Below, in pieces: positions 1 through 64,000 of a stretch of 64,000 nt of DNA. Location of the stretch: NCBI RefSeq assembly GCF_026343115.1, contig NZ_JAPEMC010000003.1:124001-188000 (forward strand), given 5' to 3'. The position numbers and the translations under genes are program-made. The stretch comes from Streptomyces sp. NBC_00102 (GTDB lineage: Bacteria; Actinomycetota; Actinomycetes; Streptomycetales; Streptomycetaceae). Position 1 is the first letter of the stretch. Each line of letters starts with the position of its first letter. The notes below the pieces were generated by a model, which worked only from the letters and a program-made list of their open reading frames with translations, did not search any database and was not told the origin of the DNA.

Positions 1-402
1 GGGCAGGCGCTTGTTGCACGGTTTGGACACGTCCTGGAAGTACGGGCAGCGGGTGCGCTGGAGGAGGTTGCCGCCCGTGGTGGCGATGTTGCGCAGCTGG
101 CCGGACGCCCCGGCGAGCAGCGCCTGGGTGAGGACCGGGTAGCGCTCGGTCACGAGGGGGTGCGCGGCGAGATCGCTGTTGCGGACGGTCGCCCCGACGC
201 GCAGCCCGCCCTCGGGGGTGGGTTCGGTGCGGTCCAGGGGCAGCCGGGTGACGTCGACGAGGAGGGCCGGTGTCTCGACGCCGAGTTTCATCAGGTCGAC
301 GAGGTTGGTTCCGCCGCCGAGGAAGCGGGCTCCTGGGTGTGCCGCCACCGCGGTCACGGCTTCGGTGACGGAGGCGGGTCGCAGGTAGCCGAAGGGCTTC
401 AT
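1..402 (-). CDS. Molybdenum hydroxylase FAD-binding subunit (xanthine dehydrogenase type), partial
   Basis: This is the FAD subunit of a three-subunit molybdenum hydroxylase; it passes electrons between the iron-sulfur subunit and the acceptor. The first 134 residues are in the window and the C-terminus lies beyond position 1. Visible motifs are the FAD pyrophosphate-binding stretch [13 protein letters not shown] and the family motif [18 protein letters not shown]. The start ATG overlaps the stop of the 2Fe-2S gene by four bases (ATGA, 399-402), so the two are translationally coupled. A molybdopterin large subunit would be expected next, outside the window. The substrate cannot be read from this subunit. 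Confidence 0.9.
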
Positions 403-995
403 CGGGCCACGTCCTGGATCGCTTCGACGATGTGGGGGTAGGCACCGCACCGGCAGAGGTTGCCGCTCATCCGTTCACGGATCTCGTCGGGCCCGAGGCG
501 TACGGGACCGGGCGCGGCGAGGGCGGCGGGCGGGGTGGCGTGGGAGGGGAAGCCGTCCTCGGCCTCGGCGAGCATGCCGACGGCGGAGCAGATCTGGCCG
601 GGGGTGCAGTAGCCGCACTGAAGGGCGTCGCGGTCCACGAACGCCTCCTGGACGGGGTGGAGCCGGCCGTCCTCGGCGAGCCCCTCGACCGTGGTGACAC
701 GGGCACCGTCCTGGGCGACGGCCGGCAGCAGGCAGCTGTTGGCGCGGCGGCCGTCGACCAGGACGGTGCAGGCCCCGCACTGCCCGTGGTCGCAGCCCTT
801 CTTGGCCCCGGTGAGGCCGAGGTGTTCGCGCAGCGCGTCCAGAAGGGTGGTGCGGTGGTCGAGCGACACCGTCCGGGCCGCGCCGTTGACGTGGAGGGTG
901 ACGGAGGAACGGTGCGGGAGGCCGGTGTCCTCCGTTTCCCACGGAGGGGGGCCGAGCACCGTCTCCAGGTCCTCGGCCGGCCGGTGGGGTTCCAT
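399..995 (-). CDS. 2Fe-2S subunit of molybdenum hydroxylase
   Basis: This 198-residue electron-transfer subunit carries two [2Fe-2S] clusters. The N-terminal plant-ferredoxin-like cluster ligands are in [11 protein letters not shown] with the later single Cys in NSCLLP; the second cluster uses CGYCTPGQ and CRCGAYPHI near the C-terminus, the pattern of the CoxS/XdhC-like family. The start at 995 (protein begins MEPHRP) is chosen because the longer reading upstream is Arg-rich and off-family. It carries an N-terminal extension of about 35 residues before the ferredoxin fold, with no twin-arginine signal. It is first in the operon with the FAD subunit downstream (ATGA overlap). Confidence 0.92.
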
Positions 996-1053
996 GGGCG
1001 GGTGCCTTCCGTTCTGTTGTCCGACCGGACGGTGGCGGTGCGGGGCGCGTGTG

Positions 1054-1443
1054 TCAGCGGCTGGTGAGCCGCATCCTGACTTCCTCTTCCTGGTCCCCCG
1101 CCGCGGTGCCGATGTCCTCCACCGAGAACACCTCCCCGAGGTGCCCCTTGAGCCGGTCGACTGCCCAGTAGCCTCCCTGGGCATCGAGGGTGACCGGCCC
1201 GGCGAGGGAGGCGGGTCCGGCGGACTCCTTCTTCGTGGAGACGTCGACGGTCGCGGACCAGATGGTCGGGCGGGGCGCGTTCGCGTCGGTGGGCGCGTCG
1301 GCTGCGGCCCTGTCGGACGTGAAGGAGCGGCGGAGCACCTCGAACACGGTGCTCGCGTCGTCGGTCGTGCACTCGCTCAGCGAGACCAGGACGTCGTAGT
1401 TCTCCTGATGCTCGGAAGCGGTCTTGTCGCTGGTGTTCACCAT
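1054..1443 (-). CDS. Conserved hypothetical protein, 129 aa
   Basis: No recognised domain. The protein is acidic and soluble, with no signal peptide or membrane segment. It starts MVNTSDKTASEHQ and has a central segment (about 20-80) rich in polar residues followed by GYWAVDRLKGHLGEVFSV. The initiator at 1443 is preceded on the minus strand by AGAAAGGAACC, a fair Shine-Dalgarno. It stands alone between the LLM oxidoreductase and the molybdenum hydroxylase genes, all on the minus strand, with 58 bp to the latter; it could be cotranscribed but there is no overlap. Codon use is typical of the window, so it is probably real. Confidence 0.7.
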   Translation of the reverse strand: MVNTSDKTASEHQENYDVLVSLSECTTDDASTVFEVLRRSFTSDRAAADAPTDANAPRPTIWSATVDVSTKKESAGPASLAGPVTLDAQGGYWAVDRLKGHLGEVFSVEDIGTAAGDQEEEVRMRLTSR

Positions 1444-1603
1444 GGTTCCTTTCTCGGGAGCCGGACGCGGCGGAGCCGGCCCGTTCCCAGGCTCGCCCCG
1501 CGGCGGGAAGTCGGCGACACGGGTACGGCAGTCGGCCGAGTGGCTGCCCCGGGTCCTGCCCGGGAAGAACCCGCGTACGCGTGGAGATCACGCGCGGGCA
1601 GGC

Positions 1604-2569
1604 TCACAGTGCGCGCAGCGCGGGCAGCAGCGTCTTCTCCGCCCAGGCGATGAAGGGCTGCTGGTGCGCCCCGCCGACCTGGATGAGCGCGATCTCCGTG
1701 AAGCCCGCGTCGCGGTAGGCGAGTACCGCTTCGGTGAACTCGTCCACGTCGCTCCCGCAGGGGATCGCGTCGGCGACGTCCTCGGGTCGTACGTACGTGG
1801 TGGCCTGGTCGAATCCGTCGGGCCCCGGCAGCTCGGAGTTGACCTTCCAGCCGCCCACCGACCAGCGGAACTGCTCGTGCGCGCGGGCCACGGCGGCACC
1901 GCGGTCGGGGTCGTAGCAGACGGGGAGCTGGCCGACCGAGGGTTTGCCGGCGCCTCCGTGGCGGGCGAAGGCGTCGAGGAGTTCCGCCTTGGGCTCGGTG
2001 GCGACGACGAGGTCCGCCAGTTCGCCGGCGATCGCGCAGGATTTCGGTCCGGAGACGGCGATCCCGATCGGCACCCGAGTCTCCGGGAGGTCCCACAGCC
2101 GGGCGTTCTCCACCTGGAAGTGGGTACCGGCATGGTTCACCACGCCGCCGTCGAAGAGGGCACCGATGATCCTGGCCGCCTCCTCCAGCATGTCGAGCCG
2201 GACCCTGGCGCGCGGCCACCCGGCGCCGGTGACGTGTTCGTTGAGGTTCTCGCCCGATCCGAGCCCGAGCCGGAAGCGGCCCTCGGAGAGGATCTGGAGC
2301 GTCGCCGCCTTCTGCGCGACGACGGCCGGGTGGTAGCGGACGGTCGGGCAGGTCACGTACGTCATGAGCGGGATGGTGGAGGTGGCCTGGGCGGCGGCGC
2401 CGAGCACGGTCCAGGCGTACGGAGCGTGCCCCTGTTCGGACAGCCAGGGGAAGTAGTGGTCGGAGGTGACCGAGAAGTCGAAGCCCGCGCGTTCGGCGGC
2501 GACGACGTCCGCCACGAGCTCCCGGGGGCCGGTCTGCTCGGTCATCATCGTGTAGCCAATTTTCACCAT
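1604..2569 (-). CDS. LLM-class F420-dependent oxidoreductase (FGD-like)
   Basis: This 321-residue TIM-barrel oxidoreductase of the luciferase-like superfamily most resembles F420-dependent glucose-6-phosphate dehydrogenase. Support comes from the order of blocks: GYTMMTEQTGPRELV at the N-terminus, TSDHYFPW, TYVTCPTVRYHPAVVAQ, RFRLGLGSGENLNEHV and ARVRLDMLEEA, all of which have counterparts in FGD1. The start MVKIGYT at 2569 is preferred to the upstream ATG at 2578 because the family begins two or three residues before the first beta strand. The substrate is unknown. The gene is transcribed away from the small membrane-protein gene at 2658, sharing a short AT-richer intergenic region. Confidence 0.85.
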   Translation of the reverse strand: MVKIGYTMMTEQTGPRELVADVVAAERAGFDFSVTSDHYFPWLSEQGHAPYAWTVLGAAAQATSTIPLMTYVTCPTVRYHPAVVAQKAATLQILSEGRFRLGLGSGENLNEHVTGAGWPRARVRLDMLEEAARIIGALFDGGVVNHAGTHFQVENARLWDLPETRVPIGIAVSGPKSCAIAGELADLVVATEPKAELLDAFARHGGAGKPSVGQLPVCYDPDRGAAVARAHEQFRWSVGGWKVNSELPGPDGFDQATTYVRPEDVADAIPCGSDVDEFTEAVLAYRDAGFTEIALIQVGGAHQQPFIAWAEKTLLPALRAL

Positions 2570-2623
2570 ACAAACCACTTATCCGGCCATATAGCTACAA
2601 AACATGAATTCGATTGAATGGCT

Positions 2624-2648
2624 GTCTGACGCACCGCATCCGGGGTAT
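2624..2648 (+). promoter_or_regulatory. SigB-type promoter for the DUF6479-like gene
   Basis: GTCTG at 2624-2628 and GGGTAT at 2643-2648 are separated by 14 bases, fitting the Streptomyces SigB/SigF/SigH-type pattern GNNTN-N14-16-GGGTA. The ATG at 2658 would be almost at the transcription start, implying a very short leader. Confidence 0.5.
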
Positions 2649-2657
2649 CCGGCATGC

Positions 2658-2987
2658 ATGGACGTATCCAACGGAGCCCAGGCCGCCGCATCCACGACGC
2701 TCGCCGTATCGGGAGCGCTGGGGACCGGCCTCATCATCGCCGCGGTCGCTGTCGTGGCCCTGCTCATCGGCGCCTTCTGGTTCGGCATGCGCCGCCGCGA
2801 CAAGGAACTGCCGCCCCCGCGCGCCGACGAACAGCCCATCCCGCCCGCCCATCGCTCGCACATCCAGCAGGAGAACGTGCACGGCGAGGACCGGTTCCCC
2901 GAAGACGGCACCGCGCTGTCCCCGTACGAGCTCGGGGAGCGCGGCACCGGCAGCACTCCGCCGGAGAGCGACCGGCCCCGTGACTGA
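2658..2987 (+). CDS. Small membrane protein, DUF6479-like
   Basis: A 109-residue protein with one strong N-terminal transmembrane segment (about residues 17-41, GTGLIIAAVAVVALLIGAFW) followed by a short basic stop-transfer MRRRDK and a Pro/Glu-rich cytoplasmic tail. The layout matches the DUF6479 family of Streptomyces, whose role is not known to me. ATG 2658 is chosen over ATG 2604 because the SigB-like promoter at 2624-2648 would not transcribe the earlier start. The stop at 2987 lies seven bases inside the next gene (GTG 2980), indicating translational coupling to the cation efflux gene. Confidence 0.75.
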   Translation: MDVSNGAQAAASTTLAVSGALGTGLIIAAVAVVALLIGAFWFGMRRRDKELPPPRADEQPIPPAHRSHIQQENVHGEDRFPEDGTALSPYELGERGTGSTPPESDRPRD

Positions 2988-3975
2988 GGGCATAGCCACC
3001 GGGCGCCGGTCCTCCGCCGCCCCACCGGACGCACCCGACGCGGGGGCGACGGGCGAGGTGAACGGGAAGTCCGCCGACCGGCGGACCCGGATCACCGTGC
3101 TCGTCGCCCTCGCGGCGAATCTGGTCATCGCCTCGGCCAAGACCGTGGGCGGGCTGCTGTCGGGCTCGCCGGCCCTGCTGTCGGAGGCGGCACATTCGGT
3201 GGCGGACAGCGTGAACGAGGTCTTCCTCCTCGCGGCCCTGCGGCGCAGCCGCCGCCCGGCCGACGCGCGTCACCCGTTCGGCTACGGCAAGGAACGGTAT
3301 TTCTGGTCCCTGCTCGCCGCGGTGGGGATCTTCGTCATGGGCGGCTGCTTCTCCTTCTTCCAGGGTTTCGAGGCGCTGCGCAGTCACGAGGAGGAGTCGG
3401 GCTCCTCCGGTTACGCGGTCGGCCTGGCCGTCCTCGGTGTGGCGCTGGTGGCCGAGGGCACCTCGCTCGTACGAGCCCTGCACCAGGTGCGACACGAGGA
3501 GGGCGGCGCGAAGGACCCGGCGCTGCGCACGGTGGTCGCGGAGGACGCCACCGCCGTGATCGGGGTCGTGCTGGCCATGGCCGGCATGGCGCTGCACCTG
3601 GTCACCGGGAACGTCGTCTGGGAGGCGTCGGCCTCCCTCGCCATCGGAGTGCTGCTCGTGTACGTGGCCTTCCGGCTCGGCCGGGACGCCCGCGACCAGC
3701 TGATCGGCGAAGCCGCCGATCCGGAGCTGCGCGAGGCCATCGGGGACTTCCTCGGCCGTCAGGCGGAGATCGACAATGTCGAGTCCCTCCTCACCATGCG
3801 GCTGGGGCTCGACTCGGTCCTGGTCGCCGCCCGGGTCGACCTCTCGCCCGGGATCGACAGCGAGGAGGTCGAGCGGGTCTCGGTCCGCATCAGGCGGACG
3901 ATGAGCCGTACGTGGCCCCAGGCGGACCATGTCTTCCTCGACATCACCAACGCACCGCCCACCGGCGGGGTCTGA
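2980..3975 (+). CDS. Cation diffusion facilitator family transporter
   Basis: This 331-residue membrane protein exports divalent metal cations (Zn, Fe, Mn or Co) in exchange for protons. It shows CDF hallmarks: six hydrophobic segments, the TM2 metal site region SEAAHSVADSVNE and the HPFGYGKERYFW loop that follows it, the TM5 region VAEDATAVIGVVLA, and a cytoplasmic C-terminal ferredoxin-like domain ending FLDITNAP. GTG at 2980 is the start, overlapping the previous gene by eight bases. The metal cannot be predicted. Coupling to a stress-promoter gene suggests induction under general stress rather than by a dedicated metal sensor, which is inference. Confidence 0.9.
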   Translation: MTEGIATGRRSSAAPPDAPDAGATGEVNGKSADRRTRITVLVALAANLVIASAKTVGGLLSGSPALLSEAAHSVADSVNEVFLLAALRRSRRPADARHPFGYGKERYFWSLLAAVGIFVMGGCFSFFQGFEALRSHEEESGSSGYAVGLAVLGVALVAEGTSLVRALHQVRHEEGGAKDPALRTVVAEDATAVIGVVLAMAGMALHLVTGNVVWEASASLAIGVLLVYVAFRLGRDARDQLIGEAADPELREAIGDFLGRQAEIDNVESLLTMRLGLDSVLVAARVDLSPGIDSEEVERVSVRIRRTMSRTWPQADHVFLDITNAPPTGGV

Positions 3976-4081
3976 GTCCGCCGGTCGCGTGTTGCGGGAC
4001 CGGTCCCGTCGGCCGACGCTGGTTCTGGCCCCGCGGCAGTCGGCAGACGGGCCCGCCCGACCGGACGAAGGCAGTGTGAAG

Positions 4082-4906
4082 ATGACCGGAAGCGATCCCC
4101 GTACGACCCCCGGCGCCGTGCCGCTCACCGGCGCGACGGCGCCCTGCTGGGTCAACCTGCTGACCCGGGACCTGGAAGCCGCGCAGCACTTCTACGGCCT
4201 CGCCCTGGGCTGGACCTTCCACCCCAGCAAGCTCGGCCCCGAGTTCTCCGTCGCCCGTCGCGACGGGGTACCGCTGGCCGGCCTCGGAGGCGTCTCGTCC
4301 GCCTACCAGACCGCTGTCGCCTGGCTGCCCTACTTCGCCGTGGAGGACGCCGACGTCGCGGCCGGGCGGGTGCGCGAGCGCAGCGGGACGGTGGCGGTGG
4401 GGCCGCTGACTCTCGGCAAGGGGCGCGGGGTCCTGGCGTCCGACCGGGACGGAGCCGTGTTCGGGCTCTGGGAACGGCTCACGCCCGCCGCCAAGCGCTC
4501 CACGTCCGCCGACCGCTCGTACGCCTGGCTGCGGCTGCGCACCCGGAACGCCTTCGACGCGGCGATCTTCTACGGCGAGGTACTCGACTGGGCCAGCGGG
4601 CGGCCCGGCAGTTGCGAGGTCTCCTACGAAGAGGAGGAGGTCATCGTGCGCTGCGAGGAGCGCCCGCTGGCGCGGATCAGTTCGGGGGCGGTCGAGGCCT
4701 CCCCCGATCCGGTCATGCGCCCCCACTGGCAGGTGCAGTTCCTGGTGGAGGACGTGGACGGCACCGCGGAGGCCGTGCTCCGCTCCGGCGGGACGGTCAT
4801 CGCCCGCAACGAGGTCCGGGGCGGCAGGGAGGCCGTGGTGCGCGACCCCGACGGCGCGGTCTTCGGCGTCACGGAGGCCAGCAGCCCGGTGGCGGTCTCG
4901 GTCTGA
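4082..4906 (+). CDS. VOC family protein with two glyoxalase-like domains
   Basis: A 274-residue protein built of two vicinal oxygen chelate repeats: repeat 1 from about residue 18 (CWVNLLTRDLEAAQHFYGLALGW) to VFGLWE, repeat 2 from about 148 (YAWLRLRTRNAFDAAIFYGEVLDW) to GAVFGVTE. Each repeat shows the FYGxxLGW/FYGEVLDW helix and a closing DPDGAVFG-type strand. Similar Streptomyces proteins are annotated as glyoxalase/bleomycin-resistance-like hydroxylases with unknown substrates. A GTG at 4076 in frame is an alternative start; GAAGG at 4067-4071 could serve either. It is 107 bp after the CDF gene and may be independent. Confidence 0.82.
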   Translation: MTGSDPRTTPGAVPLTGATAPCWVNLLTRDLEAAQHFYGLALGWTFHPSKLGPEFSVARRDGVPLAGLGGVSSAYQTAVAWLPYFAVEDADVAAGRVRERSGTVAVGPLTLGKGRGVLASDRDGAVFGLWERLTPAAKRSTSADRSYAWLRLRTRNAFDAAIFYGEVLDWASGRPGSCEVSYEEEEVIVRCEERPLARISSGAVEASPDPVMRPHWQVQFLVEDVDGTAEAVLRSGGTVIARNEVRGGREAVVRDPDGAVFGVTEASSPVAVSV

Positions 4907-4944
4907 GGCCGGTCCGGCGGCTGGATGCCCGGCCCGCCGCCGGC

Positions 4945-5505
4945 TCAGGACCAGGGCTTCTCGTTGGGATCGTGCCGGGCTCGCGGGGTCCGACCGGAAG
5001 TCCCCTGGGCCGGGCCGGTGGTGCCCTGTCCGTGGTCACGGGCGATCGCCCACAGCGGGAAGACGAACCAGCAGACGGCGAACCACGCCGCCATGCCGCC
5101 GACGAGCCAGAGCGCCAGTTGGTTGTGGAGCGCCACCCGCAGGATGAGCAGCAGCGCGCTGCACATGGTGCAGAAGAGCAGGCCGAGGCCGAGGACGGTG
5201 AGCCGCGACGCCCAGGTGACGGTCTGGGGCTTCAGCCGGCGTCCGGTGAGCAGCCGGTGGTAGGAGACCGGGCCGATGAGGGCCGCGGCGGTCGAGGAGC
5301 CCAGTATCACCGTGACGACGTAGATGTTCCGGTCGGTGGTACCCAGTTCGGCGAACCTGGGCTGGAACACGACGGCGAGCAGGAAGCCGAACAGGATCTG
5401 TACGCCCGTCTGCGCGACCCTCAGTTCCTGGAGCAGGTCCGTCCAGCGCCGGTCCGCCCGTTCCTCGGCGCTCTCCTGTCGTCCGTCGTCCCGTGCGAGC
5501 GTCAC
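4945..5505 (-). CDS. DUF6328-like membrane protein
   Basis: A 186-residue integral membrane protein with four predicted transmembrane segments (roughly 32-48, 63-80, 105-127, 135-152), a charged N-terminal head (RDDGRQESAEERADRRW) and a hydrophilic C-terminal tail. The segment LLQELRVAQTGVQILFGFLLAVVF matches what I know of the DUF6328 family of actinobacteria, whose function is unknown. GTG at 5505 follows GGGGAGAA on the minus strand. It converges with the VOC gene. Confidence 0.8.
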   Translation of the reverse strand: MTLARDDGRQESAEERADRRWTDLLQELRVAQTGVQILFGFLLAVVFQPRFAELGTTDRNIYVVTVILGSSTAAALIGPVSYHRLLTGRRLKPQTVTWASRLTVLGLGLLFCTMCSALLLILRVALHNQLALWLVGGMAAWFAVCWFVFPLWAIARDHGQGTTGPAQGTSGRTPRARHDPNEKPWS

Positions 5506-5688
5506 GGAAGTTCTCCCCTCGTCGGCGGTGCCCGGCCGGGGCGGTGTGCCACCGGCCGGGTCCTACGCCTTCCCCGCACCCGTCGCCGTGAATCCGCGGG
5601 ACCGCCGTCCCGGAGCGTCCGGGGCGGGGTGCTCGGTCCGGCGGGGCGGCAACGCCCGGAGAGCTGCCGCCCTTGTAGCGGGCGGCGC

Positions 5689-6276
5689 TCAGGCGATGGG
5701 GAGCGTCAGTTCGGGCCGGTCCCACATGACGTACGGCGGGGTGGCGGGAACGGTGCCGGTGCGTTCGGCGCCGACGCGGCGGTAGAAGCCCTCGGCGGGG
5801 GGATGGGAGACGACCCGGACGGCGTCGAGGCCGGCCCGGGCGGCCTCCTTCCGCAGGTGGGCGATGAGCAGGCGGCCGATCCCGCGTTCCTGGGCGGCGT
5901 CGGCGACGAACATGAGGTCCAGCTCGCCGGTGGCGGCGGAGCCGCGGGGCTCGCCCGTGCCGTTCGGGCCGTTCGGGCCGTCCGGGCCGTCCGGGCCGTT
6001 CGTGTCGAGTACGAGGGAGTAGAAGCCCAGCACCGGGGTGCCTGCCCCGGTTCCGGCATCGGCCCCGGTGCCGGCCCCGTTTCCGGTTCCGGCGACCGCG
6101 ACGAAGACTCTGTGGGCCTCGATGTAGTCGGGCCCGACGCGGTACCCCTCGACCATGGGCGCCCAGTGGCCCTCGTACGCCCGCGAGGTCCTGACCAGGC
6201 GGGTCAGCTGCTTGGCGTCCTTGGCGACGGCCCGCCTGATGAGTACCGCACCGGGGTCGGTGCTTCGCGCGTCCAT
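5689..6276 (-). CDS. GNAT family N-acetyltransferase with low-complexity insertion
   Basis: A 195-residue Gcn5-related acetyltransferase. The acetyl-CoA pyrophosphate loop is AAQERGIGRLLIAHLRKEA (about 135-153), with the preceding strand GELDLMFVAD and the C-terminal SHPPAEGFYRRVGAERTGTV. Between strands 2 and 3 it carries two unusual repeats, Gly/Ala/Thr-rich (about 63-80) and Gly/Pro/Asn/Asp-rich (about 91-108), which interrupt the usual compact fold. The start at 6276 gives a normal N-terminus (VLIRRAVAKDAKQL). The substrate is unknown. It stands alone on the minus strand. Confidence 0.85.
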   Translation of the reverse strand: MDARSTDPGAVLIRRAVAKDAKQLTRLVRTSRAYEGHWAPMVEGYRVGPDYIEAHRVFVAVAGTGNGAGTGADAGTGAGTPVLGFYSLVLDTNGPDGPDGPNGPNGTGEPRGSAATGELDLMFVADAAQERGIGRLLIAHLRKEAARAGLDAVRVVSHPPAEGFYRRVGAERTGTVPATPPYVMWDRPELTLPIA

Positions 6277-6487
6277 GGGGCCATTGTCGCTCAGGGGCCG
6301 TACGGGACGGACGGCCCGTACCGGGTCCATGACGACGAGGTCGTGGCGGCAGCGGCGCCGACGGGCCGGACCCGGAGTGGGACCTCGGCCCCGACGGGGC
6401 GGACGGCCTCGACGCACGGGCGCGGGACACCGTCCGCTCCGGGTGGCAGGGCATCCGGGAAGCACGCCGGCCGGGTGGGAGCGGTGG

Positions 6488-6898
6488 TCAGTCGGCGTGT
6501 CCGGCCCGCGCCGCGCGCCATTCCCCGACCGTCTTCTCGACGTCGAAGCGCCCGAGGTTGAGCGGCGGGCCGGGCGGAGGCATCCGCACGGCCTCGTCGA
6601 TCTTCTCGTTGATCGCGTCGAGCAGTTCCCGCACCCGGCGTTCGGAGACCGCATCGGCGATCTTGCGGCGGACGTCCTCCGCCTCCTTGCGCAGGGCGAG
6701 GGCGGGCGGCAGGACGGAGAGCCCTTCGCGCTGCATCTTCTCCTTGATCCACCAGTCCTCGTCGTAGGCGCGTCCCAGTCCGGGGAGCGGCTTGCCGAAG
6801 CCGGGCAGGGAGGCGAAGTCCCCGCGCTGTTCGGCTTCGTGGATCTGCCGGTCCACCCACGAGTCGAAGCTGACGCCGGGGGGCTTCCGTTCGGTCAC
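6488..6898 (-). CDS. DUF1992 (DnaJ-homologue-subfamily-C-28-like) protein
   Basis: A 136-residue soluble protein matching the DUF1992 domain: FDSWVDRQIHEAEQRGDFASLPGFGKPLPG followed by DEDWWIKEKMQREGLSVLPPAL and a long helical C-terminal half. The GKPL motif and the DxWWIKEK block are family signatures. Bacterial members are small proteins of unknown biochemical role. GTG at 6898 is chosen because it directly precedes the conserved region. Single gene, minus strand, facing away from the operon at 7107. Confidence 0.85.
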   Translation of the reverse strand: MTERKPPGVSFDSWVDRQIHEAEQRGDFASLPGFGKPLPGLGRAYDEDWWIKEKMQREGLSVLPPALALRKEAEDVRRKIADAVSERRVRELLDAINEKIDEAVRMPPPGPPLNLGRFDVEKTVGEWRAARAGHAD

Positions 6899-6967
6899 GC
6901 CACACCTCGTTCTTCCGTCCGGCCAGGTCACTTCCACGATACCCAGAGCCGCCGCTCGAACAACGCT

Positions 6968-6992
6968 GTCTCGAACTGCCGGTCGGGGGTAC
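6968..6992 (+). promoter_or_regulatory. SigB-type promoter for the 7107 operon
   Basis: GTCTC at 6968-6972 and GGGTAC at 6987-6992 with a 14-base spacer fit GNNTN-N14-16-GGGTA. It lies 115 bases upstream of the ATG at 7107 and points toward that two-gene operon. Confidence 0.5.
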
Positions 6993-7106
6993 ACGACTTC
7001 ACGCACCCCGCTCGGCCGGATCAACCGGCCGGAGCCCGGATCGGAGGGAGTTGACGACCGTGCGAGAGAACTGCGTACCGGACAGCGAACGGCGGGAGAC
7101 GCGATC

Positions 7107-7706
7107 ATGACGACCGTACTGATCATCATCGGTGTCCTCGTCCTCGCGGCGATCGCCGGCTGGCTCCTTCTGCGCGGACGGACGACCGGTGGCGCCGGGC
7201 TGAAGCGCCGCTTCGGACCCGAGTACGACCGGGTGCTCGCCCACCACCAGGGCGACACCAAGCTCGCCGAGCAGGAGCTCGGGGAGCGGGTGAAGCGACA
7301 CGGTTCGATCCGCGCGCAGCCGCTGTCGGCCCAGGCGCGGGAGCGGTACACCGCGCGCTGGACCCGGGCGCAGGAGCGGTTCGTCGACGCTCCCGGGGAC
7401 GCGGTCGCCGAGGCCGGCGACCTCCTCGACGAGCTCTCCCGCGAGCGCGGTTTCCCGGAGGCGGGCAGCGTCGAGGACCGCGCGGAGGCGCTGTCGGTCC
7501 ACCACGGCGCGCACGTCGACGCCTACCGCCGGGTGCACGCGGCGCGCGACGGTTCGGGTAGCACGGAGGAGTTGCGTCAGGACCTCGTCGAGGCCCGCGC
7601 GCTCTTCGACGCGCTGCTCGGGGACCGGATCGCCGAACGGGTCGAGCGGGACGACCACACGGACATGCGGAAGCAACACCACACGAAGGGAAGTGTGACG
7701 TCATGA
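7107..7706 (+). CDS. Membrane-anchored helical protein, 199 aa
   Basis: The protein begins with a single membrane segment (TTVLIIIGVLVLAAIAGWLLL, residues 2-22) and continues as a highly charged, mainly helical cytoplasmic domain. The region RWTRAQERFVDAPGDAVAEAGDLLDEL (about 91-117) recurs in diverged form in the next gene, so the two share a module. I do not recognise a characterised family. ATG 7107 gives the membrane segment at the extreme N-terminus. The stop overlaps the next start (ATGA at 7703-7706), so they form an operon, probably read from the SigB-like promoter at 6968-6992. Confidence 0.78.
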   Translation: MTTVLIIIGVLVLAAIAGWLLLRGRTTGGAGLKRRFGPEYDRVLAHHQGDTKLAEQELGERVKRHGSIRAQPLSAQARERYTARWTRAQERFVDAPGDAVAEAGDLLDELSRERGFPEAGSVEDRAEALSVHHGAHVDAYRRVHAARDGSGSTEELRQDLVEARALFDALLGDRIAERVERDDHTDMRKQHHTKGSVTS

Positions 7707-8485
7707 CGTACGGATCTTCCACGAACGATGAGCGGTTCGACGGGGCGGCGGACGCCCGCCGCCCGGACGGGACCACCAGGACGGACAGCACGGACGACTC
7801 CACACGCCCGGCGGCCGTCCGCTCCGAGGCTTCCGAGCGGACCGGGGCCACACCCGCCCCGGAGAGTGCCGCGGGCCCCAGGCCCTCGCACGCTCCCAGG
7901 ACGCCCGGCGCCGGCTCCCCCGCCGGAGTGAAGGCGGCTCCGGAGAAGACGGCCCCGGAGAAGGACGCGGAGGCGGAGCGGCCGGTGCAGAACTCCACCG
8001 CGACCGCCGACGAGAGCCTCGCCCCCCGCTCCGACCGGGACTTCGGGACGAGCCGCCCGGACCGTTCGGGTACGGCCGACGCGGACCGCACCGGGCCCCT
8101 CGGCGCGAACGCGGGTGCGGACCGGACCCGGGCGGACGATGCCGGAACGCGCCGCGGGACCACCGGTACTTCCGCGTCCGCCGCGAAGGGTGTGGACCAC
8201 GACCGGGCCCTGCTCGCCGGGACGGACCACGACGAGTTGGAAGGGCGGATGCGGCACGCGGTCAGCGACTTCGTGGAGGACCCGCAGCGCGCCGTCCGGG
8301 AGGCCGGCGCCACCCTCGACGCCGTCACGGAGAACCTGGTCAAGGCGCTCGCCGAGCGGAGCACCGCGCTGCGCGCCGAGGAGGGCCCGGACGGTGCGGA
8401 CGGCCGCAACGGCGAGCGGACGGAGCAGCTGCGGATCGTGCTCCAGCACTACCGCGACCTCACCGACCGGCTCCTGGCGGTCTGA
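7703..8485 (+). CDS. Hydrophilic protein with low-complexity N-terminus, 260 aa
   Basis: The first 170 residues are a disordered, Ala/Thr/Glu/Arg-rich stretch with short KTAPEK-type repeats; residues 175-260 form a helical module (RMRHAVSDFVEDPQRAVREAG, then LRIVLQHYRDLTDRLL) that resembles the C-terminal module of the preceding gene. There is no signal peptide or membrane segment. ATGA overlap with the upstream gene indicates tight coupling. A role as soluble partner of the membrane-anchored protein is inference. The two strong hairpins at 8498-8600 end the operon. Confidence 0.72.
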   Translation: MTYGSSTNDERFDGAADARRPDGTTRTDSTDDSTRPAAVRSEASERTGATPAPESAAGPRPSHAPRTPGAGSPAGVKAAPEKTAPEKDAEAERPVQNSTATADESLAPRSDRDFGTSRPDRSGTADADRTGPLGANAGADRTRADDAGTRRGTTGTSASAAKGVDHDRALLAGTDHDELEGRMRHAVSDFVEDPQRAVREAGATLDAVTENLVKALAERSTALRAEEGPDGADGRNGERTEQLRIVLQHYRDLTDRLLAV

Positions 8486-8497
8486 ACCGCCCCGGCC

Positions 8498-8544
8498 CAC
8501 TGCGTGGTCCCGGCGCCGGAGCACGGCGCCGGGACCACGCAGTG
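8498..8544. terminator. Perfect 21-bp inverted repeat terminator
   Basis: Arms 8498-8518 and 8524-8544 are perfectly complementary with a 5-base loop. It sits between convergent genes and can serve both strands. Confidence 0.85.
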
Positions 8545-8551
8545 CGACCAC

Positions 8552-8600
8552 GAGCGGCCGGGAGGCACACGGACATACCGTCCGCGCCTCCCGGCCGCTC
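8552..8600. terminator. Second hairpin, 15-bp stem
   Basis: Arms 8552-8566 and 8586-8600 pair perfectly around a 19-base loop. It is placed eight bases after the first hairpin and immediately before the stop of the phosphatase gene on the other strand. Confidence 0.7.
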
Positions 8601-8633
8601 AAGCGTTCCCCTCGCGGAGACGGCCCCGCGCGC

Positions 8634-9476
8634 CTACACCGGTACGCCGACGGGGACGGTCAGCTCCTCACGCAGCCGCTCCACCACCGGGTCCGGCAGT
8701 CGCAGCCCACTGCGCACGTAGCCGTCGAGCCCGCCCCACCGCTCCTCCATCGCGTCCAGGGCGACATCGAGGTAGCGGGGCCGCGCCTCGATGACGGCCG
8801 AGGCGATGGCCGGGTCGCCGCCCGCGTCGAGGAAGCGCCGTACCGAGGGAGCGAAGGCGAGGCGTACGGCGGGGTTGACCGCGAGGAACTCGGCCCGGAC
8901 GGTCTCCCGGGGCGCCCCCAGGATCATCAGCAGGACCGCGGTGGCCCACCCCGTCCGGTCCTTTCCCGCCGTGCAGTGGAAGAGCACCGGCCGGGCCGAC
9001 GCGTCCGCCGCGGTCTCCAGGAAGGCGCGGTAGGCGGCCGCGGCCCCCGGGGAGAGCACCATCTGGCGGTACGTCTGCGCGAACACCTCCTCCGCCCTCC
9101 CGCCGCCCAGCGTCTCCTCGGCGGCGGCCGGATCGGCCAGCAGGGCCCTGAGCCGGGCGGGGGCGACGCCCGGGTTGCCGCCCAGCACGTCGGCCACGAA
9201 GAGCCTGGCTCTCGGCGGCAGCCGGTCCGGTGCCCAGTGGCGTTCGTCGGCGGTACGCAGGTCCACGACCGTGCGGACACCGAGCGCGGCGACCGCCATG
9301 TCGTGCTCCGGGTCGAGTTCGCTCAGCTGGCCCGAACGCAGGAGGATTCCCTGCCGCACCCGCTGGTCGTGGCCCAGGGCGATGCCGCCCAGATCCCGCA
9401 GATTGACGACGGTGGTGGCCGGGACGGCCCGGGCGGTCTGCACGATGAACTGCCTCTTTCCCGACGTTTTACGCAT
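8634..9476 (-). CDS. Tyrosine/serine protein phosphatase (DSP/PTP loop family)
   Basis: A 280-residue phosphatase. The P-loop HCTAGKDRTG (about 168-177) contains the nucleophilic Cys and the Arg that binds phosphate. The N-terminal block NLRDLGG and the RSGQLSEL/VVDLRTADE segments match the Y_phosphatase3 (lipid/protein tyrosine phosphatase, LipA/PtpB-like) family. In actinobacteria such enzymes act on phosphotyrosine proteins or phosphoinositides. ATG 9476 is almost without a leader Shine-Dalgarno, so a shorter start cannot be excluded. It converges with the 7107 operon. Confidence 0.88.
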   Translation of the reverse strand: MRKTSGKRQFIVQTARAVPATTVVNLRDLGGIALGHDQRVRQGILLRSGQLSELDPEHDMAVAALGVRTVVDLRTADERHWAPDRLPPRARLFVADVLGGNPGVAPARLRALLADPAAAEETLGGGRAEEVFAQTYRQMVLSPGAAAAYRAFLETAADASARPVLFHCTAGKDRTGWATAVLLMILGAPRETVRAEFLAVNPAVRLAFAPSVRRFLDAGGDPAIASAVIEARPRYLDVALDAMEERWGGLDGYVRSGLRLPDPVVERLREELTVPVGVPV

Positions 9477-9863
9477 TTACGTATCAACGTCGCATGTCAG
9501 AGGCGATTCGACAACGGAAAACGCCGGAGCACACCGCCGCTTCGGCGCCGGCGCGCTCCCCGTCCGGGGCAGCCCGTGCGTGCCTCCCCATCCGGTCCGG
9601 TCCAACCGCACCGGGCCCGCCGCCCCCCGTGGACCGGACGCGGCTCGCTCCGCGACGCGGCAAGCGGTTGCGTGGGCCGGAAGAGGGACCACCTACCGGC
9701 GTCCCTGTCACCCCCTTACGGCCCCCAGTCGTCCCTGACCAGGCGCCGACACCCCGGCCTCGGCCGCAACACGCTGCGTGTTCGCCCGGACGCGCATCGG
9801 AGAGGGATAGGTCACAGCGGCTCCCTCTGCTGGTCCCCCGCCCAACTGTCCTAGCATCTGGGC
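9477..9863. other. Intergenic region, divergent promoters
   Basis: The region has no convincing gene. It separates the phosphatase (minus) from mutA (plus). It is GC-rich and contains a likely minus-10 (TAGCAT, 9852-9857) six bases before the mutA ATG. No cobalamin riboswitch elements were found in it. Confidence 0.5.
9852..9857 (+). promoter_or_regulatory. Putative minus-10 of mutA, leaderless
   Basis: TAGCAT is followed by six bases and then the ATG at 9864, so transcription should start at or next to the first codon. No Shine-Dalgarno precedes the ATG, which fits a leaderless message. Confidence 0.45.
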
Positions 9864-11717
9864 ATGACGGTCCTGCCTGCTGACGGGCTCCCCCTGGCCG
9901 CCGAGTTCGCTGACGCTTCCCCGGAGCAGTGGCAGACCCTCGTCGAGGGTGTGCTGCGCAAGTCGGGCAAGGACGTCACGGGTGAGGCCGCGCTGGAAGC
10001 CCTGTCCACGACGTTGGAGGACGGGCTCACCACCCGCCCCCTGTACACCTCCCGCAGCGACGCGCCCCCGGCCGGGCTGCCCGGTTTCGCGCCCTTCACC
10101 CGGGGTGGCGGACCCGCCGGCAACGCGGCGGGCGGCTGGGACGTGCGGCAGCGCCACGCGCTGACCGACCCGGTCCGGCTCAACGAGGCCCTGCTCGCCG
10201 ATCTGGAGAACGGCGTCACCTCGCTCTGGCTCGGCGTCGGCGGGCACGGCGGCGTACCGGTCCTGGGCCTGGACCGGGCGCTGGAGGGCGTACTGCTCGA
10301 CCTCGCCCCGCTGGCCCTCGACGCCGGGGACGACTCCGGCGCGGCGCTGGCGGAGCTGGTGCGGCTGTACGCGGACCGGGGCGTCGCCCCTGAGGCCGTG
10401 CGCGGCAGCCTCGGTATCGATCCGCTGGGCGGGGCCGCCCGCACGGGGGCCGCGCCCGACCTGAGCACCGCCGTCGAGTGGGCCGGCCGGTGCGCCGGGG
10501 AGTACCCGGGGCTGCGGGCGCTGAGCGTGGACGCTCTGCCGTACCACGAGGCCGGTGGCGGCGTGGCCCAGGAGCTGGGCCTCTCGCTCGCCACGGGGGT
10601 GGCGTACCTGCGGGCGCTGACCGCCGCCGGGATGTCCGTCGAGACGGCCTGCTCGCAGCTTGAGTTCCGGTACGCGGCGACCGCCGACCAGTTCCTGACG
10701 ATCGCCAAGCTGCGGGCCGCGCGCCGGCTGTGGGCGCGGGTCGCGCGGGCCTGCGGGGCGCCCGGCGCGGGTGCCCAGCGGCAGCACGCGGTGACCTCGT
10801 CGGTGATGATGACGCGGCGTGACCCCTGGGTGAACATGCTCCGCACCACGCTGGCCTGCCTGGGTGCCGGGGTGGGCGGCGCGGACGCGGTGACGGTCCT
10901 CCCCTTCGACGAGGCCCTGGGCCTGCCGGACGCCTTCGCCCGGCGGATCGCCCGGAACACCTCGACCATCCTGATGGAGGAGTCGCACCTGGCCCGGGTC
11001 GTCGACCCGGCGGGCGGCTCCTGGTACGTGGAGCGCCTCACCGAGGAACTGGCCGTCGCCGCCTGGGCGTTCTTCCAGGAGATCGAGCGGGCGGGCGGCC
11101 AGGAGGCGGCCACCGCCTCGGGTCTGGTCGCCGAGCGGCTCGCCGCGACCTGGGAGAAGCGCTCGCGGGACCTGGCGCGCCGCAAGGAGCCGGTGACGGG
11201 CGTCAGCGAGTTCCCGCACCTGGCCGAACCGCCGGTGGAACGCGAAGCGGCGCCCGCGGCGCCGTCCGGCGGCCTGCCGAAGGTCCGCCGTGACGAGGCC
11301 TTCGAAGCACTGCGGAGCCGCTCCGACGCCCACCTGGCGGCCACCGGGGCCCGTCCGGAGGTCTTCCTGGCGGCCCTCGGGCCCGCCTCGGCGCACACCG
11401 CGCGGGCCTCCTTCGCCGCGAACCTCTTCCAGGCCGGCGGCATCGAGACGGTCCACCGCCCGGTCACCGTGGACGCCGCGACGGTCGCGGACGCCTTCAC
11501 CGCGTCCGGCGCGTCCACCGCCTGCCTCTGCTCGTCCGACGCGGTGTACGAGCAGGAGGCGGCCGACGTGGCCGCTGCGCTCGTGGCCGCCGGAGCGGAC
11601 CGGGTACTGCTCGCCGGCCGCCCCGCCGAGGTGGCCGGAGTCGACGCGTACGTCTTCGCCGGCTGCGACGCCGTCGCCGTGCTCTCCTTCGAACTCGACC
11701 GACTGGGAGTTGCGTGA
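9864..11717 (+). CDS. mutA: Methylmalonyl-CoA mutase small subunit
   Basis: The 617-residue small subunit of the heterodimeric adenosylcobalamin-dependent mutase interconverts succinyl-CoA and methylmalonyl-CoA, linking the TCA cycle with propionate breakdown and polyketide extender supply. Family features include the mutase TIM barrel with [20 protein letters not shown] (about 229-240), the [14 protein letters not shown] block and [10 protein letters not shown] (about 382-391). As usual for the small subunit, the C-terminal flavodoxin-like domain lacks the DxHxxG cobalamin-binding motif, so it is catalytically silent and structural. It overlaps mutB by four bases (GTGA). Confidence 0.96.
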
Positions 11718-13972
11718 TGCAGAACCCCGAGACCCCCGAAGCCGCCGGGACCGGTGGCGTCGCCGCGGGCCCCATCCCGGACTTCACCACCGTCCCGCTG
11801 CTGGACGGGGAGGCTCCCCCGGCGCCCTCCGCCGACCACTGGCGGGCCGCGGTGAAGGAGTCGACCGGCAGTTCGGTGGACGACCTGCTGTGGGAGACTC
11901 CCGAGGGCATCACGGTCAAGCCGCTGTACACCGAGGCGGATCTGGAGGGCGTCGATTTCCTCGACACCTTTCCGGGCATCGCCCCGTACCTGCGCGGTCC
12001 GTACCCGACGATGTACGTCAACCAGCCGTGGACGATCCGTCAGTACGCCGGTTTCTCCACCGCCGAGGAGTCCAACGCCTTCTACCGGCGTAACCTGGCG
12101 GCCGGTCAGAAGGGACTCTCGGTCGCCTTCGACCTGCCCACGCACCGGGGGTACGACAGCGACCACCCCCGGGTGACCGGTGACGTAGGCATGGCCGGCG
12201 TGGCGATCGACTCGATCCTCGACATGCGCCAGTTGTTCGACGGCATTCCGCTGGACCGGATGTCGGTGTCGATGACGATGAACGGCGCGGTGCTGCCCGT
12301 GCTCGCGCTGTACATCGTGGCCGCCGAGGAGCAGGGCGTACCGCCCGAGAAGCTGGCCGGAACCATCCAGAACGACATCCTCAAGGAGTTCATGGTCCGC
12401 AACACCTACATCTATCCGCCGGGCCCCTCCATGCGGATCATCTCGGACATCTTCGCGTACACCTCGCGGAAGATGCCTCGGTACAACTCGATCTCCATCT
12501 CCGGGTACCACATCCAGGAGGCCGGGGCCACGGCCGACCTGGAGCTGGCCTACACCCTCGCGGACGGGGTGGAGTACCTGCGAGCCGGGCGGGACGCCGG
12601 TTTGGACGTGGACGCGTTCGCGCCCCGGCTGTCGTTCTTCTGGGCGATCGGCATGAACTTCTTCATGGAGATCGCGAAGCTCCGGGCCGCTCGGCTGCTC
12701 TGGGCCAAGCTGGTCCGGGAGTTCGAGCCGAAGAACCCCAAGTCCCTTTCGCTGCGCACCCATTCCCAGACCTCTGGTTGGTCGCTGACCGCGCAGGACG
12801 TGTTCAACAACGTCACCCGCACCTGCGTGGAGGCGATGGCCGCCACCCAGGGGCACACCCAGTCGCTGCACACCAACGCCCTGGACGAGGCGCTCGCGCT
12901 GCCGACGGACTTCTCGGCCCGCATCGCCCGCAACACCCAGCTGCTCCTCCAGCAGGAGTCCGGCACCGGACGGGTCATCGACCCGTGGGGCGGCAGCGCG
13001 TACGTGGAGAAGCTGACGTACGACCTGGCGCGGCGGGCCTGGCAGCACATCGAGGAGGTGGAGGCGGCCGGCGGCATGGCGAAGGCCATCGACGCGGGCA
13101 TCCCGAAGCTCCGGATCGAGGAGGCCGCCGCCCGTACGCAGGCGCGCATCGACTCGGGCCGCCAGCCCGTCATCGGCGTCAACAAGTACCGCGTGGAGAC
13201 GGACGAGAAGATCGACGTCCGCTCGGTCGACAACTCCTCCGTGCGCACCCAGCAGATCGAGAAGCTCCGCCGGCTGCGGGCGGAGCGGGACGAGACCGCC
13301 TGCCAGGACGCGCTGCGCGCGCTGACGGAGGCGGCGGGGCGCGCCCCGGGCGCCGATCTGGAGGGCAACCTGCTGGCCCTGGCGGTGGACGCGGCGCGTG
13401 CCATGGCCACGGTGGGCGAGATCTCGGACGCGCTGGAGAAGGTGTACGGAAGGCACGCCGGGCAGATCCGTACGATCTCCGGGGTGTACCGCAAAGAGGC
13501 AGGAGAGTCCCCGTCGGTGGACCGCACCCGCAAGCTGGTCGACGACTTCGAGGAGGCGGAGGGCCGCCGCCCGCGCATCCTGGTCGCGAAGATGGGCCAG
13601 GACGGCCACGACCGCGGCCAGAAGGTGATCGCGTCGGCCTTCGCCGACCTGGGCTTCGACGTGGACGTCGGCCCGCTGTTCCAGACGCCCGCCGAGGTGG
13701 CGCGGCAGGCGGTCGAGGCGGACGTGCACATCGTGGGCGTCTCGTCGCTGGCCGCCGGCCACCTCACGCTCGTCCCCGCACTCCGGGAGGAGCTGGCGGC
13801 CGAGGGGCGCGAGGACGTCATGATCGTCGTCGGCGGGGTGATCCCGCCGCAGGACGTCGAGGCCCTGCACGAGGCGGGGGCGGCCTCGGTCTTCCCACCG
13901 GGCACGGTCATCCCGGACGCCGCGTACGACCTGGTGCGGCGGCTCGGTGCCGCGCTCGGCCACGAGCTGTGA
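11714..13972 (+). CDS. mutB: Methylmalonyl-CoA mutase large (catalytic) subunit
   Basis: The 752-residue catalytic subunit. The substrate-binding barrel includes [40 protein letters not shown] and [13 protein letters not shown]; the C-terminal cobalamin domain starts [14 protein letters not shown] (about 627-640), whose DGHDRG supplies the cobalt-ligating His, followed by SSLAAGH and [10 protein letters not shown]. Starts are GTG 11714 (overlapping mutA) or the adjacent ATG 11717, which differ by one residue. It acts with MutA and is repaired by MeaB encoded 12 bp downstream. The length and motifs are entirely standard. Confidence 0.97.
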
Positions 13973-13984
13973 GCCGCTGACCCG

Positions 13985-14983
13985 ATGGCACCGACGATCG
14001 ACATCGAGAGTTACGCCAAGGGAGTGCTCGACGGGAAGCGCGCGTTCGTCGCGCGCGCGATCACCCTCGTCGAGTCCTCCCGCCCCGACCACCGGGTGCT
14101 CGCCCAGGAGTTGCTGAGCAGGCTGCTGCCGCACGCGGGCCGGGCCCGGCGGGTCGGGATCAGCGGGGTGCCCGGGGTCGGCAAGTCGACCTTCATCGAC
14201 GCGCTCGGCACCCTGCTGACGGGGCTGGGGCACCGGGTCGCGGTGCTCGCGGTGGACCCGTCGTCCACCCGTACCGGCGGCTCCATCCTGGGCGACAAGA
14301 CCCGGATGGAGCGGCTGTCCGTGGACCCGCGCGCGTTCGTCCGCCCCTCGCCCTCGGCGGGCACCCTGGGCGGGGTGGCGAAGGCGACCCGCGAGTCCAT
14401 GGTGGTGATGGAGGCGGCGGGTTACGACGTGGTGCTGGTGGAGACGGTCGGCGTCGGCCAGTCGGAGACCGCGGTCGCGCGCATGGTCGACACCTTCCTG
14501 CTGCTCACCCTGGCGCGTACGGGCGACCAACTCCAGGGCATCAAGAAGGGCGTCCTGGAACTGGCGGACGTCATCACGGTGAACAAGGCGGACGGCCCGC
14601 ACGAACGCGAGGCCCGCTCGGCCGCACGCGAACTGGCCGGCGCCCTGCGGCTGATGCACCCGGCCGACGCCGCGTGGACCCCTCCGGTCCTCACCTGCAG
14701 CGCCCGTGAGGCGACGGGCCTGGGCGCGGTGTGGGAGAGCCTGGAGCAGCACCGCACGCTGCTGGACTCGACGGGGCGCCTGGCGGCGAAGCGGAGCGAG
14801 CAACAGGTGGACTGGACCTGGAGCATGGTCCGGGACGAGTTGCTGGAGAGCCTGCGTTCCCACCCGGACGTACGGGCGCGGGCGCCGGAGCTCGAACGGC
14901 GGGTGCGCGAGGGCGATCTGACGGCGACGCTGGCCGCGGAGGAGATCCTCGCGGCGTTCCGGGGCGGGTCCGGGCGCGGGTGA
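13985..14983 (+). CDS. meaB: Methylmalonyl-CoA mutase-associated GTPase
   Basis: This 332-residue G3E P-loop GTPase guards methylmalonyl-CoA mutase, gating adenosylcobalamin loading and removing damaged cofactor. The Walker A motif is GVPGVGKST (about 58-66), followed by VDPSSTRTGGSILGDKTRM, the G3-region ETVGVGQSE and the guanine-specificity motif NKADG. Length and order match the ArgK/MeaB family. It lies 12 bp after mutB and completes a three-gene operon that ends at the hairpin at 15038-15081. Confidence 0.96.
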   Translation: MAPTIDIESYAKGVLDGKRAFVARAITLVESSRPDHRVLAQELLSRLLPHAGRARRVGISGVPGVGKSTFIDALGTLLTGLGHRVAVLAVDPSSTRTGGSILGDKTRMERLSVDPRAFVRPSPSAGTLGGVAKATRESMVVMEAAGYDVVLVETVGVGQSETAVARMVDTFLLLTLARTGDQLQGIKKGVLELADVITVNKADGPHEREARSAARELAGALRLMHPADAAWTPPVLTCSAREATGLGAVWESLEQHRTLLDSTGRLAAKRSEQQVDWTWSMVRDELLESLRSHPDVRARAPELERRVREGDLTATLAAEEILAAFRGGSGRG

Positions 14984-15037
14984 CGGCGGGCCGGAAGGCC
15001 TGCCACGACGCTCCCCGACGGTCGTACGGGGGCAGCA

Positions 15038-15081
15038 GCCGGAGCCGGCGCGCGGAGTAAAAGTCGCGCGCCGGCTCCGGC
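15038..15081 (+). terminator. 17-bp hairpin terminator after meaB
   Basis: Arms 15038-15054 and 15065-15081 are perfectly complementary around a 10-base A-rich loop, followed by GTTTCC. It separates the mut operon from the rho-like gene. Confidence 0.85.
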
Positions 15082-15503
15082 GTTTCCGGACTCCCCCCTG
15101 CCGGAGCCCCGTCTTTGCCGGGCTCCCCCACCCCGCGCTCGACGGCCCCTCGCCCCCGGAGAACCGGCAACCCTGTTCCCTCCGGCCACTCGCCGTGGTA
15201 CTCTCCGAAAAAGCACTCGTGCACGTCCCCGCCGGGACGCCGGTGCAGATTCCTCTTCCTCGCTGTCGCACCTGTCGGATCACGACCCGCGATTCAGCTC
15301 ACTCCCCCAGCAACTCGCATTTCCCGTTTCCCGCACGCGTAGAACCGGTCCGTCGTGCCCGTGACACCCACGGCGTGACGCGGTCCCCGCTCTTCGTCCG
15401 CCGGGAAACCGGCCGGCGCGGCGCACGTCGAGGCGTGCAGACACCGCCTCCGGGCCGCCCGCACCGGGCTCACACACACTTCCGTCCTCGAAAGGACAAT
15501 CCC
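15082..15503 (+). promoter_or_regulatory. Long C-rich leader of the short rho gene
   Basis: About 420 bases without a convincing gene precede the rho-like start. A possible minus-10 TACTCT lies near 15199-15204. From about 15249 to 15339 my hand count is roughly 40 C to 16 G, a C-rich, G-poor stretch of the kind Rho loads on, in the sense strand of the rho transcript. This would allow Rho-dependent autoregulation, as is known for rho in other bacteria; here it is inference. Confidence 0.45.
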
Positions 15504-16643
15504 GTGACCACCACACTCGAACGCCCCGTATCCGCCCCGCACGCACCTGTCGCCGCCGCCGGTGTCCTCGACACCTCGGAGGGCGGACACGGCCTGCTGC
15601 GCGGTCCGCACGGGCATCCCGCTCCCGGCGACGTCCGCGTCCCGGCCGCCCTGATCGGCCGTCACGGCCTGCGCAAGGGCGACTTCGTGAAGGGCGGCTG
15701 CGACCGGCCGGGCACGCTCACCGTCGTGGACCGCGTCAACGGACTGCCCCCGCAGGCCCTTCGCACGCGTCCGCACTTCCACGAACTGACCCCGCTGCAC
15801 CCCCGGGAGCGGCTGCGCCTGGAGACCCGTGCGGGCGGGCCCGCACCACGTCTGATCGACCTGATCGCCCCGGTGGGCAAGGGGCAGCGCGGTCTGATCG
15901 TCGCTCCGCCGAAGACCGGAAAGACGGTGCTGCTCCAGCAGCTCGCGGCGGCCGTCGCGACGAACCACCCGGAGTGCCACCTCATGGTGGTGCTGCTCGA
16001 CGAACGCCCCGAAGAAGTGACGGACATGCGCCGATCCGTGCGGGGCGACGTGCTCGCCTCCACCTTCGACCGTCCGGCGAAGGAGCACATCGCACTGGCC
16101 GACCTCGCCGTGGAGCGGGGCAAGCGGCTCGTCGAGCAGGGACAGGACGTCGTCATCCTCCTCGACTCGCTCACCCGGCTCTGCCGGGCGCACAACAACG
16201 CGGCCGGTCCCGGCGGGCGCACGCTGAGCGGCGGTGTCGACGCGGCCGCGCTCAGCGGGCCGAAGAAGCTGTTCGGGGCTGCGAGGCTGGCCGAGGAGGG
16301 CGGCTCGCTGACCATCCTGGCGACGGCGCTGGTGGAGACCGGTTCGCGCGCGGACGACTTCTTCTTCGAAGAGCTCAAGGGCACCGGCAACATGGAGCTC
16401 CGCCTGGACCGCGCGCTCGCCGACCGCCGTATCTTCCCGGCGGTGGACATCGCCCCCTCCGGCACGCGGCGTGAAGAACTCCTGCTTTCCGATTCGGAGT
16501 TGACGGCCGTACGCGGACTGCGGCGCGCCCTGCACGGCCGGGACAGCCGGGCCGCGCTCGAAGCCGTACTGGACAAGGTGCGCCGGACGCCCGACAACGC
16601 GGCCTTCCTCCGCCAGGTGCACCAGACGGTCCCCGGCGCCTGA
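15504..16643 (+). CDS. Short Rho transcription termination factor paralogue
   Basis: A 379-residue RecA-type hexameric RNA helicase of the Rho family. It has a cold-shock-like primary RNA-binding domain (about 20-105, ending HELTPLHPRERLRLET), Walker A APPKTGKT with Lys140, the DERPEEVTDM block, Walker B VVILLDSLTRLCRAHN, and the Q-loop/R-loop region SGPKKLFGAARLAEEGGSLT and GTGNMELRLDRALADRRIFPA. The N-terminal helical domain and the long Arg-rich insertion typical of actinobacterial housekeeping Rho (about 600-700 residues) are absent. GTG 15504 follows AAAGGA at 15491-15496; the in-frame upstream reading is off-family. It is probably a second Rho, but the housekeeping copy is not in this window. 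Confidence 0.9.
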   Translation: MTTTLERPVSAPHAPVAAAGVLDTSEGGHGLLRGPHGHPAPGDVRVPAALIGRHGLRKGDFVKGGCDRPGTLTVVDRVNGLPPQALRTRPHFHELTPLHPRERLRLETRAGGPAPRLIDLIAPVGKGQRGLIVAPPKTGKTVLLQQLAAAVATNHPECHLMVVLLDERPEEVTDMRRSVRGDVLASTFDRPAKEHIALADLAVERGKRLVEQGQDVVILLDSLTRLCRAHNNAAGPGGRTLSGGVDAAALSGPKKLFGAARLAEEGGSLTILATALVETGSRADDFFFEELKGTGNMELRLDRALADRRIFPAVDIAPSGTRREELLLSDSELTAVRGLRRALHGRDSRAALEAVLDKVRRTPDNAAFLRQVHQTVPGA

Positions 16644-16739
16644 AAACGGCCCGGGCCCGTCTCGGGGCTGCCGCCGGGCCGGCCGGAGCACGGGCGTGCC
16701 GCCCCCGCACGCGGCCCTGTCCTCACGAAGCTACGGTGA

Positions 16740-17172
16740 AGCGGAAAGCAGCTCCCTGGGGGCTGGACGACGAAGATTCACCTGGCCTGCGAGCACAAGG
16801 GCAGAGGCCGTTATCGCTGCTGATCACAGCAGGTCAGCGGGGAGACGGCCCGCGGTTCAGGGCGGTGCTGGAAGCGATCCGGGTTCCACGTATCGGGCTG
16901 GGCCGGCCGCGCGTTCGTCCGCTACGGGTGCGGGGCGACAAGGCGTATTCGTCGCGCGCGAACCGTGCATACCTACGTGGGCGCGGGATCCTCTGCACGA
17001 TCCCGGAACCTGCCGATCAGGCCGGCCACCGCAAGCGGCGGGGAGCGGCTGGCGGGCGGCCTCCGGCCTTCGACCGCGAGGACTGCAAGGCCCGGCACGC
17101 GGTTGAGTGCGGCACCAACCGGCTGAAACGGAACCGGGCGGTGGCGACCCGGTTCGACAAACTTGCGGTCCG
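16740..17172 (+). pseudogene. Degenerate IS5-family transposase remnant
   Basis: Only the C-terminal DDE half is readable and it is frameshifted. One frame gives GGWTTKIHLACEHKGR (from about 16758), then a different frame continues with RPLSLLITAGQRGDGPRF and VRGDKAYSSRANRAYLRGRG, GGRPPAFDREDCKARHAVE and NRLKRNRAVATRFDKLAVR. These are family blocks including the DKAY acidic residue and the E of the ERxxNRLK-like region. The N-terminal half and the final 15-20 residues are missing, and no terminal inverted repeats were found. The second frame happens to stay open into the MarR gene downstream. Confidence 0.82.
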
Positions 17173-17332
17173 CTCCCTGCACACCCCAGATCCGCTGCAG
17201 AGAGTACGTGTCACTTCGCCGAAGCAGCTTCGGGAGGACAGGGCCCACGCACACGGCCGCTTGACCTCATGTTCGGTTGAGGTCCTACGTTGGTCCCACC
17301 TGTCGCGTTACTCGGATGGTGAGGGCAGAACG

Positions 17333-17788
17333 ATGGAGTACTCGCACAACGACCCCGAGCTGGTCCAACAGCCCATCGGCTACTGGAGCTGGGCCGCTCA
17401 CAAAGCGGTCGTCACCAACATCCGCGCGGGGCTTGCGGAGTTCGGCGTCACCCAGCCCCAGTGGTGGGCCATGGCACAGGTCGCCGCCGACGAGAACGGC
17501 CGGACCCGCGCGGAGGTGACGGAAGTCCTGCAGGGCTACTTGGACGTGGGCTCCTCGCTCGCGGGCGAGATCGACGCCCTCCTCGTCCGGGGCCTGCTCA
17601 CGGTCGACGGTGAGAACCGGCTTCGGCCGACCTCCGAGGGAGACACGGTGTTCCGCCAGTGCGCCCAGCGCCAGACGGCGATGCGGAGGCAAACCCACGA
17701 CGGCATCGCCGATGAGGAGTACCTGGTCACCCTCAAGGTGCTGCAGCGGATGATCCACAATGTCGGAGGAGAGGCGTGGCACCACTGA
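17333..17788 (+). CDS. MarR-family transcriptional regulator
   Basis: A 151-residue winged-helix protein. The recognisable MarR layout is an N-terminal dimerisation helix (IGYWSWAAHKAVVTNIRAGLA), then FGVTQPQWWAMAQVAADENGRTRAEVTEVLQGY with the recognition helix, then a wing ending RGLLTVDGENRLRPTSEGDTVF. ATG 17333 follows GAGGGC. It lies directly after an IS remnant and is flanked by low-information DNA, so its target genes are not obvious; auto-regulation is the usual case. The reading frame is open upstream into transposase sequence, which I regard as fortuitous. Confidence 0.85.
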   Translation: MEYSHNDPELVQQPIGYWSWAAHKAVVTNIRAGLAEFGVTQPQWWAMAQVAADENGRTRAEVTEVLQGYLDVGSSLAGEIDALLVRGLLTVDGENRLRPTSEGDTVFRQCAQRQTAMRRQTHDGIADEEYLVTLKVLQRMIHNVGGEAWHH

Positions 17789-18382
17789 GGCCCGGTCCGC
17801 CGGCGTCGGCATGATTCCGTGCGCGGCCGAACGTGCCGGCCAGGACCGGGTCCTCTGCACACTGAGCCCATGCGGTACGAGGAGAAGGCGAAGACAGCCG
17901 CGGCGAGAGGCCTTGATCCCGATAGCCATCGTCGTCTGCTCATCCGTGCTGCTGATCGCCGGAGCGCCGATCCGCCGCCGCTGCCTTCGGCACATCCACC
18001 GGGACGGGACCCCGCCAATCCTTGAGAAGGAGCGGGGACAGGTCAGCATCCACTGGTTCATGGCCACCAGCCCACTTCTCCAGTGACTGTGTCGGCCCAC
18101 GGAATCACTCACCCCCCTCGTCTCGCGCCGAGGCTGACCGGCGTTCCCGAGGAGAACGTGGACCACACGGGTCGCCGTCACGACGGTTCGCTTCCTCCGT
18201 CACGGCGATATTCACCCCGGCAGCGGCCGGGATGCCGTCCGCCCGACCCGCATCGCCACGTCCGGCCCGGGCAAGTGAACCTGAACACCCTTCGCCGCAC
18301 CCACCCGTCAACGCCGGACGGCGATGACATCCTTGAGGACCGGCTTTCCGGGAACCCACTCCCCCGCAGGAGGCACCCGCCC
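17789..18382. other. Gene-poor stretch after the MarR gene
   Basis: No gene can be supported. A short plus-strand frame (about 17914-18086) encodes one hydrophobic segment (LIPIAIVVCSSVLLIAGAP) but lacks a good start, and minus-strand frames have poor codon bias. Together with the IS remnant at its left, it looks like a scar of past rearrangement. Confidence 0.4.
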
Positions 18383-18745
18383 ATGACCCACCGTTCCGCC
18401 ACCGCCCTGGCCGGCCTGCTGGCAGGCGCGGGAGCGCTGCATCTCGCGGTGCCGCGCCCCTTCGACTCGCTCGTCCCGAGCGCCCTGCCGGGAAGCCCCC
18501 GCACCTGGACGTACGCGAGCGCCGGCGTCGAACTCGCCCTCGCGGCGGGCATTCTCGCCCCGCGCACCCGCCGCGTCGCCGCTCTCGGGGCTGCCGCCTT
18601 CTTCGTCGGCGTACTCCCCGGCAACGTGAAGATGGCGGTCGACTGGCGACACCGCCCGGCTCCGCAGCGCCGTGTCGCCTACGCGCGAGTGCCGCTCCAG
18701 CTGCCCCTGGTGCTGTGGGCCCGCCGGGTCGCCCGGCAGGCGTGA
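18383..18745 (+). CDS. DoxX-like small membrane protein
   Basis: A 120-residue protein with four hydrophobic segments (about 6-24, 40-60, 66-85, 100-115) and the pattern LAGAGALHLAVPRPFDSLVPSALPG, typical of short DoxX-like proteins of actinobacteria. It has an excellent Shine-Dalgarno (GCAGGAGG, 18366-18373) nine bases before the ATG. Its biochemical role is unknown; DoxX-family members have been linked to redox or thiosulfate chemistry. It is monocistronic and converges with the FBP-domain gene. Confidence 0.8.
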   Translation: MTHRSATALAGLLAGAGALHLAVPRPFDSLVPSALPGSPRTWTYASAGVELALAAGILAPRTRRVAALGAAAFFVGVLPGNVKMAVDWRHRPAPQRRVAYARVPLQLPLVLWARRVARQA

Positions 18746-18785
18746 CCTGCGTGTCCGACAACGACGCCGCCGCCCGTCACGCCGG

Positions 18786-19277
18786 TCACCCCGTCACATG
18801 GGCGAGGAACGCGGCGAGGTTCTCCGAAGTCCGCCGGATCATCTCCTCCAGGGTGAGCGACTCGCGCAGGCGGGCGCCGGGGCCCGCGTCCTTCTTGCCC
18901 CGTACGTACAGGGAGCAGGCGAGGTCGTCGCAGAGGTAGGCGCCCACCGAGTTGCCCTGCTGCCCCGCCTTGCCCGCCTTCGGCGCGACCATCAGCGAGA
19001 CGCCGCCGGAGTGGGTGGTCAGGCACAGCGAACACATGCTCCGGCGCTGGCGACCGGGGACCGCGCCCGGGCTGCGCATCACGATGGCCTGCGGGCGGCC
19101 CTCCGACTCGGTGACGAGGTAGGCCCGGTCGGGCGCCTGGGGGTCGCGCCAGCCGAGGAAGTCCAGGTCGTCCCACTCGCGGTCCGCCAGATCGCGCGGA
19201 ACCGCCAGTCGCTTCGCCTCGCCCTTGCTGCAGTTCACGAACGCGGCGCGGATCTCTTGCTCAGTCAGCGGATTCAT
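18786..19277 (-). CDS. FBP-domain (EF-G-binding, treble-clef zinc finger) protein
   Basis: A 163-residue protein of the FBP/EF-G-binding type. The N-terminal helical part MNPLTEQEIRAAFVNCSKGEAKRLAVP is followed by a four-Cys treble-clef region, C-x2-C in SMCSLCLTTH and the second pair in YLCDDLACSLYVRG. Such proteins are related to FusB, which binds EF-G and rescues it from fusidic acid; resistance in this case is untested. The start ATG 19277 is divergent from the TetR gene at 19350, so the 72-bp spacer probably carries a TetR operator. Confidence 0.85.
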   Translation of the reverse strand: MNPLTEQEIRAAFVNCSKGEAKRLAVPRDLADREWDDLDFLGWRDPQAPDRAYLVTESEGRPQAIVMRSPGAVPGRQRRSMCSLCLTTHSGGVSLMVAPKAGKAGQQGNSVGAYLCDDLACSLYVRGKKDAGPGARLRESLTLEEMIRRTSENLAAFLAHVTG

Positions 19278-19349
19278 GAGCGATATGCTAATTTCCCTAA
19301 AGGTTATAGGCAAATGAATATGTCGCTCAGGCGGAGGAGGGGGAAGGTC

Positions 19350-19919
19350 ATGGCGCGCGCGGGACTCACCACGGAACGGCTGGTCCGGGCGGGGGCGGAG
19401 ATGGCCGACGCCTCGGGCTTCGACCAGGTGACCCTTTCCGCGCTCGCCCGGCAGTTCGACGTCAAGGTCGCGAGCCTCTACTCGCACCTGAAGAACTCCC
19501 AGGAGCTCAAGACGCGGATCGCGCTGCTCGCACTGGAGGAGATGGCCGACCGGGCCGCGGTCGCCCTGGCGGGCAGGGCAGGAAGGGACGCGCTGACCGC
19601 CTTCGCCGACGTCTACCGAGACTACGCACGCGAACACCCCGGCCGTTACGCGGCTGCCCAGCTCAGGCTCGACCCGGAGACGGCCGCCGCGAGCGCGGCG
19701 CCCCGGCACTCGCTGATGACGCGGGCCATCCTGCGGGGCTACGACATCGCGGAGCCGGACGAGACGCACGCCGTCCGCCTCCTGGGCAGCGTGTTCCACG
19801 GATACGTCAGCCTGGAGGCGTCCGGCGGCTTCAGCCACTCCGCCCCGGACTCCCAGGAGAGCTGGACCTGGGCCCTGGACCGGCTCGACGCGCTCCTGAG
19901 GAACTGGGCCGCTCCCTGA
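19350..19919 (+). CDS. TetR-family regulator (WHG-type C-terminal domain)
   Basis: A 189-residue repressor. The N-terminal HTH is LVRAGAEMADASGFDQVTLSALARQFDVKVASLYSHLKN-like (about residues 8-46), with the C-terminal ligand domain containing RDYAREHPGRYAA and LLGSVFHGYVSLEASGGF, typical of the TetR_C_33/WHG group. ATG 19350 is chosen for its strong purine-rich ribosome site (GGAGGAGGGGGAAGG, 19332-19346). It is divergent from the FBP-domain gene, its likely target together with itself, and 75 bp upstream of the SGNH hydrolase gene. Confidence 0.87.
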   Translation: MARAGLTTERLVRAGAEMADASGFDQVTLSALARQFDVKVASLYSHLKNSQELKTRIALLALEEMADRAAVALAGRAGRDALTAFADVYRDYAREHPGRYAAAQLRLDPETAAASAAPRHSLMTRAILRGYDIAEPDETHAVRLLGSVFHGYVSLEASGGFSHSAPDSQESWTWALDRLDALLRNWAAP

Positions 19920-19994
19920 GCCGCCGCCTTGCGGGATCCCGACACGCGCCGTCCGACATCCACCACCCGACCGACGACCGACGGGCCGAACACC

Positions 19995-21191
19995 TTGAGC
20001 ACCCCACAGAGCACCCCGCACCGCTGGATCACCACTCCCCTGACCGCCGCGCTGCTGCGGGGCGCCCTGGATCTGGAGCACACGGCGCACGGCGTCCTCC
20101 CGCACCGGCTGCCCGCCCGGGCCCGTGCCCAGTACACCGATCCCCAGCTGGCCTTCGCCGAGTCCCAGCCTTCCGGGGTGCGGCTGGCCTTCCGCACCGC
20201 GGCCACCGCCCTGGAGCTGGACACCCTGCCCACCAAGCGGGCCTACGCGGGTGCGCCGCCGCGCCCGGACGGGGTGTACGACCTGCTCGTCGACGGCCGC
20301 CCGGCGGGCCGGGCCACCGCGTCCACCGGCAACACCGTGATCGTCGACATGGCCACCGGATCGGCCGAGTACCTGCCGGGGCCGGTCGCCACGATCCGGT
20401 TCGCCGGTCTGCCCGAGGGCGACAAGGACGTCGAGATCTGGCTGCCGCACAACGAGACCACCGAGCTCGTGGCCCTGCGCAGCGACGCCCCCGTCGCGCC
20501 GTCGCCGGACCGGGGCCGGCCCGTGTGGCTGCACCACGGGAGCTCGATCAGCCACGGTTCCGACGCCGCGAGCCCCAGTACCATCTGGCCCGCCCTCGCC
20601 GCACGCCTGGGCGGAGCGGAGCTGATCAACCTGGGCCTGGCCGGCAGCGCCCTGCTCGACCCCTTCACCGCGCGCGCCCTGCGGGACACCCCCGCCGATC
20701 TGATCAGCCTGAAGATCGGCATCAACCTGGTCAACACCGACGCGATGCGGCTGCGTGCCTTCACCCCCGCCGTCCACGGCTTCCTCGACACGATCCGCGA
20801 GGGCCACCCCACCACCCCGCTGCTCCTGGTCTCACCGATCCTGTGCCCGATGCACGAGGACACCCCGGGCCCGAGCGCCCCGGATCTCTCCCAACTGAGC
20901 ATGGGGAAGCTGAAGTTCGTCGCGATGGGCGACGCGGCCGAAACCGCGGGCGGGAAGCTGACACTGAACGTCGTACGCGCGGAGCTGGCCCGGATCGTCC
21001 AGCAGCGGTCCTCCGAGGACCCGCATCTGCACCACCTCGACGGCCGCGCGCTCTACGGCCCGGCCGACGCGGACGAGCTGCCGCTGCCCGACCAGCTGCA
21101 TCCCGACGCCGCGACCCACCGCCTGATGGGCGAGCGCTTCGCCGCGCTGGCCTTCGCGGGCGACGGCCCGTTCGCGGCTGCGCACGCCTGA
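19995..21191 (+). CDS. SGNH/GDSL-family hydrolase
   Basis: A 398-residue esterase-like protein. The C-terminal SGNH domain starts near residue 175 with block I HHGSSISHGSDA (nucleophile Ser in GSSIS), block II NLGLAGSALL with the oxyanion Gly, block III KIGINLVNTDA, and block V DQLHPDAATH with the catalytic Asp-His pair. The first 170 residues form a beta-rich accessory domain. No signal peptide is seen, so it should be intracellular. The start is uncertain: TTG 19995 is used here, TTG 19929 is the only longer option. The natural substrate is unknown. Confidence 0.83.
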   Translation: MSTPQSTPHRWITTPLTAALLRGALDLEHTAHGVLPHRLPARARAQYTDPQLAFAESQPSGVRLAFRTAATALELDTLPTKRAYAGAPPRPDGVYDLLVDGRPAGRATASTGNTVIVDMATGSAEYLPGPVATIRFAGLPEGDKDVEIWLPHNETTELVALRSDAPVAPSPDRGRPVWLHHGSSISHGSDAASPSTIWPALAARLGGAELINLGLAGSALLDPFTARALRDTPADLISLKIGINLVNTDAMRLRAFTPAVHGFLDTIREGHPTTPLLLVSPILCPMHEDTPGPSAPDLSQLSMGKLKFVAMGDAAETAGGKLTLNVVRAELARIVQQRSSEDPHLHHLDGRALYGPADADELPLPDQLHPDAATHRLMGERFAALAFAGDGPFAAAHA

Positions 21192-21261
21192 CGGGCGGGC
21201 CGGCTCTCACGTGTGGCAGGGGCCGCCGACAGCCACGGGCCGCCGGAGCGGTTGCGCGACA

Positions 21262-21307
21262 CACGTGTGCGGCCGGTCCCGCCTCACCGGGGCCGGCCGC
21301 ACACGTG
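21262..21307. terminator. 20-bp hairpin between convergent genes
   Basis: Arms 21262-21281 and 21288-21307 pair with a single G-T wobble around a six-base loop. It serves the SGNH hydrolase gene and phosphoglucomutase. Confidence 0.85.
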
Positions 21308-21315
21308 ACGGGGTC

Positions 21316-22962
21316 TCAGCCCGCGGCGCCCAGGACGGTCGAGACGAGGGCCTTGGCCTCGTCCTGGACCCTGCTCAGGTGGTCGGGGCCCTGGAAGCTC
21401 TCCGCGTACACCTTGTACACGTCCTCGGTGCCGGAGGGCCGGGCGGCGAACCAGGCGCTGTCGGTGCAGACCTTGAGACCGCCGATGGCCGCGCCGTTGC
21501 CGGGCGCCTCGGTGAGTACGGCGGTGATGGCCTCGCCCGCGAGGGTGTCGGCGGTGACCTGCTCGGGCGAGAGCTTGGCCAGCACGGCCTTCTCCTCGCG
21601 GGTGGCCGGGGCGTCGACGCGCGCGTAGGCGGGGTCGCCGAAACGGGTGGTGAGCTCGGTGTAGTGCTGGGACGGGGTGGAGCCGGTGACCGCGGTGATC
21701 TCGGAGGCCAGCAGGGCGAGCAGGATGCCGTCCTTGTCGGTGGTCCACACCTGGCCGTCGCGCCGCAGGAACGAGGCGCCGGCGGACTCCTCGCCGCCGA
21801 AGCCGAGGCTGCCGTCGAAGAGACCGTCCACGAACCACTTGAAGCCGACAGGTACCTCCACCAGCGGGCGGCCGAGGTCGGCGGCGACCCGGTCGATCAT
21901 CGAGGAGGAGACCAGTGTCTTGCCGATGCCGGTCCCGGCGGGCCAGCCGTCGCGGTGGGTGTAGAGGTACTGGATGGCGACGGCCAGGTAGTGGTTGGGG
22001 TTCATCAGCCCGCCGTCGGGGGTGACGATGCCGTGCCGGTCGGCATCGGCGTCGTTGCCGGTGGAGATGGCGTACGCGTCGCGCTGCGCGATGAGCGAGG
22101 CCATGGCGTACGGCGAGGAGCAGTCCATCCGGATCTTGCCGTCCCAGTCCAGCGTCATGAAGCGCCAGGTGGGGTCGGCGAGCGGGTTGACCACCGTCAG
22201 GTCGATGCGGTGGGTCTCCGCGATGCGGCCCCAGTAGCCGACGGACGCGCCGCCGAGCGGGTCTGCGCCGATCCGGATGCCCGCGTCGCGGATCGCGTCC
22301 AGGTTCAGTACGGACGGCAGGTCGTCGACGTACCCGCCGAGGAAGTCGTGGCGTCCGGTCGTCCCCGCGGCCAGCGCACGGGCGTACGGGACGCGGCGCA
22401 CCTCCTTGAGCCCGCCCGCGATGAGTTCGTTGGCGCGGTCCTGGATCCAGGAGGTGGCGTCCGAGCCGGCCGGTCCGCCGTTGGGCGGGTTGTACTTGAA
22501 CCCGCCGTCGGCGGGCGGGTTGTGCGACGGGGTGACGACGATCCCGTCGGCCAGCCCTCCGGTCCGGCCGCGGTTGTACGTCAGGATCGCGTGCGAGACC
22601 GCCGGGGTCGGGGTGTAGCCGTCCTCGGAGTCGATGAGGACGGTGGCCCCGTTCGCGGCGAGGACCTCCAGGGCGGTGACCCGCGCGGGCTCCGACAGGG
22701 CATGGGTGTCCACGCCGAGGAAGAGCGGGCCGTCCGTGCCCTGCCGGGTGCGGTATTCGCAGATCGCCTGGGTGGTGGCGGCGATGTGGTCCTCGTTGAA
22801 CGCGGTCGCGAGCGAGGAACCGCGGTGCCCGGACGTGCCGAAGGCCACCCGCTGGCCGGGCTCGGCCGGGTCGGGGTGGAGGGCGTAATACGCAGTCACC
22901 AGCCGTGCCACGTCGACCAGGTCGTCGGATTCTGCCGGCTTGCCGGCCCGTGCGTGCACCAT
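21316..22962 (-). CDS. pgm: Alpha-D-glucose-phosphate-specific phosphoglucomutase
   Basis: This 548-residue enzyme interconverts glucose 1- and 6-phosphate and feeds glycogen, trehalose and cell-wall precursors. The catalytic phosphoserine loop is [13 protein letters not shown] (about 140-152), the metal loop [10 protein letters not shown], the sugar-specificity loop GGEESAG and the C-terminal phosphate loop [12 protein letters not shown]. The N-terminal [10 protein letters not shown] is the signature of this subfamily. Start MVHARAG at 22962. Length is standard (about 545). Confidence 0.97.
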
Positions 22963-23106
22963 CGGTTCTCCTCGTTCGTGGGTGGTGGCTCCGTCCGTAC
23001 CGGGCCACCGCCCCGGGGGCGGACGATCACCACGATTTGTACCCGATCACGACCCTCCCCTCCCGCACTGGCGTCCGGTTTCCGTCGCGGGCGAACGCGG
23101 CGTTTC

Positions 23107-24756
23107 TCACGTCCGCTCCTCCGCGGGTGCCCGCAGGCGCAGTTCCGTACCCGGCCAACGGGACCTGAGCCACCGGTCGTGGCTGGCGACCACGACGGTC
23201 CCCGGACCGGTGCCGAGTGCCTCCTCCAACTCGTCGGCGAGCCGTGGCGAGAGGTGGTTGGTCGGTTCGTCGAGCAGCAGCAGGTCCGGCGGGTCGGCGA
23301 CGAGCAGGGCGAGGGCGAGCCTGCGGCGCTGACCGGCCGACAGTTCACCGACTCTGCTGTCGAGATCCCGTGCGGCGAAGAGCCCGAGCCCGGCGAGCGG
23401 GACGAGTTCGGCCCGTTCCTCGCCGAGCCCGAGGGTGTACGTCTCCGCGACGGTACGCCCCGGATGCTCGAACACCGTGTCCTGGGCGAGCAGTCCGGCC
23501 CGAAGCCCCTCCCGGCGACGCACCCGGCCGGTGGGAGCGGTCAGTCCGCCCGCCAGCACCGCGAGGAGCGTCGACTTGCCCGCGCCGTTCGGGCCGGTCA
23601 CCAGCAGGCGGTGGCCCGAGTGGAGGTCCAGGCGGTCGAGGGTGAGGCGGCCGGGCACCCGGAGGTCCCGGAGGGAGAGCAGCGGGGCGTCGTCGGCGGA
23701 GTTCGCGGGCTCGGCGGCTTCCGGTTCAGGGGTGCGGAAGCGCAGGGGCTCCGGCGGGGCGGGGACCCGCTGCCGCTCCAGTTCGCCGAGCCGGCGGGCG
23801 GCGTTGCGCACCCGGCGGGCGATCTGGTGCTGGACCCGGCCCCCGGCGTGGCCGTACCCCATCTTCTCGTTGTCGCGCGGCCCACGGTCCGGGGCGACCC
23901 GGTGGGCCGTGACCTCCACCGCGACGCGCAGGTCGGCGAGTTCTTTCTCCTCCTCCTCGAAGCGCCGCTGCCAGCTCTCCCGGGCGGCCCGCCGCTGGTC
24001 CTGGTAGGCGGTGTAGCCGCCGCCGTAGTGGACCGGCCCGCGCACCGCGGGGTCGAGGTCGATCAGGTCGGTGCAGACGGCGTCGAGGAACGCCCGGTCG
24101 TGGCCCGCCACCACGACGGCACCGGGCATCTCGCACAGCCGCCGTTCCAGGAACGCGGCGGCCTCGTCGTCCAGGTGGTTGGTGGGTTCGTCGAGGAGGA
24201 GCGCGGTGGGCCGGCGGATCAGCAGCGCAGCAAGGGCGAGCCGCCCCCGCTGTCCGCCCGAGAGGGTGCCGAGGGTGCGGCCGTGGGCCAGGGCGCCGAG
24301 GCCGAGGCCGTCGAGGACGAGCCCGGCGCGCCGGTCGGCGTCCCAGGCCTCGTGCTCCTCGGCCTGCTGCAGGCACTCCGCGTACCGGGCGAGGAGGTCG
24401 CCGTGGCCGGGCGTGTCCTCGGGCACGGCGGCGATCTCCCGGGAGAGTAGGTCGAGCCGGGCAAGGTCCGCGCGGGACTCGGCGAGGGCGTCGTCGAGCA
24501 CGTCGGTGATGCTCGCTCCGCTCTCGTACGGCATCTCCTGGTGGAGGTAGCCGAGTCCGGCAGGGCGGACGACGGTGCCGGAATCGGGCTCGTCCACCCC
24601 GGCGAGGATTCTCAGCAGGGTGGACTTTCCGGCACCGTTCTCGCCGATCAGGCCGATGCGGCGGCCGGGGGCGGCGGTGAGGGAGACGCCGTCGAGCACC
24701 CGGCGCCTCCCGAGGGTACGGACGAGGTCGTGGGCGAGCAGGGCGGGTCGGGTCAT
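23107..24756 (-). CDS. ABC-F family ATPase (first of three)
   Basis: A 549-residue soluble protein with two ABC ATPase domains and no membrane segments. Domain 1 has Walker A GENGAGKST, signature LSGGQRGRLAL and Walker B ALLLDEPTNHLD; the charged linker (about 240-320) follows; domain 2 has GPNGAGKST, LSAGQRRRLAL and LLLLDEPTNHLS. ABC-F proteins bind the ribosomal E site; subsets protect against macrolides, lincosamides, streptogramins or pleuromutilins, and others are housekeeping factors. Which type this is cannot be told from sequence alone. It lies 132 bp downstream of another ABC-F gene in the same orientation, and no clear leader ORF precedes it. Confidence 0.92.
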   Translation of the reverse strand: MTRPALLAHDLVRTLGRRRVLDGVSLTAAPGRRIGLIGENGAGKSTLLRILAGVDEPDSGTVVRPAGLGYLHQEMPYESGASITDVLDDALAESRADLARLDLLSREIAAVPEDTPGHGDLLARYAECLQQAEEHEAWDADRRAGLVLDGLGLGALAHGRTLGTLSGGQRGRLALAALLIRRPTALLLDEPTNHLDDEAAAFLERRLCEMPGAVVVAGHDRAFLDAVCTDLIDLDPAVRGPVHYGGGYTAYQDQRRAARESWQRRFEEEEKELADLRVAVEVTAHRVAPDRGPRDNEKMGYGHAGGRVQHQIARRVRNAARRLGELERQRVPAPPEPLRFRTPEPEAAEPANSADDAPLLSLRDLRVPGRLTLDRLDLHSGHRLLVTGPNGAGKSTLLAVLAGGLTAPTGRVRRREGLRAGLLAQDTVFEHPGRTVAETYTLGLGEERAELVPLAGLGLFAARDLDSRVGELSAGQRRRLALALLVADPPDLLLLDEPTNHLSPRLADELEEALGTGPGTVVVASHDRWLRSRWPGTELRLRAPAEERT

Positions 24757-24888
24757 GGGGGATCACCTGGGTCGGGTCGGCTGCGGTGCCCGCCGGGCGG
24801 GGCCTCGGGCGCGGGCGGGGCAGCGGGGGACAGATGTAGGCGGAAGCGGGACGGGCGCAAGCGGGACGGGGCAGGACCGCCTGGGCGG

Positions 24889-26532
24889 TCAGTCGCCGCC
24901 GGGTGCGCCCGCCTCCGTCAGCCGTCCGTCGGTCAGGTGGAGCCGCCGGTCGACCCCGATCTCCGCGAGGAAGCGCTCGTCGTGGCTGACGACCACGAAG
25001 GCTCCCTGGTAGGCGTTGAGCGCGCTCTCCAACTGGCCGACGCTGACCAGGTCGAGGTTGTTGGTCGGTTCGTCCAGCAGCAGGAGTTGCGGGGCGGGTT
25101 CGGCGTAGAGGACGCAGGCGAGGGTGGCACGCAGCCGCTCACCGCCGGAGAGCGCCGACACCGGAAGGTGCGCGTGCGAGCCCCGGAAGAGGAAGCGCGC
25201 CAGCAGGTTCATCCGCTCCGCCTCCGGCAGGGCGGGCGCGAACGCGGCGAAGTTCTCGGCGACGGTACGTGCGGAGTCGAGCAGATCGAGACGCTGGGAG
25301 AGGTACGCGATGCGGCCGTCCGCCCGCCGGAGGGTCCCGCCGTCCGGCACCTGCTCACCCTGGACGATCCGCAAGAGGGTGGACTTTCCTGCCCCGTTGG
25401 GGCCGGTGAGCGCGATCCGCTCGGGGCCGCGGATCTCCAGGTGCGCCCCGTCCCCGGCGAACAGCTCTCGGTCACCGCGGCGGACCCGGACGCCCTCGCC
25501 GAGGAAGACGGTCCGTCCCGCGGGGACGCGGGTCTCGGGCAGTTCCAGGGTGATCCGCTGGTCGTCGCGGAGTGCGCGGCCCGCCTCGTCGAGCCGGGCC
25601 CGGGCGTCCCCGACACGGGCCGCGTGCGTACCGTCCGCCTTGGCCGCCGACACCTGGGCGCTGCGCTTGAGTCCGCCCGCGACGATCTTGGGCAGTCCGG
25701 CGTTCTTGATGGTGCGGGCGGCGTTGTTCGAGCGGCGCTGGGCGCGTTCGCGGGCCTGCTGCATCTCCCGCTTCTCCCGCTTCACTTCCTGCTCGGCGCT
25801 GCGGACGTTCTTCTCGGCGACCTCCTGCTCGCCGCGCACCATCTCTTCGTATTCGGTGAAGTTGCCTCCGTAGAAGCGGAATTCACCGCGGTCGAGTTCG
25901 GCGATGCGGTCCATCCGGTCGAGCAGTTCCCGGTCGTGGCTGACCAGGAGCAGGCAGCCGTTCCACTCCTCGATCACGGTGTAGAGCTTCTTGCGCGCTT
26001 CGAGGTCGAGGTTGTTGCTCGGTTCGTCGAGGAGGAGCACGTCGGGGCGCTTCAGGAGCTGCGCCGCGATCCCGAGGGAGACGATCCGCCCGCCGCTGAG
26101 GGTGTCCAGAGACTGTGTCAGCGTGACGTCTTCGAGGCCGACGCGGTCGAGCTGGGCCCGGGTGCGTTCCTCGATGTCCCAGTCGTCGCCGATCACGGCG
26201 AAGAGTTCCTCGCTGGTGTCGCCGGATTCGATGGCGTCGAGCGCCCGGATCACCTGGGAGACGCCGAGCACCTCGGCCACGGTGAGACCACCGGTGAGCG
26301 GCAGGTCCTGCGGGAGGTGGCCGAGCAGTCCGTTCACGGAGACGGAGCCCCGGGTGGGGCGGTACTCACCGGTGATCAGCTTGAGCAGGGTGCTCTTGCC
26401 CGCGCCGTTGGGTGCGACGAGTCCGGTGCGGCCGGCGCCGACGGTGAAAGAGAGGTCCTGGAAGACGGGTGTGCCGTCGGGCCAGGAGAAGGAGAGGTGG
26501 GAGCAGGTGAGAAAGGCCATGGAAACGGACAT
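24889..26532 (-). CDS. ABC-F family ATPase (second of three)
   Basis: A 547-residue twin-ATPase protein. Domain 1 has Walker A APNGAGKST, signature LSGGRIVSLG and Walker B VLLLDEPSNNLD; a long basic interdomain linker (about 240-330, KREKREMQQARERAQRRS) follows; domain 2 has GPNGAGKST, LSGGERLRATL and LLLLDEPTNNLD. The NNLD form and the long linker recall the actinobacterial antibiotic-resistance-like ABC-F group, but function is inferred. ATG 26532 has AGGA seven bases upstream; ATG 26520 and an in-frame GTG at 26670 are alternatives. It is preceded by a structured leader with short ORFs (see 26667-26752). Confidence 0.92.
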   Translation of the reverse strand: MSVSMAFLTCSHLSFSWPDGTPVFQDLSFTVGAGRTGLVAPNGAGKSTLLKLITGEYRPTRGSVSVNGLLGHLPQDLPLTGGLTVAEVLGVSQVIRALDAIESGDTSEELFAVIGDDWDIEERTRAQLDRVGLEDVTLTQSLDTLSGGRIVSLGIAAQLLKRPDVLLLDEPSNNLDLEARKKLYTVIEEWNGCLLLVSHDRELLDRMDRIAELDRGEFRFYGGNFTEYEEMVRGEQEVAEKNVRSAEQEVKREKREMQQARERAQRRSNNAARTIKNAGLPKIVAGGLKRSAQVSAAKADGTHAARVGDARARLDEAGRALRDDQRITLELPETRVPAGRTVFLGEGVRVRRGDRELFAGDGAHLEIRGPERIALTGPNGAGKSTLLRIVQGEQVPDGGTLRRADGRIAYLSQRLDLLDSARTVAENFAAFAPALPEAERMNLLARFLFRGSHAHLPVSALSGGERLRATLACVLYAEPAPQLLLLDEPTNNLDLVSVGQLESALNAYQGAFVVVSHDERFLAEIGVDRRLHLTDGRLTEAGAPGGD

Positions 26533-26666
26533 GGAGACGTCCTGGTGACGTGATGCGGGCGCGCGTCGAAGCGGCCGCCCGGAGGCGAACAGAGGTGGGG
26601 TACGACAACGGAAGCCATCACAGCGGCGCTTGAACGCGCCTGCCGGTGGCAGATCACCTTCGGGTG

Positions 26667-26696
26667 TCACCCGGAGATGTCGTCGTCACCCTTCAC
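26667..26696 (-). CDS. Candidate leader peptide of the second ABC-F gene
   Basis: On the minus strand AAGGAG (26709-26704) sits seven bases before GTG 26696, opening a nine-codon ORF (MKGDDDISG, then TGA ending 26667). Its stop overlaps another GTG (26670) whose frame is open into the ABC-F gene, and the stop lies inside a short inverted repeat (CGGGT-GAC-ACCCG). This is the arrangement expected of translational attenuation or coupling, but the ORF is tiny and could be chance. Confidence 0.35.
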   Translation of the reverse strand: MKGDDDISG

Positions 26697-26710
26697 AACT
26701 GCTCTCCTTC

Positions 26711-26752
26711 ATCGATGATCACATCGCTGATCACGTGCCATTCACGATAACA
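26711..26752 (-). promoter_or_regulatory. Promoter and tandem 12-mer upstream of the second ABC-F gene
   Basis: On the minus strand an extended minus-10 (TG-T-TATCGT, 26752-26744) is followed by two near-identical tandem 12-mers, GTGATCAGCGAT and GTGATCATCGAT (26734-26711), each containing the palindrome TGATCA. Transcription should start just before them, so they may be an operator or a 5-prime RNA element. Confidence 0.4.
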
Positions 26753-26877
26753 GCCTCGTCCGGCGGGTGCCGGGGATTTATCGCCGGGGCGGCACGGAGG
26801 CCCGCAGGCCCGGCCGCCCCGGCCGTCTCAGCCGTTCACGGGCTCGGCCGCCGGTACGGGAACCCCCGCGGCCGGAG

Positions 26878-27183
26878 TCACGCGACGCCGCCCGGCCATC
26901 CGGCACCCGAGGCACTCCGGGTGGCCGTCGCGGGCCCGGGTGTCACGTACGCGCCAACTCCACTCCTCGGGTCGCCGGGGCCGCTCGGCTTGCCCCGGCC
27001 CGCCAGATGCAGCAGCCAGGTGACCACAGCGCCGGCGGCTATCACCGTCCCGCCCAACGCCACCCCTGGCGGGGAGGCCGCGCAGACCGCGACTCCGGCG
27101 CCCGTAGCGCCGACGATCACGAGGGCCGTTCCGGTCCAGCCGGCCAGAGTGTGGCCGAGGTCGACATCACCGTGTGCACTCAT
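26878..27183 (-). CDS. HGxxPAAW-like small membrane protein
   Basis: A 101-residue protein with two transmembrane segments (about 18-37 and 45-62), a His-Gly at residues 4-5 and an HTLAGWTG segment, resembling the small HGxxPAAW family common in actinobacteria. A Shine-Dalgarno GGAGAAG precedes ATG 27183 on the minus strand and a minus-10 (TATAGC) lies about 75 bp further upstream. Function unknown. The C-terminal 35 residues are Gly/Pro/Ala-rich and probably disordered. Confidence 0.72.
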   Translation of the reverse strand: MSAHGDVDLGHTLAGWTGTALVIVGATGAGVAVCAASPPGVALGGTVIAAGAVVTWLLHLAGRGKPSGPGDPRSGVGAYVTPGPATATRSASGAGWPGGVA

Positions 27184-27274
27184 CGCTTCTCCTGTCCGGG
27201 AAATGGCGGCGGCAGGTTCTGAAGGGACAACTCGTCTCACGAGCCGAGTAACGCAGACGCTATAGCCTCCGGGC

Positions 27275-27766
27275 TCAGGCCTCGTCATTTCCGATAATCC
27301 CGCCCGGCACGTGCGGGTCGAACCCGCCGCCGCGGATGGCCTCGATGCACTGCAGGACACGGGCGAAGGACGTCAACCCGTACGTGATGCAGCACGTCGG
27401 CGAGTCCCCGCTGACACTTTCCCGCTCGACAGGAACACCACTCATGATGGCCGCGTACGCGTCACGGGCATCGTGCTCGGGGTGAATCCTCACCCACGCC
27501 ATCTGGACGTCCAACGCGAACTCGTTGGCAGACGTACAGGTGTACTTGTCCCATCCTGGATGCCGCCGCCGATCTTCACCCCGGCCCCGGGCTACATCAA
27601 CGGTGACACCTATGCGGAGTGGTACGTCCCGGCCGGCCCTGTTGGTCTCCTGGTCGCGTGCACCGTACCCCCGTGCGTACTGGCTCCACCCCGGTACGGG
27701 CCACTCCCCCGCCGCGACCGCTTTGAGCTCGCTCGGCGACTCCCGGGGCGTCGAGACACCGGCCAC
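27275..27766 (-). CDS. Hypothetical protein, 163 aa
   Basis: No family recognised. The C-terminal two thirds (WDKYTCTSANEFALDVQMAW, GDSPTCCITYGLTSFARVLQ) look like a folded cysteine-containing domain, while the N-terminal part is Arg/Gly-rich. Third-position GC is visibly lower than in neighbouring genes (codons such as AGT, GTT, CCT and ATA occur), which suggests recent acquisition or weak constraint. The start (GTG 27766) is uncertain. It reads away from the subtilase gene, so the 204-bp spacer holds both promoters. Confidence 0.5.
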   Translation of the reverse strand: MAGVSTPRESPSELKAVAAGEWPVPGWSQYARGYGARDQETNRAGRDVPLRIGVTVDVARGRGEDRRRHPGWDKYTCTSANEFALDVQMAWVRIHPEHDARDAYAAIMSGVPVERESVSGDSPTCCITYGLTSFARVLQCIEAIRGGGFDPHVPGGIIGNDEA

Positions 27767-27932
27767 GCCCGTCCCCCCACCCCTCCTCGCGGAAGCCGGC
27801 CACGTGTGCCCGTTGGGGTAGCCATGGCGGCTCCACGGGCACTGAAACAGGCCGTGAACTCCCCCTTAACGAACGTTGGGTTGGGTGAGCCCGCACCCCC
27901 TCTCCTCTCCCGGGAGGGGGCGTCGAGATGCT

Positions 27933-27946
27933 TGGGAGCGCTCCCA
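27933..27946. promoter_or_regulatory. CebR-type operator (perfect 14-bp palindrome)
   Basis: TGGGAGCGCTCCCA is an exact match to the box bound by CebR, the LacI-family repressor that senses cello-oligosaccharides in Streptomyces. It lies 24 bases upstream of the subtilase GTG and just before its AAGGAG ribosome site, a position that would block transcription. Confidence 0.8.
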
Positions 27947-27970
27947 TAAGGAGCTACTGGAAGGAGCCTC

Positions 27971-30900
27971 GTGACTACGAGCGCACGAACCCTGCGAAGG
28001 AGGTTGGCGGTACCCCTGCTGGCCTTCGTCCTGGCGGGGGGCGGCACGGTCGCCACCGGAAACGCGGCAATGGCCGCCCCGCCCGAGCAGGACACCCCGG
28101 CGGGCAACAGTGTCCGCTCCGGTCTGCGTCCCGCAGGGGACCGCGTCGACCTGACGGGAGGTGCCGGTCGATTCGGACAGGGCCGGACCGGCGAGTCCGA
28201 GGCGGTGCGGAAGCAGACGCCCACCGGGCGCACCCCGTACATCGTGCAGCTCGCCGAGGAGCCAGTGACGACGTACACGGGCGAGGTCCCGGGGCTGGCC
28301 CGGACCCGCCCGGCACCGGGTGAGCAGCTGGAACCGCAGTCGGCGGAGGCGAAGGCGTACCGGAAGCACCTGGGTACCCGGCGGACAGCCGTGGCCGCAG
28401 CAGCCGGGATCACCGTCGAGGAGATCTACACCACAGCCTTCAACGGGTTCTCCGCCACCCTGACTTCCGCTCAGGTCAAGGCGCTGAAGGCGGACAAGCG
28501 GGTTCGTTCGGTCACCGAGTCCAAGGTGGTCAATTCCGGCCAGACGTCCCTCGGTGACACCACGTCGCAGTCGGCGACCGGCACCGCAACGGGCACTGTC
28601 GGATCATCGTCGGCTGCGGCTGCGGCTGCGGCATCGGCGACCGGCGCACAGGCAGCCGGCGCACAGGCGACCGGTGCGCAGGCGACCGGTGCGCAGAAGT
28701 CCGACACATCCAAGTCCGCCCCGCGGAAGCCGAGCAAGACCACCGGCGCCGGGGTCGTGATCGGCGTCCTGGACACCGGCATCTGGCCCGAAAGCGCTTC
28801 GTTCGCCCAGAAGATGCCGGCCCCGGCCGGCTGGCACGGCACCTGCCAGACCGGCTACACGTTCGCCGCCGTGCACTGCAACGGCAAGATCGTCGGCGCC
28901 CGGTACTTCGCCGACACGGTTCTCGCGGCGTATGGCTCGCTGCCCGAGGGCGAGGTGCTCTCTCCCCGGGACATGGTCGGACACGGCACGCACACGGCGT
29001 CCACCGCAGCCGGCCTGCCCGTCGACGACGTCACCATCGCGGGGCGGGACTTCGGTTCCATCTCCGGAGTGGCCCCGGACGCGCGGATCGCCGTCTACAA
29101 GGTCCTCTGGGGCGGTTCGGGATACGACGCCGACATCATCGCGGGCATCGACGCGGCGGTCGCCGACGGCGTCCAGGTGCTGAACTACTCGATAGGAACG
29201 GAGTGGGGGGACACCGAGCCGAACACGCCGATCGGCAACGCCTTCCTCAACGCCACGCTGGCCGGGGTCTTCGTCACCGCCGCGGCCGGCAACACAGGCT
29301 TCAGCAGCGCGGTCAGCAACACCCAGCCGTGGGTCACCACGGTCGGCGCGGCGGTGACCGAGGCGAACGGGGGAACCGTCCGGCTCGGTGACGGCACCTC
29401 GATCGCCGGCGCCACCCTGGACGTGCTCCCCGGCGGCCGGTCCCTGCCGCTGGTCTTCGGCGAAGAGGCAGGCACGCTGGACGACGGTTCGGCGTACTGC
29501 GTGCCCGGCAGCCTGGACCCGGCGAAGGTGAAGGGCAAGGTGGTCGCCTGTGCCCTCTACAGCCCGTACGACTCGGTGCAGGAGCTGAAGGCCACGGGCG
29601 CCGCGGCCATGGTCCTCTTCGACCCCAACGGCAACTTCAGGGTCAACAGCGTCTACGACTTCCCGGTGCTCTACCTCAACACCCGGGAGCAGGCCGGCAA
29701 AATCTTCAACTACCTGATGAGGCACCCGGCCAACGGCTCCGCCAGGCTCACCTCGGGCAGCGACAGCTTCGACGTGCCGAGCATCGCGGACTACTCCTCC
29801 ACAGGGCCGGACAAGACGCACACCGGGCTCATGAAGCCCGACCTGGTCGCCCCCGGCAGCGACATCGTCGCGGCCGTCTCCCCGCCGGGGAACTTCGGCC
29901 GGCAGTACGACGCGTACTCGGGGACCTCGATGGCGACCCCGCACGTGGCCGGAGAGGCCGCGATCCTGCGCGCCGAGCACCCCGGCTGGTCGCCCGGCGC
30001 GGTCGCCTCGGCGCTGCACACCACCGCCGGCACCGTGAGCGACGCCAGCCCCTTGGCCCAGGGCAGCGGACTGGCGTCGGTGAAGCGGGCCGCCGATCCG
30101 GGGCTGGTCATCGAGCCGGACGCGCAGAGCCTGGTCGCCTTCAGCGAGGCCGCTCAGCCCGACGGCCGCGATCTGAACCTGCCTTCGATCGCGCTGCGCG
30201 AGTACGACGGAACCAAGCCGGTGGTGCTGACCCGCAAGCTGACGAACGTCGGCAGCAAGAAGGAGACGTACCGCGCGTCGACCAGCGGGCTGCGGGGCAT
30301 GGGAATCACCGTCTCCCCCTCGGTGGTGACGGTGGCACCGGGCAGGACCGTCTCGGTCACCATCACCCTGCGGCGCGGCAGCGCACCGTGGGACCGCTAC
30401 ACCACCGGCGCGATCACCTGGCGCGGCAACGCCCACCAGGTACGGATTCCGGTCGCCGCCCGCCCGTGGGGCATCACGCCCCGGGAGTACGACGACAACC
30501 TGGAGGAGTTCGGCCGGCTCGCCGGCGGCTCCTTCGCCATGATGGAGCCGGGCTTCACCGGCCCGGTCTCCGGCAGGTCGACCGGCTACGCCCCCATGAA
30601 GTGGGAGTCGTACTCGATGCCGACCGGAGTCAGCGGCGGCGTCTTCGACCCGAAGGCCCTCGGGGTGCGTGCGCACACCTTCAAGGTGCCGGCGGGCAGC
30701 GCAGGAATCGTCGTGAAGGCCGAAACCGACGATCCGGACACCAACCTCGACCTGTATCTGTACAGGGGCGACAAGCTGGTGTACCGGAGCAATTCCACCT
30801 GGAACAGCCTCGAACGGGCCTGGTCCTTCATGCCGGAAGCGGGCACCTACACCGCGTACGTCTTCGCACAGGACTCCGCGGGCCCGGTCGTCGACTACCG

Positions 30901-31117
30901 GCTCGGCCACGTGATCCTCAGCCGTAACGGCCACTACGAGCAGGCGACGCTGGAATTGCCGGCCTCACTGGTGCGTGGCACGACGCCGCAGTACAAACTG
31001 CGGCCGGGCGCTGCGCTGAAGCCTGACGGCGACTACTGGGCGTACACCGAGTTCCGCACCGGAGGGCAGGTAATTCCGGGGCAGTTGGTCAACACGAACC
31101 AGTACTTCTGGGAGTGA
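27971..31117 (+). CDS. Secreted subtilisin-like (S8) serine peptidase
   Basis: A 1048-residue extracellular protease. Sec signal (RRRLAVPLLAFVLAGGG, cleavage near AMA-A, residue 34), an inhibitor-like prodomain (PYIVQLAEEPV to KVVNSG, about 88-188), a low-complexity Ala/Thr/Gly/Gln linker (about 193-243), then the S8 domain with Asp268 (GVLDTGIWPES), His338 (GHGTHTAST) and Ser653 (GTSMATPHVAGE), interrupted by a protease-associated insert, and C-terminal Fn3-like and pre-peptidase-like domains. GTG 27971 has a perfect AAGGAG (27961-27966). The domain order resembles plant-type cucumisin-like subtilases found in Streptomyces. Probable control by a CebR-type repressor. It ends at the hairpin at 31124. 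Confidence 0.93.
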   Translation: MTTSARTLRRRLAVPLLAFVLAGGGTVATGNAAMAAPPEQDTPAGNSVRSGLRPAGDRVDLTGGAGRFGQGRTGESEAVRKQTPTGRTPYIVQLAEEPVTTYTGEVPGLARTRPAPGEQLEPQSAEAKAYRKHLGTRRTAVAAAAGITVEEIYTTAFNGFSATLTSAQVKALKADKRVRSVTESKVVNSGQTSLGDTTSQSATGTATGTVGSSSAAAAAAASATGAQAAGAQATGAQATGAQKSDTSKSAPRKPSKTTGAGVVIGVLDTGIWPESASFAQKMPAPAGWHGTCQTGYTFAAVHCNGKIVGARYFADTVLAAYGSLPEGEVLSPRDMVGHGTHTASTAAGLPVDDVTIAGRDFGSISGVAPDARIAVYKVLWGGSGYDADIIAGIDAAVADGVQVLNYSIGTEWGDTEPNTPIGNAFLNATLAGVFVTAAAGNTGFSSAVSNTQPWVTTVGAAVTEANGGTVRLGDGTSIAGATLDVLPGGRSLPLVFGEEAGTLDDGSAYCVPGSLDPAKVKGKVVACALYSPYDSVQELKATGAAAMVLFDPNGNFRVNSVYDFPVLYLNTREQAGKIFNYLMRHPANGSARLTSGSDSFDVPSIADYSSTGPDKTHTGLMKPDLVAPGSDIVAAVSPPGNFGRQYDAYSGTSMATPHVAGEAAILRAEHPGWSPGAVASALHTTAGTVSDASPLAQGSGLASVKRAADPGLVIEPDAQSLVAFSEAAQPDGRDLNLPSIALREYDGTKPVVLTRKLTNVGSKKETYRASTSGLRGMGITVSPSVVTVAPGRTVSVTITLRRGSAPWDRYTTGAITWRGNAHQVRIPVAARPWGITPREYDDNLEEFGRLAGGSFAMMEPGFTGPVSGRSTGYAPMKWESYSMPTGVSGGVFDPKALGVRAHTFKVPAGSAGIVVKAETDDPDTNLDLYLYRGDKLVYRSNSTWNSLERAWSFMPEAGTYTAYVFAQDSAGPVVDYRLGHVILSRNGHYEQATLELPASLVRGTTPQYKLRPGAALKPDGDYWAYTEFRTGGQVIPGQLVNTNQYFWE

Positions 31118-31123
31118 CCCCGT

Positions 31124-31159
31124 AGCGGGTTTCCGGCGGATCAAGGCCGGAAACCCGCT
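31124..31159 (+). terminator. 14-bp hairpin after the subtilase gene
   Basis: Arms 31124-31137 and 31146-31159 pair perfectly around an eight-base loop, seven bases after the stop codon. Confidence 0.85.
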
Positions 31160-31299
31160 CGTCCTCGTGACACGCCTCGTGCAGGACGTCCCCGTTGGAC
31201 GCTCCCCGAGCCCGGAGCGCGGCCGTCGGCCCGCCAGCCCCCAGATCAGCCCCCGCGCCCCCGCGCCCCCGCCCTCCGCCCGCAGCTCCAGCCCCTCGG

Positions 31300-31640
31300 C
31301 CCCGGTGATCCGGGCCGAGGCGTTCGCCCGAGGGCCACCTCGCCGGCCACCACGTCGACGTACGCGCGCACTGCGTCCGAGACCGCCGCGCGTTCGCCCG
31401 CCGTGAGCCGGCGGACGTGCAGCATCGCTCCGGCGGCAGGCAGGGCGGACGGGGTGGAGTCGGCAATGCCGGGGACGACGGCGTACGCCGGCTCGCCGCC
31501 GACTGCCAGGACCTGTGTCAGGTCCCGGGCCGGGCGAGAACTGCCCGTAGCCGAGCAGTCCTGCGAGGGTCAGGCCGGTTCCGTAGCTCAGGCCGTGCAC
31601 GAAGTGGCGCAGCGCGGAGCGATGGCGGCTGCGTCGTCAG
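31300..31640 (-). pseudogene. Frameshifted remnant of an unidentified gene
   Basis: Two minus-strand frames join to give a sensible protein: SALRHFVHGLSYGTGLTLAG, LLGYGQFSP in one frame, then (shift near 31525-31535) DLTQVLAVGGEPAYAVVPG and HVRRLTAGERAAVSDAVRA in the next. There is a stop just upstream and no good start, so the N-terminus is also lost. I do not recognise the family. A sequencing error could explain the frameshift but not the missing start. DNA between it and the subtilase terminator holds nothing else. Confidence 0.5.
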
Positions 31641-31674
31641 CGGCGCGTTGGGCTGGGGACAGAGTCCGGGGGCT

Positions 31675-32265
31675 TCAGGTCTTCGCGTACCAGGAGCGGC
31701 CGCGGGCTGCCCAGCGGGCCGCCCACCCTGCGAAACCGGGAGTGCCCGGCATCAGGGAGGTGCCTGACCTGGTGCCGAAGGGCACCGCGCCGTACTCATC
31801 GATCAGCCAGACGTGGCCGCGCTGCGGCCCGGTGACGATGAGGTGCCAGTACATGCCGCAGCCGTCGGTGCCCAGCAGCAGCGAGCCGTGGTCGAACACG
31901 GGGTCCGTCCGCTTCTCGAACTCCTGCTCCGAGAGGGTCGCTTCGTCGCCTTCCGCCGTCCACAGCCATGCCGCCGTGAGCGGGAACGGCTCGGCGAGCA
32001 GGCGCACGGGGCGGTACGAGCCCCAGTCGGAGGGCGCTTGCGCGAAGGGCAGCAGACCGTACATGGGTGGTCCTGCGCGCAGGCCGTCGCAGATGTCCGT
32101 CACGAACGTGCGGTACGGCTCCGGAAGGACGATGCCGTGTTCTGCCTCGAAGGACCGCACCGCTTCCGAGCCGGCTGGCGGTGCTGCCCCGGGACGGCCC
32201 ACGAAGATGTCGCGGAGAGCAGCCAACTCGGCCGGGTCGCAGGATTCCGTGTTCATGCGGGTCAT
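31675..32265 (-). CDS. SMI1/KNR4 (SUKH) family protein
   Basis: A 196-residue protein of the SUKH superfamily, recognised from the N-terminal pattern SFEAEHGIVLPEPYRTFVTDICDG (about 43-66), the central YGLLPF, and DGCGMYWHLIVTGPQRGHVWLIDEYGAVPF. SUKH proteins are very often immunity proteins for polymorphic nuclease or deaminase toxins, but many are orphans. No toxin gene lies beside it. ATG 32265 or ATG 32256 can start it. It is probably monocistronic, next to a decayed gene. Confidence 0.82.
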   Translation of the reverse strand: MTRMNTESCDPAELAALRDIFVGRPGAAPPAGSEAVRSFEAEHGIVLPEPYRTFVTDICDGLRAGPPMYGLLPFAQAPSDWGSYRPVRLLAEPFPLTAAWLWTAEGDEATLSEQEFEKRTDPVFDHGSLLLGTDGCGMYWHLIVTGPQRGHVWLIDEYGAVPFGTRSGTSLMPGTPGFAGWAARWAARGRSWYAKT

Positions 32266-32343
32266 TATGCAAGGCGTGTACGAGGCGCCGGGACTGTGGC
32301 CGCAGCATCAGCGACGACCAACGGCTGCCCGCCGGATCCGACG

Positions 32344-32628
32344 ATGAAGGAGCAGACAGCACTGCCGGCAGTCCGTCCCCGCGGATGCTGTCGGTACAAC
32401 TGGGACTCCGGCACATCGACCACGTTCCCCGGTGGTATCACTGTTCCCGACGACGACATGGGGCGGCTGCACAAGGTGGGCTTCGCTCAGGAATTCGACA
32501 TGCGCGGTAGCAGCAGCACCTGCACCCATGATCTGAACAATGGCTCAGCCCCCGGAGTGACGCCGGCGGACCCTGGCGGCGAGGGCTCCCGCGGAGACGT
32601 CTCACGCGGCAACGAGGAGAACCGTTGA
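32344..32628 (+). CDS. Small hypothetical protein, 94 aa (low confidence)
   Basis: ATG 32344 opens a frame with several Cys and Gly residues (RGCCRYNWDSGTSTTFPGG, DMGRLHKVGFAQEFDM) that ends by overlapping the TTG start of the lipoprotein gene (TTGA, 32625-32628). No signal peptide, domain or good Shine-Dalgarno is seen, and codon bias is weak. The overlap is the main reason to record it. It could equally be leader DNA of the lipoprotein gene. Confidence 0.35.
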   Translation: MKEQTALPAVRPRGCCRYNWDSGTSTTFPGGITVPDDDMGRLHKVGFAQEFDMRGSSSTCTHDLNNGSAPGVTPADPGGEGSRGDVSRGNEENR

Positions 32629-33140
32629 ACAGCCGATCATCCCTGCGACCACGTCTGTTGGCACTGTTGGGGGCCACTCTGCTGCTCGCCTCCTGCTCTG
32701 GTGCAGACAAGGAAGACCACCGGACGACGGACGGGCGCGCCTCGCACTGGGGAAAGGGCATGGGCGCCCCGGAGGCATCAGCGTTCATGAAGGTGCCAGT
32801 GCCCGAGAATGCGACAGAGGTGAAGGGCGCCGTGCAGATCAATCCGCAGGAGGACATCTACCTGCTCTCCTTTGTGACCGACGAGAGGACAGCCGTGGAG
32901 ATGGCGGAGGACCTGCGTCCCGAGCAGCCCCTGCGCATCAGGAACCAGGACCTTCCGCCCTCCACGAAACTCTTCGGGCACCTCGGACTCGCCGAGCCCC
33001 AAAGCGAAAAGGGGGCCCGCTGGGCCGGGGTCTGCCCGCCCTGCGTGGGCGACAGCCGCCGGAGCGAGGTCCAGTGGATCGAGATCCACGTCCTCGGACT
33101 GGACGCCGACACCACCCGGGTTTACCTGCAGGCGTTCTGA
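32625..33140 (+). CDS. Putative lipoprotein, 171 aa
   Basis: The protein starts with a lipoprotein signal (RPRLLALLGATLLLASC) with lipobox LLAS-C, giving a lipidated Cys at residue 24, followed by a polar linker and a domain of about 120 residues (KVPVPENATEVKGAVQ, EDIYLLSFVTDE, VQWIEIHVLGL) that I do not recognise. It contains a CPPC motif (about 136-139) that could be redox-active or form a disulfide. TTG 32625 is supported by GAGGAGA (32614-32620). It is exported to the outer face of the membrane; its role is unknown. Confidence 0.75.
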   Translation: MNSRSSLRPRLLALLGATLLLASCSGADKEDHRTTDGRASHWGKGMGAPEASAFMKVPVPENATEVKGAVQINPQEDIYLLSFVTDERTAVEMAEDLRPEQPLRIRNQDLPPSTKLFGHLGLAEPQSEKGARWAGVCPPCVGDSRRSEVQWIEIHVLGLDADTTRVYLQAF

Positions 33141-33318
33141 CCATGACATGGAGAAGCACTGCCAACGAACCGATCGACGAGAGCGTCGGGCTCCCGAGCT
33201 CCCCATCGGCTGCCAACCCGAGCCGCCGCCGAACCACCACAACCCGGCCCGCCGCCAGGCCGCACCCGTCCCGTTCCACCCGCGCCGCGGACGAGACGTC
33301 ACGCCCACCTCGCGGAGC

Positions 33319-33657
33319 TCAGGGGCTGAACGGGGCCGCGTCCGGCCGCGGTTCGTCCCGTATCGGGGTCCCGGAATCGGAATCGGTGATGTCCCCCGCC
33401 CACCAGTCCGGCGCGTCGGTCGGCGTCCAGGCCATGCCGACCGGCCGTTGGAAGGTGTCCTCGACCCAGCGGCGCATGGCCTCCTGAGCGGACTCCGGCG
33501 AACCACCGGGCGATGCGCCGCGGAGCGCGCCGTCCAGTACACCGCCGGGCTCGAAGTGGATCGCGAAGCGCCACGTGACCGGGGTCCTGTACAGCACGAC
33601 CGCGGCAGGTCGGCCCAGTCGGCTGCGCCAGTCCCGCTTCGGCTTCGGCCCGCGCAT
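33319..33657 (-). CDS. Hypothetical protein, 112 aa
   Basis: No known domain. A short basic N-terminus (MRGPKPKRDWRSRLGR) is followed by a soluble domain (VVLYRTPVTWRFAIHFEPGG, EAMRRWVEDTFQRPVGMAW). AGGAAA precedes ATG 33657 on the minus strand. It stands 120 bp upstream of the pyrF-like gene in the opposite part of the same strand order, so cotranscription into it from pyrF is possible. No signal peptide. Confidence 0.6.
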   Translation of the reverse strand: MRGPKPKRDWRSRLGRPAAVVLYRTPVTWRFAIHFEPGGVLDGALRGASPGGSPESAQEAMRRWVEDTFQRPVGMAWTPTDAPDWWAGDITDSDSGTPIRDEPRPDAAPFSP

Positions 33658-33777
33658 CGGATTTCCTGCTTTCGTGTGGTGACCGAGCGGGTCCGCGCGC
33701 GTCCCCGGCGGGAAGACCGTCCGCCGGGATGGATGCCCACCCCGCGCGGCGTCCTGGCCACCCTTCCGCGAAGGGAG

Positions 33778-34476
33778 CTACGAGGCCGACAAGTTGGCGC
33801 GGAAACGACGGAACGCGGTCAGCGCGTCCGGCGCCCGCGTGACCGCGCGGCCCACGACCACGTGCGAGGCTCCGTCCGCGACTGCGGCGTACGGCGTGCC
33901 GGGACGGGCGTGCTCGTTGACGGACGCGCCGGGCAGGACGACTCCGGGGGCGACGATCAGCGCATCGCCACCCAATACCTCACGCAGGGAGGCCACTTCG
34001 TGCGGCGAGGCGGTCACGCCATGGCATCCGGCCCGCTTGGCCAGACCGGCCAACCGCAGCACCTGACTCTCCGTGGAGCCGGCCACGCCGATGTCGACCA
34101 GGTCCGCGTCGGTCATGCTGGTGACGACGGTGAGGGCAAGAACGCGAAGGTCTGAATAATCGCGGGCCGCCTCGACCGCGGCGGTCAGGATCCCCGTGCC
34201 GCCCATACTGTGCACGGTCACCATGGAGACGCCGAGCGCGCCTGCCGCCCGGACGGCGCCGGCGACGGAGTTCGGGATCTCGAAGAGCTTGAGGTCCAGG
34301 AAGACTTCGTTGCCCCGCCCGACCAGGTATTCCACGAACTGGGGCCCGACCGCGGTGAGAAGTTCCAGACCCACCTTGTAGAAGCGGCACTCGTCACCGA
34401 GCTGTTCGACGACGGCTTGGGCGGCTGGGCGGTTGTCGCAGTCCAGTGCGACGATGATCCGACGGCTCGGATCCAT
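33778..34476 (-). CDS. pyrF: Orotidine-5'-phosphate decarboxylase-like protein with altered active-site motif
   Basis: A 232-residue TIM-barrel protein of the short OMP decarboxylase type, which makes UMP from OMP. Family blocks include IIVALDCDNRPAA, FYKVGLELL (catalytic Lys), FLDLKLFEIPNS, MVTVHSMGG, VVTSM and the C-terminal phosphate-binding VVGRAVTRA. The signature normally reads DLKxHDIPNT; here the last Asp of the D-x-K-x-x-D motif is Glu. Streptomycetes usually carry a longer pyrF near carAB, so this is likely a paralogue, possibly acquired. ATG 34476 is preferred; ATG-like 34512 would add 12 residues. Not in a pyrimidine operon. Confidence 0.82.
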   Translation of the reverse strand: MDPSRRIIVALDCDNRPAAQAVVEQLGDECRFYKVGLELLTAVGPQFVEYLVGRGNEVFLDLKLFEIPNSVAGAVRAAGALGVSMVTVHSMGGTGILTAAVEAARDYSDLRVLALTVVTSMTDADLVDIGVAGSTESQVLRLAGLAKRAGCHGVTASPHEVASLREVLGGDALIVAPGVVLPGASVNEHARPGTPYAAVADGASHVVVGRAVTRAPDALTAFRRFRANLSAS

Positions 34477-34835
34477 GACGCCCTGATGGTCTCGCCCCGT
34501 CAACCCTTGCACCCGGCCCTGTCCTTACTCTCCCGCACCTGTTCGGAAACGGACGATACACCGGGATCTCTCCGGTCGCGGCTCTCGATGCTCAGTGCCT
34601 TGCGGAGGGGTTCACCGAACTCCGTGGCCGGGGGATGTCGGGGGCGTGGGACATGAAGCTCGGCACGATCCGCCCGACGAAGTACGGCAGGTCACGCATC
34701 GTCCTCTCGGCCCGTGCCGCCGCCTGCGGCGGGAGCTCGGCCACGTCCTCGGCCCTGGTGGTGTCACCGCTCTTCCGCGGAGCGGCGCGGCGGAATCACG
34801 GACGGGGAGATTCGCCGTCGGCCGATGCCCCGCGG
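34477..34835. other. Intergenic, nothing recognised
   Basis: About 360 bases between the pyrF-like gene and the 34836 gene. Frames on both strands are short with poor codon bias, and no strong hairpin or promoter was identified. Confidence 0.4.
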
Positions 34836-35303
34836 TCACACCCGCTCCTGATACACCCTCACCTCGGCCGGTTTCAGACCGCGGATCATCTTCCAGCCCG
34901 CCCCCTCGGTGAACTCCGCGGCCCACTGCTCGAGTTCATCCCCTGAATCGTGAAAGAACCACGAGTCGAAGCTCCCCAGCGCGTCGAGCAGCGGCGTCGG
35001 TTCGTAGCGGAGCTCGCAGTGGACTTGCACGTACTGGTCGTGGAGGCCGTCGGAATCGACGATCTCGAACTGCCTGACGAAATCCAGGAGGAACATCGGG
35101 GGCCCGTCGAACGCGTACGTGCCGTACTGGAGCAGCAGGCCGTCGGCGTCGGGCACGTCCGGGACGTCGAACCGTCTTCCGCCGAAGCGGAGCCAGGCGG
35201 GCCAGAGGTCTTCGGCCGCCGAAGCGGCGAACTCGCCGCGTTCCGGACCGATCTCACTCCGGAGCAGTCCCAAGGCCTCGTCCTTCGACGGCCTGTGCAC
35301 CAT
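34836..35303 (-). CDS. Hypothetical acidic protein, 155 aa
   Basis: A soluble protein with no domain I can name. The core (FGGRRFDVPDVPDADGLLLQ, MFLLDFVRQFEIVD, YVQVHCELRYEP) alternates beta strands and acidic loops, and the C-terminal part contains WFFHDSGDELEQWAAEF. Size, acidity and neighbourhood (an orphan SUKH protein 2.5 kb away) would suit an immunity or inhibitor protein, but that is only a guess. Start ATG 35303. Confidence 0.65.
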   Translation of the reverse strand: MVHRPSKDEALGLLRSEIGPERGEFAASAAEDLWPAWLRFGGRRFDVPDVPDADGLLLQYGTYAFDGPPMFLLDFVRQFEIVDSDGLHDQYVQVHCELRYEPTPLLDALGSFDSWFFHDSGDELEQWAAEFTEGAGWKMIRGLKPAEVRVYQERV

Positions 35304-35442
35304 GCCCCGTTCCCCGCCCTCTTATCGCCCCGATGTCGGGCACCAGCTTGCCCGTGGTCCGGCAGGCTGCGCACGGCGGTGCGCCTCGGACGCCCGGGGC
35401 GGCGCCAGGCTCTCGATGCGTTCCCGCGACTCCCCCGCACGC

Positions 35443-35479
35443 CACGAGGGCCGATCGGCGTGCCGGATCGGCCCTCGTG
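35443..35479 (-). terminator. 14-bp hairpin after the DUF6381-like gene
   Basis: Arms 35443-35456 and 35466-35479 pair perfectly with a nine-base loop, about 50 bp past the stop of the gene at 35530-35721. Confidence 0.75.
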
Positions 35480-35529
35480 CGGCCCCTGGATACGGGCCGG
35501 GTGCGCGGAACGCGGGAGGAGCCCTGGTC

Positions 35530-35721
35530 CTACAGCTGCGGGTAGATGTCCCCGCTGCTCATGCCGGACTGCTGCTCGCTGCGGTCCCGCATCTTGCGGG
35601 CCTTCTCCGCCAGGCGCTGCCGCTCGTCGGGGTCCTTGGCCTTCTCGGCCGCGTCGCTCAGTTGCTGTGCCTTCTCCCGCATCTGCTTGGCCAGCTTGGC
35701 GGGTTCGTCCACTCCGCTCAT
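35530..35721 (-). CDS. DUF6381-like small helical protein
   Basis: A 63-residue, highly charged, heptad-like helical protein (KLAKQMREKAQQLSDAAEKA, DERQRLAEKARKMRDRSEQQ) ending SSGDIYPQL, the typical end of the DUF6381 family in Streptomyces. A ribosome site GAGGAG lies just upstream of ATG 35721. Function unknown; small proteins of this kind are often stress-induced. Monocistronic. Confidence 0.82.
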   Translation of the reverse strand: MSGVDEPAKLAKQMREKAQQLSDAAEKAKDPDERQRLAEKARKMRDRSEQQSGMSSGDIYPQL

Positions 35722-35869
35722 CACCACTCCTCGTCCGCTGGGCATCCGACGCTCCCAGCGAAGCAGCAGGACGGGGCCGACGCATCTCGGCGGGCCGCTG
35801 CGGACCGCTCTCCGCCCGGTCACCGGCCGCCGACACCCGTCACCGCCACCGGCCACAAGGCCCGCCCCG

Positions 35870-37108
35870 CTACTCGTCGGCGCTCTCCACGGCCGCGGGC
35901 GTTTCGGCGCGGGGAAGCCTGGTGGCCGTGTAGTCCGCCACCGCGGCCGTCAGGCCGATGTCGTGCTGGGCCCGCTCGGAGAGGAACCAGCGGTGCTCCA
36001 GCAGCTCGTGGTAGAGCTCGGCCGGGTCCATGGAGCCCCGCAGATCGAGCGGGACGGCCCGGACCGTGGGCCGGAACTGGTCGCGGACCCAGCGGTGCGC
36101 GAGGACCTCCGTACGCGCCCCGAGCGGGTCGCCGGGGGCGTAGTCGTCCTGGGTGGCCATCCAGCTCTCCAGGTCGTTCAGGAGCCGCCGCGCCTGGTTC
36201 TCCTCGGTGTCGAGGCCGGTCAGCCGCAGCAGCTGGCGCTGGTGGTGGCCCGCGTCGACGACCTTGGGCACGAAGGTGACGGTGTCGCCGTCCGGGGAGT
36301 TGACGATCTGCATCTCGGCGACGTCGAAGCCCATGTCGTTGAGCCGGCGCACTCGTCGCTCTATGTAGTGGTACTTGCCCGCCGGGTAGACGGAGGTGCG
36401 GGTCAGCTCCTGCCACAGCGCGGTGTACCGCCGGGAGATCTCGGCGCCGAACGCGATCGGGTCCACCGAGGGGTGGAGCGCTCCGGCGGCCTCCAGGTCG
36501 AGCATCTCGCCGCTGATGTTGACGCGGGCGAGGTCGATGTCGTACTCCCGCTGCCCGTCGCTGAGCCGCTCGTGGGTCTCGCCGGTCTCGGCGTCCACGA
36601 GGTAGGCGGCGTAGGCGCCCGCGTCACGCCGGAAGAGGGTGTTCGAGAGCGAGCAGTCGCCCCAGGCGAAGCCGACGAGGTGGAGCCGGACGAGCAGGAC
36701 CGCGAGGGCGTCCATCAGCCGGTGCACGGTGGAGGGGCGCATGGTGGTCTCGAACATCGAGCGGTAGGGCAGCGAGCCGTTGAGGTGCCGGGTGATCAGT
36801 ACGGGCTCCAGCGGTTCGCCGTCCGCCCCGACCCGTCCGGTGACCACGGCGAGGGGGTCGACCGCGGGTATCCCGAGCCGGTCGAGGGTGCGGAGCTGGT
36901 CGTACTCGCGTACGGCCGGGCGTTCGGCGAGTTCCTTGACGGCGATCACGTCGGCCCCCGCGCGGGCGTAGCGCACCACGTGGCGGGAGATACCGCGCGG
37001 CAGCGGTACGAGGTACTTCTCCGGCCACTCCTCGAGCGGCAGGTTCCACGGCAGCTCCAGAAGGAGCGCGGGATGTTCGGGGTTGGTGGCGCTGATCTGC
37101 AAAGCCAT
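35870..37108 (-). CDS. DUF4032 / WaaP-like kinase-fold protein
   Basis: A 412-residue protein. The N-terminal region holds a kinase-like fold: VIAVKELAERPAVREYDQL (Lys and Glu positions of the ATP site), VLITRHLNGSLPYRSMF hinge, and HLVGFAWGDCSLSNTLF, where GDCSLSN corresponds to the HxDxxxxN catalytic loop with the His altered, then YLVDAETGETH as the DFG-like metal motif. The DUF4032 domain follows (ARVNISGEMLDLEAAG to the C-terminus). The actinobacterial family is of unknown function, possibly phosphorylating a sugar or lipid. Single gene. Confidence 0.85.
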   Translation of the reverse strand: MALQISATNPEHPALLLELPWNLPLEEWPEKYLVPLPRGISRHVVRYARAGADVIAVKELAERPAVREYDQLRTLDRLGIPAVDPLAVVTGRVGADGEPLEPVLITRHLNGSLPYRSMFETTMRPSTVHRLMDALAVLLVRLHLVGFAWGDCSLSNTLFRRDAGAYAAYLVDAETGETHERLSDGQREYDIDLARVNISGEMLDLEAAGALHPSVDPIAFGAEISRRYTALWQELTRTSVYPAGKYHYIERRVRRLNDMGFDVAEMQIVNSPDGDTVTFVPKVVDAGHHQRQLLRLTGLDTEENQARRLLNDLESWMATQDDYAPGDPLGARTEVLAHRWVRDQFRPTVRAVPLDLRGSMDPAELYHELLEHRWFLSERAQHDIGLTAAVADYTATRLPRAETPAAVESADE

Positions 37109-37212
37109 GGTTCGCCTCGCTCGTACGGGTGACGGGCCACCAGTGTGCGGGACGCCGTCGTACGGGCCGGGGGGCGGGGTACCCGCGGGTCCCCCGGCCG
37201 CTCGCCGCTCCC

Positions 37213-37674
37213 CTACCGGTCCCCGGGTGTGGTGTCCGGGCGCGCGGTGTGGTCGGGGCGGCCGCGGGTCCTGCGGGCCTCCTTGAGCTCCGCCTCGTAC
37301 ACGTGCGTACGTCCTGCGGCGAGTTCGTCCACCAGACTCCGCTCGATCTCGGCGAAGGGACGGTAGTAGGTGCGGTCGTACGCCTCGACGATCTGGAAGG
37401 TCCAGTGGCCGGGGATGACGTTGCGGCCCACGATCTCCCGGTCGACCAGTTCCGCGGCGCGGTCGTGCCCGGCCTCGCGGAGCAGCCGTACCGCGTCGCC
37501 GAGCTGGAAGTCGGCGCCGCCGGTGAGCTGGTGGAAGGTGTAGAGGGCGCCGCGGGCGCGCTCGGTGGTCTCCAGCGCCTCCGACAGGACGCTCAGGGCG
37601 CGGACGGTCGCGTCGCTCACCCCGTCGGGGCGGGTGTGGGCGGTGTCCGGGCGGTCGGCGTGTTCTTCACTCAT
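37213..37674 (-). CDS. Conserved hypothetical protein, 153 aa
   Basis: A helical soluble protein with a disordered acidic N-terminus; the core is ALSVLSEALETTERARGALY, FHQLTGGADFQLGDAVRLLR, NVIPGHWTFQIVEAYDRTYY and VDELAAGRTHVYEAELKEAR. I have seen similar single-domain proteins in Streptomyces but know no function. ATG 37674 chosen as the only good start. It is 104 bp upstream of the DUF4032 gene on the same strand. Confidence 0.7.
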   Translation of the reverse strand: MSEEHADRPDTAHTRPDGVSDATVRALSVLSEALETTERARGALYTFHQLTGGADFQLGDAVRLLREAGHDRAAELVDREIVGRNVIPGHWTFQIVEAYDRTYYRPFAEIERSLVDELAAGRTHVYEAELKEARRTRGRPDHTARPDTTPGDR

Positions 37675-37783
37675 GCCCGGTACCTGCCCGCCCCCGGGCA
37701 CAGGACAGGGCTCGGACCACCCCGGCCACCCGACCGGACGCGGGCGGTACGTGCGACGGGCCGTACAGGGCGTGGAAGCGGTT

Positions 37784-39223
37784 CTACAGGGCCGTCATGA
37801 CGTGCTTGATGCGGGTGTAGTCCTCGAAGCCGTAGGCGGAGAGGTCCTTGCCGTAACCGGACTTCTTGAACCCGCCGTGCGGCATCTCGGCGACCAGCGC
37901 CATGTGGCTGTTGATCCAGACGCAGCCGAAGTCGAGGTTCTTCGACATCCGCATCGCGCGGGCGTGGTCCTTGGTCCACACCGAGGAGGCGAGCGCGTAC
38001 TCGACGCCGTTGGCGAACTCCAGGGCCTGGGCCTCGTCGGTGAAGGACTGCACGGTGATGACGGGGCCGAAGACCTCGTTCTGGATGATCTCGTCGTCCT
38101 GGCGCAGGCCGGAGACGACGGTCGGCGCCCAGAAGTAGCCCTTGTCACCGACCCGGTGGCCGCCCGCCTCGACGGTCGCGTGCGCCGGGAGGCGGTCGAT
38201 GAACCCGCTGACCTGGGCGAGCTGGTTGGCGTTGTTGAGCGGGCCGTAGAGCACGTCCTCGTCGTCCGGCAGGCCCGTCTTCGTCTCCTTGGCCGCCGCC
38301 GCCAGCGCCGCGACGAACGCGTCGTGCACCGACTCGTGCACCAGCACCCGGGTCGCCGCCGTACAGTCCTGACCGGCGTTGAAGAAGCCGCCGACGATCA
38401 GGTCCTCCACGGCCTTCTCCAGGTCCGCGTCCTCGAAGACGACCGCCGGGGCCTTGCCGCCGAGCTCCAGATGGACGCGCTTGACGTCCTTGGCCGCCGA
38501 CGCGGCGACCTGCATGCCGGCGCGTACGGAACCGGTGATCGAGGCCATCGCGGGGGTCGGGTGCTCCACCATCATGCGGCCGGTCTCGCGGTCGCCGCAG
38601 ACGACGTTGAAGACGCCGGGCGGGAGGTCCATCTCGGCGAGTACACCGCCGATGATCTCGGCGATCAGCGCGGTCGAGGCGGGGGTGGTGTCGGAAGGCT
38701 TGATGACGACGGCGTTGCCGGCGGCCAGGGCCGGGGCGAACTTCCAGACCGCCATCAGCAGCGGGTAGTTCCAGGGGGCGACCTGGGCGCAGACACCGAC
38801 CGGCTCGCGCCGGATGATGGAGGTCATGCCCTCCATGTACTCGCCGGCCGAGCGGCCCTCCAGCATGCGGGCGGCACCCGCGAAGAAGCGGATCTGGTCG
38901 ATGGCGGGGGCGAGTTCCTCGCTCCGCGTCAGGTGGAGCGGCTTGCCGGTGTCGCGGCTCTCGGTGGCGACGAGCTCGTCGGCCCGCGCCTCCATCGCGT
39001 CGGCGACCTTGAGCAGGACGCGCTGGCGCACGGCGGGGGTGGTGTCGCGCCACACCGGGAACGCGGCGGCGGCCGCCGCCATGGCGGCGTCGACGTCGGC
39101 CTGACCGGAGAGCGGCGAGGTCGCGTAGACGTCACCGGTGGCCGGGTCCACCACGTCGAGGGTGCGACCGTCCGCGGCGTCCACGGATGTGCCGTCGATG
39201 TAGTTGCGGAACGTGGTGCTCAT
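37784..39223 (-). CDS. Aldehyde dehydrogenase, gamma-aminobutyraldehyde dehydrogenase type
   Basis: A 479-residue NAD(P)-dependent aldehyde dehydrogenase. Catalytic residues are the Glu in LELGGKAPAVVFEDA and the Cys in GQDCTAATRV; the cofactor loop is ITGSVRAGMQVA. The N-terminus (NYIDGTSV), CTAATR and the C-terminal MPHGGFKKSGYGKDLSAYG match enzymes annotated as gamma-aminobutyraldehyde dehydrogenase of putrescine breakdown (PatD-like). It lies 16 bp downstream of the NTF2-like gene, so it is cotranscribed with that gene and the NCS1 permease. The exact aldehyde is not proven. Confidence 0.9.
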   Translation of the reverse strand: MSTTFRNYIDGTSVDAADGRTLDVVDPATGDVYATSPLSGQADVDAAMAAAAAAFPVWRDTTPAVRQRVLLKVADAMEARADELVATESRDTGKPLHLTRSEELAPAIDQIRFFAGAARMLEGRSAGEYMEGMTSIIRREPVGVCAQVAPWNYPLLMAVWKFAPALAAGNAVVIKPSDTTPASTALIAEIIGGVLAEMDLPPGVFNVVCGDRETGRMMVEHPTPAMASITGSVRAGMQVAASAAKDVKRVHLELGGKAPAVVFEDADLEKAVEDLIVGGFFNAGQDCTAATRVLVHESVHDAFVAALAAAAKETKTGLPDDEDVLYGPLNNANQLAQVSGFIDRLPAHATVEAGGHRVGDKGYFWAPTVVSGLRQDDEIIQNEVFGPVITVQSFTDEAQALEFANGVEYALASSVWTKDHARAMRMSKNLDFGCVWINSHMALVAEMPHGGFKKSGYGKDLSAYGFEDYTRIKHVMTAL

Positions 39224-39239
39224 GGAACGGTTCTCCTGG

Positions 39240-39644
39240 TCAGACGGTGGTGCGGGCGGACAGGTGCTCGTGGACGGCGGGCCAGCCGCCGTCGGCCGCG
39301 CGGGCGAAGACGATCGTCTCGCGCTCCAGCAGAGTCTCCTCGCCCGAGGAGGTGGCGACGCGGGTCTCCACGTCGTGGCTGAAGACCGCGGTGTCCCCGA
39401 AGTGCTGGATCAGCTGCTCGGTGGAGGTGCAGGCCAGGACGCGGAAGTCGTCCTCTTCCACCCAGCGCTGCCACAGGGCGCGGTACTCGGCGGTGGAGGC
39501 CAGCCGCTGCGGGGTGGTGTGGAAGACGAAGGTCGCGTCCGGGGCGAAGGCGCCGAAGTAGTCGTCGAGACGGCCTTCGGCGAAGGCCGCGACGAGTGCG
39601 TCGGCGGCGGCCCGCACGTCCTCGTGTCCGGAGGTGTCGCTCAT
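39240..39644 (-). CDS. NTF2-like (SnoaL-type) protein
   Basis: A 134-residue cone-shaped alpha+beta barrel of the nuclear-transport-factor-2 superfamily: DVRAAADALVAAFAEGRLDDYF, FAPDATFVFHTTPQRLAS, SHDVETRVATSSGEETLLER. Members are small enzymes or ligand-binding proteins. Position between permease and aldehyde dehydrogenase (79 and 16 bp spacing) suggests a role in the same catabolic pathway. Start ATG 39644 follows AAGGAGCC. Confidence 0.82.
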   Translation of the reverse strand: MSDTSGHEDVRAAADALVAAFAEGRLDDYFGAFAPDATFVFHTTPQRLASTAEYRALWQRWVEEDDFRVLACTSTEQLIQHFGDTAVFSHDVETRVATSSGEETLLERETIVFARAADGGWPAVHEHLSARTTV

Positions 39645-39723
39645 GGGATCGGCTCCTTGTCGTGGGGGGAAGGAAGCGGGTCGTCGCCGGCCCGTGGGTT
39701 CGGCCCGTGGGCGACCCGTACGG

Positions 39724-41259
39724 TCAGCCCGCGGCGGTCGCCGTCGCCACCGGCTCCTCAATCCCGCCGGTGATGGGCGGGACCTCCGTGTCGGCGGCGC
39801 GGACGAAGCGTGGACCGGCCGGGCCGTAGACCGCGCGGGGCTCGGGGAAGGCCGTCAGCAGCGCGAGGTAGATCACCGCGGCGAGGGCGAGGCCGACCGG
39901 CAGGGAGATGTCCGCGCCGTTCGCGAGGTCGCCGAGCGGGCCGACGAACTGGCCGGGCAGGTTGGTGAAGAGGAGGGCGACGACGGCGGAGACCAGCCAG
40001 GACGCCATGCCGCGCCAGTTCCAGCCGTGGGCGAACCAGTACCGGCCACCGCGCTGGCGGCGGTTGAAGACCTGGAGCGCGTCGGGGTCGTACCAGCCGC
40101 GCCGGGTGACGTAGCCCAGTGCCATGACGACCATCCACGGTGCGGTGCAGGTGATGATCAGCGTCGCGAAGGTGGAGATGGACTGGGCGAGGTTCAGCGC
40201 GAAACGGCCGACGAAGATGAAGGCGATGGAGAGCGCGCCGATGAAGAAGGTCGCCTGGACGCGGCTGAAGCGCGGGAAGACGCTGGAGAAGTCGAGGCCG
40301 GTGCCGTAGAGCGAGGTGGTGCCGGTGGAGAGGCCGCCGATGAGGGCGATCAGGCAGAGCGGCAGGAAGTACCAGCCCGGCGAGATGGCGAGCAGTCCGC
40401 CGACGTAGTTCGGGGCGGCCGGGTCGACGTACTTCGCGGCCTTGGAGGCGATGATCGACGCGGTGGCCAGGCCGAAGAGGAACGGCAGCAGAGTGGCGAT
40501 CTGCGCCAGGAAGGCCGCACCCATCACCCGGCGGCGGGGGGCGCCGGCCGGGATGTAGCGGGACCAGTCGCCGAGGAAGGCGCCGAAGGAGACCGGGTTG
40601 GAGAGCACGATCAGTGCCGCGCCGATGAAAGACGGCCAGAACAGCGGGTCGGCGGTCGAGGCGAAGGAGCCCGCGTAGCCGGGGTCGAAGTCGCCCCAGA
40701 AGGCGAAGGCGCCGAGCACGAAGAGCGCGGAGGCGGCCATCACGGCGATCTTGTTGACCAGCAGCATGAAGCGGAAGCCGTAGACGCAGACGACCAGGAC
40801 GAGCCCGGCGAAGATCGCGTAGGCGATGCCGTACGACACGTCCGACTCGGGGACGTCGACCAGACGGTGCGCTCCGCCGACGAGGGCGTCGCCGGAGGAC
40901 CAGACCGAGATCGAGAAGAAGGCGACGGCGGTCAGCAGCGAGAGGAAGGAGCCGACGACGCGTCCGTGGACGCCCAGGTGGGCGGAGGAGGAGACGGCGT
41001 TGTTGGTTCCGTTCGCCGGGCCGAAGAGTGCCATCGGTGCCAGCAGCAGCGCCCCGGCGACCAGGCCGAGGACGGTGGCGGCGACGCCCTGCCAGAAGGA
41101 GAGCCCGAAGAGGATGGGGAAGGCGCCGAGGACGCACGTCGCGAACGTGTTGGCTCCGCCGAAGGCGAGGCGGAACAGATCGATCGGGCGGGCCGTGCGG
41201 TCCCCGTCCGGGATCCGCTCGACCCCATAGGTCTCGATTTCGGTGATCGAGCTGGTCAC
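39724..41259 (-). CDS. NCS1-family cytosine/purine permease
   Basis: A 511-residue transporter with about 12 transmembrane segments. NCS1 landmarks are the N-terminal RTARPIDLFRLAFGGANTF, the substrate-site region SNPVSFGAFLGDWSRYIP and the GWNWRGMASWLVSAVV segment; the family symports nucleobases, allantoin, hydantoins or vitamins with Na+ or H+. The first gene of a three-gene set with an NTF2-like protein and an aldehyde dehydrogenase, and divergent from a PucR regulator 108 bp away, which probably controls it. The substrate may be a nitrogen-rich heterocycle. Confidence 0.92.
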   Translation of the reverse strand: MTSSITEIETYGVERIPDGDRTARPIDLFRLAFGGANTFATCVLGAFPILFGLSFWQGVAATVLGLVAGALLLAPMALFGPANGTNNAVSSSAHLGVHGRVVGSFLSLLTAVAFFSISVWSSGDALVGGAHRLVDVPESDVSYGIAYAIFAGLVLVVCVYGFRFMLLVNKIAVMAASALFVLGAFAFWGDFDPGYAGSFASTADPLFWPSFIGAALIVLSNPVSFGAFLGDWSRYIPAGAPRRRVMGAAFLAQIATLLPFLFGLATASIIASKAAKYVDPAAPNYVGGLLAISPGWYFLPLCLIALIGGLSTGTTSLYGTGLDFSSVFPRFSRVQATFFIGALSIAFIFVGRFALNLAQSISTFATLIITCTAPWMVVMALGYVTRRGWYDPDALQVFNRRQRGGRYWFAHGWNWRGMASWLVSAVVALLFTNLPGQFVGPLGDLANGADISLPVGLALAAVIYLALLTAFPEPRAVYGPAGPRFVRAADTEVPPITGGIEEPVATATAAG

Positions 41260-41335
41260 GGGCGTGTCACCTTCCGTTCATGTCGTGCAGCAGTGACGAG
41301 CCCACAGTCTGGCCCCCCGCGTGATCGGCGACAAT

Positions 41336-41360
41336 TGTGTCAGTCACAGAGCGATAGGCT
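41336..41360 (+). promoter_or_regulatory. Leaderless promoter and inverted repeat before pucR-type gene
   Basis: A minus-10 TAGGCT (41355-41360) is seven bases before the GTG at 41368, so the message is probably leaderless. Just upstream TGTG-N5-CACA (41336-41348) is a small inverted repeat that could be an operator shared with the divergent permease gene. Confidence 0.4.
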
Positions 41361-41367
41361 TCTTTCT

Positions 41368-42828
41368 GTGGCCAGCGACAAACTCACCGTGGAGGATCTC
41401 CTCTCCTTCCCCGCACTCCAGCTCTCCGTGAAGGCGGGCAGCGCCGGGCTGGGGCGGTCCGTCTCCTGGGCGCACGCCAGCGAGCTGGACGATCCGACGC
41501 CCTGGTTGCTGGGGTCCGAGCTGATCATGACGGCGGGGCTGGCGGTCCCGGCCACGGCCGCCGGACAGCGCGCCTACCTCGAACGTCTGGACGACGCCGG
41601 GGTCTCCGGGCTTGCGCTCTCCGCACAGCTGCACATGCCCGTCCTGCACGACGACTTCTTCCGGGCCTCCGAGGAACGGGGCTTCCCGGTGCTGGAAGTA
41701 CCGCTCTCGGTCCCCTTCATCGCCGTCGCGCAGGAGGTCGCCGCGGCGGTGCAGGAGGACGCCCGGCACCGCCTCGGCGCCCAGCTCCAGGTCTTCGGCT
41801 CGCTGCGCTGGCTGGTCGCGGAGGACCTCGACACCCCTACCCTGCTCCGCCGGCTCGAACGTCTCTCCGGGTACGACGTGTACCTCTGCACACCGCAGGG
41901 CCGTCCCCTGCTTCCGGGCGTCCCGGTACCGGACCCGTCGGTGCTGCCGGACTCCGTGGACGCACCGCCGACCGTGCCGGGCGGCTTCGTGCTGCCCGTC
42001 CCCGCGCCCGGCGGTCCGGCCGGGTTCCTCGTCGCCTACGAACGCGAGGGCGCCCAGCCCGCCGGGCTCGCGGTGGCCCAGCACATCGCCACGGTGGCCG
42101 CACTGCGGCTCGCGATGGTCCGCAACGAGCGCGAGACGCTCCGCCGGCAAGGTGCGGAGACCCTCGCCGAGCTGCTCCAGGAGGTGCTCGACCCGGAGGC
42201 GGCCCGCCGCAGGCTCGCCCGGCACGCGATCGAGGGGGACACCGTCCTGATGGTGGTGCGCCACACCACCGACGAGCAGCTCCTGCACGTCCTCGCGGAC
42301 CAGCCGCACCTGCTGCTCACCCGGGGCGAGGACCGCTACGTGCTCGGCGCGCCGGAGCTCGCGGACGCGGTGGGCACCCTGCCCATGGCGGCGACCGGGA
42401 TGAGCCGCCCCTTCCGGCCGGGCGCGGCGCTGAAGGTGGCGCAGCGGGAGGCGGTCTGGGCCGCGTCGAAGGCCGCCGAGTCGGGGCGGCCGGTGGTCCG
42501 TTACGGCGACGACCTGACGGGCCGGTGGCTGCCGGACGACCCCTCGGTGCTCTCCGCGCTGGTCGAGAACGTGCTCGGTGAGGTGCTCAGGTACGACGCG
42601 GCCCACGACTCCCAGTTGCTCGTCTCGGTGCGTACGTGGATGGAGCGGGACCGGCGGACCGAGGCCGCCGCCGCGGCACTGCACATCCACCCCAACACCC
42701 TGGCGTACCGGCTGCGCCGCTTCGGGGCGCTGGCGGAGCGCGACCTGGCGTCCACCGGCGCGCTGTCGGAGGTCTGGCTGGCGATCCAGGCCGCGGGCAC
42801 TCTGGGGCTCGCCGAACGGGTGGTGTGA
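41368..42828 (+). CDS. PucR-family transcriptional regulator
   Basis: A 486-residue regulator. The N-terminal PucR domain (LTVEDLLSFPALQLSVKAGS, SELDDPTPWLLGSELIMTAG) is followed by a GGDEF-like middle region and the C-terminal PucR helix-turn-helix (RTEAAAALHIHPNTLAYRLRRFGAL-like, about 435-460). PucR proteins activate purine, allantoin or GABA catabolic genes. Its divergence from the permease operon makes that operon its likely target. GTG 41368 is chosen because of the minus-10 seven bases upstream and because the protein begins directly with the conserved domain. Confidence 0.92.
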   Translation: MASDKLTVEDLLSFPALQLSVKAGSAGLGRSVSWAHASELDDPTPWLLGSELIMTAGLAVPATAAGQRAYLERLDDAGVSGLALSAQLHMPVLHDDFFRASEERGFPVLEVPLSVPFIAVAQEVAAAVQEDARHRLGAQLQVFGSLRWLVAEDLDTPTLLRRLERLSGYDVYLCTPQGRPLLPGVPVPDPSVLPDSVDAPPTVPGGFVLPVPAPGGPAGFLVAYEREGAQPAGLAVAQHIATVAALRLAMVRNERETLRRQGAETLAELLQEVLDPEAARRRLARHAIEGDTVLMVVRHTTDEQLLHVLADQPHLLLTRGEDRYVLGAPELADAVGTLPMAATGMSRPFRPGAALKVAQREAVWAASKAAESGRPVVRYGDDLTGRWLPDDPSVLSALVENVLGEVLRYDAAHDSQLLVSVRTWMERDRRTEAAAAALHIHPNTLAYRLRRFGALAERDLASTGALSEVWLAIQAAGTLGLAERVV

Positions 42829-42939
42829 TCCCCGGGAGTATCGCGACGCGTCCGGATCCGCGCGAGTGCGCGGGCACGGACCGGGCGGATCGCCGGACGC
42901 GGGGCGGCCGGACGCCGGACAATCCGCAGAGCACCCTCC

Positions 42940-42970
42940 ACCGGGTGGTGTCCGGCGGGCACCACCCGGT
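42940..42970 (+). terminator. 11-bp hairpin between pucR-type gene and dhaK
   Basis: Arms 42940-42950 and 42960-42970 pair perfectly around a nine-base loop. It follows the regulator gene and precedes the dhaK ribosome site (AGGAG near 42990), so it may terminate the first or modulate the second. Confidence 0.5.
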
Positions 42971-43000
42971 CCGCCCCGCCCTCGCCGTCAGGAGTTGCCC

Positions 43001-43993
43001 GTGCGCATGCTCATCAACGTCCCCGAGACCGTGGTCGCCGACGCGCTGCGCGGCATCGCCGCCGCCCATCCCGAGCTGACCGTCGACGTCCCCGGCCGGC
43101 TGATCGTGCGGCGGGACGCCCCCGTGGAAGGGAAGGTGGCGCTGGTCTCCGGCGGCGGATCGGGGCACGAACCGCTGCACGCGGGTTTCGTCGGTCCGGG
43201 GATGCTGTCGGCCGCGTGCGCCGGGGAGGTCTTCACCTCTCCGGTGCCCGATCAGATGGTGCGGGCCGCGGCGGCCGTCGACAGCGGCGCCGGAGTCCTC
43301 TTCGTCGTCAAGAACTACGCCGGGGACGTGCTGAGTTTCGAGATGGCCGCCGAGCTCGCCGAGGAGGAGGGCGTACGGGTCGAGCGGGTGCTGGTGGACG
43401 ACGACGTGGCGGTCGCTGACAGCACCTTCACCGCCGGGCGGCGGGGCACCGGAGCGGCGCTCTTCGTCGAGAAGATCGCCGGAGCGCTGGCCGAGGAGGG
43501 GGCGCCGCTGGAGCGGGTCGCGGAGGTGGCACGCCGGGTCAACGCGAACTGCCGGAGTTTCGGCGTCGCGCTGAGCTCCGTCACCACCCCGGCGAAGGGC
43601 TCCCCCACCTTCGACCTCCCGCCCGGTGAGCTGGAGTTGGGCATCGGCATCCACGGCGAGCCGGGCCGTGAGCGGCGCCCGATGATGACGTCCGGGGAGA
43701 TCGCCGACTTCGCGGTGCACGCGGTTCTGGAGGATCTGCGACCGGACGGACCGGTACTCGCACTGGTCAACGGCATGGGCGCGACTCCCCTGTTGGAGCT
43801 GTACGGCTTCAATGCGGAGGTGCACCGGGTACTTTCCGAGCGGCGTGTCCCGGTGGCCCGTACGCTCGTGGGGAATTACGTGACCTCGCTCGACATGGCG
43901 GGCTGTTCGGTGACGCTCTGCAGCGTCGACGAGGAACTGCTGCGGCTCTGGGACGCACCGGTGCGGACGGCCGCGCTCCGCTGGGGCCGGTGA
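43001..43993 (+). CDS. dhaK: Dihydroxyacetone kinase subunit K
   Basis: The 330-residue substrate-binding subunit of a PTS-type dihydroxyacetone kinase. DhaK holds dihydroxyacetone as a hemiaminal to a His; the matching stretch is ELGIGIHGEPG (about 211-221). Other blocks are VSGGGSGHEPLHAGFVG, CAGEVFTSP, VKNYAGDVLSFEMA and KGSPTFDLPPGE. GTG 43001 follows AGGAG. Normally dhaK is followed by dhaL (ADP/phosphate subunit) and dhaM (phosphocarrier). Here dhaL is absent and only a scrap of dhaM remains, so the kinase cannot work unless partners are encoded elsewhere. Confidence 0.92.
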   Translation: MRMLINVPETVVADALRGIAAAHPELTVDVPGRLIVRRDAPVEGKVALVSGGGSGHEPLHAGFVGPGMLSAACAGEVFTSPVPDQMVRAAAAVDSGAGVLFVVKNYAGDVLSFEMAAELAEEEGVRVERVLVDDDVAVADSTFTAGRRGTGAALFVEKIAGALAEEGAPLERVAEVARRVNANCRSFGVALSSVTTPAKGSPTFDLPPGELELGIGIHGEPGRERRPMMTSGEIADFAVHAVLEDLRPDGPVLALVNGMGATPLLELYGFNAEVHRVLSERRVPVARTLVGNYVTSLDMAGCSVTLCSVDEELLRLWDAPVRTAALRWGR

Positions 43994-44007
43994 CGTGCGG
44001 GAGACGG

Positions 44008-44122
44008 GTGAGCGGATCGGGGCCGGTCGGCATCGGGCTGGTCTCGCACAGCGGGCCGGTGGCGGAGTCCGTGGGTGGCGCTGGTGCGGGGACTCGCGGC
44101 GTACGAGTACCGCAAGGTGTGA
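44008..44122 (+). pseudogene. Remnant of dhaM (phosphocarrier subunit), internally deleted
   Basis: GTG 44008 starts a frame reading PVGIGLVSHSGPVAESV, the conserved N-terminus of DhaM with the His that is phosphorylated. One base later the frame shifts to VALVRGLAAYEYRKV and stops at 44122. The rest of DhaM and all of DhaL are missing. This fits a deletion that fused the dhaK end to a dhaM scrap. Confidence 0.6.
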
Positions 44123-44124
44123 GC

Positions 44125-44162
44125 GGCGGGCGCGGGGAGGACGGAAAATCCCCGCGCCCGCC
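44125..44162. terminator. 14-bp hairpin between convergent units
   Basis: Arms 44125-44138 and 44149-44162 pair perfectly with a ten-base loop containing AAAA. It closes both the dhaK region and the large phosphoesterase gene. Confidence 0.82.
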
Positions 44163-44177
44163 CAGTTGTGCGACCGG

Positions 44178-47100
44178 TCAGGCCGCCGGCCGCCCGGCCC
44201 CCTCGGCGGCGATCGTGACGCGGGCGTTCCGGGTGACGCCGTTCACGGTCACCGCGAGGGTGACGGTGCCCGGCCGCAGGGCGGTCAGCGTGCCGGTGGC
44301 CGGGTCGAGGACGGCGACGGGCCGACCGGACGCACGGCGCCCGCCGGTGCTCCCGATCCGCAGGTTCGGCGAACCGCTCCAGTCGGCGCTCACCGGGAAG
44401 GCGACCGGTACCGCGCGCGTGCCCTGGGTGATCCGGGCGGACACCTCGACGCTGCCGCCCGCAGGAAGGGTGGCGGGGGCGTCGAGGGTGAGGTCGTCGA
44501 CGTACGCCCGGGTCTGTACGGAGATCCAGTCGGGCCCGCCCGCCCAGGGACGCTGTCGGGCCGCCGCCTGCTGAGCGGGCGTCACCCGGTCCGTGCCGAC
44601 CAGGCTCCAGCCGGTGAACCCGCCCTCGTCGGCCGGGCCCGAGGGCGTCTTGCCCGAGTTGCCGTTGACCAGGTAGGGGACACCGTCGACGTGCGAGGCG
44701 TCGAACACCCCGACGTGCCCGCCGATGAAGGCGGCGCCCTTGCCGGTCGTGCGGCGGAACCCGGCGAGCCACTCCTCCACGAGGGCGGCCTCCTTGCGGT
44801 CGCCGAGCTGGCTGGCCCGCTGCACGGTGGGGTCGCGCGGCGGTACGTGCTCGATCAGCACGACGGAGCCGATGTCCGGGTCGGTGGCAGCGGCGTCCAG
44901 TTGTTCGCGGAACTCGCGGATCTGCGCGTATCCGCCGCCGCGCAGGCTGAGGCTGGAGGTGTCGAGCGTGATGAAGCGGGTGGAGCCGTGGTCGAACGTA
45001 CGGTGGGCCGGGCCGAAACGGTCGGTGAAGGCTCCGATCGAGCCGCCCATCACCTCGTGGTTGCCCGGGACGTAAGTCCAGGGCAGGTCGTCGCCGAGTT
45101 CCTCGGTCAGCACCTGGCGGGCGAAGTCGAGGTCGGCGGGTGAACCCTCGTCCACCAGGTCGCCGTCGATCACCAGGAAGTCCGGGTGGGCGGCCTTGAT
45201 CTCGCGCAGGGTGTGCCGGGCCCGGTCGACGATCGCGCTGTCGGGGTCGCGCGCGACGAACTGCGCGTCCGACATCACCGCGAACCGCGCGTCCCGGCCT
45301 TCCGTGACGGCCGCCGGGTCGATCAGCGGGTCGGTCACCTGCTCCCGGGCGGGCAGCTCGGCGGCCGGCACGACCTGGGCGACGAGGTCGTCGATGACGA
45401 TCCCGCCGGTGTACTGCGCGCCGGCCGCGGTCTCCGCCAGGTAGAACCGGTACACGGACAGCGGGGTCGGGGCACCGGCGGGCACGGTGAAGGTGACCTG
45501 CCGCCAGCCGGTCCAGGTGATGTACGGGCCGCGGAGCAGCTGGTCCGATCCGGCGGCGTCCTTGAGATGGAGGGTGGGCCAGGCTCCCTTGCCGTCCCCG
45601 TTGATCCATAGGGTGAAGGACTGGGGCCGGCCGCCGACCGCGACCGGCTGCGGCGGGGCGGCGTAGGCGGCACGGGTCGCCGTGGACTGGGTGAAGTCGT
45701 AATCGAGCTTCAGCCCGGTGCCGGTGTGGCCGTCCTCGGTCGCGGCCAGCGAGCCGCTCGCGCGGGCCTGGCTGAACTTCCAGGCGTCCGCGTCGTCGAA
45801 GCCGGCGACCGCCTGGTCGCCGAGGCCGACCGTGACGGCCAGCACGGTGGTGGTGCCGTGGACGGATGCGGTGATGAGCCCCGCCGCGCCCTGACCCGCG
45901 CGGGCGCTGACGGTGAAGGAGCCACGGCCGTCGTCCCGGACGTCGAAGAGGGTGTGGTCGTAGTCGAGGGTGAGGTCGCGGGGTTCGACGGGGGCGCTGT
46001 CGCCGTGGGCGTCGGAGCCGACGATGCCGAAGGTGCCGGTGGCACCCTGGCCGGAGAGGCCGAGGCGCTCGATGGTGGGGCTCACCCGCACCAGTTCGTC
46101 GAGCACGGTGAGCCGGACCGAGCCCCGGGCCCTTCCGCGTTCGGCGACGGCTTCGGTGGTGCCGCCGTGCCGGGCGGTGAACAGGCCGCGCGCGTCGGTG
46201 GTCCCGACGCCGGGAGCGGTGGTGCGCCAGTGCGGGGCGCCGGCCGCCGGGCCGTACGTCTCGTCGTACCCCGCGGCGGTCAGGGCGCGCGTGAGTCCGG
46301 GGAAGACCCGGTCGGGGTGGCCGCCCGCGACGGGATCGTCGCCCGGGGCGGCGGCGGGAGGCGTACGGGTCTGGACCCAGTACCCGGTGAGGGCTCCGCT
46401 GCCGTCCGGGACGGTGAGGGCGAGGCCGTTGGGGACGGTGCGTTCGCTGCCGTCCGAGGGGCTGTTCTCCACCCGGACGGTATCGGTGCCGGGTTCGCGC
46501 GCCACCAGGGTGGAGGAGCCGCCGCCGTCCAGGTTGAGCGCGCTCCAGGCGCCTGCCTCCCGCATCATCCGGCCGAGTTCGGTGAGGGTCACCCCGCCGC
46601 TGTCGGCCTGCCTGCCGTCCACGGTGACGACGTGCATGGTGCGGCCGTCCCGGGAGAAACCGACCGCCGTGCGGGGCGCCGCGGTGTTGTTGCCCTCGCC
46701 GTCGTGGTTCTGTTCGACGCCGTCCACCACGAGCAGTTCCCGCCCGCCGACGGCGGTGCGCGGCAGCGGCCCGTCGTCGCCGGTGCGCGCCCGGTACGTC
46801 ATCCCGACCGGGTCGCCCGGACGCAGCGCCGTCAGGAGTGCCGCTCCGGCCTCGCGTCCGACGAGCACGGTGGCGCCCTCGGGGACGGGGCCGCTGCCGG
46901 GCGTGGCGGAGACGGAGACGACCCGGCCGTCCCGGACGAGGGCCTCCGCGACCGGTCGGGCCGCGTCGACGGTGAGCGCGCGGTCGGCGCCGCCCCAGGC
47001 GGAGGTGTACGCGCCCACGGAGCCGGCGGGGACGTTGGCCGCGTCGTAGCCGCCGAGAGGGTGGTCGCCGGAGGGCAGGGTGAGGGTGCCCTCGAAGTAG

Positions 47101-47732
47101 AGGTCGAGGATCCGTCCGGCGTTGTCCGCGTCGATTCCGACCGCGTGGGAGGAGCCGGCGGCGGGTGAATGGTCGAGGAGTCCGTCCCGGACGCCGGGTC
47201 CCTGGGGTGCGCCGGTCTCGTTGATGTCGAAGAAGTCGGCGTTGACGGCGGCGACGGTACGGCGGCCCGCTCCGGCGTCGTGGCCCGCCGCCAGCTCGGA
47301 GACCGTACGCCGCTCGCCGACCTTCCCGGTGGAGAGGTAGTCGGCGCGGACGTCCTCGCTCAGGTCGACGGTGAGCGCGTCGACGCGGAGCCACTTGTCG
47401 GCTTCGAGCCGGTCGTAGGAGGTGAGTCCGACGCCGGGTGCGACGGGCCGTGAGGTGCGGGCGGTCTCGATGCCGTGATCGTCGATGACGGGGTCGGCAG
47501 AATCTCCGGTGCCCGCCGGGGTGCTCGGGCCGGGCGGGGCCACCGGTCTCAGGATCTCGGCGGCGCTGCGCGGGTGGGGGTCGGGGGTGGTGTCGGCGGC
47601 GGCCGGGGTGATGACCCCCACGACGGTCCCGCAGACGGTGGCGAACAGCACGAACGCCCGCGCGGAGCGGACGGCGGGCCCTGGACGTCGACGCACAAGT
47701 CCTCCTGCTGAGAGGCGGGTTGGACGGTTCAT
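44178..47732 (-). CDS. Secreted phosphodiester glycosidase-metallophosphoesterase fusion
   Basis: A 1184-residue exported multidomain protein. After a signal sequence (SARAFVLFATVCGTVVGVIT, cleavage near AAA-D, about residue 47), a phosphodiester glycosidase (NAGPA/uncovering-enzyme type) domain runs from about 110 to 440, with AAVNADFFDINETG and SALNLDGGGSSTLV. Next are beta-rich spacer domains and a jelly-roll carbohydrate-binding-like module (about 690-840). The calcineurin-like phosphoesterase (about 870-1090) has MSDAQF, IDGDLVD, VPGNHEVMGG, IEHVPP and GGHVGVF. A Big-like domain (DPATGTLTALRPGTVTLAV) ends it. Start ATG 47732. It could remove sugar-linked phosphodiesters such as teichoic-acid or phosphoglycan linkages; inference. 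Confidence 0.88.
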   Translation of the reverse strand: MNRPTRLSAGGLVRRRPGPAVRSARAFVLFATVCGTVVGVITPAAADTTPDPHPRSAAEILRPVAPPGPSTPAGTGDSADPVIDDHGIETARTSRPVAPGVGLTSYDRLEADKWLRVDALTVDLSEDVRADYLSTGKVGERRTVSELAAGHDAGAGRRTVAAVNADFFDINETGAPQGPGVRDGLLDHSPAAGSSHAVGIDADNAGRILDLYFEGTLTLPSGDHPLGGYDAANVPAGSVGAYTSAWGGADRALTVDAARPVAEALVRDGRVVSVSATPGSGPVPEGATVLVGREAGAALLTALRPGDPVGMTYRARTGDDGPLPRTAVGGRELLVVDGVEQNHDGEGNNTAAPRTAVGFSRDGRTMHVVTVDGRQADSGGVTLTELGRMMREAGAWSALNLDGGGSSTLVAREPGTDTVRVENSPSDGSERTVPNGLALTVPDGSGALTGYWVQTRTPPAAAPGDDPVAGGHPDRVFPGLTRALTAAGYDETYGPAAGAPHWRTTAPGVGTTDARGLFTARHGGTTEAVAERGRARGSVRLTVLDELVRVSPTIERLGLSGQGATGTFGIVGSDAHGDSAPVEPRDLTLDYDHTLFDVRDDGRGSFTVSARAGQGAAGLITASVHGTTTVLAVTVGLGDQAVAGFDDADAWKFSQARASGSLAATEDGHTGTGLKLDYDFTQSTATRAAYAAPPQPVAVGGRPQSFTLWINGDGKGAWPTLHLKDAAGSDQLLRGPYITWTGWRQVTFTVPAGAPTPLSVYRFYLAETAAGAQYTGGIVIDDLVAQVVPAAELPAREQVTDPLIDPAAVTEGRDARFAVMSDAQFVARDPDSAIVDRARHTLREIKAAHPDFLVIDGDLVDEGSPADLDFARQVLTEELGDDLPWTYVPGNHEVMGGSIGAFTDRFGPAHRTFDHGSTRFITLDTSSLSLRGGGYAQIREFREQLDAAATDPDIGSVVLIEHVPPRDPTVQRASQLGDRKEAALVEEWLAGFRRTTGKGAAFIGGHVGVFDASHVDGVPYLVNGNSGKTPSGPADEGGFTGWSLVGTDRVTPAQQAAARQRPWAGGPDWISVQTRAYVDDLTLDAPATLPAGGSVEVSARITQGTRAVPVAFPVSADWSGSPNLRIGSTGGRRASGRPVAVLDPATGTLTALRPGTVTLAVTVNGVTRNARVTIAAEGAGRPAA

Positions 47733-47940
47733 CAGCGCTTGTGGCGGACAGCATGCCGGGGGCGCCCGGGCAGCGCCAGGGGGCGGGAGTGACGGCGGGG
47801 ACAACAGAGTACGGCCGGGGCGCGTCGGCGCCGGGTTCACGGTGCGGCGCCGGCGCCCGAGTCGCGCGGGAAGGCGATCAGGGCGCCCGGAATGCCCGAA
47901 CCGGTAGCGACGGCGGCGCGATGTACGGAGAATTGACGAC

Positions 47941-48423
47941 ATGTCGATCAGCAAGCGCAGTGCAGGGGTCCTTCTCTACCGGACCGGGACAGCGACGGAC
48001 GAGAGGGGCGTGGAGGTGCTGCTCGGGCACATGGGAGGCCCGTTCTGGGCGGGGCAGGAGGACGCCGCGTGGTCGATCCCGAAGGGGGAGTACGAGCCGG
48101 GCGAGGCGGCGGAGACGGCGGCCCGCCGGGAGTTCGAGGAGGAGGTGGGCCTGCCGGTGCCGGACGGATTCTGGGTGCCGCTGGGACAGTCCCGCCAGGC
48201 GAGCGGCAAGACGGTGGTCATCTGGGCGGTGGAGGGTGAGGTGGACACGGCGGCGGCGGTGTACGGCACCTTCGCCATGGAGTGGCCGAGGGGATCGGGG
48301 GTGGTCCAGGAGTTCCCCGAGATCGACCGGGTCGCCTGGTGCACCCCGGAGCAGGCGGCCTCCCGTCTGGTGACCGGCCAGCGGGTCTTCGTGGAACGGC
48401 TGCTGGCGCACCTGGAGCAGTGA
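47941..48423 (+). CDS. Nudix hydrolase
   Basis: A 160-residue NUDIX protein. The box GEYEPGEAAETAARREFEEEVG (split here as GEYEPGEAAETAARRE and FEEEVG, about 49-70) matches GX5EX7REUXEEXGU exactly. The N-terminal SKRSAGVLLYRTG and SIPKG precede it. It hydrolyses nucleoside diphosphates linked to another moiety; this compact type with WSIPKGE resembles diadenosine polyphosphate hydrolases or MutT-like enzymes. Start ATG 47941 divergent from the large phosphoesterase gene. Confidence 0.9.
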   Translation: MSISKRSAGVLLYRTGTATDERGVEVLLGHMGGPFWAGQEDAAWSIPKGEYEPGEAAETAARREFEEEVGLPVPDGFWVPLGQSRQASGKTVVIWAVEGEVDTAAAVYGTFAMEWPRGSGVVQEFPEIDRVAWCTPEQAASRLVTGQRVFVERLLAHLEQ

Positions 48424-48470
48424 GGGGCGCCCGCTCCCTCTCCGTGGGGCGCTGTGCGGCATGGCCCGGC

Positions 48471-48498
48471 CGGGTCCGGCGGATCGCCGCCGGACCCG
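48471..48498. terminator. 12-bp hairpin between convergent Nudix and ABC-F genes
   Basis: Arms 48471-48482 and 48487-48498 pair perfectly with a four-base loop. Confidence 0.75.
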
Positions 48499-48503
48499 CC
48501 GCC

Positions 48504-50279
48504 CTATGTCCCTGCCGTCGCCCGGGAAGCCTCGGCGGGACGTCCCTCGCGCAGTTCCAGCACGTCCCCGGCGAACCGGCCGCGGAAAGCCCGGTCGTGG
48601 GAGACCACGACGACCGCCCCCTCGTACACGGCGAGCGCGGCCTCCAGCTCCTCGACCAGGTCGAGGGCGACGTGGTTGGTCGGTTCGTCCAGGACGAGTA
48701 CGTCGGCGGGGCGGGTCACCAGCCGGGCGAGGGCGAGTCTGCGCTGCTGACCGACGGAGAGGTCACGGACCGCCACACCGAAGTCCTCGGCACGGAACAG
48801 TCCGAGGGCGAGCAGGTCCCCGGCGTACTCCTCGGGTGCGCCCGGCCGGCCGGCCGCGTAGGTGGCGAGGAGCGAGCGGCGGGTCAGCCTGGCCGGCAGC
48901 TCCTGCGGGAGATAGCCGACGCGGCCGCGCCGGACGACCGTCCCGGAGTCGGGGGCGAGGTCGCCCGCGAGAACCCTGAGCAGGGTGGTCTTGCCCGCGC
49001 CGTTCGGGCCGGCGACCAGGAGCCGCTGCCCGGGGAACACGTCGAGCGCGGGCAGGCGCAGACGCTCGCCCACCGAGACGGAATCCAGCGCGAGCAGGGG
49101 CGCCGGGGTGCCGGCAGCGTCCGGGGTGCTCGTCGCATCCGGGGCGCCCGTCGTGGCGGTCGCGTCCGGGGTGCCGTCCGCGCGGGTCCTGTCCGGGGTG
49201 CCATCCGCGCCGATCGCGTCCGTCACGCCGGTCGTCCCGGTCGCGAGGGTGAGCCCCGCCGTGAAGCGCAGGGGCTCCGGCGGCGGAGGCACGGGGGCGG
49301 CGAGCAGCGCGTCCCGGCGCGTCCGCGCGGCCTTGACCCGGCCGGAGAGTTTGGTGTCGTGCGAGCGGCGGTGCTTGCCGAAGCCCTCCCCCGGGTCCTT
49401 GCCGGTGGACCGGAGCCGACGGCCGGCGGCTTCCACCAGCTCTTCGGTACGGGCGAGTTCGGTGAGCCACTCCTGGTGCTCCTGCGCCCATCGGCGCCGC
49501 GCCGCGGTCTTCGCCGTCCGGTAGCCCTCCCAGCCGTCGCCGTGGCGGGTGACGGAGCGGCGGTCGCGGTCCACCTCCAGGATGACCGTGGTGGTGGCCT
49601 CCAGGAACGCGCGGTCGTGGGTGACCACCACGAGGGTGCCCCGGTGGGCGCGCAGGTGGTCCTCCAGCCAGCGCACGGCGGGCACATCGAGATGGTTGGT
49701 CGGCTCGTCGAGCAGGAGCGACTCCGGTGCGGCGGCCAGCACGCAGGCGAGGGCCAGCCGGGACTGTTCGCCGCCGGAGAGGGTGGCCAGGGGACGGTCG
49801 CGGGTCAGGTGCGCGAGTCCGAGACCGTGCAGCGCCGCGTCGGTGCGGGCATCGGCCTCGTATCCGCCACGATCCTGATAGGTCGTCAGCAGCTCACCGT
49901 AGGCGTCGAGTTCGATCGCCTCGGGAGCGGGGCCGGACAGCCGGGCCTCGGCCTCGCGCATCCGGTGTTCCAGGTCGCGGAGTTCGGCGAGGGCGGTGTC
50001 GACGGCGTCCTGGACGGTGTGGTGCGGAGCGAGCGCGAGGGTTTGGGCGAGGTGGCCGACGCCGTCGGGAAACCGGGTGACGACCTCTCCGGCGTCCGGG
50101 GCCTCGGCACCGGACATGAGCCGGAGCAAGGTCGATTTGCCGGAGCCGTTCTCGCCGATGACGGCGACGTGTTCGCCGGGCCGGACGGTGAGGGAGACGC
50201 CCGCCAGGACGGTCCTGTCGCCGTAGGCCAGCGTGACGTCCTGGAGGGTGATCTGAGAGCGGTCGCGCGATGCGGACAT
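48504..50279 (-). CDS. ABC-F family ATPase (third of three)
   Basis: A 591-residue twin-ATPase protein. Domain 1 has Walker A GENGSGKST, signature LSGGEQSRLAL and Walker B SLLLDEPTNHLD; the interdomain linker is followed by a Thr/Ala/Gly/Asp-rich repeat (about 350-395); domain 2 has GPNGAGKTT, LSVGQQRRLAL and VLVLDEPTNHVA. Like other ABC-F proteins it should act on the ribosome, possibly against a bound antibiotic. ATG 50279 starts the conserved MSASRDRSQITLQDV. About 170 bases upstream lies a candidate leader peptide (50426-50452) and promoter, suggesting inducible attenuation. Confidence 0.93.
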   Translation of the reverse strand: MSASRDRSQITLQDVTLAYGDRTVLAGVSLTVRPGEHVAVIGENGSGKSTLLRLMSGAEAPDAGEVVTRFPDGVGHLAQTLALAPHHTVQDAVDTALAELRDLEHRMREAEARLSGPAPEAIELDAYGELLTTYQDRGGYEADARTDAALHGLGLAHLTRDRPLATLSGGEQSRLALACVLAAAPESLLLDEPTNHLDVPAVRWLEDHLRAHRGTLVVVTHDRAFLEATTTVILEVDRDRRSVTRHGDGWEGYRTAKTAARRRWAQEHQEWLTELARTEELVEAAGRRLRSTGKDPGEGFGKHRRSHDTKLSGRVKAARTRRDALLAAPVPPPPEPLRFTAGLTLATGTTGVTDAIGADGTPDRTRADGTPDATATTGAPDATSTPDAAGTPAPLLALDSVSVGERLRLPALDVFPGQRLLVAGPNGAGKTTLLRVLAGDLAPDSGTVVRRGRVGYLPQELPARLTRRSLLATYAAGRPGAPEEYAGDLLALGLFRAEDFGVAVRDLSVGQQRRLALARLVTRPADVLVLDEPTNHVALDLVEELEAALAVYEGAVVVVSHDRAFRGRFAGDVLELREGRPAEASRATAGT

Positions 50280-50425
50280 GGGTGTGGTTCCTGCTGCTTT
50301 CGCTGAGGGAGGGCCCGGGTGCGCGGCGTCGAGGACGGGCGCGCGGCAGGCGTGATTTCCGGTCGGCGGCGGGTACCGGGACAGCGCGCTCGGCGCGGGG
50401 CTGCGACGGTCCTCGCCGGAGCGGA

Positions 50426-50452
50426 TCAGCGGAAGTAGTAGTACGAACCCAT
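50426..50452 (-). CDS. Candidate leader peptide (8 residues) of the third ABC-F gene
   Basis: On the minus strand ATG 50452 encodes MGSYYYFR followed by TGA (ending 50426). It starts six bases after a good minus-10 (TACACT, 50464-50459), so the mRNA would be leaderless with this peptide first. Its Tyr-rich run and position 146 bases before the ABC-F start fit known antibiotic- or amino-acid-sensing leader peptides. Too small to prove by sequence alone. Confidence 0.55.
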   Translation of the reverse strand: MGSYYYFR

Positions 50453-50458
50453 GGTGCG

Positions 50459-50464
50459 AGTGTA
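50459..50464 (-). promoter_or_regulatory. Minus-10 of the ABC-F leader transcript
   Basis: TACACT on the minus strand, six bases before the leader-peptide ATG. A weak minus-35 (GAGACG) is about 17 bases further upstream. Confidence 0.5.
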
Positions 50465-50512
50465 GAGGAACGGACGGACGGGCGTCTCCGGGGATACGGC
50501 GTCCTGCCGCGT

Positions 50513-50842
50513 TCAGTCGCGCTCCGGGGCCGTGGCCGGCAGCCGGATGACGGCCCGGCCACCGTCCAGGTCGACGGTCGAACGGTGCGGCGGGGCGCCG
50601 TCCTCCTCGTCGTCGCGCAGCAGCAAAGCGCAGGCGCGTTCCTTGAGTTCGCTCTGTTTGCCGGGCGAGAAGGTGGCGTGCAGCTGCTCGAACCCGGTCG
50701 CGGAGACCTGGCCCTGCCGGGCGCCGTTGCGCCAGGGCAGCACGCCGGCGCGGGAGAAGCGCAGCATCAGCTGGTCGGCGAAGGCGAGCACGGTCAGACC
50801 GACCACGAGGGTGGGGAGCGTGAGCAGCGCGGCGAATCCCAT
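50513..50842 (-). CDS. DUF6191-like membrane protein
   Basis: A 109-residue protein with one N-terminal membrane segment (FAALLTLPTLVVGLTVLAFA, residues 3-22), then FSRAGVLPWRNGARQGQVSATGFEQLHATFSPGKQSELKER, a layout matching the DUF6191 family of Streptomyces. The tail after about residue 80 is polar. Function unknown. It is 61 bp upstream of the leader-peptide region of the ABC-F gene and on the same strand, but the promoter at 50464 lies between them. Confidence 0.78.
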   Translation of the reverse strand: MGFAALLTLPTLVVGLTVLAFADQLMLRFSRAGVLPWRNGARQGQVSATGFEQLHATFSPGKQSELKERACALLLRDDEEDGAPPHRSTVDLDGGRAVIRLPATAPERD

Positions 50843-50929
50843 GGCGACAGTATGGCCGCGGGTGCGGACGGGCCGCCCCTGCCGGGTCGGTCCCGACGCG
50901 GACCGGACACCGGCGCCCTCCGGACATGC

Positions 50930-50967
50930 CGACGCGGGCCGTCGCCGTGGTTCGGCGGCCCGCGTCG
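50930..50967 (-). terminator. 12-bp hairpin downstream of the adh operon
   Basis: Arms 50930-50941 and 50956-50967 pair perfectly. It is the second of two hairpins that follow the alcohol dehydrogenase gene. Confidence 0.65.
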
Positions 50968-51027
50968 GGTGGTTCCGTGCTCGTACGGGCCGTGGAGAAC
51001 ACGCGCCGTGTACGAGCCGCGAAGAGA

Positions 51028-51069
51028 CCGGGTCCCGCCCGCCCCGGGGGGAGGAAGGACGGGACCCGG
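51028..51069 (-). terminator. Hairpin directly after the alcohol dehydrogenase gene
   Basis: Arms 51028-51037 and 51060-51069 pair perfectly and enclose a further C-run/G-run pairing (about 51038-51050). It lies nine bases past the adh stop. Confidence 0.75.
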
Positions 51070-51077
51070 GGCAGGTG

Positions 51078-52118
51078 TCAGCCGTTGGGCAGAATGACGG
51101 CCCGGCCGTTGATCTTGCCGTCGTGCAGGCGCTCGTAGGCGAGCGGCGCCTCGTCGATGGAGAAGGTCTCGACGTGGACGTCGACGGCGCCGGCGTGCGC
51201 CAGCTCGATGACCTCGGCGAGCTCCTTGCGGGAGCCCCAGTACGGTGCGGTGACCGAGGTGGCGAACGGCAGCACCCCGAAGCCGACGGGCAGGAGGCCG
51301 CCGCCGATGCCGACGATGGTGACGTCGCTGTCGACCGAGGCGACCGCACCGGCGGTCTTGACGGTCGCGTCGACGCCGACGAAGTCGAGCACGACCTCGG
51401 CGCCGGTGCCGCCGGTGAGCTCGCGGACCTTGGCGGCGGCGTTCTCGTCGGACAGGACGGTCTCGTGGGCACCGACCTTGCGGGCCAGCTCCAGCTTGTC
51501 CTCGGTGACGTCGAGGGCGACGACCTTGACGGCGGTCATCGCGCGCAGCAGCTGGATGGCGACGTGGCCGAGGCCGCCGGTGCCGATGACGACGGCCGTG
51601 GCACCGGGCACCAGCTTCGGCAGCGAGCGCTTGATCGCGTGGTACGGCGTGAGGCCGGCGTCGGTCAGGGAGACCGTCTTGACCGGGTCGAGGTCGCCGA
51701 TCTGGACCAGGTGGCGCGCGTTGTCGACGATCATGTACTCGGCCATGGCGCCGGGGTTGCCGAGCCCGGGCGGCATGATGCCGAGCTCCTCGGCTCGCAG
51801 GCAGTAGTTCTCCCGGCCCTCGGCGCAGTTCACGCAGGTGCCGCAGCCCCAGGGTCCGTAGACGGCGACGTTGTCGCCGATGGAGACGCCCTCGGCGCCC
51901 TCGCCCAGCTCGACCACGGTGCCGACGCCCTCGTGGCCGAGGGTGAGCGGCATCGGGTAGGTGAGCTGCTCGGCGGGCCAGCTCATCACGGCGATGTCGG
52001 AGTGGCAGACGCCGGCCGCGGTGACCTTCAGCAGGATCTGGCCCGGTCCGGGTACCGGCTTCGGTATCTCGACGACCTCGGGTGCCGCGCCGACGGTGCG
52101 GTACTGAACTGCCTTCAT
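51078..52118 (-). CDS. Zinc-dependent NAD(P) alcohol dehydrogenase
   Basis: A 346-residue medium-chain dehydrogenase. Catalytic zinc ligands are Cys and His in GVCHSD and GHEGVG; the structural zinc site is CGTCVNCAEGRENYC; the nucleotide fold is VVIGTGGLGHVAIQLL. The protein starts MKAVQYRTVG and is close to the AdhT/AdhP group oxidising primary or aromatic alcohols. It lies downstream of an SDR and a TetR regulator, so all three probably handle one alcohol/ketone substrate under TetR control. Start ATG 52118. Confidence 0.93.
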   Translation of the reverse strand: MKAVQYRTVGAAPEVVEIPKPVPGPGQILLKVTAAGVCHSDIAVMSWPAEQLTYPMPLTLGHEGVGTVVELGEGAEGVSIGDNVAVYGPWGCGTCVNCAEGRENYCLRAEELGIMPPGLGNPGAMAEYMIVDNARHLVQIGDLDPVKTVSLTDAGLTPYHAIKRSLPKLVPGATAVVIGTGGLGHVAIQLLRAMTAVKVVALDVTEDKLELARKVGAHETVLSDENAAAKVRELTGGTGAEVVLDFVGVDATVKTAGAVASVDSDVTIVGIGGGLLPVGFGVLPFATSVTAPYWGSRKELAEVIELAHAGAVDVHVETFSIDEAPLAYERLHDGKINGRAVILPNG

Positions 52119-52237
52119 GGTTCTTCCTCTGTTCTGTACCCGGCCCGCCTCCGGTCCGGCCGGATCCCGGCCGGTCCCCCGGTGGCGTTCCTCTGTGTTC
52201 GATGCCCCCGTCGACCCCTGGTGTCCAGGGGGTGTGG

Positions 52238-53014
52238 TCAGGAGGCGGAGTAGCCGCCGTCGACCAGGTGGTAGCTGCCGTGGATGAAGGAGGCGCGGTC
52301 GGAGAGCAGGAACGTGGCCAGCTCGGCGACCTCCTCCGAGGTGCCCAGACGGCCCGCGGGGTGGAGCGAGATCAGGTGGTCGCGCGCCGGGCCCTCGGTG
52401 TCGCGCAGCAGCGGGGTGTCGATGAAGCCCGGGCCCACGGCGTTGACGCGGATGTTCTGCGCCGCGTACTCCAGGGCTGCCGTCTTGGTCAGACCTACGA
52501 CGCCGTGCTTGGCGGCGACGTACGCCGGGGACTGGGCGAAGCCGTTGGTGCCGAGGATGGAGGAGATGTTGACGATGGCACCGCCCCCGGCCTTGAGCAG
52601 TTCGGGGATCTCGTAGCGCATCGAGTGGAAGACGCCGCTGAGGTTGGTGGCGACGACACGGTTCCATGCCTCGACGGCGTACTCGCCGGTGGGGGCGGCG
52701 GGGCCGCCGATGCCGGCGTTGTTCACGGCGAGGTTCAGGGCGCCGAAGGTGTCGACGGCGAACCGGACGCCCGCTTCGACGGAGGCGGGGTCGGTGACGT
52801 CCAGGCGGACGGCGGCGGCGCGGGCGCCGGTGGCCGTCAGCTCCGCGACGGCCTTGCGGGCGCTCTCCTCGTCGTAGTCGGCGACGACGACCGCCGCGCC
52901 GCCGGCCGCGAGGCGCTTCGACAGGGCCAGGCCGATGCCGGAGGCGCCGCCGGTGACCAGCGCGACCTTGCCGGCGAACTCGGTCGCGTAGGAGGTGGAG
53001 AGGTCAGTGCTCAT
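52238..53014 (-). CDS. Short-chain dehydrogenase/reductase
   Basis: A 258-residue classical SDR. The NAD(P) motif is TGGASGIGLAL (about 18-28), with NNAGIGG, the catalytic Ser in NISSILG and YVAAKHG with the Tyr and Lys. The Asp at the end of beta-2 (VVADYDEE) points to NAD(H) preference. Its ATG overlaps the stop of the TetR gene (ATGA, 53011-53014). The ADH gene follows after 119 bp. Confidence 0.93.
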   Translation of the reverse strand: MSTDLSTSYATEFAGKVALVTGGASGIGLALSKRLAAGGAAVVVADYDEESARKAVAELTATGARAAAVRLDVTDPASVEAGVRFAVDTFGALNLAVNNAGIGGPAAPTGEYAVEAWNRVVATNLSGVFHSMRYEIPELLKAGGGAIVNISSILGTNGFAQSPAYVAAKHGVVGLTKTAALEYAAQNIRVNAVGPGFIDTPLLRDTEGPARDHLISLHPAGRLGTSEEVAELATFLLSDRASFIHGSYHLVDGGYSAS

Positions 53015-53682
53015 GATGAGGTGCTTCTTTCTGTGGTGCTGTGGTGCGCCGGTCCGTGCGGGGCCGGGGTCAGGAGGTCCGCGGAGAGGGCATCGAACGC
53101 CTGGACCACGAGTTCGGGCAGGACGTCAGGGAGACCGCCGCGGACCCAGGCGGCCTGCGCCGCGAGCAGGGCTCCGGCTCCCGCCGCGACCGTCACCGCG
53201 GGACGGAGGTCCTCGCGACGGTCCACGCCGAGCCGGTCCGCGAGGATGAGGACCGATTCCTCCTGGGCGTCCACCCGGATGTGGTGGTACGCGGCGTAGA
53301 GGGTCGGCTCCTCCTCGGCGAGGACCAGGAGTTCGAAGATCCGGGGGCGCAGGTGCCAGGGCCCGGCCTCCGTGTCGTCGAGCCAGTCGAGTACGGCCCG
53401 CCGGTAGGCGGTGAGCGGGGGCTCGGCGGCGGGCCGGGCGCGCAGGGCTTCGTTGATGCGGTCGCCGTCGCCGCGTACGGCGTCGAGGACCGCGTCCTCC
53501 TTGCTCCGGAAGTACCGGCTGAAGGTGCGCCGGTCGACGTCGGCCGCTTCCGCGATCTCCTCGACCGTCACGTTGCGCAGACCCCGGTCGAGTACGAGCT
53601 CGAACGCGGCCCGGGCCAGCGTGTCCCGGGTCCGGCGGGCCTTGCGGCCCCGCCTCTCCGGTTCCCTCTGCTCCGTGCTCAT
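53011..53682 (-). CDS. TetR-family regulator of the SDR-ADH operon
   Basis: A 223-residue repressor with a canonical HTH (about 20-60: TRDTLARAAFELVLDRGLRN, VEEIAEAADVDRRTFSRYF). The C-terminal ligand domain contains HLRPRIFELLVLAEEEPTLY. Two 15-bp repeats at 53706-53737 directly upstream are its likely operator. It is the first gene of the operon with the SDR and ADH, so autorepression would control all three. The ligand is presumably the alcohol or ketone handled by those enzymes. Confidence 0.9.
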   Translation of the reverse strand: MSTEQREPERRGRKARRTRDTLARAAFELVLDRGLRNVTVEEIAEAADVDRRTFSRYFRSKEDAVLDAVRGDGDRINEALRARPAAEPPLTAYRRAVLDWLDDTEAGPWHLRPRIFELLVLAEEEPTLYAAYHHIRVDAQEESVLILADRLGVDRREDLRPAVTVAAGAGALLAAQAAWVRGGLPDVLPELVVQAFDALSADLLTPAPHGPAHHSTTERSTSS

Positions 53683-53705
53683 GTCTGCACCGTACACCCA
53701 AAAAT

Positions 53706-53737
53706 GTCGCAGCGGGACACTTGTCGCGTCGGGACTT
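53706..53737. promoter_or_regulatory. Paired operator-like repeats for the TetR regulator
   Basis: TGTCGC-AGC-GGGACA (53706-53720) and TGTCGC-GTC-GGGACT (53723-53737) are two imperfect palindromes in direct repeat, centres 17 bp apart, 24 bp upstream of the TetR start. Such tandem sites commonly bind two TetR dimers. Confidence 0.6.
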
Positions 53738-53769
53738 TTCGGGGAGCGGGGCAGCCGGATGGGACACCG

Positions 53770-53888
53770 GTCGCCGGGCACCGCACGGGCGACCCACCAG
53801 GCCGCCGGGACCAGCACGGGCGACCCACCAGCACGGGCGGCCCACCACGCCGCCGGGCACCGCACGGGCGGCCCACCAGGCCGCCGGA
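53770..53888. repeat. Degenerate GC-rich tandem repeat, about 31-bp unit
   Basis: Three full or near-full copies and one truncated copy of a unit containing GCACGGGCGRCCCACCAG and GCCGCCGGG lie between the TetR gene and the acetyltransferase. Copies differ at few positions. The array ends ten bases before the acetyltransferase minus-10. Confidence 0.65.
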
Positions 53889-53897
53889 CGCATGTCG

Positions 53898-53903
53898 GAT
53901 AAT
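53898..53903 (+). promoter_or_regulatory. Minus-10 of the leaderless acetyltransferase gene
   Basis: GATAAT followed by seven bases and GTG 53911. No Shine-Dalgarno is present, so the message is probably leaderless. Confidence 0.5.
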
Positions 53904-53910
53904 CCGTCCC

Positions 53911-54333
53911 GTGACACGCACCACCCTCACCCTGGCCGACCGGCTCCCCACCCCGGACGAACACCGCGGGATCGCCGAGGCGGTGGGCTGGTCCCACGCC
54001 TTCGCCTGGGAGTTCCTGCCCGCCTCCCTCGCCGGCTCCACGGCCGGCGTCGTCGCACTGGAGGGCCAGGAGGTGATCGGCATGGGGCGGCTGGTGGGAG
54101 ACGGCGTCTCCTACTTCTACGTGCAGGACCTGGCCGTCATGCCCTCCCATCAGGGCCGGGGGATCGGAACGCTGCTGCTGCGCAGGCTCCTGGACCACGT
54201 GCGGAACACCGCACCGGCCACCGCCTTCGTCGGGCTCTTCTCCACCGGAGAGGGGGCGGCTCTCTACACGCGCGAGGGGTTCACGCCCGGCGACATGACC
54301 GGCATGTTCCGCCTGGTCCACCCGGCCGCCTGA
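53911..54333 (+). CDS. GNAT family N-acetyltransferase
   Basis: A 140-residue acetyltransferase. The acetyl-CoA loop is VMPSHQGRGIGTLLLRRLLDHV (split VMPSHQGRGIG / TLLLRRLL, about 72-92), preceded by the strand YFYVQDLAV and followed by FVGLFSTGEGAALYTREGF. It resembles small arylalkylamine or aminoglycoside-like GNATs, but the acceptor is unknown. GTG 53911 is set by the minus-10 at 53898-53903. It converges with a second GNAT gene. Confidence 0.88.
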   Translation: MTRTTLTLADRLPTPDEHRGIAEAVGWSHAFAWEFLPASLAGSTAGVVALEGQEVIGMGRLVGDGVSYFYVQDLAVMPSHQGRGIGTLLLRRLLDHVRNTAPATAFVGLFSTGEGAALYTREGFTPGDMTGMFRLVHPAA

Positions 54334-54375
54334 GGGTACGCACGCGAACAACCTGAGGGCGCGCACGCGAAAAAG

Positions 54376-54405
54376 AGGGGGTGGCCGGCGAACCGGTCAC
54401 CCCCT
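54376..54405. terminator. 13-bp hairpin between convergent acetyltransferase genes
   Basis: Arms 54376-54388 and 54393-54405 pair with one G-T wobble around a CGAA loop, preceded by AAAA. Confidence 0.8.
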
Positions 54406-54422
54406 TCACGGAGAACGCGCGA

Positions 54423-55226
54423 TCAGACGCCGGCCACCGGGGACGGCAGGATCGCCGGGGTGATCGCGCCCCGGAACACGGTGGTGCGGCGGAGCCGGAA
54501 GCCGAGGGACTCGTAGAGCCGGACCGCTCCGGCGTTCTCGGCCGCGGCGTGCAGGAACGGGATGTCGCCACGCCCGGTGATCTCATGGGCGACCGCCAGC
54601 ACCAGCCGGGTAGCGAGGCCCTGGCCCCGTACGGACTCGTCGGTGCAGACCGCGCTGATCTCGCTCCAGCCTGCCGGGCGCACCCGCTCCCCCGCCATCG
54701 CGACCAGCACCCCCTCGCGCCGCACGCCCAGGTACGTACCGAGCTCCACGGTGCGCGGCAGGAACGGCCCCGGGCGGGTGCGCTCGACCAGCTCCAGCAT
54801 CTCCGGCACGTCCTCGGCGCCGAGCCGGACCGCCTCGGGGTACGGCTCCGGGCGCAGCCCCTCGCCGGTGAGCTGCACGCCGTCGATCTCGAATTCGATC
54901 TCCCAGTCCTCCGGCGGCGCCTGCCGTACGCCCATGAGCGCGACCGGGGCGCCGGGCCCGGCGAGTGCGGCGACGTCGGCCCAGTCCCGCGCGTCCGGCT
55001 CCTGGGGCAAGGCGAACCAGGGCGCCACGTCGGCGGAGTAGCGCGCGACGCGTCCGAGACGTTCGGCGAAGTGCGCCTGGGTCCCGGTCAGCGCGGCGAG
55101 GGACGGGTTGTCCAGGGGATGGAGGGGAAGACCGGAGCTCTCCCGTGCGGGGGCGGGGGCGCCCACCGTGCCGCTCCCCCCGCTCGCGCGGGCTCCGCGG
55201 TGATCGGTGACGTAGACCTCGGACAT
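54423..55226 (-). CDS. GNAT family N-acetyltransferase (FR47-like)
   Basis: A 267-residue protein. The N-terminal half (LHPLDNPSLAALTGTQAHFA, GRVARYSADVAPWFAL) is characteristic of the GNAT-like group with an accessory domain; the C-terminal half has the acetyl-CoA site SAVCTDESVRGQGLATRLVL (about 197-216) and ENAGAVRLYESLGFRLRRTTVF. The substrate is unknown. ATG 55226 follows GAGGAAAGC on the minus strand. It is divergent from the sigma factor gene. Confidence 0.87.
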   Translation of the reverse strand: MSEVYVTDHRGARASGGSGTVGAPAPARESSGLPLHPLDNPSLAALTGTQAHFAERLGRVARYSADVAPWFALPQEPDARDWADVAALAGPGAPVALMGVRQAPPEDWEIEFEIDGVQLTGEGLRPEPYPEAVRLGAEDVPEMLELVERTRPGPFLPRTVELGTYLGVRREGVLVAMAGERVRPAGWSEISAVCTDESVRGQGLATRLVLAVAHEITGRGDIPFLHAAAENAGAVRLYESLGFRLRRTTVFRGAITPAILPSPVAGV

Positions 55227-55616
55227 GCTTTCCTCGCTCCGGTGTTCCTCGGTGGGCGCGGTGCCGGACAGTGGCGCCGCCATCTGGCGAAAAGCGCCTA
55301 CGGCGGTCCCGTATTCCCGGTTCCGGCGGTGGTCAGCGTCACGGACGGGGGAACCCGGCCGGTCCGCCTCCCGGCGGTGCCCGCCTGTGGCACTCTGGTG
55401 GCGACCGCCCCGCCGGGCTCCCCCGTACCGGCGGGGCGGTTGCGCACCCCTACGGGCCCTCGGCCCCTCCGGTGAAGGCGGCTGCGTGCCGGCACCGTCA
55501 CTTCCCGGCCAATTCCGAACTCCTGTCCTGATCCGTTTCGCTGACGGCGCATGAGGCCCCGGGCCCGGGGAAGGTGCCAGTACCTGAGGGCATTCGATCC
55601 AGGGGAGCGTGACGGG
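55227..55616. other. Intergenic region between GNAT and sigma factor genes
   Basis: About 390 bases without a gene. It contains a 13-bp perfect hairpin (arms 55404-55416 and 55428-55440). No clear SigB-type promoter was found in front of the sigma gene. Confidence 0.5.
55404..55440. terminator. 13-bp hairpin upstream of the sigma factor gene
   Basis: Arms 55404-55416 and 55428-55440 pair perfectly around an 11-base loop. It may be a terminator or a structured leader element. Confidence 0.5.
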
Positions 55617-56489
55617 ATGACCGCACACACGGCACGGACCACCAAGGCGGACAAGGCGGAGGTGACGGACGGGCTCCCGTGGATCGAGGAGGCGGGAAAG
55701 GTCGCTCCTCAGGACGCGCGCCAGCTCTCGCGCGTCTTCTTCGACCGCCTCCAGGAGCTGGAGGAGGGAACCGCCGCCCACCAGTACGCGCGGAACACGC
55801 TGATCGAGATGAATCTCTCCCTCGTCCGCTTCGCCGCAGGACGGTTCCGCAACCGGGGCAGCGGGGACATGGAGGACATCGTCCAGGTCGGCACCATCGG
55901 GCTGATCAAGGCCATCGACCGGTTCGACCTCTCGCGCGAAGTGGAGTTCACCTCCTTCGCGGTGCCGTACATCGTCGGTGAGATCAAACGATTCTTCCGT
56001 GACACCAGCTGGGCCGTCCACGTTCCCCGGCGGCTCCAGGAGCTGCGGGTCGACCTCGCCAAGGCCAAGGACCTCCTCGCCGTCGAGCTGGACCGCGACC
56101 CGACGGTGCAGGAGCTCGCCGACCACCTGGAGATGTCGCCGGAGGAGATCACCGAGGGCATCGTCGCTTCGAACGGCTACACCGCCGGCTCGCTCGACAT
56201 GCCCACCGACAGCGGCGAGTCGGGCCGCCCGCACACCAACGGCCGGACCTTCGCCGACGTGCTCGGCGAACCGGACTCCGCCATGGAGGGCGTGGAGAAC
56301 CTCCAGGCGCTCGCCCCGCTCATGGACCGGCTGGACGCGCGGGAACGCCTGATCATCGACATGCGCTTCGGCCAAGAGCTGACGCAGGCTCAGATCGGTG
56401 CCGAACTGGGCATCTCGCAGATGCACGTGTCGCGGCTGCTCAGCCGCATGCTGCGCAAGCTGCGCGACGGAATGCTGACCGAGGAGTGA
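55617..56489 (+). CDS. SigB/SigF-family RNA polymerase sigma factor
   Basis: A 290-residue group 3 sigma factor. Region 2 reads NLSLVRFAAGRFRNRGSGDM, EDIVQVGTIGLIKAIDRFD and VEFTSFAVPYIVGEIKRFF; region 3 is DLAKAKDLLAVELDRDPTV, and region 4 has the helix-turn-helix ELTQAQIGAELGISQMHVSR followed by LLSRMLRKLR. The family (SigB, SigF, SigG and relatives in Streptomyces) controls general and osmotic stress and sporulation, usually under anti-sigma factors; none is adjacent. ATG 55617 is preferred; an upstream ATG at 55551 is in frame. Confidence 0.92.
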   Translation: MTAHTARTTKADKAEVTDGLPWIEEAGKVAPQDARQLSRVFFDRLQELEEGTAAHQYARNTLIEMNLSLVRFAAGRFRNRGSGDMEDIVQVGTIGLIKAIDRFDLSREVEFTSFAVPYIVGEIKRFFRDTSWAVHVPRRLQELRVDLAKAKDLLAVELDRDPTVQELADHLEMSPEEITEGIVASNGYTAGSLDMPTDSGESGRPHTNGRTFADVLGEPDSAMEGVENLQALAPLMDRLDARERLIIDMRFGQELTQAQIGAELGISQMHVSRLLSRMLRKLRDGMLTEE

Positions 56490-56523
56490 TCCGGCGGGGC
56501 GGGCACCGTCCGGATGCGGGGAG

Positions 56524-56555
56524 CGTGGGGCGCGGCCTTCGGGCCGCGCCCCACG
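56524..56555. terminator. 14-bp hairpin with TTCG tetraloop
   Basis: Arms 56524-56537 and 56542-56555 pair perfectly around TTCG, between the sigma factor gene and the convergent aldo/keto reductase gene. Confidence 0.9.
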
Positions 56556-56603
56556 TGCGTACCGCCGACCGGGACAGGGGCACGGGGCGGTGCGCCCCAT
56601 GCG

Positions 56604-57530
56604 TCAGGCGTCGGCGGGCGGGGTGACCGCGTGGTGGGCCGCGTCCAGGGCGACCAGCTCCTCCTTCGTCAGCCGCAGGGCCCCGGCCGCCACGTTCTCC
56701 TCCAGGTGGGCCGGATCGCCGGTACCGGGAATGGCCAGTACGTGGGGGCCGCGGTGCAACGTCCATGCCAGCCGCACCTGCGCGGCACTCGCGCCGTGGG
56801 CCCGCGCGACCTCCGCCACCTCGTCGTGCTCCGGCGCCGCTCCGGCTCCCTTGTCGCGACCGGCACCGGCGATCGAGTAGAACGGTACGAACGCGATGCC
56901 CTGCTCACCGCAGCTGTCGACGAACTCGTCCTGGTCGGGACGCACTCCGATGCCGTAGAGGTTCTGTACGCAGACCACCGGGGCGATCTTCCGTGCCTCG
57001 GCGAGGTGTTCGGGGCGCACGTTGGAGATGCCGAGGTGCCGGATGAGTCCGCGCTCGCGCAGTTCGGCGAGCGCGCCGAAGCGTTCGGCTATCGAATCGG
57101 GCCCCAGTACACGGAGGTTGACGACGTCGAGGTGGTCGCGGCCGAGCTGGCGCAGGTTCTCCTCGACCTGCTCGCGCAGCCGTTCCGGGGTCGCGTGGGG
57201 GATCCATTCGCCCGAAGGGGCCCGTCCGGGGCCCACCTTGGTGGTGATGACGAGGTCGTCCGGATAGGGCGCGAGCGCCCGGTTGATCAGTTCGTTGGCG
57301 GAGCGCAGGCGTGAGAAGTAGAAGGCCGCGGTGTCGATGTGGTTGACACCGAGCTCGACCGCCCGGCGCAGTACTCCGATCGCCTGGTCGCGGTCGCGCG
57401 GAGCCGCGTCGGGGTCGAAGGCGGCGCCGGTCTGCGGCAGCCGCATGGAGCCGAAGCCGATCCGGTTGACCGATCGGTCGCCCAGGGTCCACGTGCCCGA
57501 GGCCGCGGCCGTGATGGTGGGTGAGGTCAT
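56604..57530 (-). CDS. Aldo/keto reductase
   Basis: A 308-residue TIM-barrel NADPH oxidoreductase. The catalytic tetrad region includes Asp and Tyr in NHIDTAAFY, Lys in LVITTKVG, and a variant fourth position in DVVNLRVLG where His is usual. NADPH-binding residues lie in the C-terminal RGPHVLAIPGTGDPAHLEENV. The protein resembles YajO/oxidoreductase-type AKRs (AKR13-like) with unknown carbonyl substrate. Start ATG 57530. Confidence 0.9.
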   Translation of the reverse strand: MTSPTITAAASGTWTLGDRSVNRIGFGSMRLPQTGAAFDPDAAPRDRDQAIGVLRRAVELGVNHIDTAAFYFSRLRSANELINRALAPYPDDLVITTKVGPGRAPSGEWIPHATPERLREQVEENLRQLGRDHLDVVNLRVLGPDSIAERFGALAELRERGLIRHLGISNVRPEHLAEARKIAPVVCVQNLYGIGVRPDQDEFVDSCGEQGIAFVPFYSIAGAGRDKGAGAAPEHDEVAEVARAHGASAAQVRLAWTLHRGPHVLAIPGTGDPAHLEENVAAGALRLTKEELVALDAAHHAVTPPADA

Positions 57531-57756
57531 GGCGCCATGTTCGGTGCGGTGCGGGGTGGCGGGCAAACCCTTTCGGCCGTCCGTCTCGCCCTGGGCAACG
57601 CGTACGGCCGGTTCCCCGCTGTTGCCACCGCATTGCAGGTTCGTGGCAGGGCGGGCGAGCGCCTTCCCGGCGCGCGCGGCTCGCCCTACGGTCCGTAACC
57701 GGCCCGCGGCGAAGCCGCGTCGGCTCTCCCTCTTCCCTCCCCGAGGAGCGTTCGTC

Positions 57757-59013
57757 ATGGATCACCCGCCGCTGTCCGAGTCCGCGTACGACCGGTTGCG
57801 CATGCGCCAGTGGGCCGATGGCCGGGCCCGGTCGGCCGGCATCGACCGGCGGGACCTGCTGAGGCTGGTGGCCGCCGCCTCCGTGGCCGTTCCGCTGGCC
57901 TCGGCCGCGACGCCCGCGCACGCGGCCGAGTCGCTGCCCGGCGTGGTGAAGCCGTTGCCCGCCGACCTGTTCACCATCCGGGGCACCAACGCGGAGACCA
58001 ACTTCGCGGCGCTGCGCGGGACGGGAGTACTCACCCCCACGGACCGCTTCTTCGTGCGGAACCACACCGCGACACCCCGCGTCGAGGCGGCCGACTGGAA
58101 GCTCACCGTCTGGGGCGACGGGCTGACCGGCGGCCCGGCGGACTTCTCGTACGACGATCTGCGCGCCCTGCCGTCCGTCACCCGGACCGCGTTCGTCGAG
58201 TGCGCGGGCAACGGACGCAGTTTCTACACCACCCAGCAGAACCAGCAGGTCAGCGGCACCGCGTGGACGCTCGGCGCGATCGGCACCGCGCGCTGGCGCG
58301 GGGTGCCGCTGCGGACGGTGCTGCGCCGGGCGGGCATCGGCCGGCACGCCGTCGACGTGCTGCCGCGCGGCCTGGACGCGGAGGTCGTGACCGACGGCGT
58401 GAACCTGGGGCGGGTGCGCAGGCCGCTTCCGGTGGCCAAGGCCCTGGACGACGTGCTGCTCGCGTACGAGATGAACGGCGAACCGCTTCCGCCGGACCAC
58501 GGCTTCCCGGTGCGGCTCGTCGTGCCCTCGTGGGTGGGGATCGCCAACATCAAGTGGGTGGGTGACATCGAGGTGAGCGCCGATCCACTGGTCTCCCCGT
58601 GGAACACCACCCTCTACCGGCTGTTCGGTCCCGGTTATCCCGCGGAGGGCAGTGCGCCACTGACCCGGCAGACGCTGAAGAGCGCCTTCGAGCTTCCGCT
58701 CGGCGCCTCCTTCACCGCGCACCGGCGGGTCGAGCTGACGGGCCGGTCCTGGTCGGGCGGTGCCCCGGTCCGTTCGGTGGAGGTCAGCACGGACGGCGGT
58801 GTCCGGTGGCGGCGGGCCCGGCTGCGCGACGAGCCGCGCGCGGGCGGCTGGGTGCGCTGGTCGGCGGAGTGGGTGCCGGACCGTACCGGTCCGGGTGTCC
58901 TGCTGGCGCGGGCCACGGACCGGTCCGGGCGGACGCAGCCGGAGACCGCCGCGCACAACACGCAGGGGTACCTCTTCGACGCGGTGGTCCGCCACCCGGT
59001 GACGGTGGCCTGA
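57757..59013 (+). CDS. Tat-exported sulfite-oxidase-family molybdopterin enzyme
   Basis: A 418-residue molybdenum oxidoreductase of the sulfite oxidase fold. A Tat-type signal (DRRDLLRLVAAASVAVPLA, cleavage near AHA-A) directs folded export. The molybdopterin ligand Cys is in VECAGNGRSFY (about 147-157); other blocks are DRFFVRNHTATP and GFPVRLVVPSWVG, and the C-terminal MoCo dimerisation domain runs from about 300 (APVRSVEVSTDGGVRWRRA). Such enzymes oxidise sulfite or reduce methionine or protein sulfoxides; the exact reaction cannot be read. Start ATG 57757 with GAGGAG. Confidence 0.9.
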   Translation: MDHPPLSESAYDRLRMRQWADGRARSAGIDRRDLLRLVAAASVAVPLASAATPAHAAESLPGVVKPLPADLFTIRGTNAETNFAALRGTGVLTPTDRFFVRNHTATPRVEAADWKLTVWGDGLTGGPADFSYDDLRALPSVTRTAFVECAGNGRSFYTTQQNQQVSGTAWTLGAIGTARWRGVPLRTVLRRAGIGRHAVDVLPRGLDAEVVTDGVNLGRVRRPLPVAKALDDVLLAYEMNGEPLPPDHGFPVRLVVPSWVGIANIKWVGDIEVSADPLVSPWNTTLYRLFGPGYPAEGSAPLTRQTLKSAFELPLGASFTAHRRVELTGRSWSGGAPVRSVEVSTDGGVRWRRARLRDEPRAGGWVRWSAEWVPDRTGPGVLLARATDRSGRTQPETAAHNTQGYLFDAVVRHPVTVA

Positions 59014-59060
59014 GAGCGGCGGTGCGGGGGCGGGGTGCGGGGACGGCGGCCCCGCGGGCG

Positions 59061-59963
59061 TCATCGGCCGGCGGCCCCGGGCCCGTCGGTCGTACGGCTC
59101 CGCTCGTGTTCGTCGCGCAGGTGGGCCGTCGCGCCTTCGAACACGGCCGCGTGCACCGCCCTCGCCAGGCGTGCGCCCCAGACGGACCGGGGTCCGGCGA
59201 ACGGCTCCGTACCCTCGGGTCCTGGGGCGGGCACGGCGACGCAGACGGCGTCCGTGGGGGTGCCGGAGCAGTCGAGCCCGGCGTCAAGGAGCGCCTGGAC
59301 CTTCGCCTCGGTGGCGGTGGCGACCGCGTTGACCAGGGCGGCGTCGCTGAGGGCGACCGGGAGTGTGACGACGATGTTGACCGTCCCGGGCTCCGGCGGG
59401 CCGCCCGCGCCCGGTGCCGGTACGGCCGCCCAGCCGCGTACGCCGAGGCCGCTGGTGACGGTGGCCGTCACCCCCTCGTCGTGTGCCTCGGTCCAGGCGC
59501 TCACGTCGGCGGCGGTCATGAGTCCGGCGCCGGGTCCGTCGAGCCCCTCCGCCGCCGCGATCTCCGCGAGGTGACGGTCGGGGTCGAGCCTGGGGTATCC
59601 GCCGGGCACCTGGGCGTTGAGGATCCAGGCTCGGTCGCCGATGCCGCCGCCGAGGACCGCGCTGCTGCAGACACGGCTGCCGGGGGCCAGCCGCCAGACC
59701 AGATGGCCCAGCCGGTGGCCGTCCTCGTGCCGGGTGCGCAGGCACCCGCGCGGCGCCGGGAGCTGAAGGGGGACGGAAGTGATGGCGGTTCCCGGGGGTG
59801 TGCGGCGGCCGGCCGTGGTGTGACGGCCCTCCGGTACGGACGACGAAGGCCGGTCGATCCTATGCGGGGCGCCGGTCCTGCCGGACGCCGCCTGCCCGCC
59901 GCCCGGCCGGGTGCCCCCCGGACCGTCACCGGGGCCCACCCGGCCCACCACCAGGGCAGTCAC
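59061..59963 (-). CDS. Adenosylcobinamide amidohydrolase-like protein (CbiZ family)
   Basis: The C-terminal 220 residues (from RHEDGHRLGHLVWRLAPG, through SSAVLGGGIGDRAWILNAQV and AATEAKVQALLDAGLDCSG-like, GTPTDAVCVAVP) match CbiZ, which opens the aminopropanol amide of adenosylcobinamide to salvage imported corrinoids. About 75 residues of Arg/Pro-rich N-terminus are not family-like; the true start may be later, but no better start codon was found, so GTG 59963 is used. It fits the B12 use implied by mutAB-meaB. The SigB-like promoter at 59966-59992 lies just upstream on the opposite strand. Confidence 0.8.
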   Translation of the reverse strand: MTALVVGRVGPGDGPGGTRPGGGQAASGRTGAPHRIDRPSSSVPEGRHTTAGRRTPPGTAITSVPLQLPAPRGCLRTRHEDGHRLGHLVWRLAPGSRVCSSAVLGGGIGDRAWILNAQVPGGYPRLDPDRHLAEIAAAEGLDGPGAGLMTAADVSAWTEAHDEGVTATVTSGLGVRGWAAVPAPGAGGPPEPGTVNIVVTLPVALSDAALVNAVATATEAKVQALLDAGLDCSGTPTDAVCVAVPAPGPEGTEPFAGPRSVWGARLARAVHAAVFEGATAHLRDEHERSRTTDGPGAAGR

Positions 59964-59965
59964 CC

Positions 59966-59992
59966 GTTTGGCCTAACAGGTGGTCCGGGTCA
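59966..59992 (+). promoter_or_regulatory. SigB-type promoter for the PRC-barrel gene
   Basis: GTTTG (59966-59970) and GGGTCA (59987-59992) with a 16-base spacer. The minus-10 ends TCA rather than TAY. It lies 167 bp upstream of ATG 60159. Confidence 0.4.
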
Positions 59993-60158
59993 CCCATCCC
60001 GGCGGTCGCGGGCCCGAGCGGGTGCGACGTGCCCTCTCCGCACGGCCCCGGGCGGTCGGTGGGTTGCAGGGGCCATCCGGGTGAGGCGCGATGGAACCGG
60101 GCGTGCCGCACCTGAGTGGACCCACCACAGGACGCGTCCGGGCGAGGAGGCATCGGTC

Positions 60159-61193
60159 ATGGCAGCCGCTGACGGTTTCACGGATTCCGGAGAGCTCGAC
60201 GGTCTCACCGTCTACGACAACGGGGGCGAGAAGGTCGGCAGTGTCGGCCGCGTGTACGTGGACGACGACACCGGAAAGCCCGACTGGGTCACGGTCAAGA
60301 CCGGCATGTTCGGGATGAAGGAGAGCTTCGTTCCGCTCGCCGGAGCCCGTCGGGTCGGCTCGGACCTGCATGTGGCGCACCCGAAGGAGAGCGTCAAGGA
60401 CGCTCCCCGGGTCGACGCGGACGCCCACCTCTCGGTCGCCGAGGAGGAAGAGCTCTACCGCCACTACGGACTCACGAGGAAGCCCGGTACCACCGCGGGT
60501 ACGGGCATGGGCGCGGACGGCCGGACGACGGCCGGCACGGGCGCGATGGGCGGTGCGGCCGGAGCAGCCGCGGGCGCCGGGGCGGCGGGCGCGGCCCGTA
60601 CGACCGGCACCGGCAAGGCGACCGGCGGTACCGCGGGCATGACGGGCACGGGCATGCCGGGCGCCGGCAAGCGGGACGCCGATGCCTCGGCCGGAACCCG
60701 ACCGCTGGTGGGCGCCGGAGCCGAGAGGTCCGCCCCCGACATGTCGAAGGCCGACCTCGCCGACCAGGAGGAACTCATCCGCTCCGAGGAACAGCTGCGC
60801 GTCGGCACGGAGGAGTACGAGAGCGGGAGGGCCCGCCTGCACAAGTACGTCGTGACGGAGGAGGTCACCCGCACGGTGCCCGTCTCGCACGAGGAGGTAC
60901 GCGTCGTCCGGGAGCCGCTGGCGCCGGGCGAGAAGGTGACCGGGCAGACCTCCATCGGTGAGCAGGACGTCGAGGTGACCCTCCACGCCGAGCGCGCGAC
61001 CGTGCGCAAGGAGGCCGTTGCCGTGGAGCGGGTGCGGCTGGAGCGGGACCGGGTGACCGAGCAGAAGGAGGTCTCCGCCGAGGTCCGCAAGGAGAAGATC
61101 GACTACGCGGACGGCATGGACACCGGTACCGGCAAGAACATGGGTACCGGCAAGGACACGGGCGGCGAGTTCGGCCAGGGCCGGCGCCGCTGA
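60159..61193 (+). CDS. PRC-barrel and DUF2382 (YsnF-like) stress protein
   Basis: A 344-residue protein. The N-terminal PRC-barrel (LDGLTVYDNGGEKVGSVG, VYVDDDTGKPDWVTVKTGMF, about 12-60) is followed by a helix (SVAEEEELYRHYGL), a Gly/Thr/Ala low-complexity linker (about 105-175) and the DUF2382/YsnF domain (HKYVVTEEVTRTVPVSHEEVR, about 228-330, ending KIDYADG). This combination is common in streptomycetes and mycobacteria and is associated with SigB-type general stress regulons. GGCGAGGAGG just upstream of ATG 60159 is a strong ribosome site. No signal peptide. Function unknown. Confidence 0.9.
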   Translation: MAAADGFTDSGELDGLTVYDNGGEKVGSVGRVYVDDDTGKPDWVTVKTGMFGMKESFVPLAGARRVGSDLHVAHPKESVKDAPRVDADAHLSVAEEEELYRHYGLTRKPGTTAGTGMGADGRTTAGTGAMGGAAGAAAGAGAAGAARTTGTGKATGGTAGMTGTGMPGAGKRDADASAGTRPLVGAGAERSAPDMSKADLADQEELIRSEEQLRVGTEEYESGRARLHKYVVTEEVTRTVPVSHEEVRVVREPLAPGEKVTGQTSIGEQDVEVTLHAERATVRKEAVAVERVRLERDRVTEQKEVSAEVRKEKIDYADGMDTGTGKNMGTGKDTGGEFGQGRRR

Positions 61194-61232
61194 CCCGACC
61201 CGGGCCCCGGCGGCACGCCAGGGGGCCGGAGC

Positions 61233-61286
61233 GAGCAGGGCGTGGGGGCGGGTCCGCCGTCGCGGATCCGCCCCCGCGCCCTGCTC
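61233..61286. terminator. 25-bp hairpin between convergent genes
   Basis: Arms 61233-61257 and 61262-61286 pair with two G-T wobbles around a four-base loop. It closes both the PRC-barrel gene and the importer operon. Confidence 0.88.
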
Positions 61287-61325
61287 ACGCCCCGCACCCT
61301 GCTCACGCCCCGCGCCCTGCTCGCG
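61278..61325. repeat. 18-bp direct repeats at the 3' end of the importer operon
   Basis: Two and a half copies of a unit containing CCCTGCTCACGCCCCGC abut the stop codon of the ABC ATPase gene and overlap the right arm of the terminator. Confidence 0.6.
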
Positions 61326-62114
61326 TCACTTTCGGGCGGTGGGCAGGAAGCGCACGCTCGGCCGTCCCCGCGGGCCTTCCGGGGTGACCACCGACCGCAC
61401 CCGGTAGACGTCCGCGATCAGCCGCTCGGTGATCACCTCCTGCGGAGTGCCCGCGGCGACCACCCGTCCGCCGTCCAGCACCGTGACCAGGTCGCAGAAC
61501 ATCGCGGCGAGGTTCAGGTCGTGGAGGGCGACGACGCAGGTGAGCGGCAGTGCGGTCACCAGCGTCAGCAGATCCAGCTGGTGCTGGATGTCCAGGTGGT
61601 TGGTGGGTTCGTCCAGCAGGAGTTCGCGTGGCCGCTGGGCCAGGGCGCGGGCGATCTGGACCCGTTGGCGTTCGCCGCCGGACAGGGTGTGCCAGGACTG
61701 CCCGGCACGGCCGGTCAGCCCGGTGCGTTCCAGGGCCTCGCGCACGGCCTCGTCGTCCGCGGGCCCCGGTGCGGACCAGGCCCTGCGGTGCGGGATGCGC
61801 CCGAGGCGTACGACGTCGAGGACGCTCAGTTCGACCTGGGTGGCCGCGTGCTGGTCGACCACGGCGACCCGCCGGGCCACGGTGCGCCGGCTGGTCGCCG
61901 CAAGCGGCTCGCCGTCGAGGGTGACAAGCCCGCCCTCCGGTGGGAGGAGGCCCGCGAGCATCCGCAACAGGGTTGATTTCCCTGACCCGTTGGGCCCGAT
62001 CAGGCCGACGGTGGCGCCCGGCGCAGGTGCGAGGGTCACCCCGTCGAGGATGAGGCGGCCGCCCGCCGCCCGGCTCACCCGATCGGCCCGCAGGCCCTCG
62101 GCGCGGGCGGTCAT
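61326..62114 (-). CDS. ABC transporter ATP-binding protein, FecCD-type importer
   Basis: A 262-residue ATPase. Walker A GPNGSGKST (about 39-47), Q-loop region VVDQHAATQVELS, signature LSGGERQRVQIARAL, Walker B ELLLDEPTNHLD and switch His in VALHDLNLA are all present. This FepC/BtuD-like ATPase energises uptake of iron-siderophores, cobalamin or, in actinobacteria, perhaps F420-0. The start ATG 62114 overlaps the permease stop by four bases. The 18-bp repeats lie at its 3' end. Confidence 0.92.
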   Translation of the reverse strand: MTARAEGLRADRVSRAAGGRLILDGVTLAPAPGATVGLIGPNGSGKSTLLRMLAGLLPPEGGLVTLDGEPLAATSRRTVARRVAVVDQHAATQVELSVLDVVRLGRIPHRRAWSAPGPADDEAVREALERTGLTGRAGQSWHTLSGGERQRVQIARALAQRPRELLLDEPTNHLDIQHQLDLLTLVTALPLTCVVALHDLNLAAMFCDLVTVLDGGRVVAAGTPQEVITERLIADVYRVRSVVTPEGPRGRPSVRFLPTARK

Positions 62115-63241
62115 ACGACCCTCCGGGTGCGGTGCAGGACGAGCACGAAGGCCGGTACCCCGATCAGCGCGGTGACCACGCCGACCGGCACCTCCTGCGG
62201 GTCCAGGACCGTCCTGGCCAGGGTGTCGACCCAGACCAGGAAGACGGCTCCGGCCAGCGCCGTGACCGGCAGCAGCCTGCGGTGCCCCGCTCCGGCGAGG
62301 GCCCGGGCGGCGTGCGGGAGCACCAGGCCGACGAAGCCGATCGCCCCGGCCGAGCTGACCAGCGCGGCGGTCAGCAGCGCGGTGGTGCAGAGCAGCACGG
62401 TCCGGGTGCGCGCGACATGGACGCCCAGGGTGGCCGCGGCGTCCTGCCCGAAGGCGAAGGCGTCGAGCGTACGGGCGTGCCCCAGGCAGACCGCCAGGGT
62501 GACCACGACCACGGCGGTGCAGAGCCGTACGTCCGTCCAGCCGACCCCGCTGAGCGAGCCGAGCAGCCAGAACAGCACCCCGCGAGTCTGTTCGGCGTCG
62601 GCGGCGGTCATCACGACGAACGAGGTGAGCGCGGAGAACAGCTGCATGACCGCGACTCCGGAGAGGACGACCCGGTCCGTGGTGCCGCCGAGGGTGTGGC
62701 TGAGCAGGAGCACGAGGGCGAACGAGGCGAGCGCCCCGACGAACGCGCCGGCCGAGAGGGAGACCGCTCCCCCGCCGACCCCCAGCACCACGACCACGAC
62801 CGCACCGGTGGACGCCCCCGAGGAGACGCCGAGGACGAAGGGATCGGCGAGCGGGTTGCGCAGCAGCGACTGCATGACGGTCCCGCAGACCGCGAGCCCG
62901 GCGCCACAGACGGCGGCGAGCAGGGTGCGCGGCATCCTGAGATCCCAGACGATGCCGTCCCTGATCGGGCTCGACTCCGTTCCACCGAGGCCCAGATGGG
63001 CGGCGACCACCGACCACACGTCGGCGACGGAGATACGGGCCGGGCCGATGGTGACGGCCACCGCGACGGAGGCCAGGAGGAGAACGGCCCCGGCGCCCCA
63101 CAGGAGCGGTTCGGGCACCGTCCGCAGGCTAGCGCGGCGCCCGGCCGACCGGTCTCCCTCGACATTCAGGTCCGCGGCGGCCCTCAGGTCCCCGTAGGCC
63201 GTGGGCGCTGTGTCGGCCGTTGTCCCTTTGTCGCCCGTCAT
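62111..63241 (-). CDS. FecCD-family ABC transporter permease
   Basis: A 376-residue membrane protein with about nine or ten transmembrane segments. FecCD landmarks are IVWDLRMPRTLLAAVCGAGL, QSLLRNPLADPFVLGVSSGA and the EAA-like LVSSAGAIGFVGLVLPHAAR. A 45-residue polar N-terminal extension precedes TM1. It forms the channel of the importer with the adjacent ATPase (ATGA overlap at 62111-62114) and the binding protein (ATGA overlap at 63238-63241). Confidence 0.93.
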   Translation of the reverse strand: MTGDKGTTADTAPTAYGDLRAAADLNVEGDRSAGRRASLRTVPEPLLWGAGAVLLLASVAVAVTIGPARISVADVWSVVAAHLGLGGTESSPIRDGIVWDLRMPRTLLAAVCGAGLAVCGTVMQSLLRNPLADPFVLGVSSGASTGAVVVVVLGVGGGAVSLSAGAFVGALASFALVLLLSHTLGGTTDRVVLSGVAVMQLFSALTSFVVMTAADAEQTRGVLFWLLGSLSGVGWTDVRLCTAVVVVTLAVCLGHARTLDAFAFGQDAAATLGVHVARTRTVLLCTTALLTAALVSSAGAIGFVGLVLPHAARALAGAGHRRLLPVTALAGAVFLVWVDTLARTVLDPQEVPVGVVTALIGVPAFVLVLHRTRRVV

Positions 63242-64000
63242 CCGGCCAGTCCGAACTCGCGCAGTCCCGCGGCGACGAGCTCGATGCCTTCCACCGTGCG
63301 GATGGTGGGGTTCATGGCCTGGCCGCTGAGCAGGACGTACCGCTTGTTCCTTACGGCGTCCATGTTCCGGGTGACCGGGTTGGACTCAAGGAACGCGATC
63401 TTCTTCACGGCGCTCTCGGCCGACTGCGACTTGCGGGTGAGGTCGCCGATGACGAGGACGTCCGGGTCGCGGTCGGCGATGGTCTCCCAGTTGATCTGGG
63501 GCCACTCCTCGTGGGTGTCGTCGAAGACGTTCTTCGCGCCGAGTTCGTCGGTGATGATGCCGGGCGCCCCGCAGCAGCCGGCCAGGTACGGGGCCTCGGA
63601 GTTGGCGAACCAGTAGAGGAGGGTGGTGCCGGAGGCGTCGATGCCGTCCGTCGCCTTCGTCACCCGGGCCCGCAGCCCGGCTATGAGTTTCTCGCCGCGT
63701 TCCGGTACGCCGAACACCTTGGCCAGGTCGCGTATCTCGCCGTAGACGCTGTCGAGCGCAAGGGCGGTGGAGCGGGCTCCGTCGCCGTCGCCGCTGTTGT
63801 CCTTGCCGGTGCAGTCGGCGGGCGAGACGTACGTGGGGACGCCCAGGTCCTCGAACTGCTCGCGGGGCGCGACCCCGCCCTTGCCGAGGGTGGACTCGAA
63901 GGAGGCGCTGACGAAGTCGGGCTCCTGCTCCAGCACCTTCTCCGAGGAGGGGGCGTTGTCGGAGAGCCTGGGGACTTTCGCGTTGGCCTTCTCCAGGCCC
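63238..64000 (-). CDS. ABC transporter substrate-binding protein, partial
   Basis: The C-terminal 254 residues of a periplasmic-binding-protein-type lipoprotein; the N-terminus and signal lie beyond the window. Typical type III binding-fold blocks are PDFVSASFEST, EDLGVPTYVS, DPDVLVIGDLTRKSQSAESA and KRYVLLSGQAMNPTIRTVEG. The CCGAPGI motif (about 100 residues from the visible N-end) is unusual for siderophore receptors and, as I recall, appears in the actinobacterial set annotated as putative F420-0 transporters; cobalamin is another option. First gene of the importer operon. Confidence 0.9.
   Translation of the reverse strand, partial: GLEKANAKVPRLSDNAPSSEKVLEQEPDFVSASFESTLGKGGVAPREQFEDLGVPTYVSPADCTGKDNSGDGDGARSTALALDSVYGEIRDLAKVFGVPERGEKLIAGLRARVTKATDGIDASGTTLLYWFANSEAPYLAGCCGAPGIITDELGAKNVFDDTHEEWPQINWETIADRDPDVLVIGDLTRKSQSAESAVKKIAFLESNPVTRNMDAVRNKRYVLLSGQAMNPTIRTVEGIELVAAGLREFGLAG

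Follow-up and report, generated by a model that had tools for sequence, protein, structure and literature searches.

In Streptomyces sp. NBC_00102, an ABC-F ATPase gene is preceded by an eight-codon open reading frame (ORF) that is one of a conserved family; the short peptides of this family probably serve as sensors of antibiotics that block the ribosome and turn on a resistance-type gene. Overall, it is likely that the element is a leaderless translational attenuator. The earlier note had proposed attenuation by antibiotic-stalled ribosomes at this place; the leaderless-type ORF, the resistance-type ABC-F gene, the conservation among orthologues and a fitting RNA pairing all agree with that proposal, while the tyrosine (Tyr) run as the decisive element and the GAGGAC/GTCCTC stem, which it also named, are not supported.

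All features of the locus lie on the minus strand of the window, the whole stretch of 64,000 nucleotides that was analysed. The -10 element TACACT (50464-50459) is separated by the 6-nt gap CGCACC (50458-50453) from the start codon (50452-50450) of the leaderless-type ORF MGSYYYFR-TGA (50452-50426; codons ATG GGT TCG TAC TAC TAC TTC CGC TGA), and transcription is predicted from the sequence to start at or next to this ATG. A structured spacer of 146 nt (50425-50280) follows, and then the ABC-F gene (50279-48504; ATG at 50279; 591 aa). Each of these components, as read in the earlier note (TACACT, six bases, the ATG of MGSYYYFR-stop, about 146 nt and the ABC-F gene), is present on the minus strand. 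The ORF and spacer RNA fold together with a z-score of -2.70 against 200 shuffles, one of which folds as well or better. The last codons and stop of the ORF, CUUCCGCUGA (50435-50426), form the putative anti-Shine-Dalgarno strand of the switch helix; their complement by computed pairing, UCAGCGAAAG, is found at 50306-50297, and AGGA (50292-50289), 9 nt before the ATG, is the likely Shine-Dalgarno (SD) core of the ABC-F gene. In S. lividans TK24, 88.7% of promoters are reported to carry TAnnnT and 88.7% to have the start 5-7 nt further on (PMC8079986). A sigma-70-type promoter scan, whose rule requires a -35, called none at the window leader, and Rfam gave 0 matches in the whole window at the gathering score.

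By its sequence, the ABC-F protein is a relative of the TlrC/CarA/OleB/SrmB ribosome-protection proteins and not a member of that family by the NF000171 cut-off, since it scores 664.5 bits against the NCBIfam model ABCF_producer (NF000171), for which the cut-off is 800. Two of its orthologues also lie below 800 (L007, 732.6 bits; L036, 704.4 bits), and two further relatives lie above it (L018, 900.5 bits; L020, 1010.4 bits). No close match to the window protein was found in a search of solved structures. Two more ABC-F-type ORFs stand in tandem on the minus strand of the window (23107-24756 and 24889-26670), about 24 kb from the studied gene.

Homology searches with the ABC-F gene yielded 30 orthologous loci in a set of 61 genomes and 58 in named genomes, and the upstream regions of these loci were searched for an ORF of 5-11 codons that begins 5-8 nt after a -10-like hexamer and ends in an aromatic-type motif with phenylalanine (Phe) at position -2. 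Such an ORF is present in 55/55 of the homology-found loci scoring at least 500 bits (the window counted; 53 distinct leaders) and in 0/5500 dinucleotide shuffles of the homology-found leaders; therefore, the leader ORF occurs more often than chance would allow. Conservation among orthologues had been set beforehand as the test by which the leader would stand or fall, and these counts answer it in favour of the ORF. In all 55 loci the ORF ends in aromatic-Phe-[Leu/Arg/Val/Ser]-stop. Among the 21 rows at 150-500 bits, it was found in two (L067 and L075, both 63% identical) and was absent from the other 19. A 76-protein tree places all 57 rows with a leader ORF in a single clade (support 100/98).

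Further leaders were found by the ORF pattern alone, so that the statistics below rest on 77 distinct leaders, 55 of them found by homology and 22 by pattern; the pattern-found loci served for specificity and RNA statistics and were left out of the conservation count. The 55 conserved loci and the 55 homology-found distinct leaders are different sets with equal figures by chance. The total of distinct leaders varies with the start rule and the de-duplication key (76, 83 or 77); the set of 83 kept near-duplicates, and the set of 77, with ABC-F gene starts chosen under a 45-nt limit, was used. In these 77 leaders the -10 is TANNNT in 76 and CACACT in one, the distance from it to the start codon is 6 nt in 40 and 7 nt in 37 where the rule permitted 5-8 nt, and the start codon is ATG in 72 and GTG in five. 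The leader ATG lies 84-254 nt from the gene start across loci.

The leaders encode 43 different peptides of 6-10 codons, such as MGSYYFFL, MRSYYYFR, MFAHYYFL, MRHYFFL, MAFLFFV, MTFYFFL, MGSFHFFL, MGTYAYYFFR and MHLFFL. Residue -1 is Leu in 45, Arg in 16, Val in 15 and Ser in one. Residue -2 is Phe in 77/77, as demanded by the rule, yet all 55 homology-found loci of at least 500 bits passed that rule. Residues -3 to -5 are mainly Tyr, Phe, His or Leu and rarely Trp, Cys, Ser or Pro. Some peptides are lengthened internally and retain both ends (MGSYYFFL, MGSYKYYFFL, MGSYSYYYFR), which was counted as a sign of translation.

The conserved portion of the ORF is its 3' end, not the Tyr run. The nearest other leader among 392 genomes (G359, locus L121) is 83% identical and encodes MGSSYCFR; the Tyr run is gone, and Phe-Arg-TGA and the SD-side strand (CAGCGAAAG) are retained. 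By eye, the change of Tyr6 to Cys in this leader adds one pair to the helix. An exact search for MG..YYYFR in 150 genomes of the genus matched the window's own genome only, which at first suggested that the ORF is not conserved; this candidate conclusion was dropped, since the orthologue leaders keep the C-terminal end and not the Tyr run. Of the YYYFR-like leader that the earlier note proposed to look for in orthologues, the C-terminal aromatic-Phe-[Leu/Arg/Val/Ser]-stop is kept and the Tyr run varies; the mixed residues -3 to -5, together with MGSSYCFR, speak against a central role of the Tyr run or a Tyr-codon sensor.

A DNA pattern that used the -10, the ATG and the aromatic end, and nothing of the gene, had 52 matches in 246 Streptomyces genomes (the window's genome counted), and 52/52 are at this ABC-F gene, on the basis of 30 loci given, 14 fetched and eight placed by position beside homology-found ABC-F matches. 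All 30/30 given loci share the strand of the ABC-F gene and precede it by 101-254 nt, and the 14/14 fetched loci do likewise; the reversed control pattern gave 0 matches in the same 246 genomes. In a class-wide draw of 296 genomes the pattern matched in six, all of the window's genus (6/28; 0/268 of the others), and five of the six are at the ABC-F gene.

The sixth, in G369 (L158; contig 17, 284000-288300), is a leader encoding MTYLFFV that stands directly before a gene with relatives annotated in databases as phosphotransferase or as aminoglycoside phosphotransferase family. The sequence after its stop resembles that of the relatives' leaders. The protein itself had no Pfam or NCBIfam match, and a search of solved structures found none; the ABC-F gene of the leader clade is absent from this genome, where the best match is 50% identical. 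The SD region of the phosphotransferase gene, AGACGAAG, is complementary to the ORF tail over 8 bp without a mismatch (pairing probabilities 0.99-1.0), and the duplex reaches -13.9 kcal/mol, where six other phosphotransferase genes give -3.8 to -9.0. The tail is GUC, of the group that pairs poorly before ABC-F genes, and this is a single case. Homologues of the phosphotransferase occur at 21 loci in the 246 genomes (E at most 1e-50), and in five of them the gene follows an ABC-F gene on the same strand. At L173, L174, L175, L178 and L183, the adjoining ABC-F and phosphotransferase-family genes share one strand in an operon-like arrangement under the leader.

Sequence comparison and folding support a helix that the 3' end of the ORF itself forms with the SD side of the ABC-F gene. 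The window leader folds so that CUUCCGCUGA pairs with UCAGCGAAAG, which lies shortly before AGGA, with 9/10 pairs at a probability of 0.80-1.00 and one C-A mismatch; the commonest strand pair in the family is CUUUCUCUGA with UCAGGGAAAG or CCAGGGAAAG. Folding gives a mean pairing of 0.66 between the SD region and the ORF, as compared with 0.33 for a shuffled ORF, and the own ORF is higher in 69/77 leaders. When the ORF and 9 nt are kept single-stranded in the computation, in imitation of a bound ribosome, the mean SD pairing falls from 0.74 to 0.46, with a drop of more than 0.1 in 65/77. Permuting the ORF tails among the 77 leaders reached the observed sum of duplex energies in 0/5000 trials, as it also did on 69 distinct types; related leaders are not independent and these permutation counts are not probabilities. 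The changes of the tail are compensated on the SD side: CUG-UGA stands with UCACAGG (L007, L058), UCC-UGA with UCAGGAGAAG (L075), and CGC-UGA with CAGCG or GGCG (the window, L070, L096).

Codon choice follows the same direction. The penultimate Phe codon is the rare TTT in 37/77 leaders, compared with 3/108 other Phe codons of the same ORFs and 20/617 in the ABC-F genes (31/55, 2/73 and 15/484, respectively, in the homology-found set only), and the third U of UUU faces an A of AAAG on the SD side. Taken together, the tail swaps, the compensating changes and the use of TTT point to selection on the nucleotides of the ORF end as well as on the peptide. Phe and Leu codons are pyrimidine-rich and therefore pair to some degree with any purine-rich SD; the tail-swap test speaks against pyrimidine richness as the explanation of all the ORF-SD pairing, with the reservation that the related sequences are not independent.

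The pairing is not uniform over the family. A scan of each complete leader for the site most complementary to the ORF tail gave the SD of the chosen start in 57/77 and another site in 20. Sorted by last codon, the own tail equals or exceeds the commonest tail on its own SD in 38/42 (CTC), 3/3 (CTG) and 1/1 (TCC), in a mixed 8/16 for CGC (Arg), and in only 3/15 for GTC (Val); the Val-ending (GUC) tails reach a mean of -6.7 kcal/mol on their own ABC-F SDs. The own tail is stronger than foreign tails are on average in 55/77, and stronger than the tail of the MGSL leaders described below in only 43/77. In the window, SD pairing is only modestly freed by blocking the ORF (0.48 to 0.36).

The earlier note had proposed a test for covarying hairpins among orthologues. 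RNAalifold, run on the 35 shortest leaders as aligned by MAFFT, called eight pairs and none of the ORF-SD helix. We think that some variable SDs fall out of register in this alignment; energy swaps and single-sequence folding were used in its place, and the RNAalifold result stands as a negative. As for the alternative stem of GAGGAC and GTCCTC, both motifs are present as stated, and all six pairs between them have a probability of 0.0 when the leader is folded. This rejected stem is also unsupported by G359, where GTCCTC is GTCCAC and GAGGAC is unchanged.

Leaderless ORFs of another kind precede relatives that pass the curated cut-offs: L018 (900.5 bits, ABCF_producer) and L020 (1177.8 bits, CarA) both carry the leaderless ORF MGSL. 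An MGSL pattern matched in 25/295 Streptomyces genomes with 0 for its control, and all 25/25 loci (L130-L154) lie 128-245 nt upstream, on the same strand, of a gene that is 61-100% identical to L020 in the best segment. The MGSL ORF-SD duplex reaches -13.5 kcal/mol as compared with -11.0 with a shuffled SD (25 loci), and 24/24 SDs of the group favour their own tail over the FFL tail (L144, whose start was not set, was left out). The four-codon MGSL-TGA, with an ORF end complementary to the SD region of the gene, is also seen at L018, L020 and L022. These three belong to a clade of five tree rows, in which no leaderless ORF was found for L021 and L023 within the 330-420 nt examined, and none was found in the neighbouring tree groups (L015-L017, L019, L066, L069). 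On sequence grounds, the absence in L021, L023 and the next groups counts against MGSL as a rule for the whole group. A CarA-like protein query matched 73 records in a plasmid collection.

A proposed mechanism of the leader can be potentially described as follows. Transcription would start at or next to the leader ATG, as the -10 spacing suggests, and a ribosome would translate the peptide of 6-10 codons, terminate and depart. Once free, the last codons and stop of the ORF would form a helix with the gene's SD region, as complementarity and computed folding predict, and the ABC-F gene would be off. A drug in the exit tunnel, most likely a macrolide, would arrest the ribosome close to the C-terminal aromatic-Phe-[Leu/Arg/Val]-stop; the arrested ribosome would cover the ORF 3' end and free the SD, and ABC-F protein would be made. 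This protein may clear the stalled ribosome and so turn itself off again, by analogy with what is reported for MsrD. By the same kind of analogy, a macrolide is probably the likeliest signal, since the ARE4 proteins (CarA, SrmB, TlrC, OleB) are reported to give resistance to 14-, 15- and 16-membered macrolides (PMC6723617), and since the MsrDL and tlrB leaders, both short with C-terminal arrest, are reported to answer to macrolides (PMC10314930, PMC6851288).

In a second possible scheme, which is unlikely, the stalled ribosome prevents premature (intrinsic or Rho) termination in the leader, and the ORF-SD pairing is secondary or additional. Transcription attenuation takes at least some part in several studied ARE-ABCF leaders, msrD, vmlR, lmrC and are5sc, according to the accounts consulted (PMC10314930, PMC8546547, PMC12421871, PMC10201436); the 84-254 nt between leader ATG and gene and the structured window leader also count for it, and in the Val-ending group, where pairing is weak, a mechanism other than ORF-SD pairing could act. 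However, a consensus scan of window 50200-51000 for terminators of the intrinsic type, as in msrD/vmlR-type transcription attenuators, gave no terminator-like site, and the columns conserved in the 35 shortest leaders are mainly the ORF end, the stretch right after the stop and the SD region, with no T-run before the gene.

It is also conceivable, at a low probability, that the ORF, by being translated as usual, keeps the SD helix open and sets a basal level while sensing nothing. Such drug-independent coupling would fit both the ORF-SD pairing and the conserved ORF, but it does not account for the conservation of the amino-acid sense (the rule-required Phe at -2 in 77/77, with all 55 homology-found loci passing), and the studied resistance-type ABC-F genes are described as drug-induced (PMC10314930, PMC8546547, PMC12421871, PMC10201436). 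An amino-acid attenuator that senses charged tRNA-Tyr or tRNA-Phe is very improbable: its aromatic runs do resemble amino-acid leader peptides, 7/8 of which are called leaderless in S. lividans TK24 (PMC8079986), but the downstream gene is an ABC-F ATPase and not a biosynthetic gene, Tyr and Phe interchange within a mixed Tyr/Phe/His/Leu stretch, and the MGSL relatives have no aromatic residue.

The translational attenuator may be extended to a wider scheme, which could equally well prove right or wrong. According to it, the macrolide-type ABC-F genes of Streptomyces, TlrC/CarA-type self-resistance included, would be under leaderless sensor peptides of 4-10 codons, ending in aromatic-Phe-[Leu/Arg/Val]-stop or reading MGSL by clade, whose last codons and stop act as the anti-SD; peptide, codon choice and SD would co-evolve, and the leader could serve a new gene with a matching SD, as in G369. 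If true, this is a minimal drug switch with one RNA helix, where the SD is repressed by the codons of the sensor itself; such a switch would tend to escape uORF searches that need an SD before the ORF. It would explain the drug induction of a common intrinsic Streptomyces ABC-F gene, perhaps also of the classical macrolide self-resistance ABC-F genes, and the 43 peptide variants in 77 leaders would be a natural library for C-terminal sequences that let a drug hold the ribosome near the stop.

No description of leader peptides of this family was found in the literature searched, which lay mostly outside subscription journals and came without supplementary files, and in which the search for literal peptides was not clean. 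In prokaryotes, uORF4u is reported to look for an SD ahead of candidate uORFs (PMC10219788), and we infer that this requirement may explain why leaderless ORFs were passed over. It is well known that leader peptides control resistance ABC-F genes and, from tlrB, that leader codons can lie in an SD-hiding hairpin.

Among the known systems, the CplR leader of Clostridioides difficile also controls an ABC-F gene by a uORF and an SD-hiding hairpin; as described, however, its uORF has three codons (MRI), and a terminator hairpin rather than the ORF masks the SD (PMC10201436). The ARE5 leaders of Streptomyces (lmrC, are5sc, tiaA) share ribosome-mediated attenuation of an ABC-F resistance gene, but the reports give peptides such as MLV and MVGDDDISG, uORFs with ribosome-binding sites, proposed terminator and anti-terminator forms, and a lincosamide, streptogramin A or pleuromutilin as inducers (PMC8546547, PMC12421871). 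MsrDL (MYLIFM) of the mefA/msrD operon is likewise a very short hydrophobic/aromatic peptide before a macrolide-type ABC-F gene, with arrest reported at the stop codon; it differs in acting by transcription attenuation with an intrinsic terminator, in its own ribosome-binding site and UAA stop, and in that ORF-SD pairing is not described in the available text (PMC10314930). In the tlrB/yxjB leader of Bacillus subtilis (MIIQFIRYR), leader codons lie within an SD-sequestering hairpin and a stalled ribosome is reported to free the SD, in a response specific to macrolides (tylosin); however, it controls a methyltransferase, its ORF is described with an SD of its own and an RYR motif, and the leader with a terminator and an RNA polymerase pause (PMC6851288), whereas the window family has a leaderless-type ORF, an aromatic C-terminus and no terminator by the consensus scan. 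What is new, as far as seen, is an ORF of leaderless type, a peptide family ending in aromatic-Phe-[Leu/Arg/Val]-stop, a design with one helix, and the connection with the macrolide-type ABC-F relatives.
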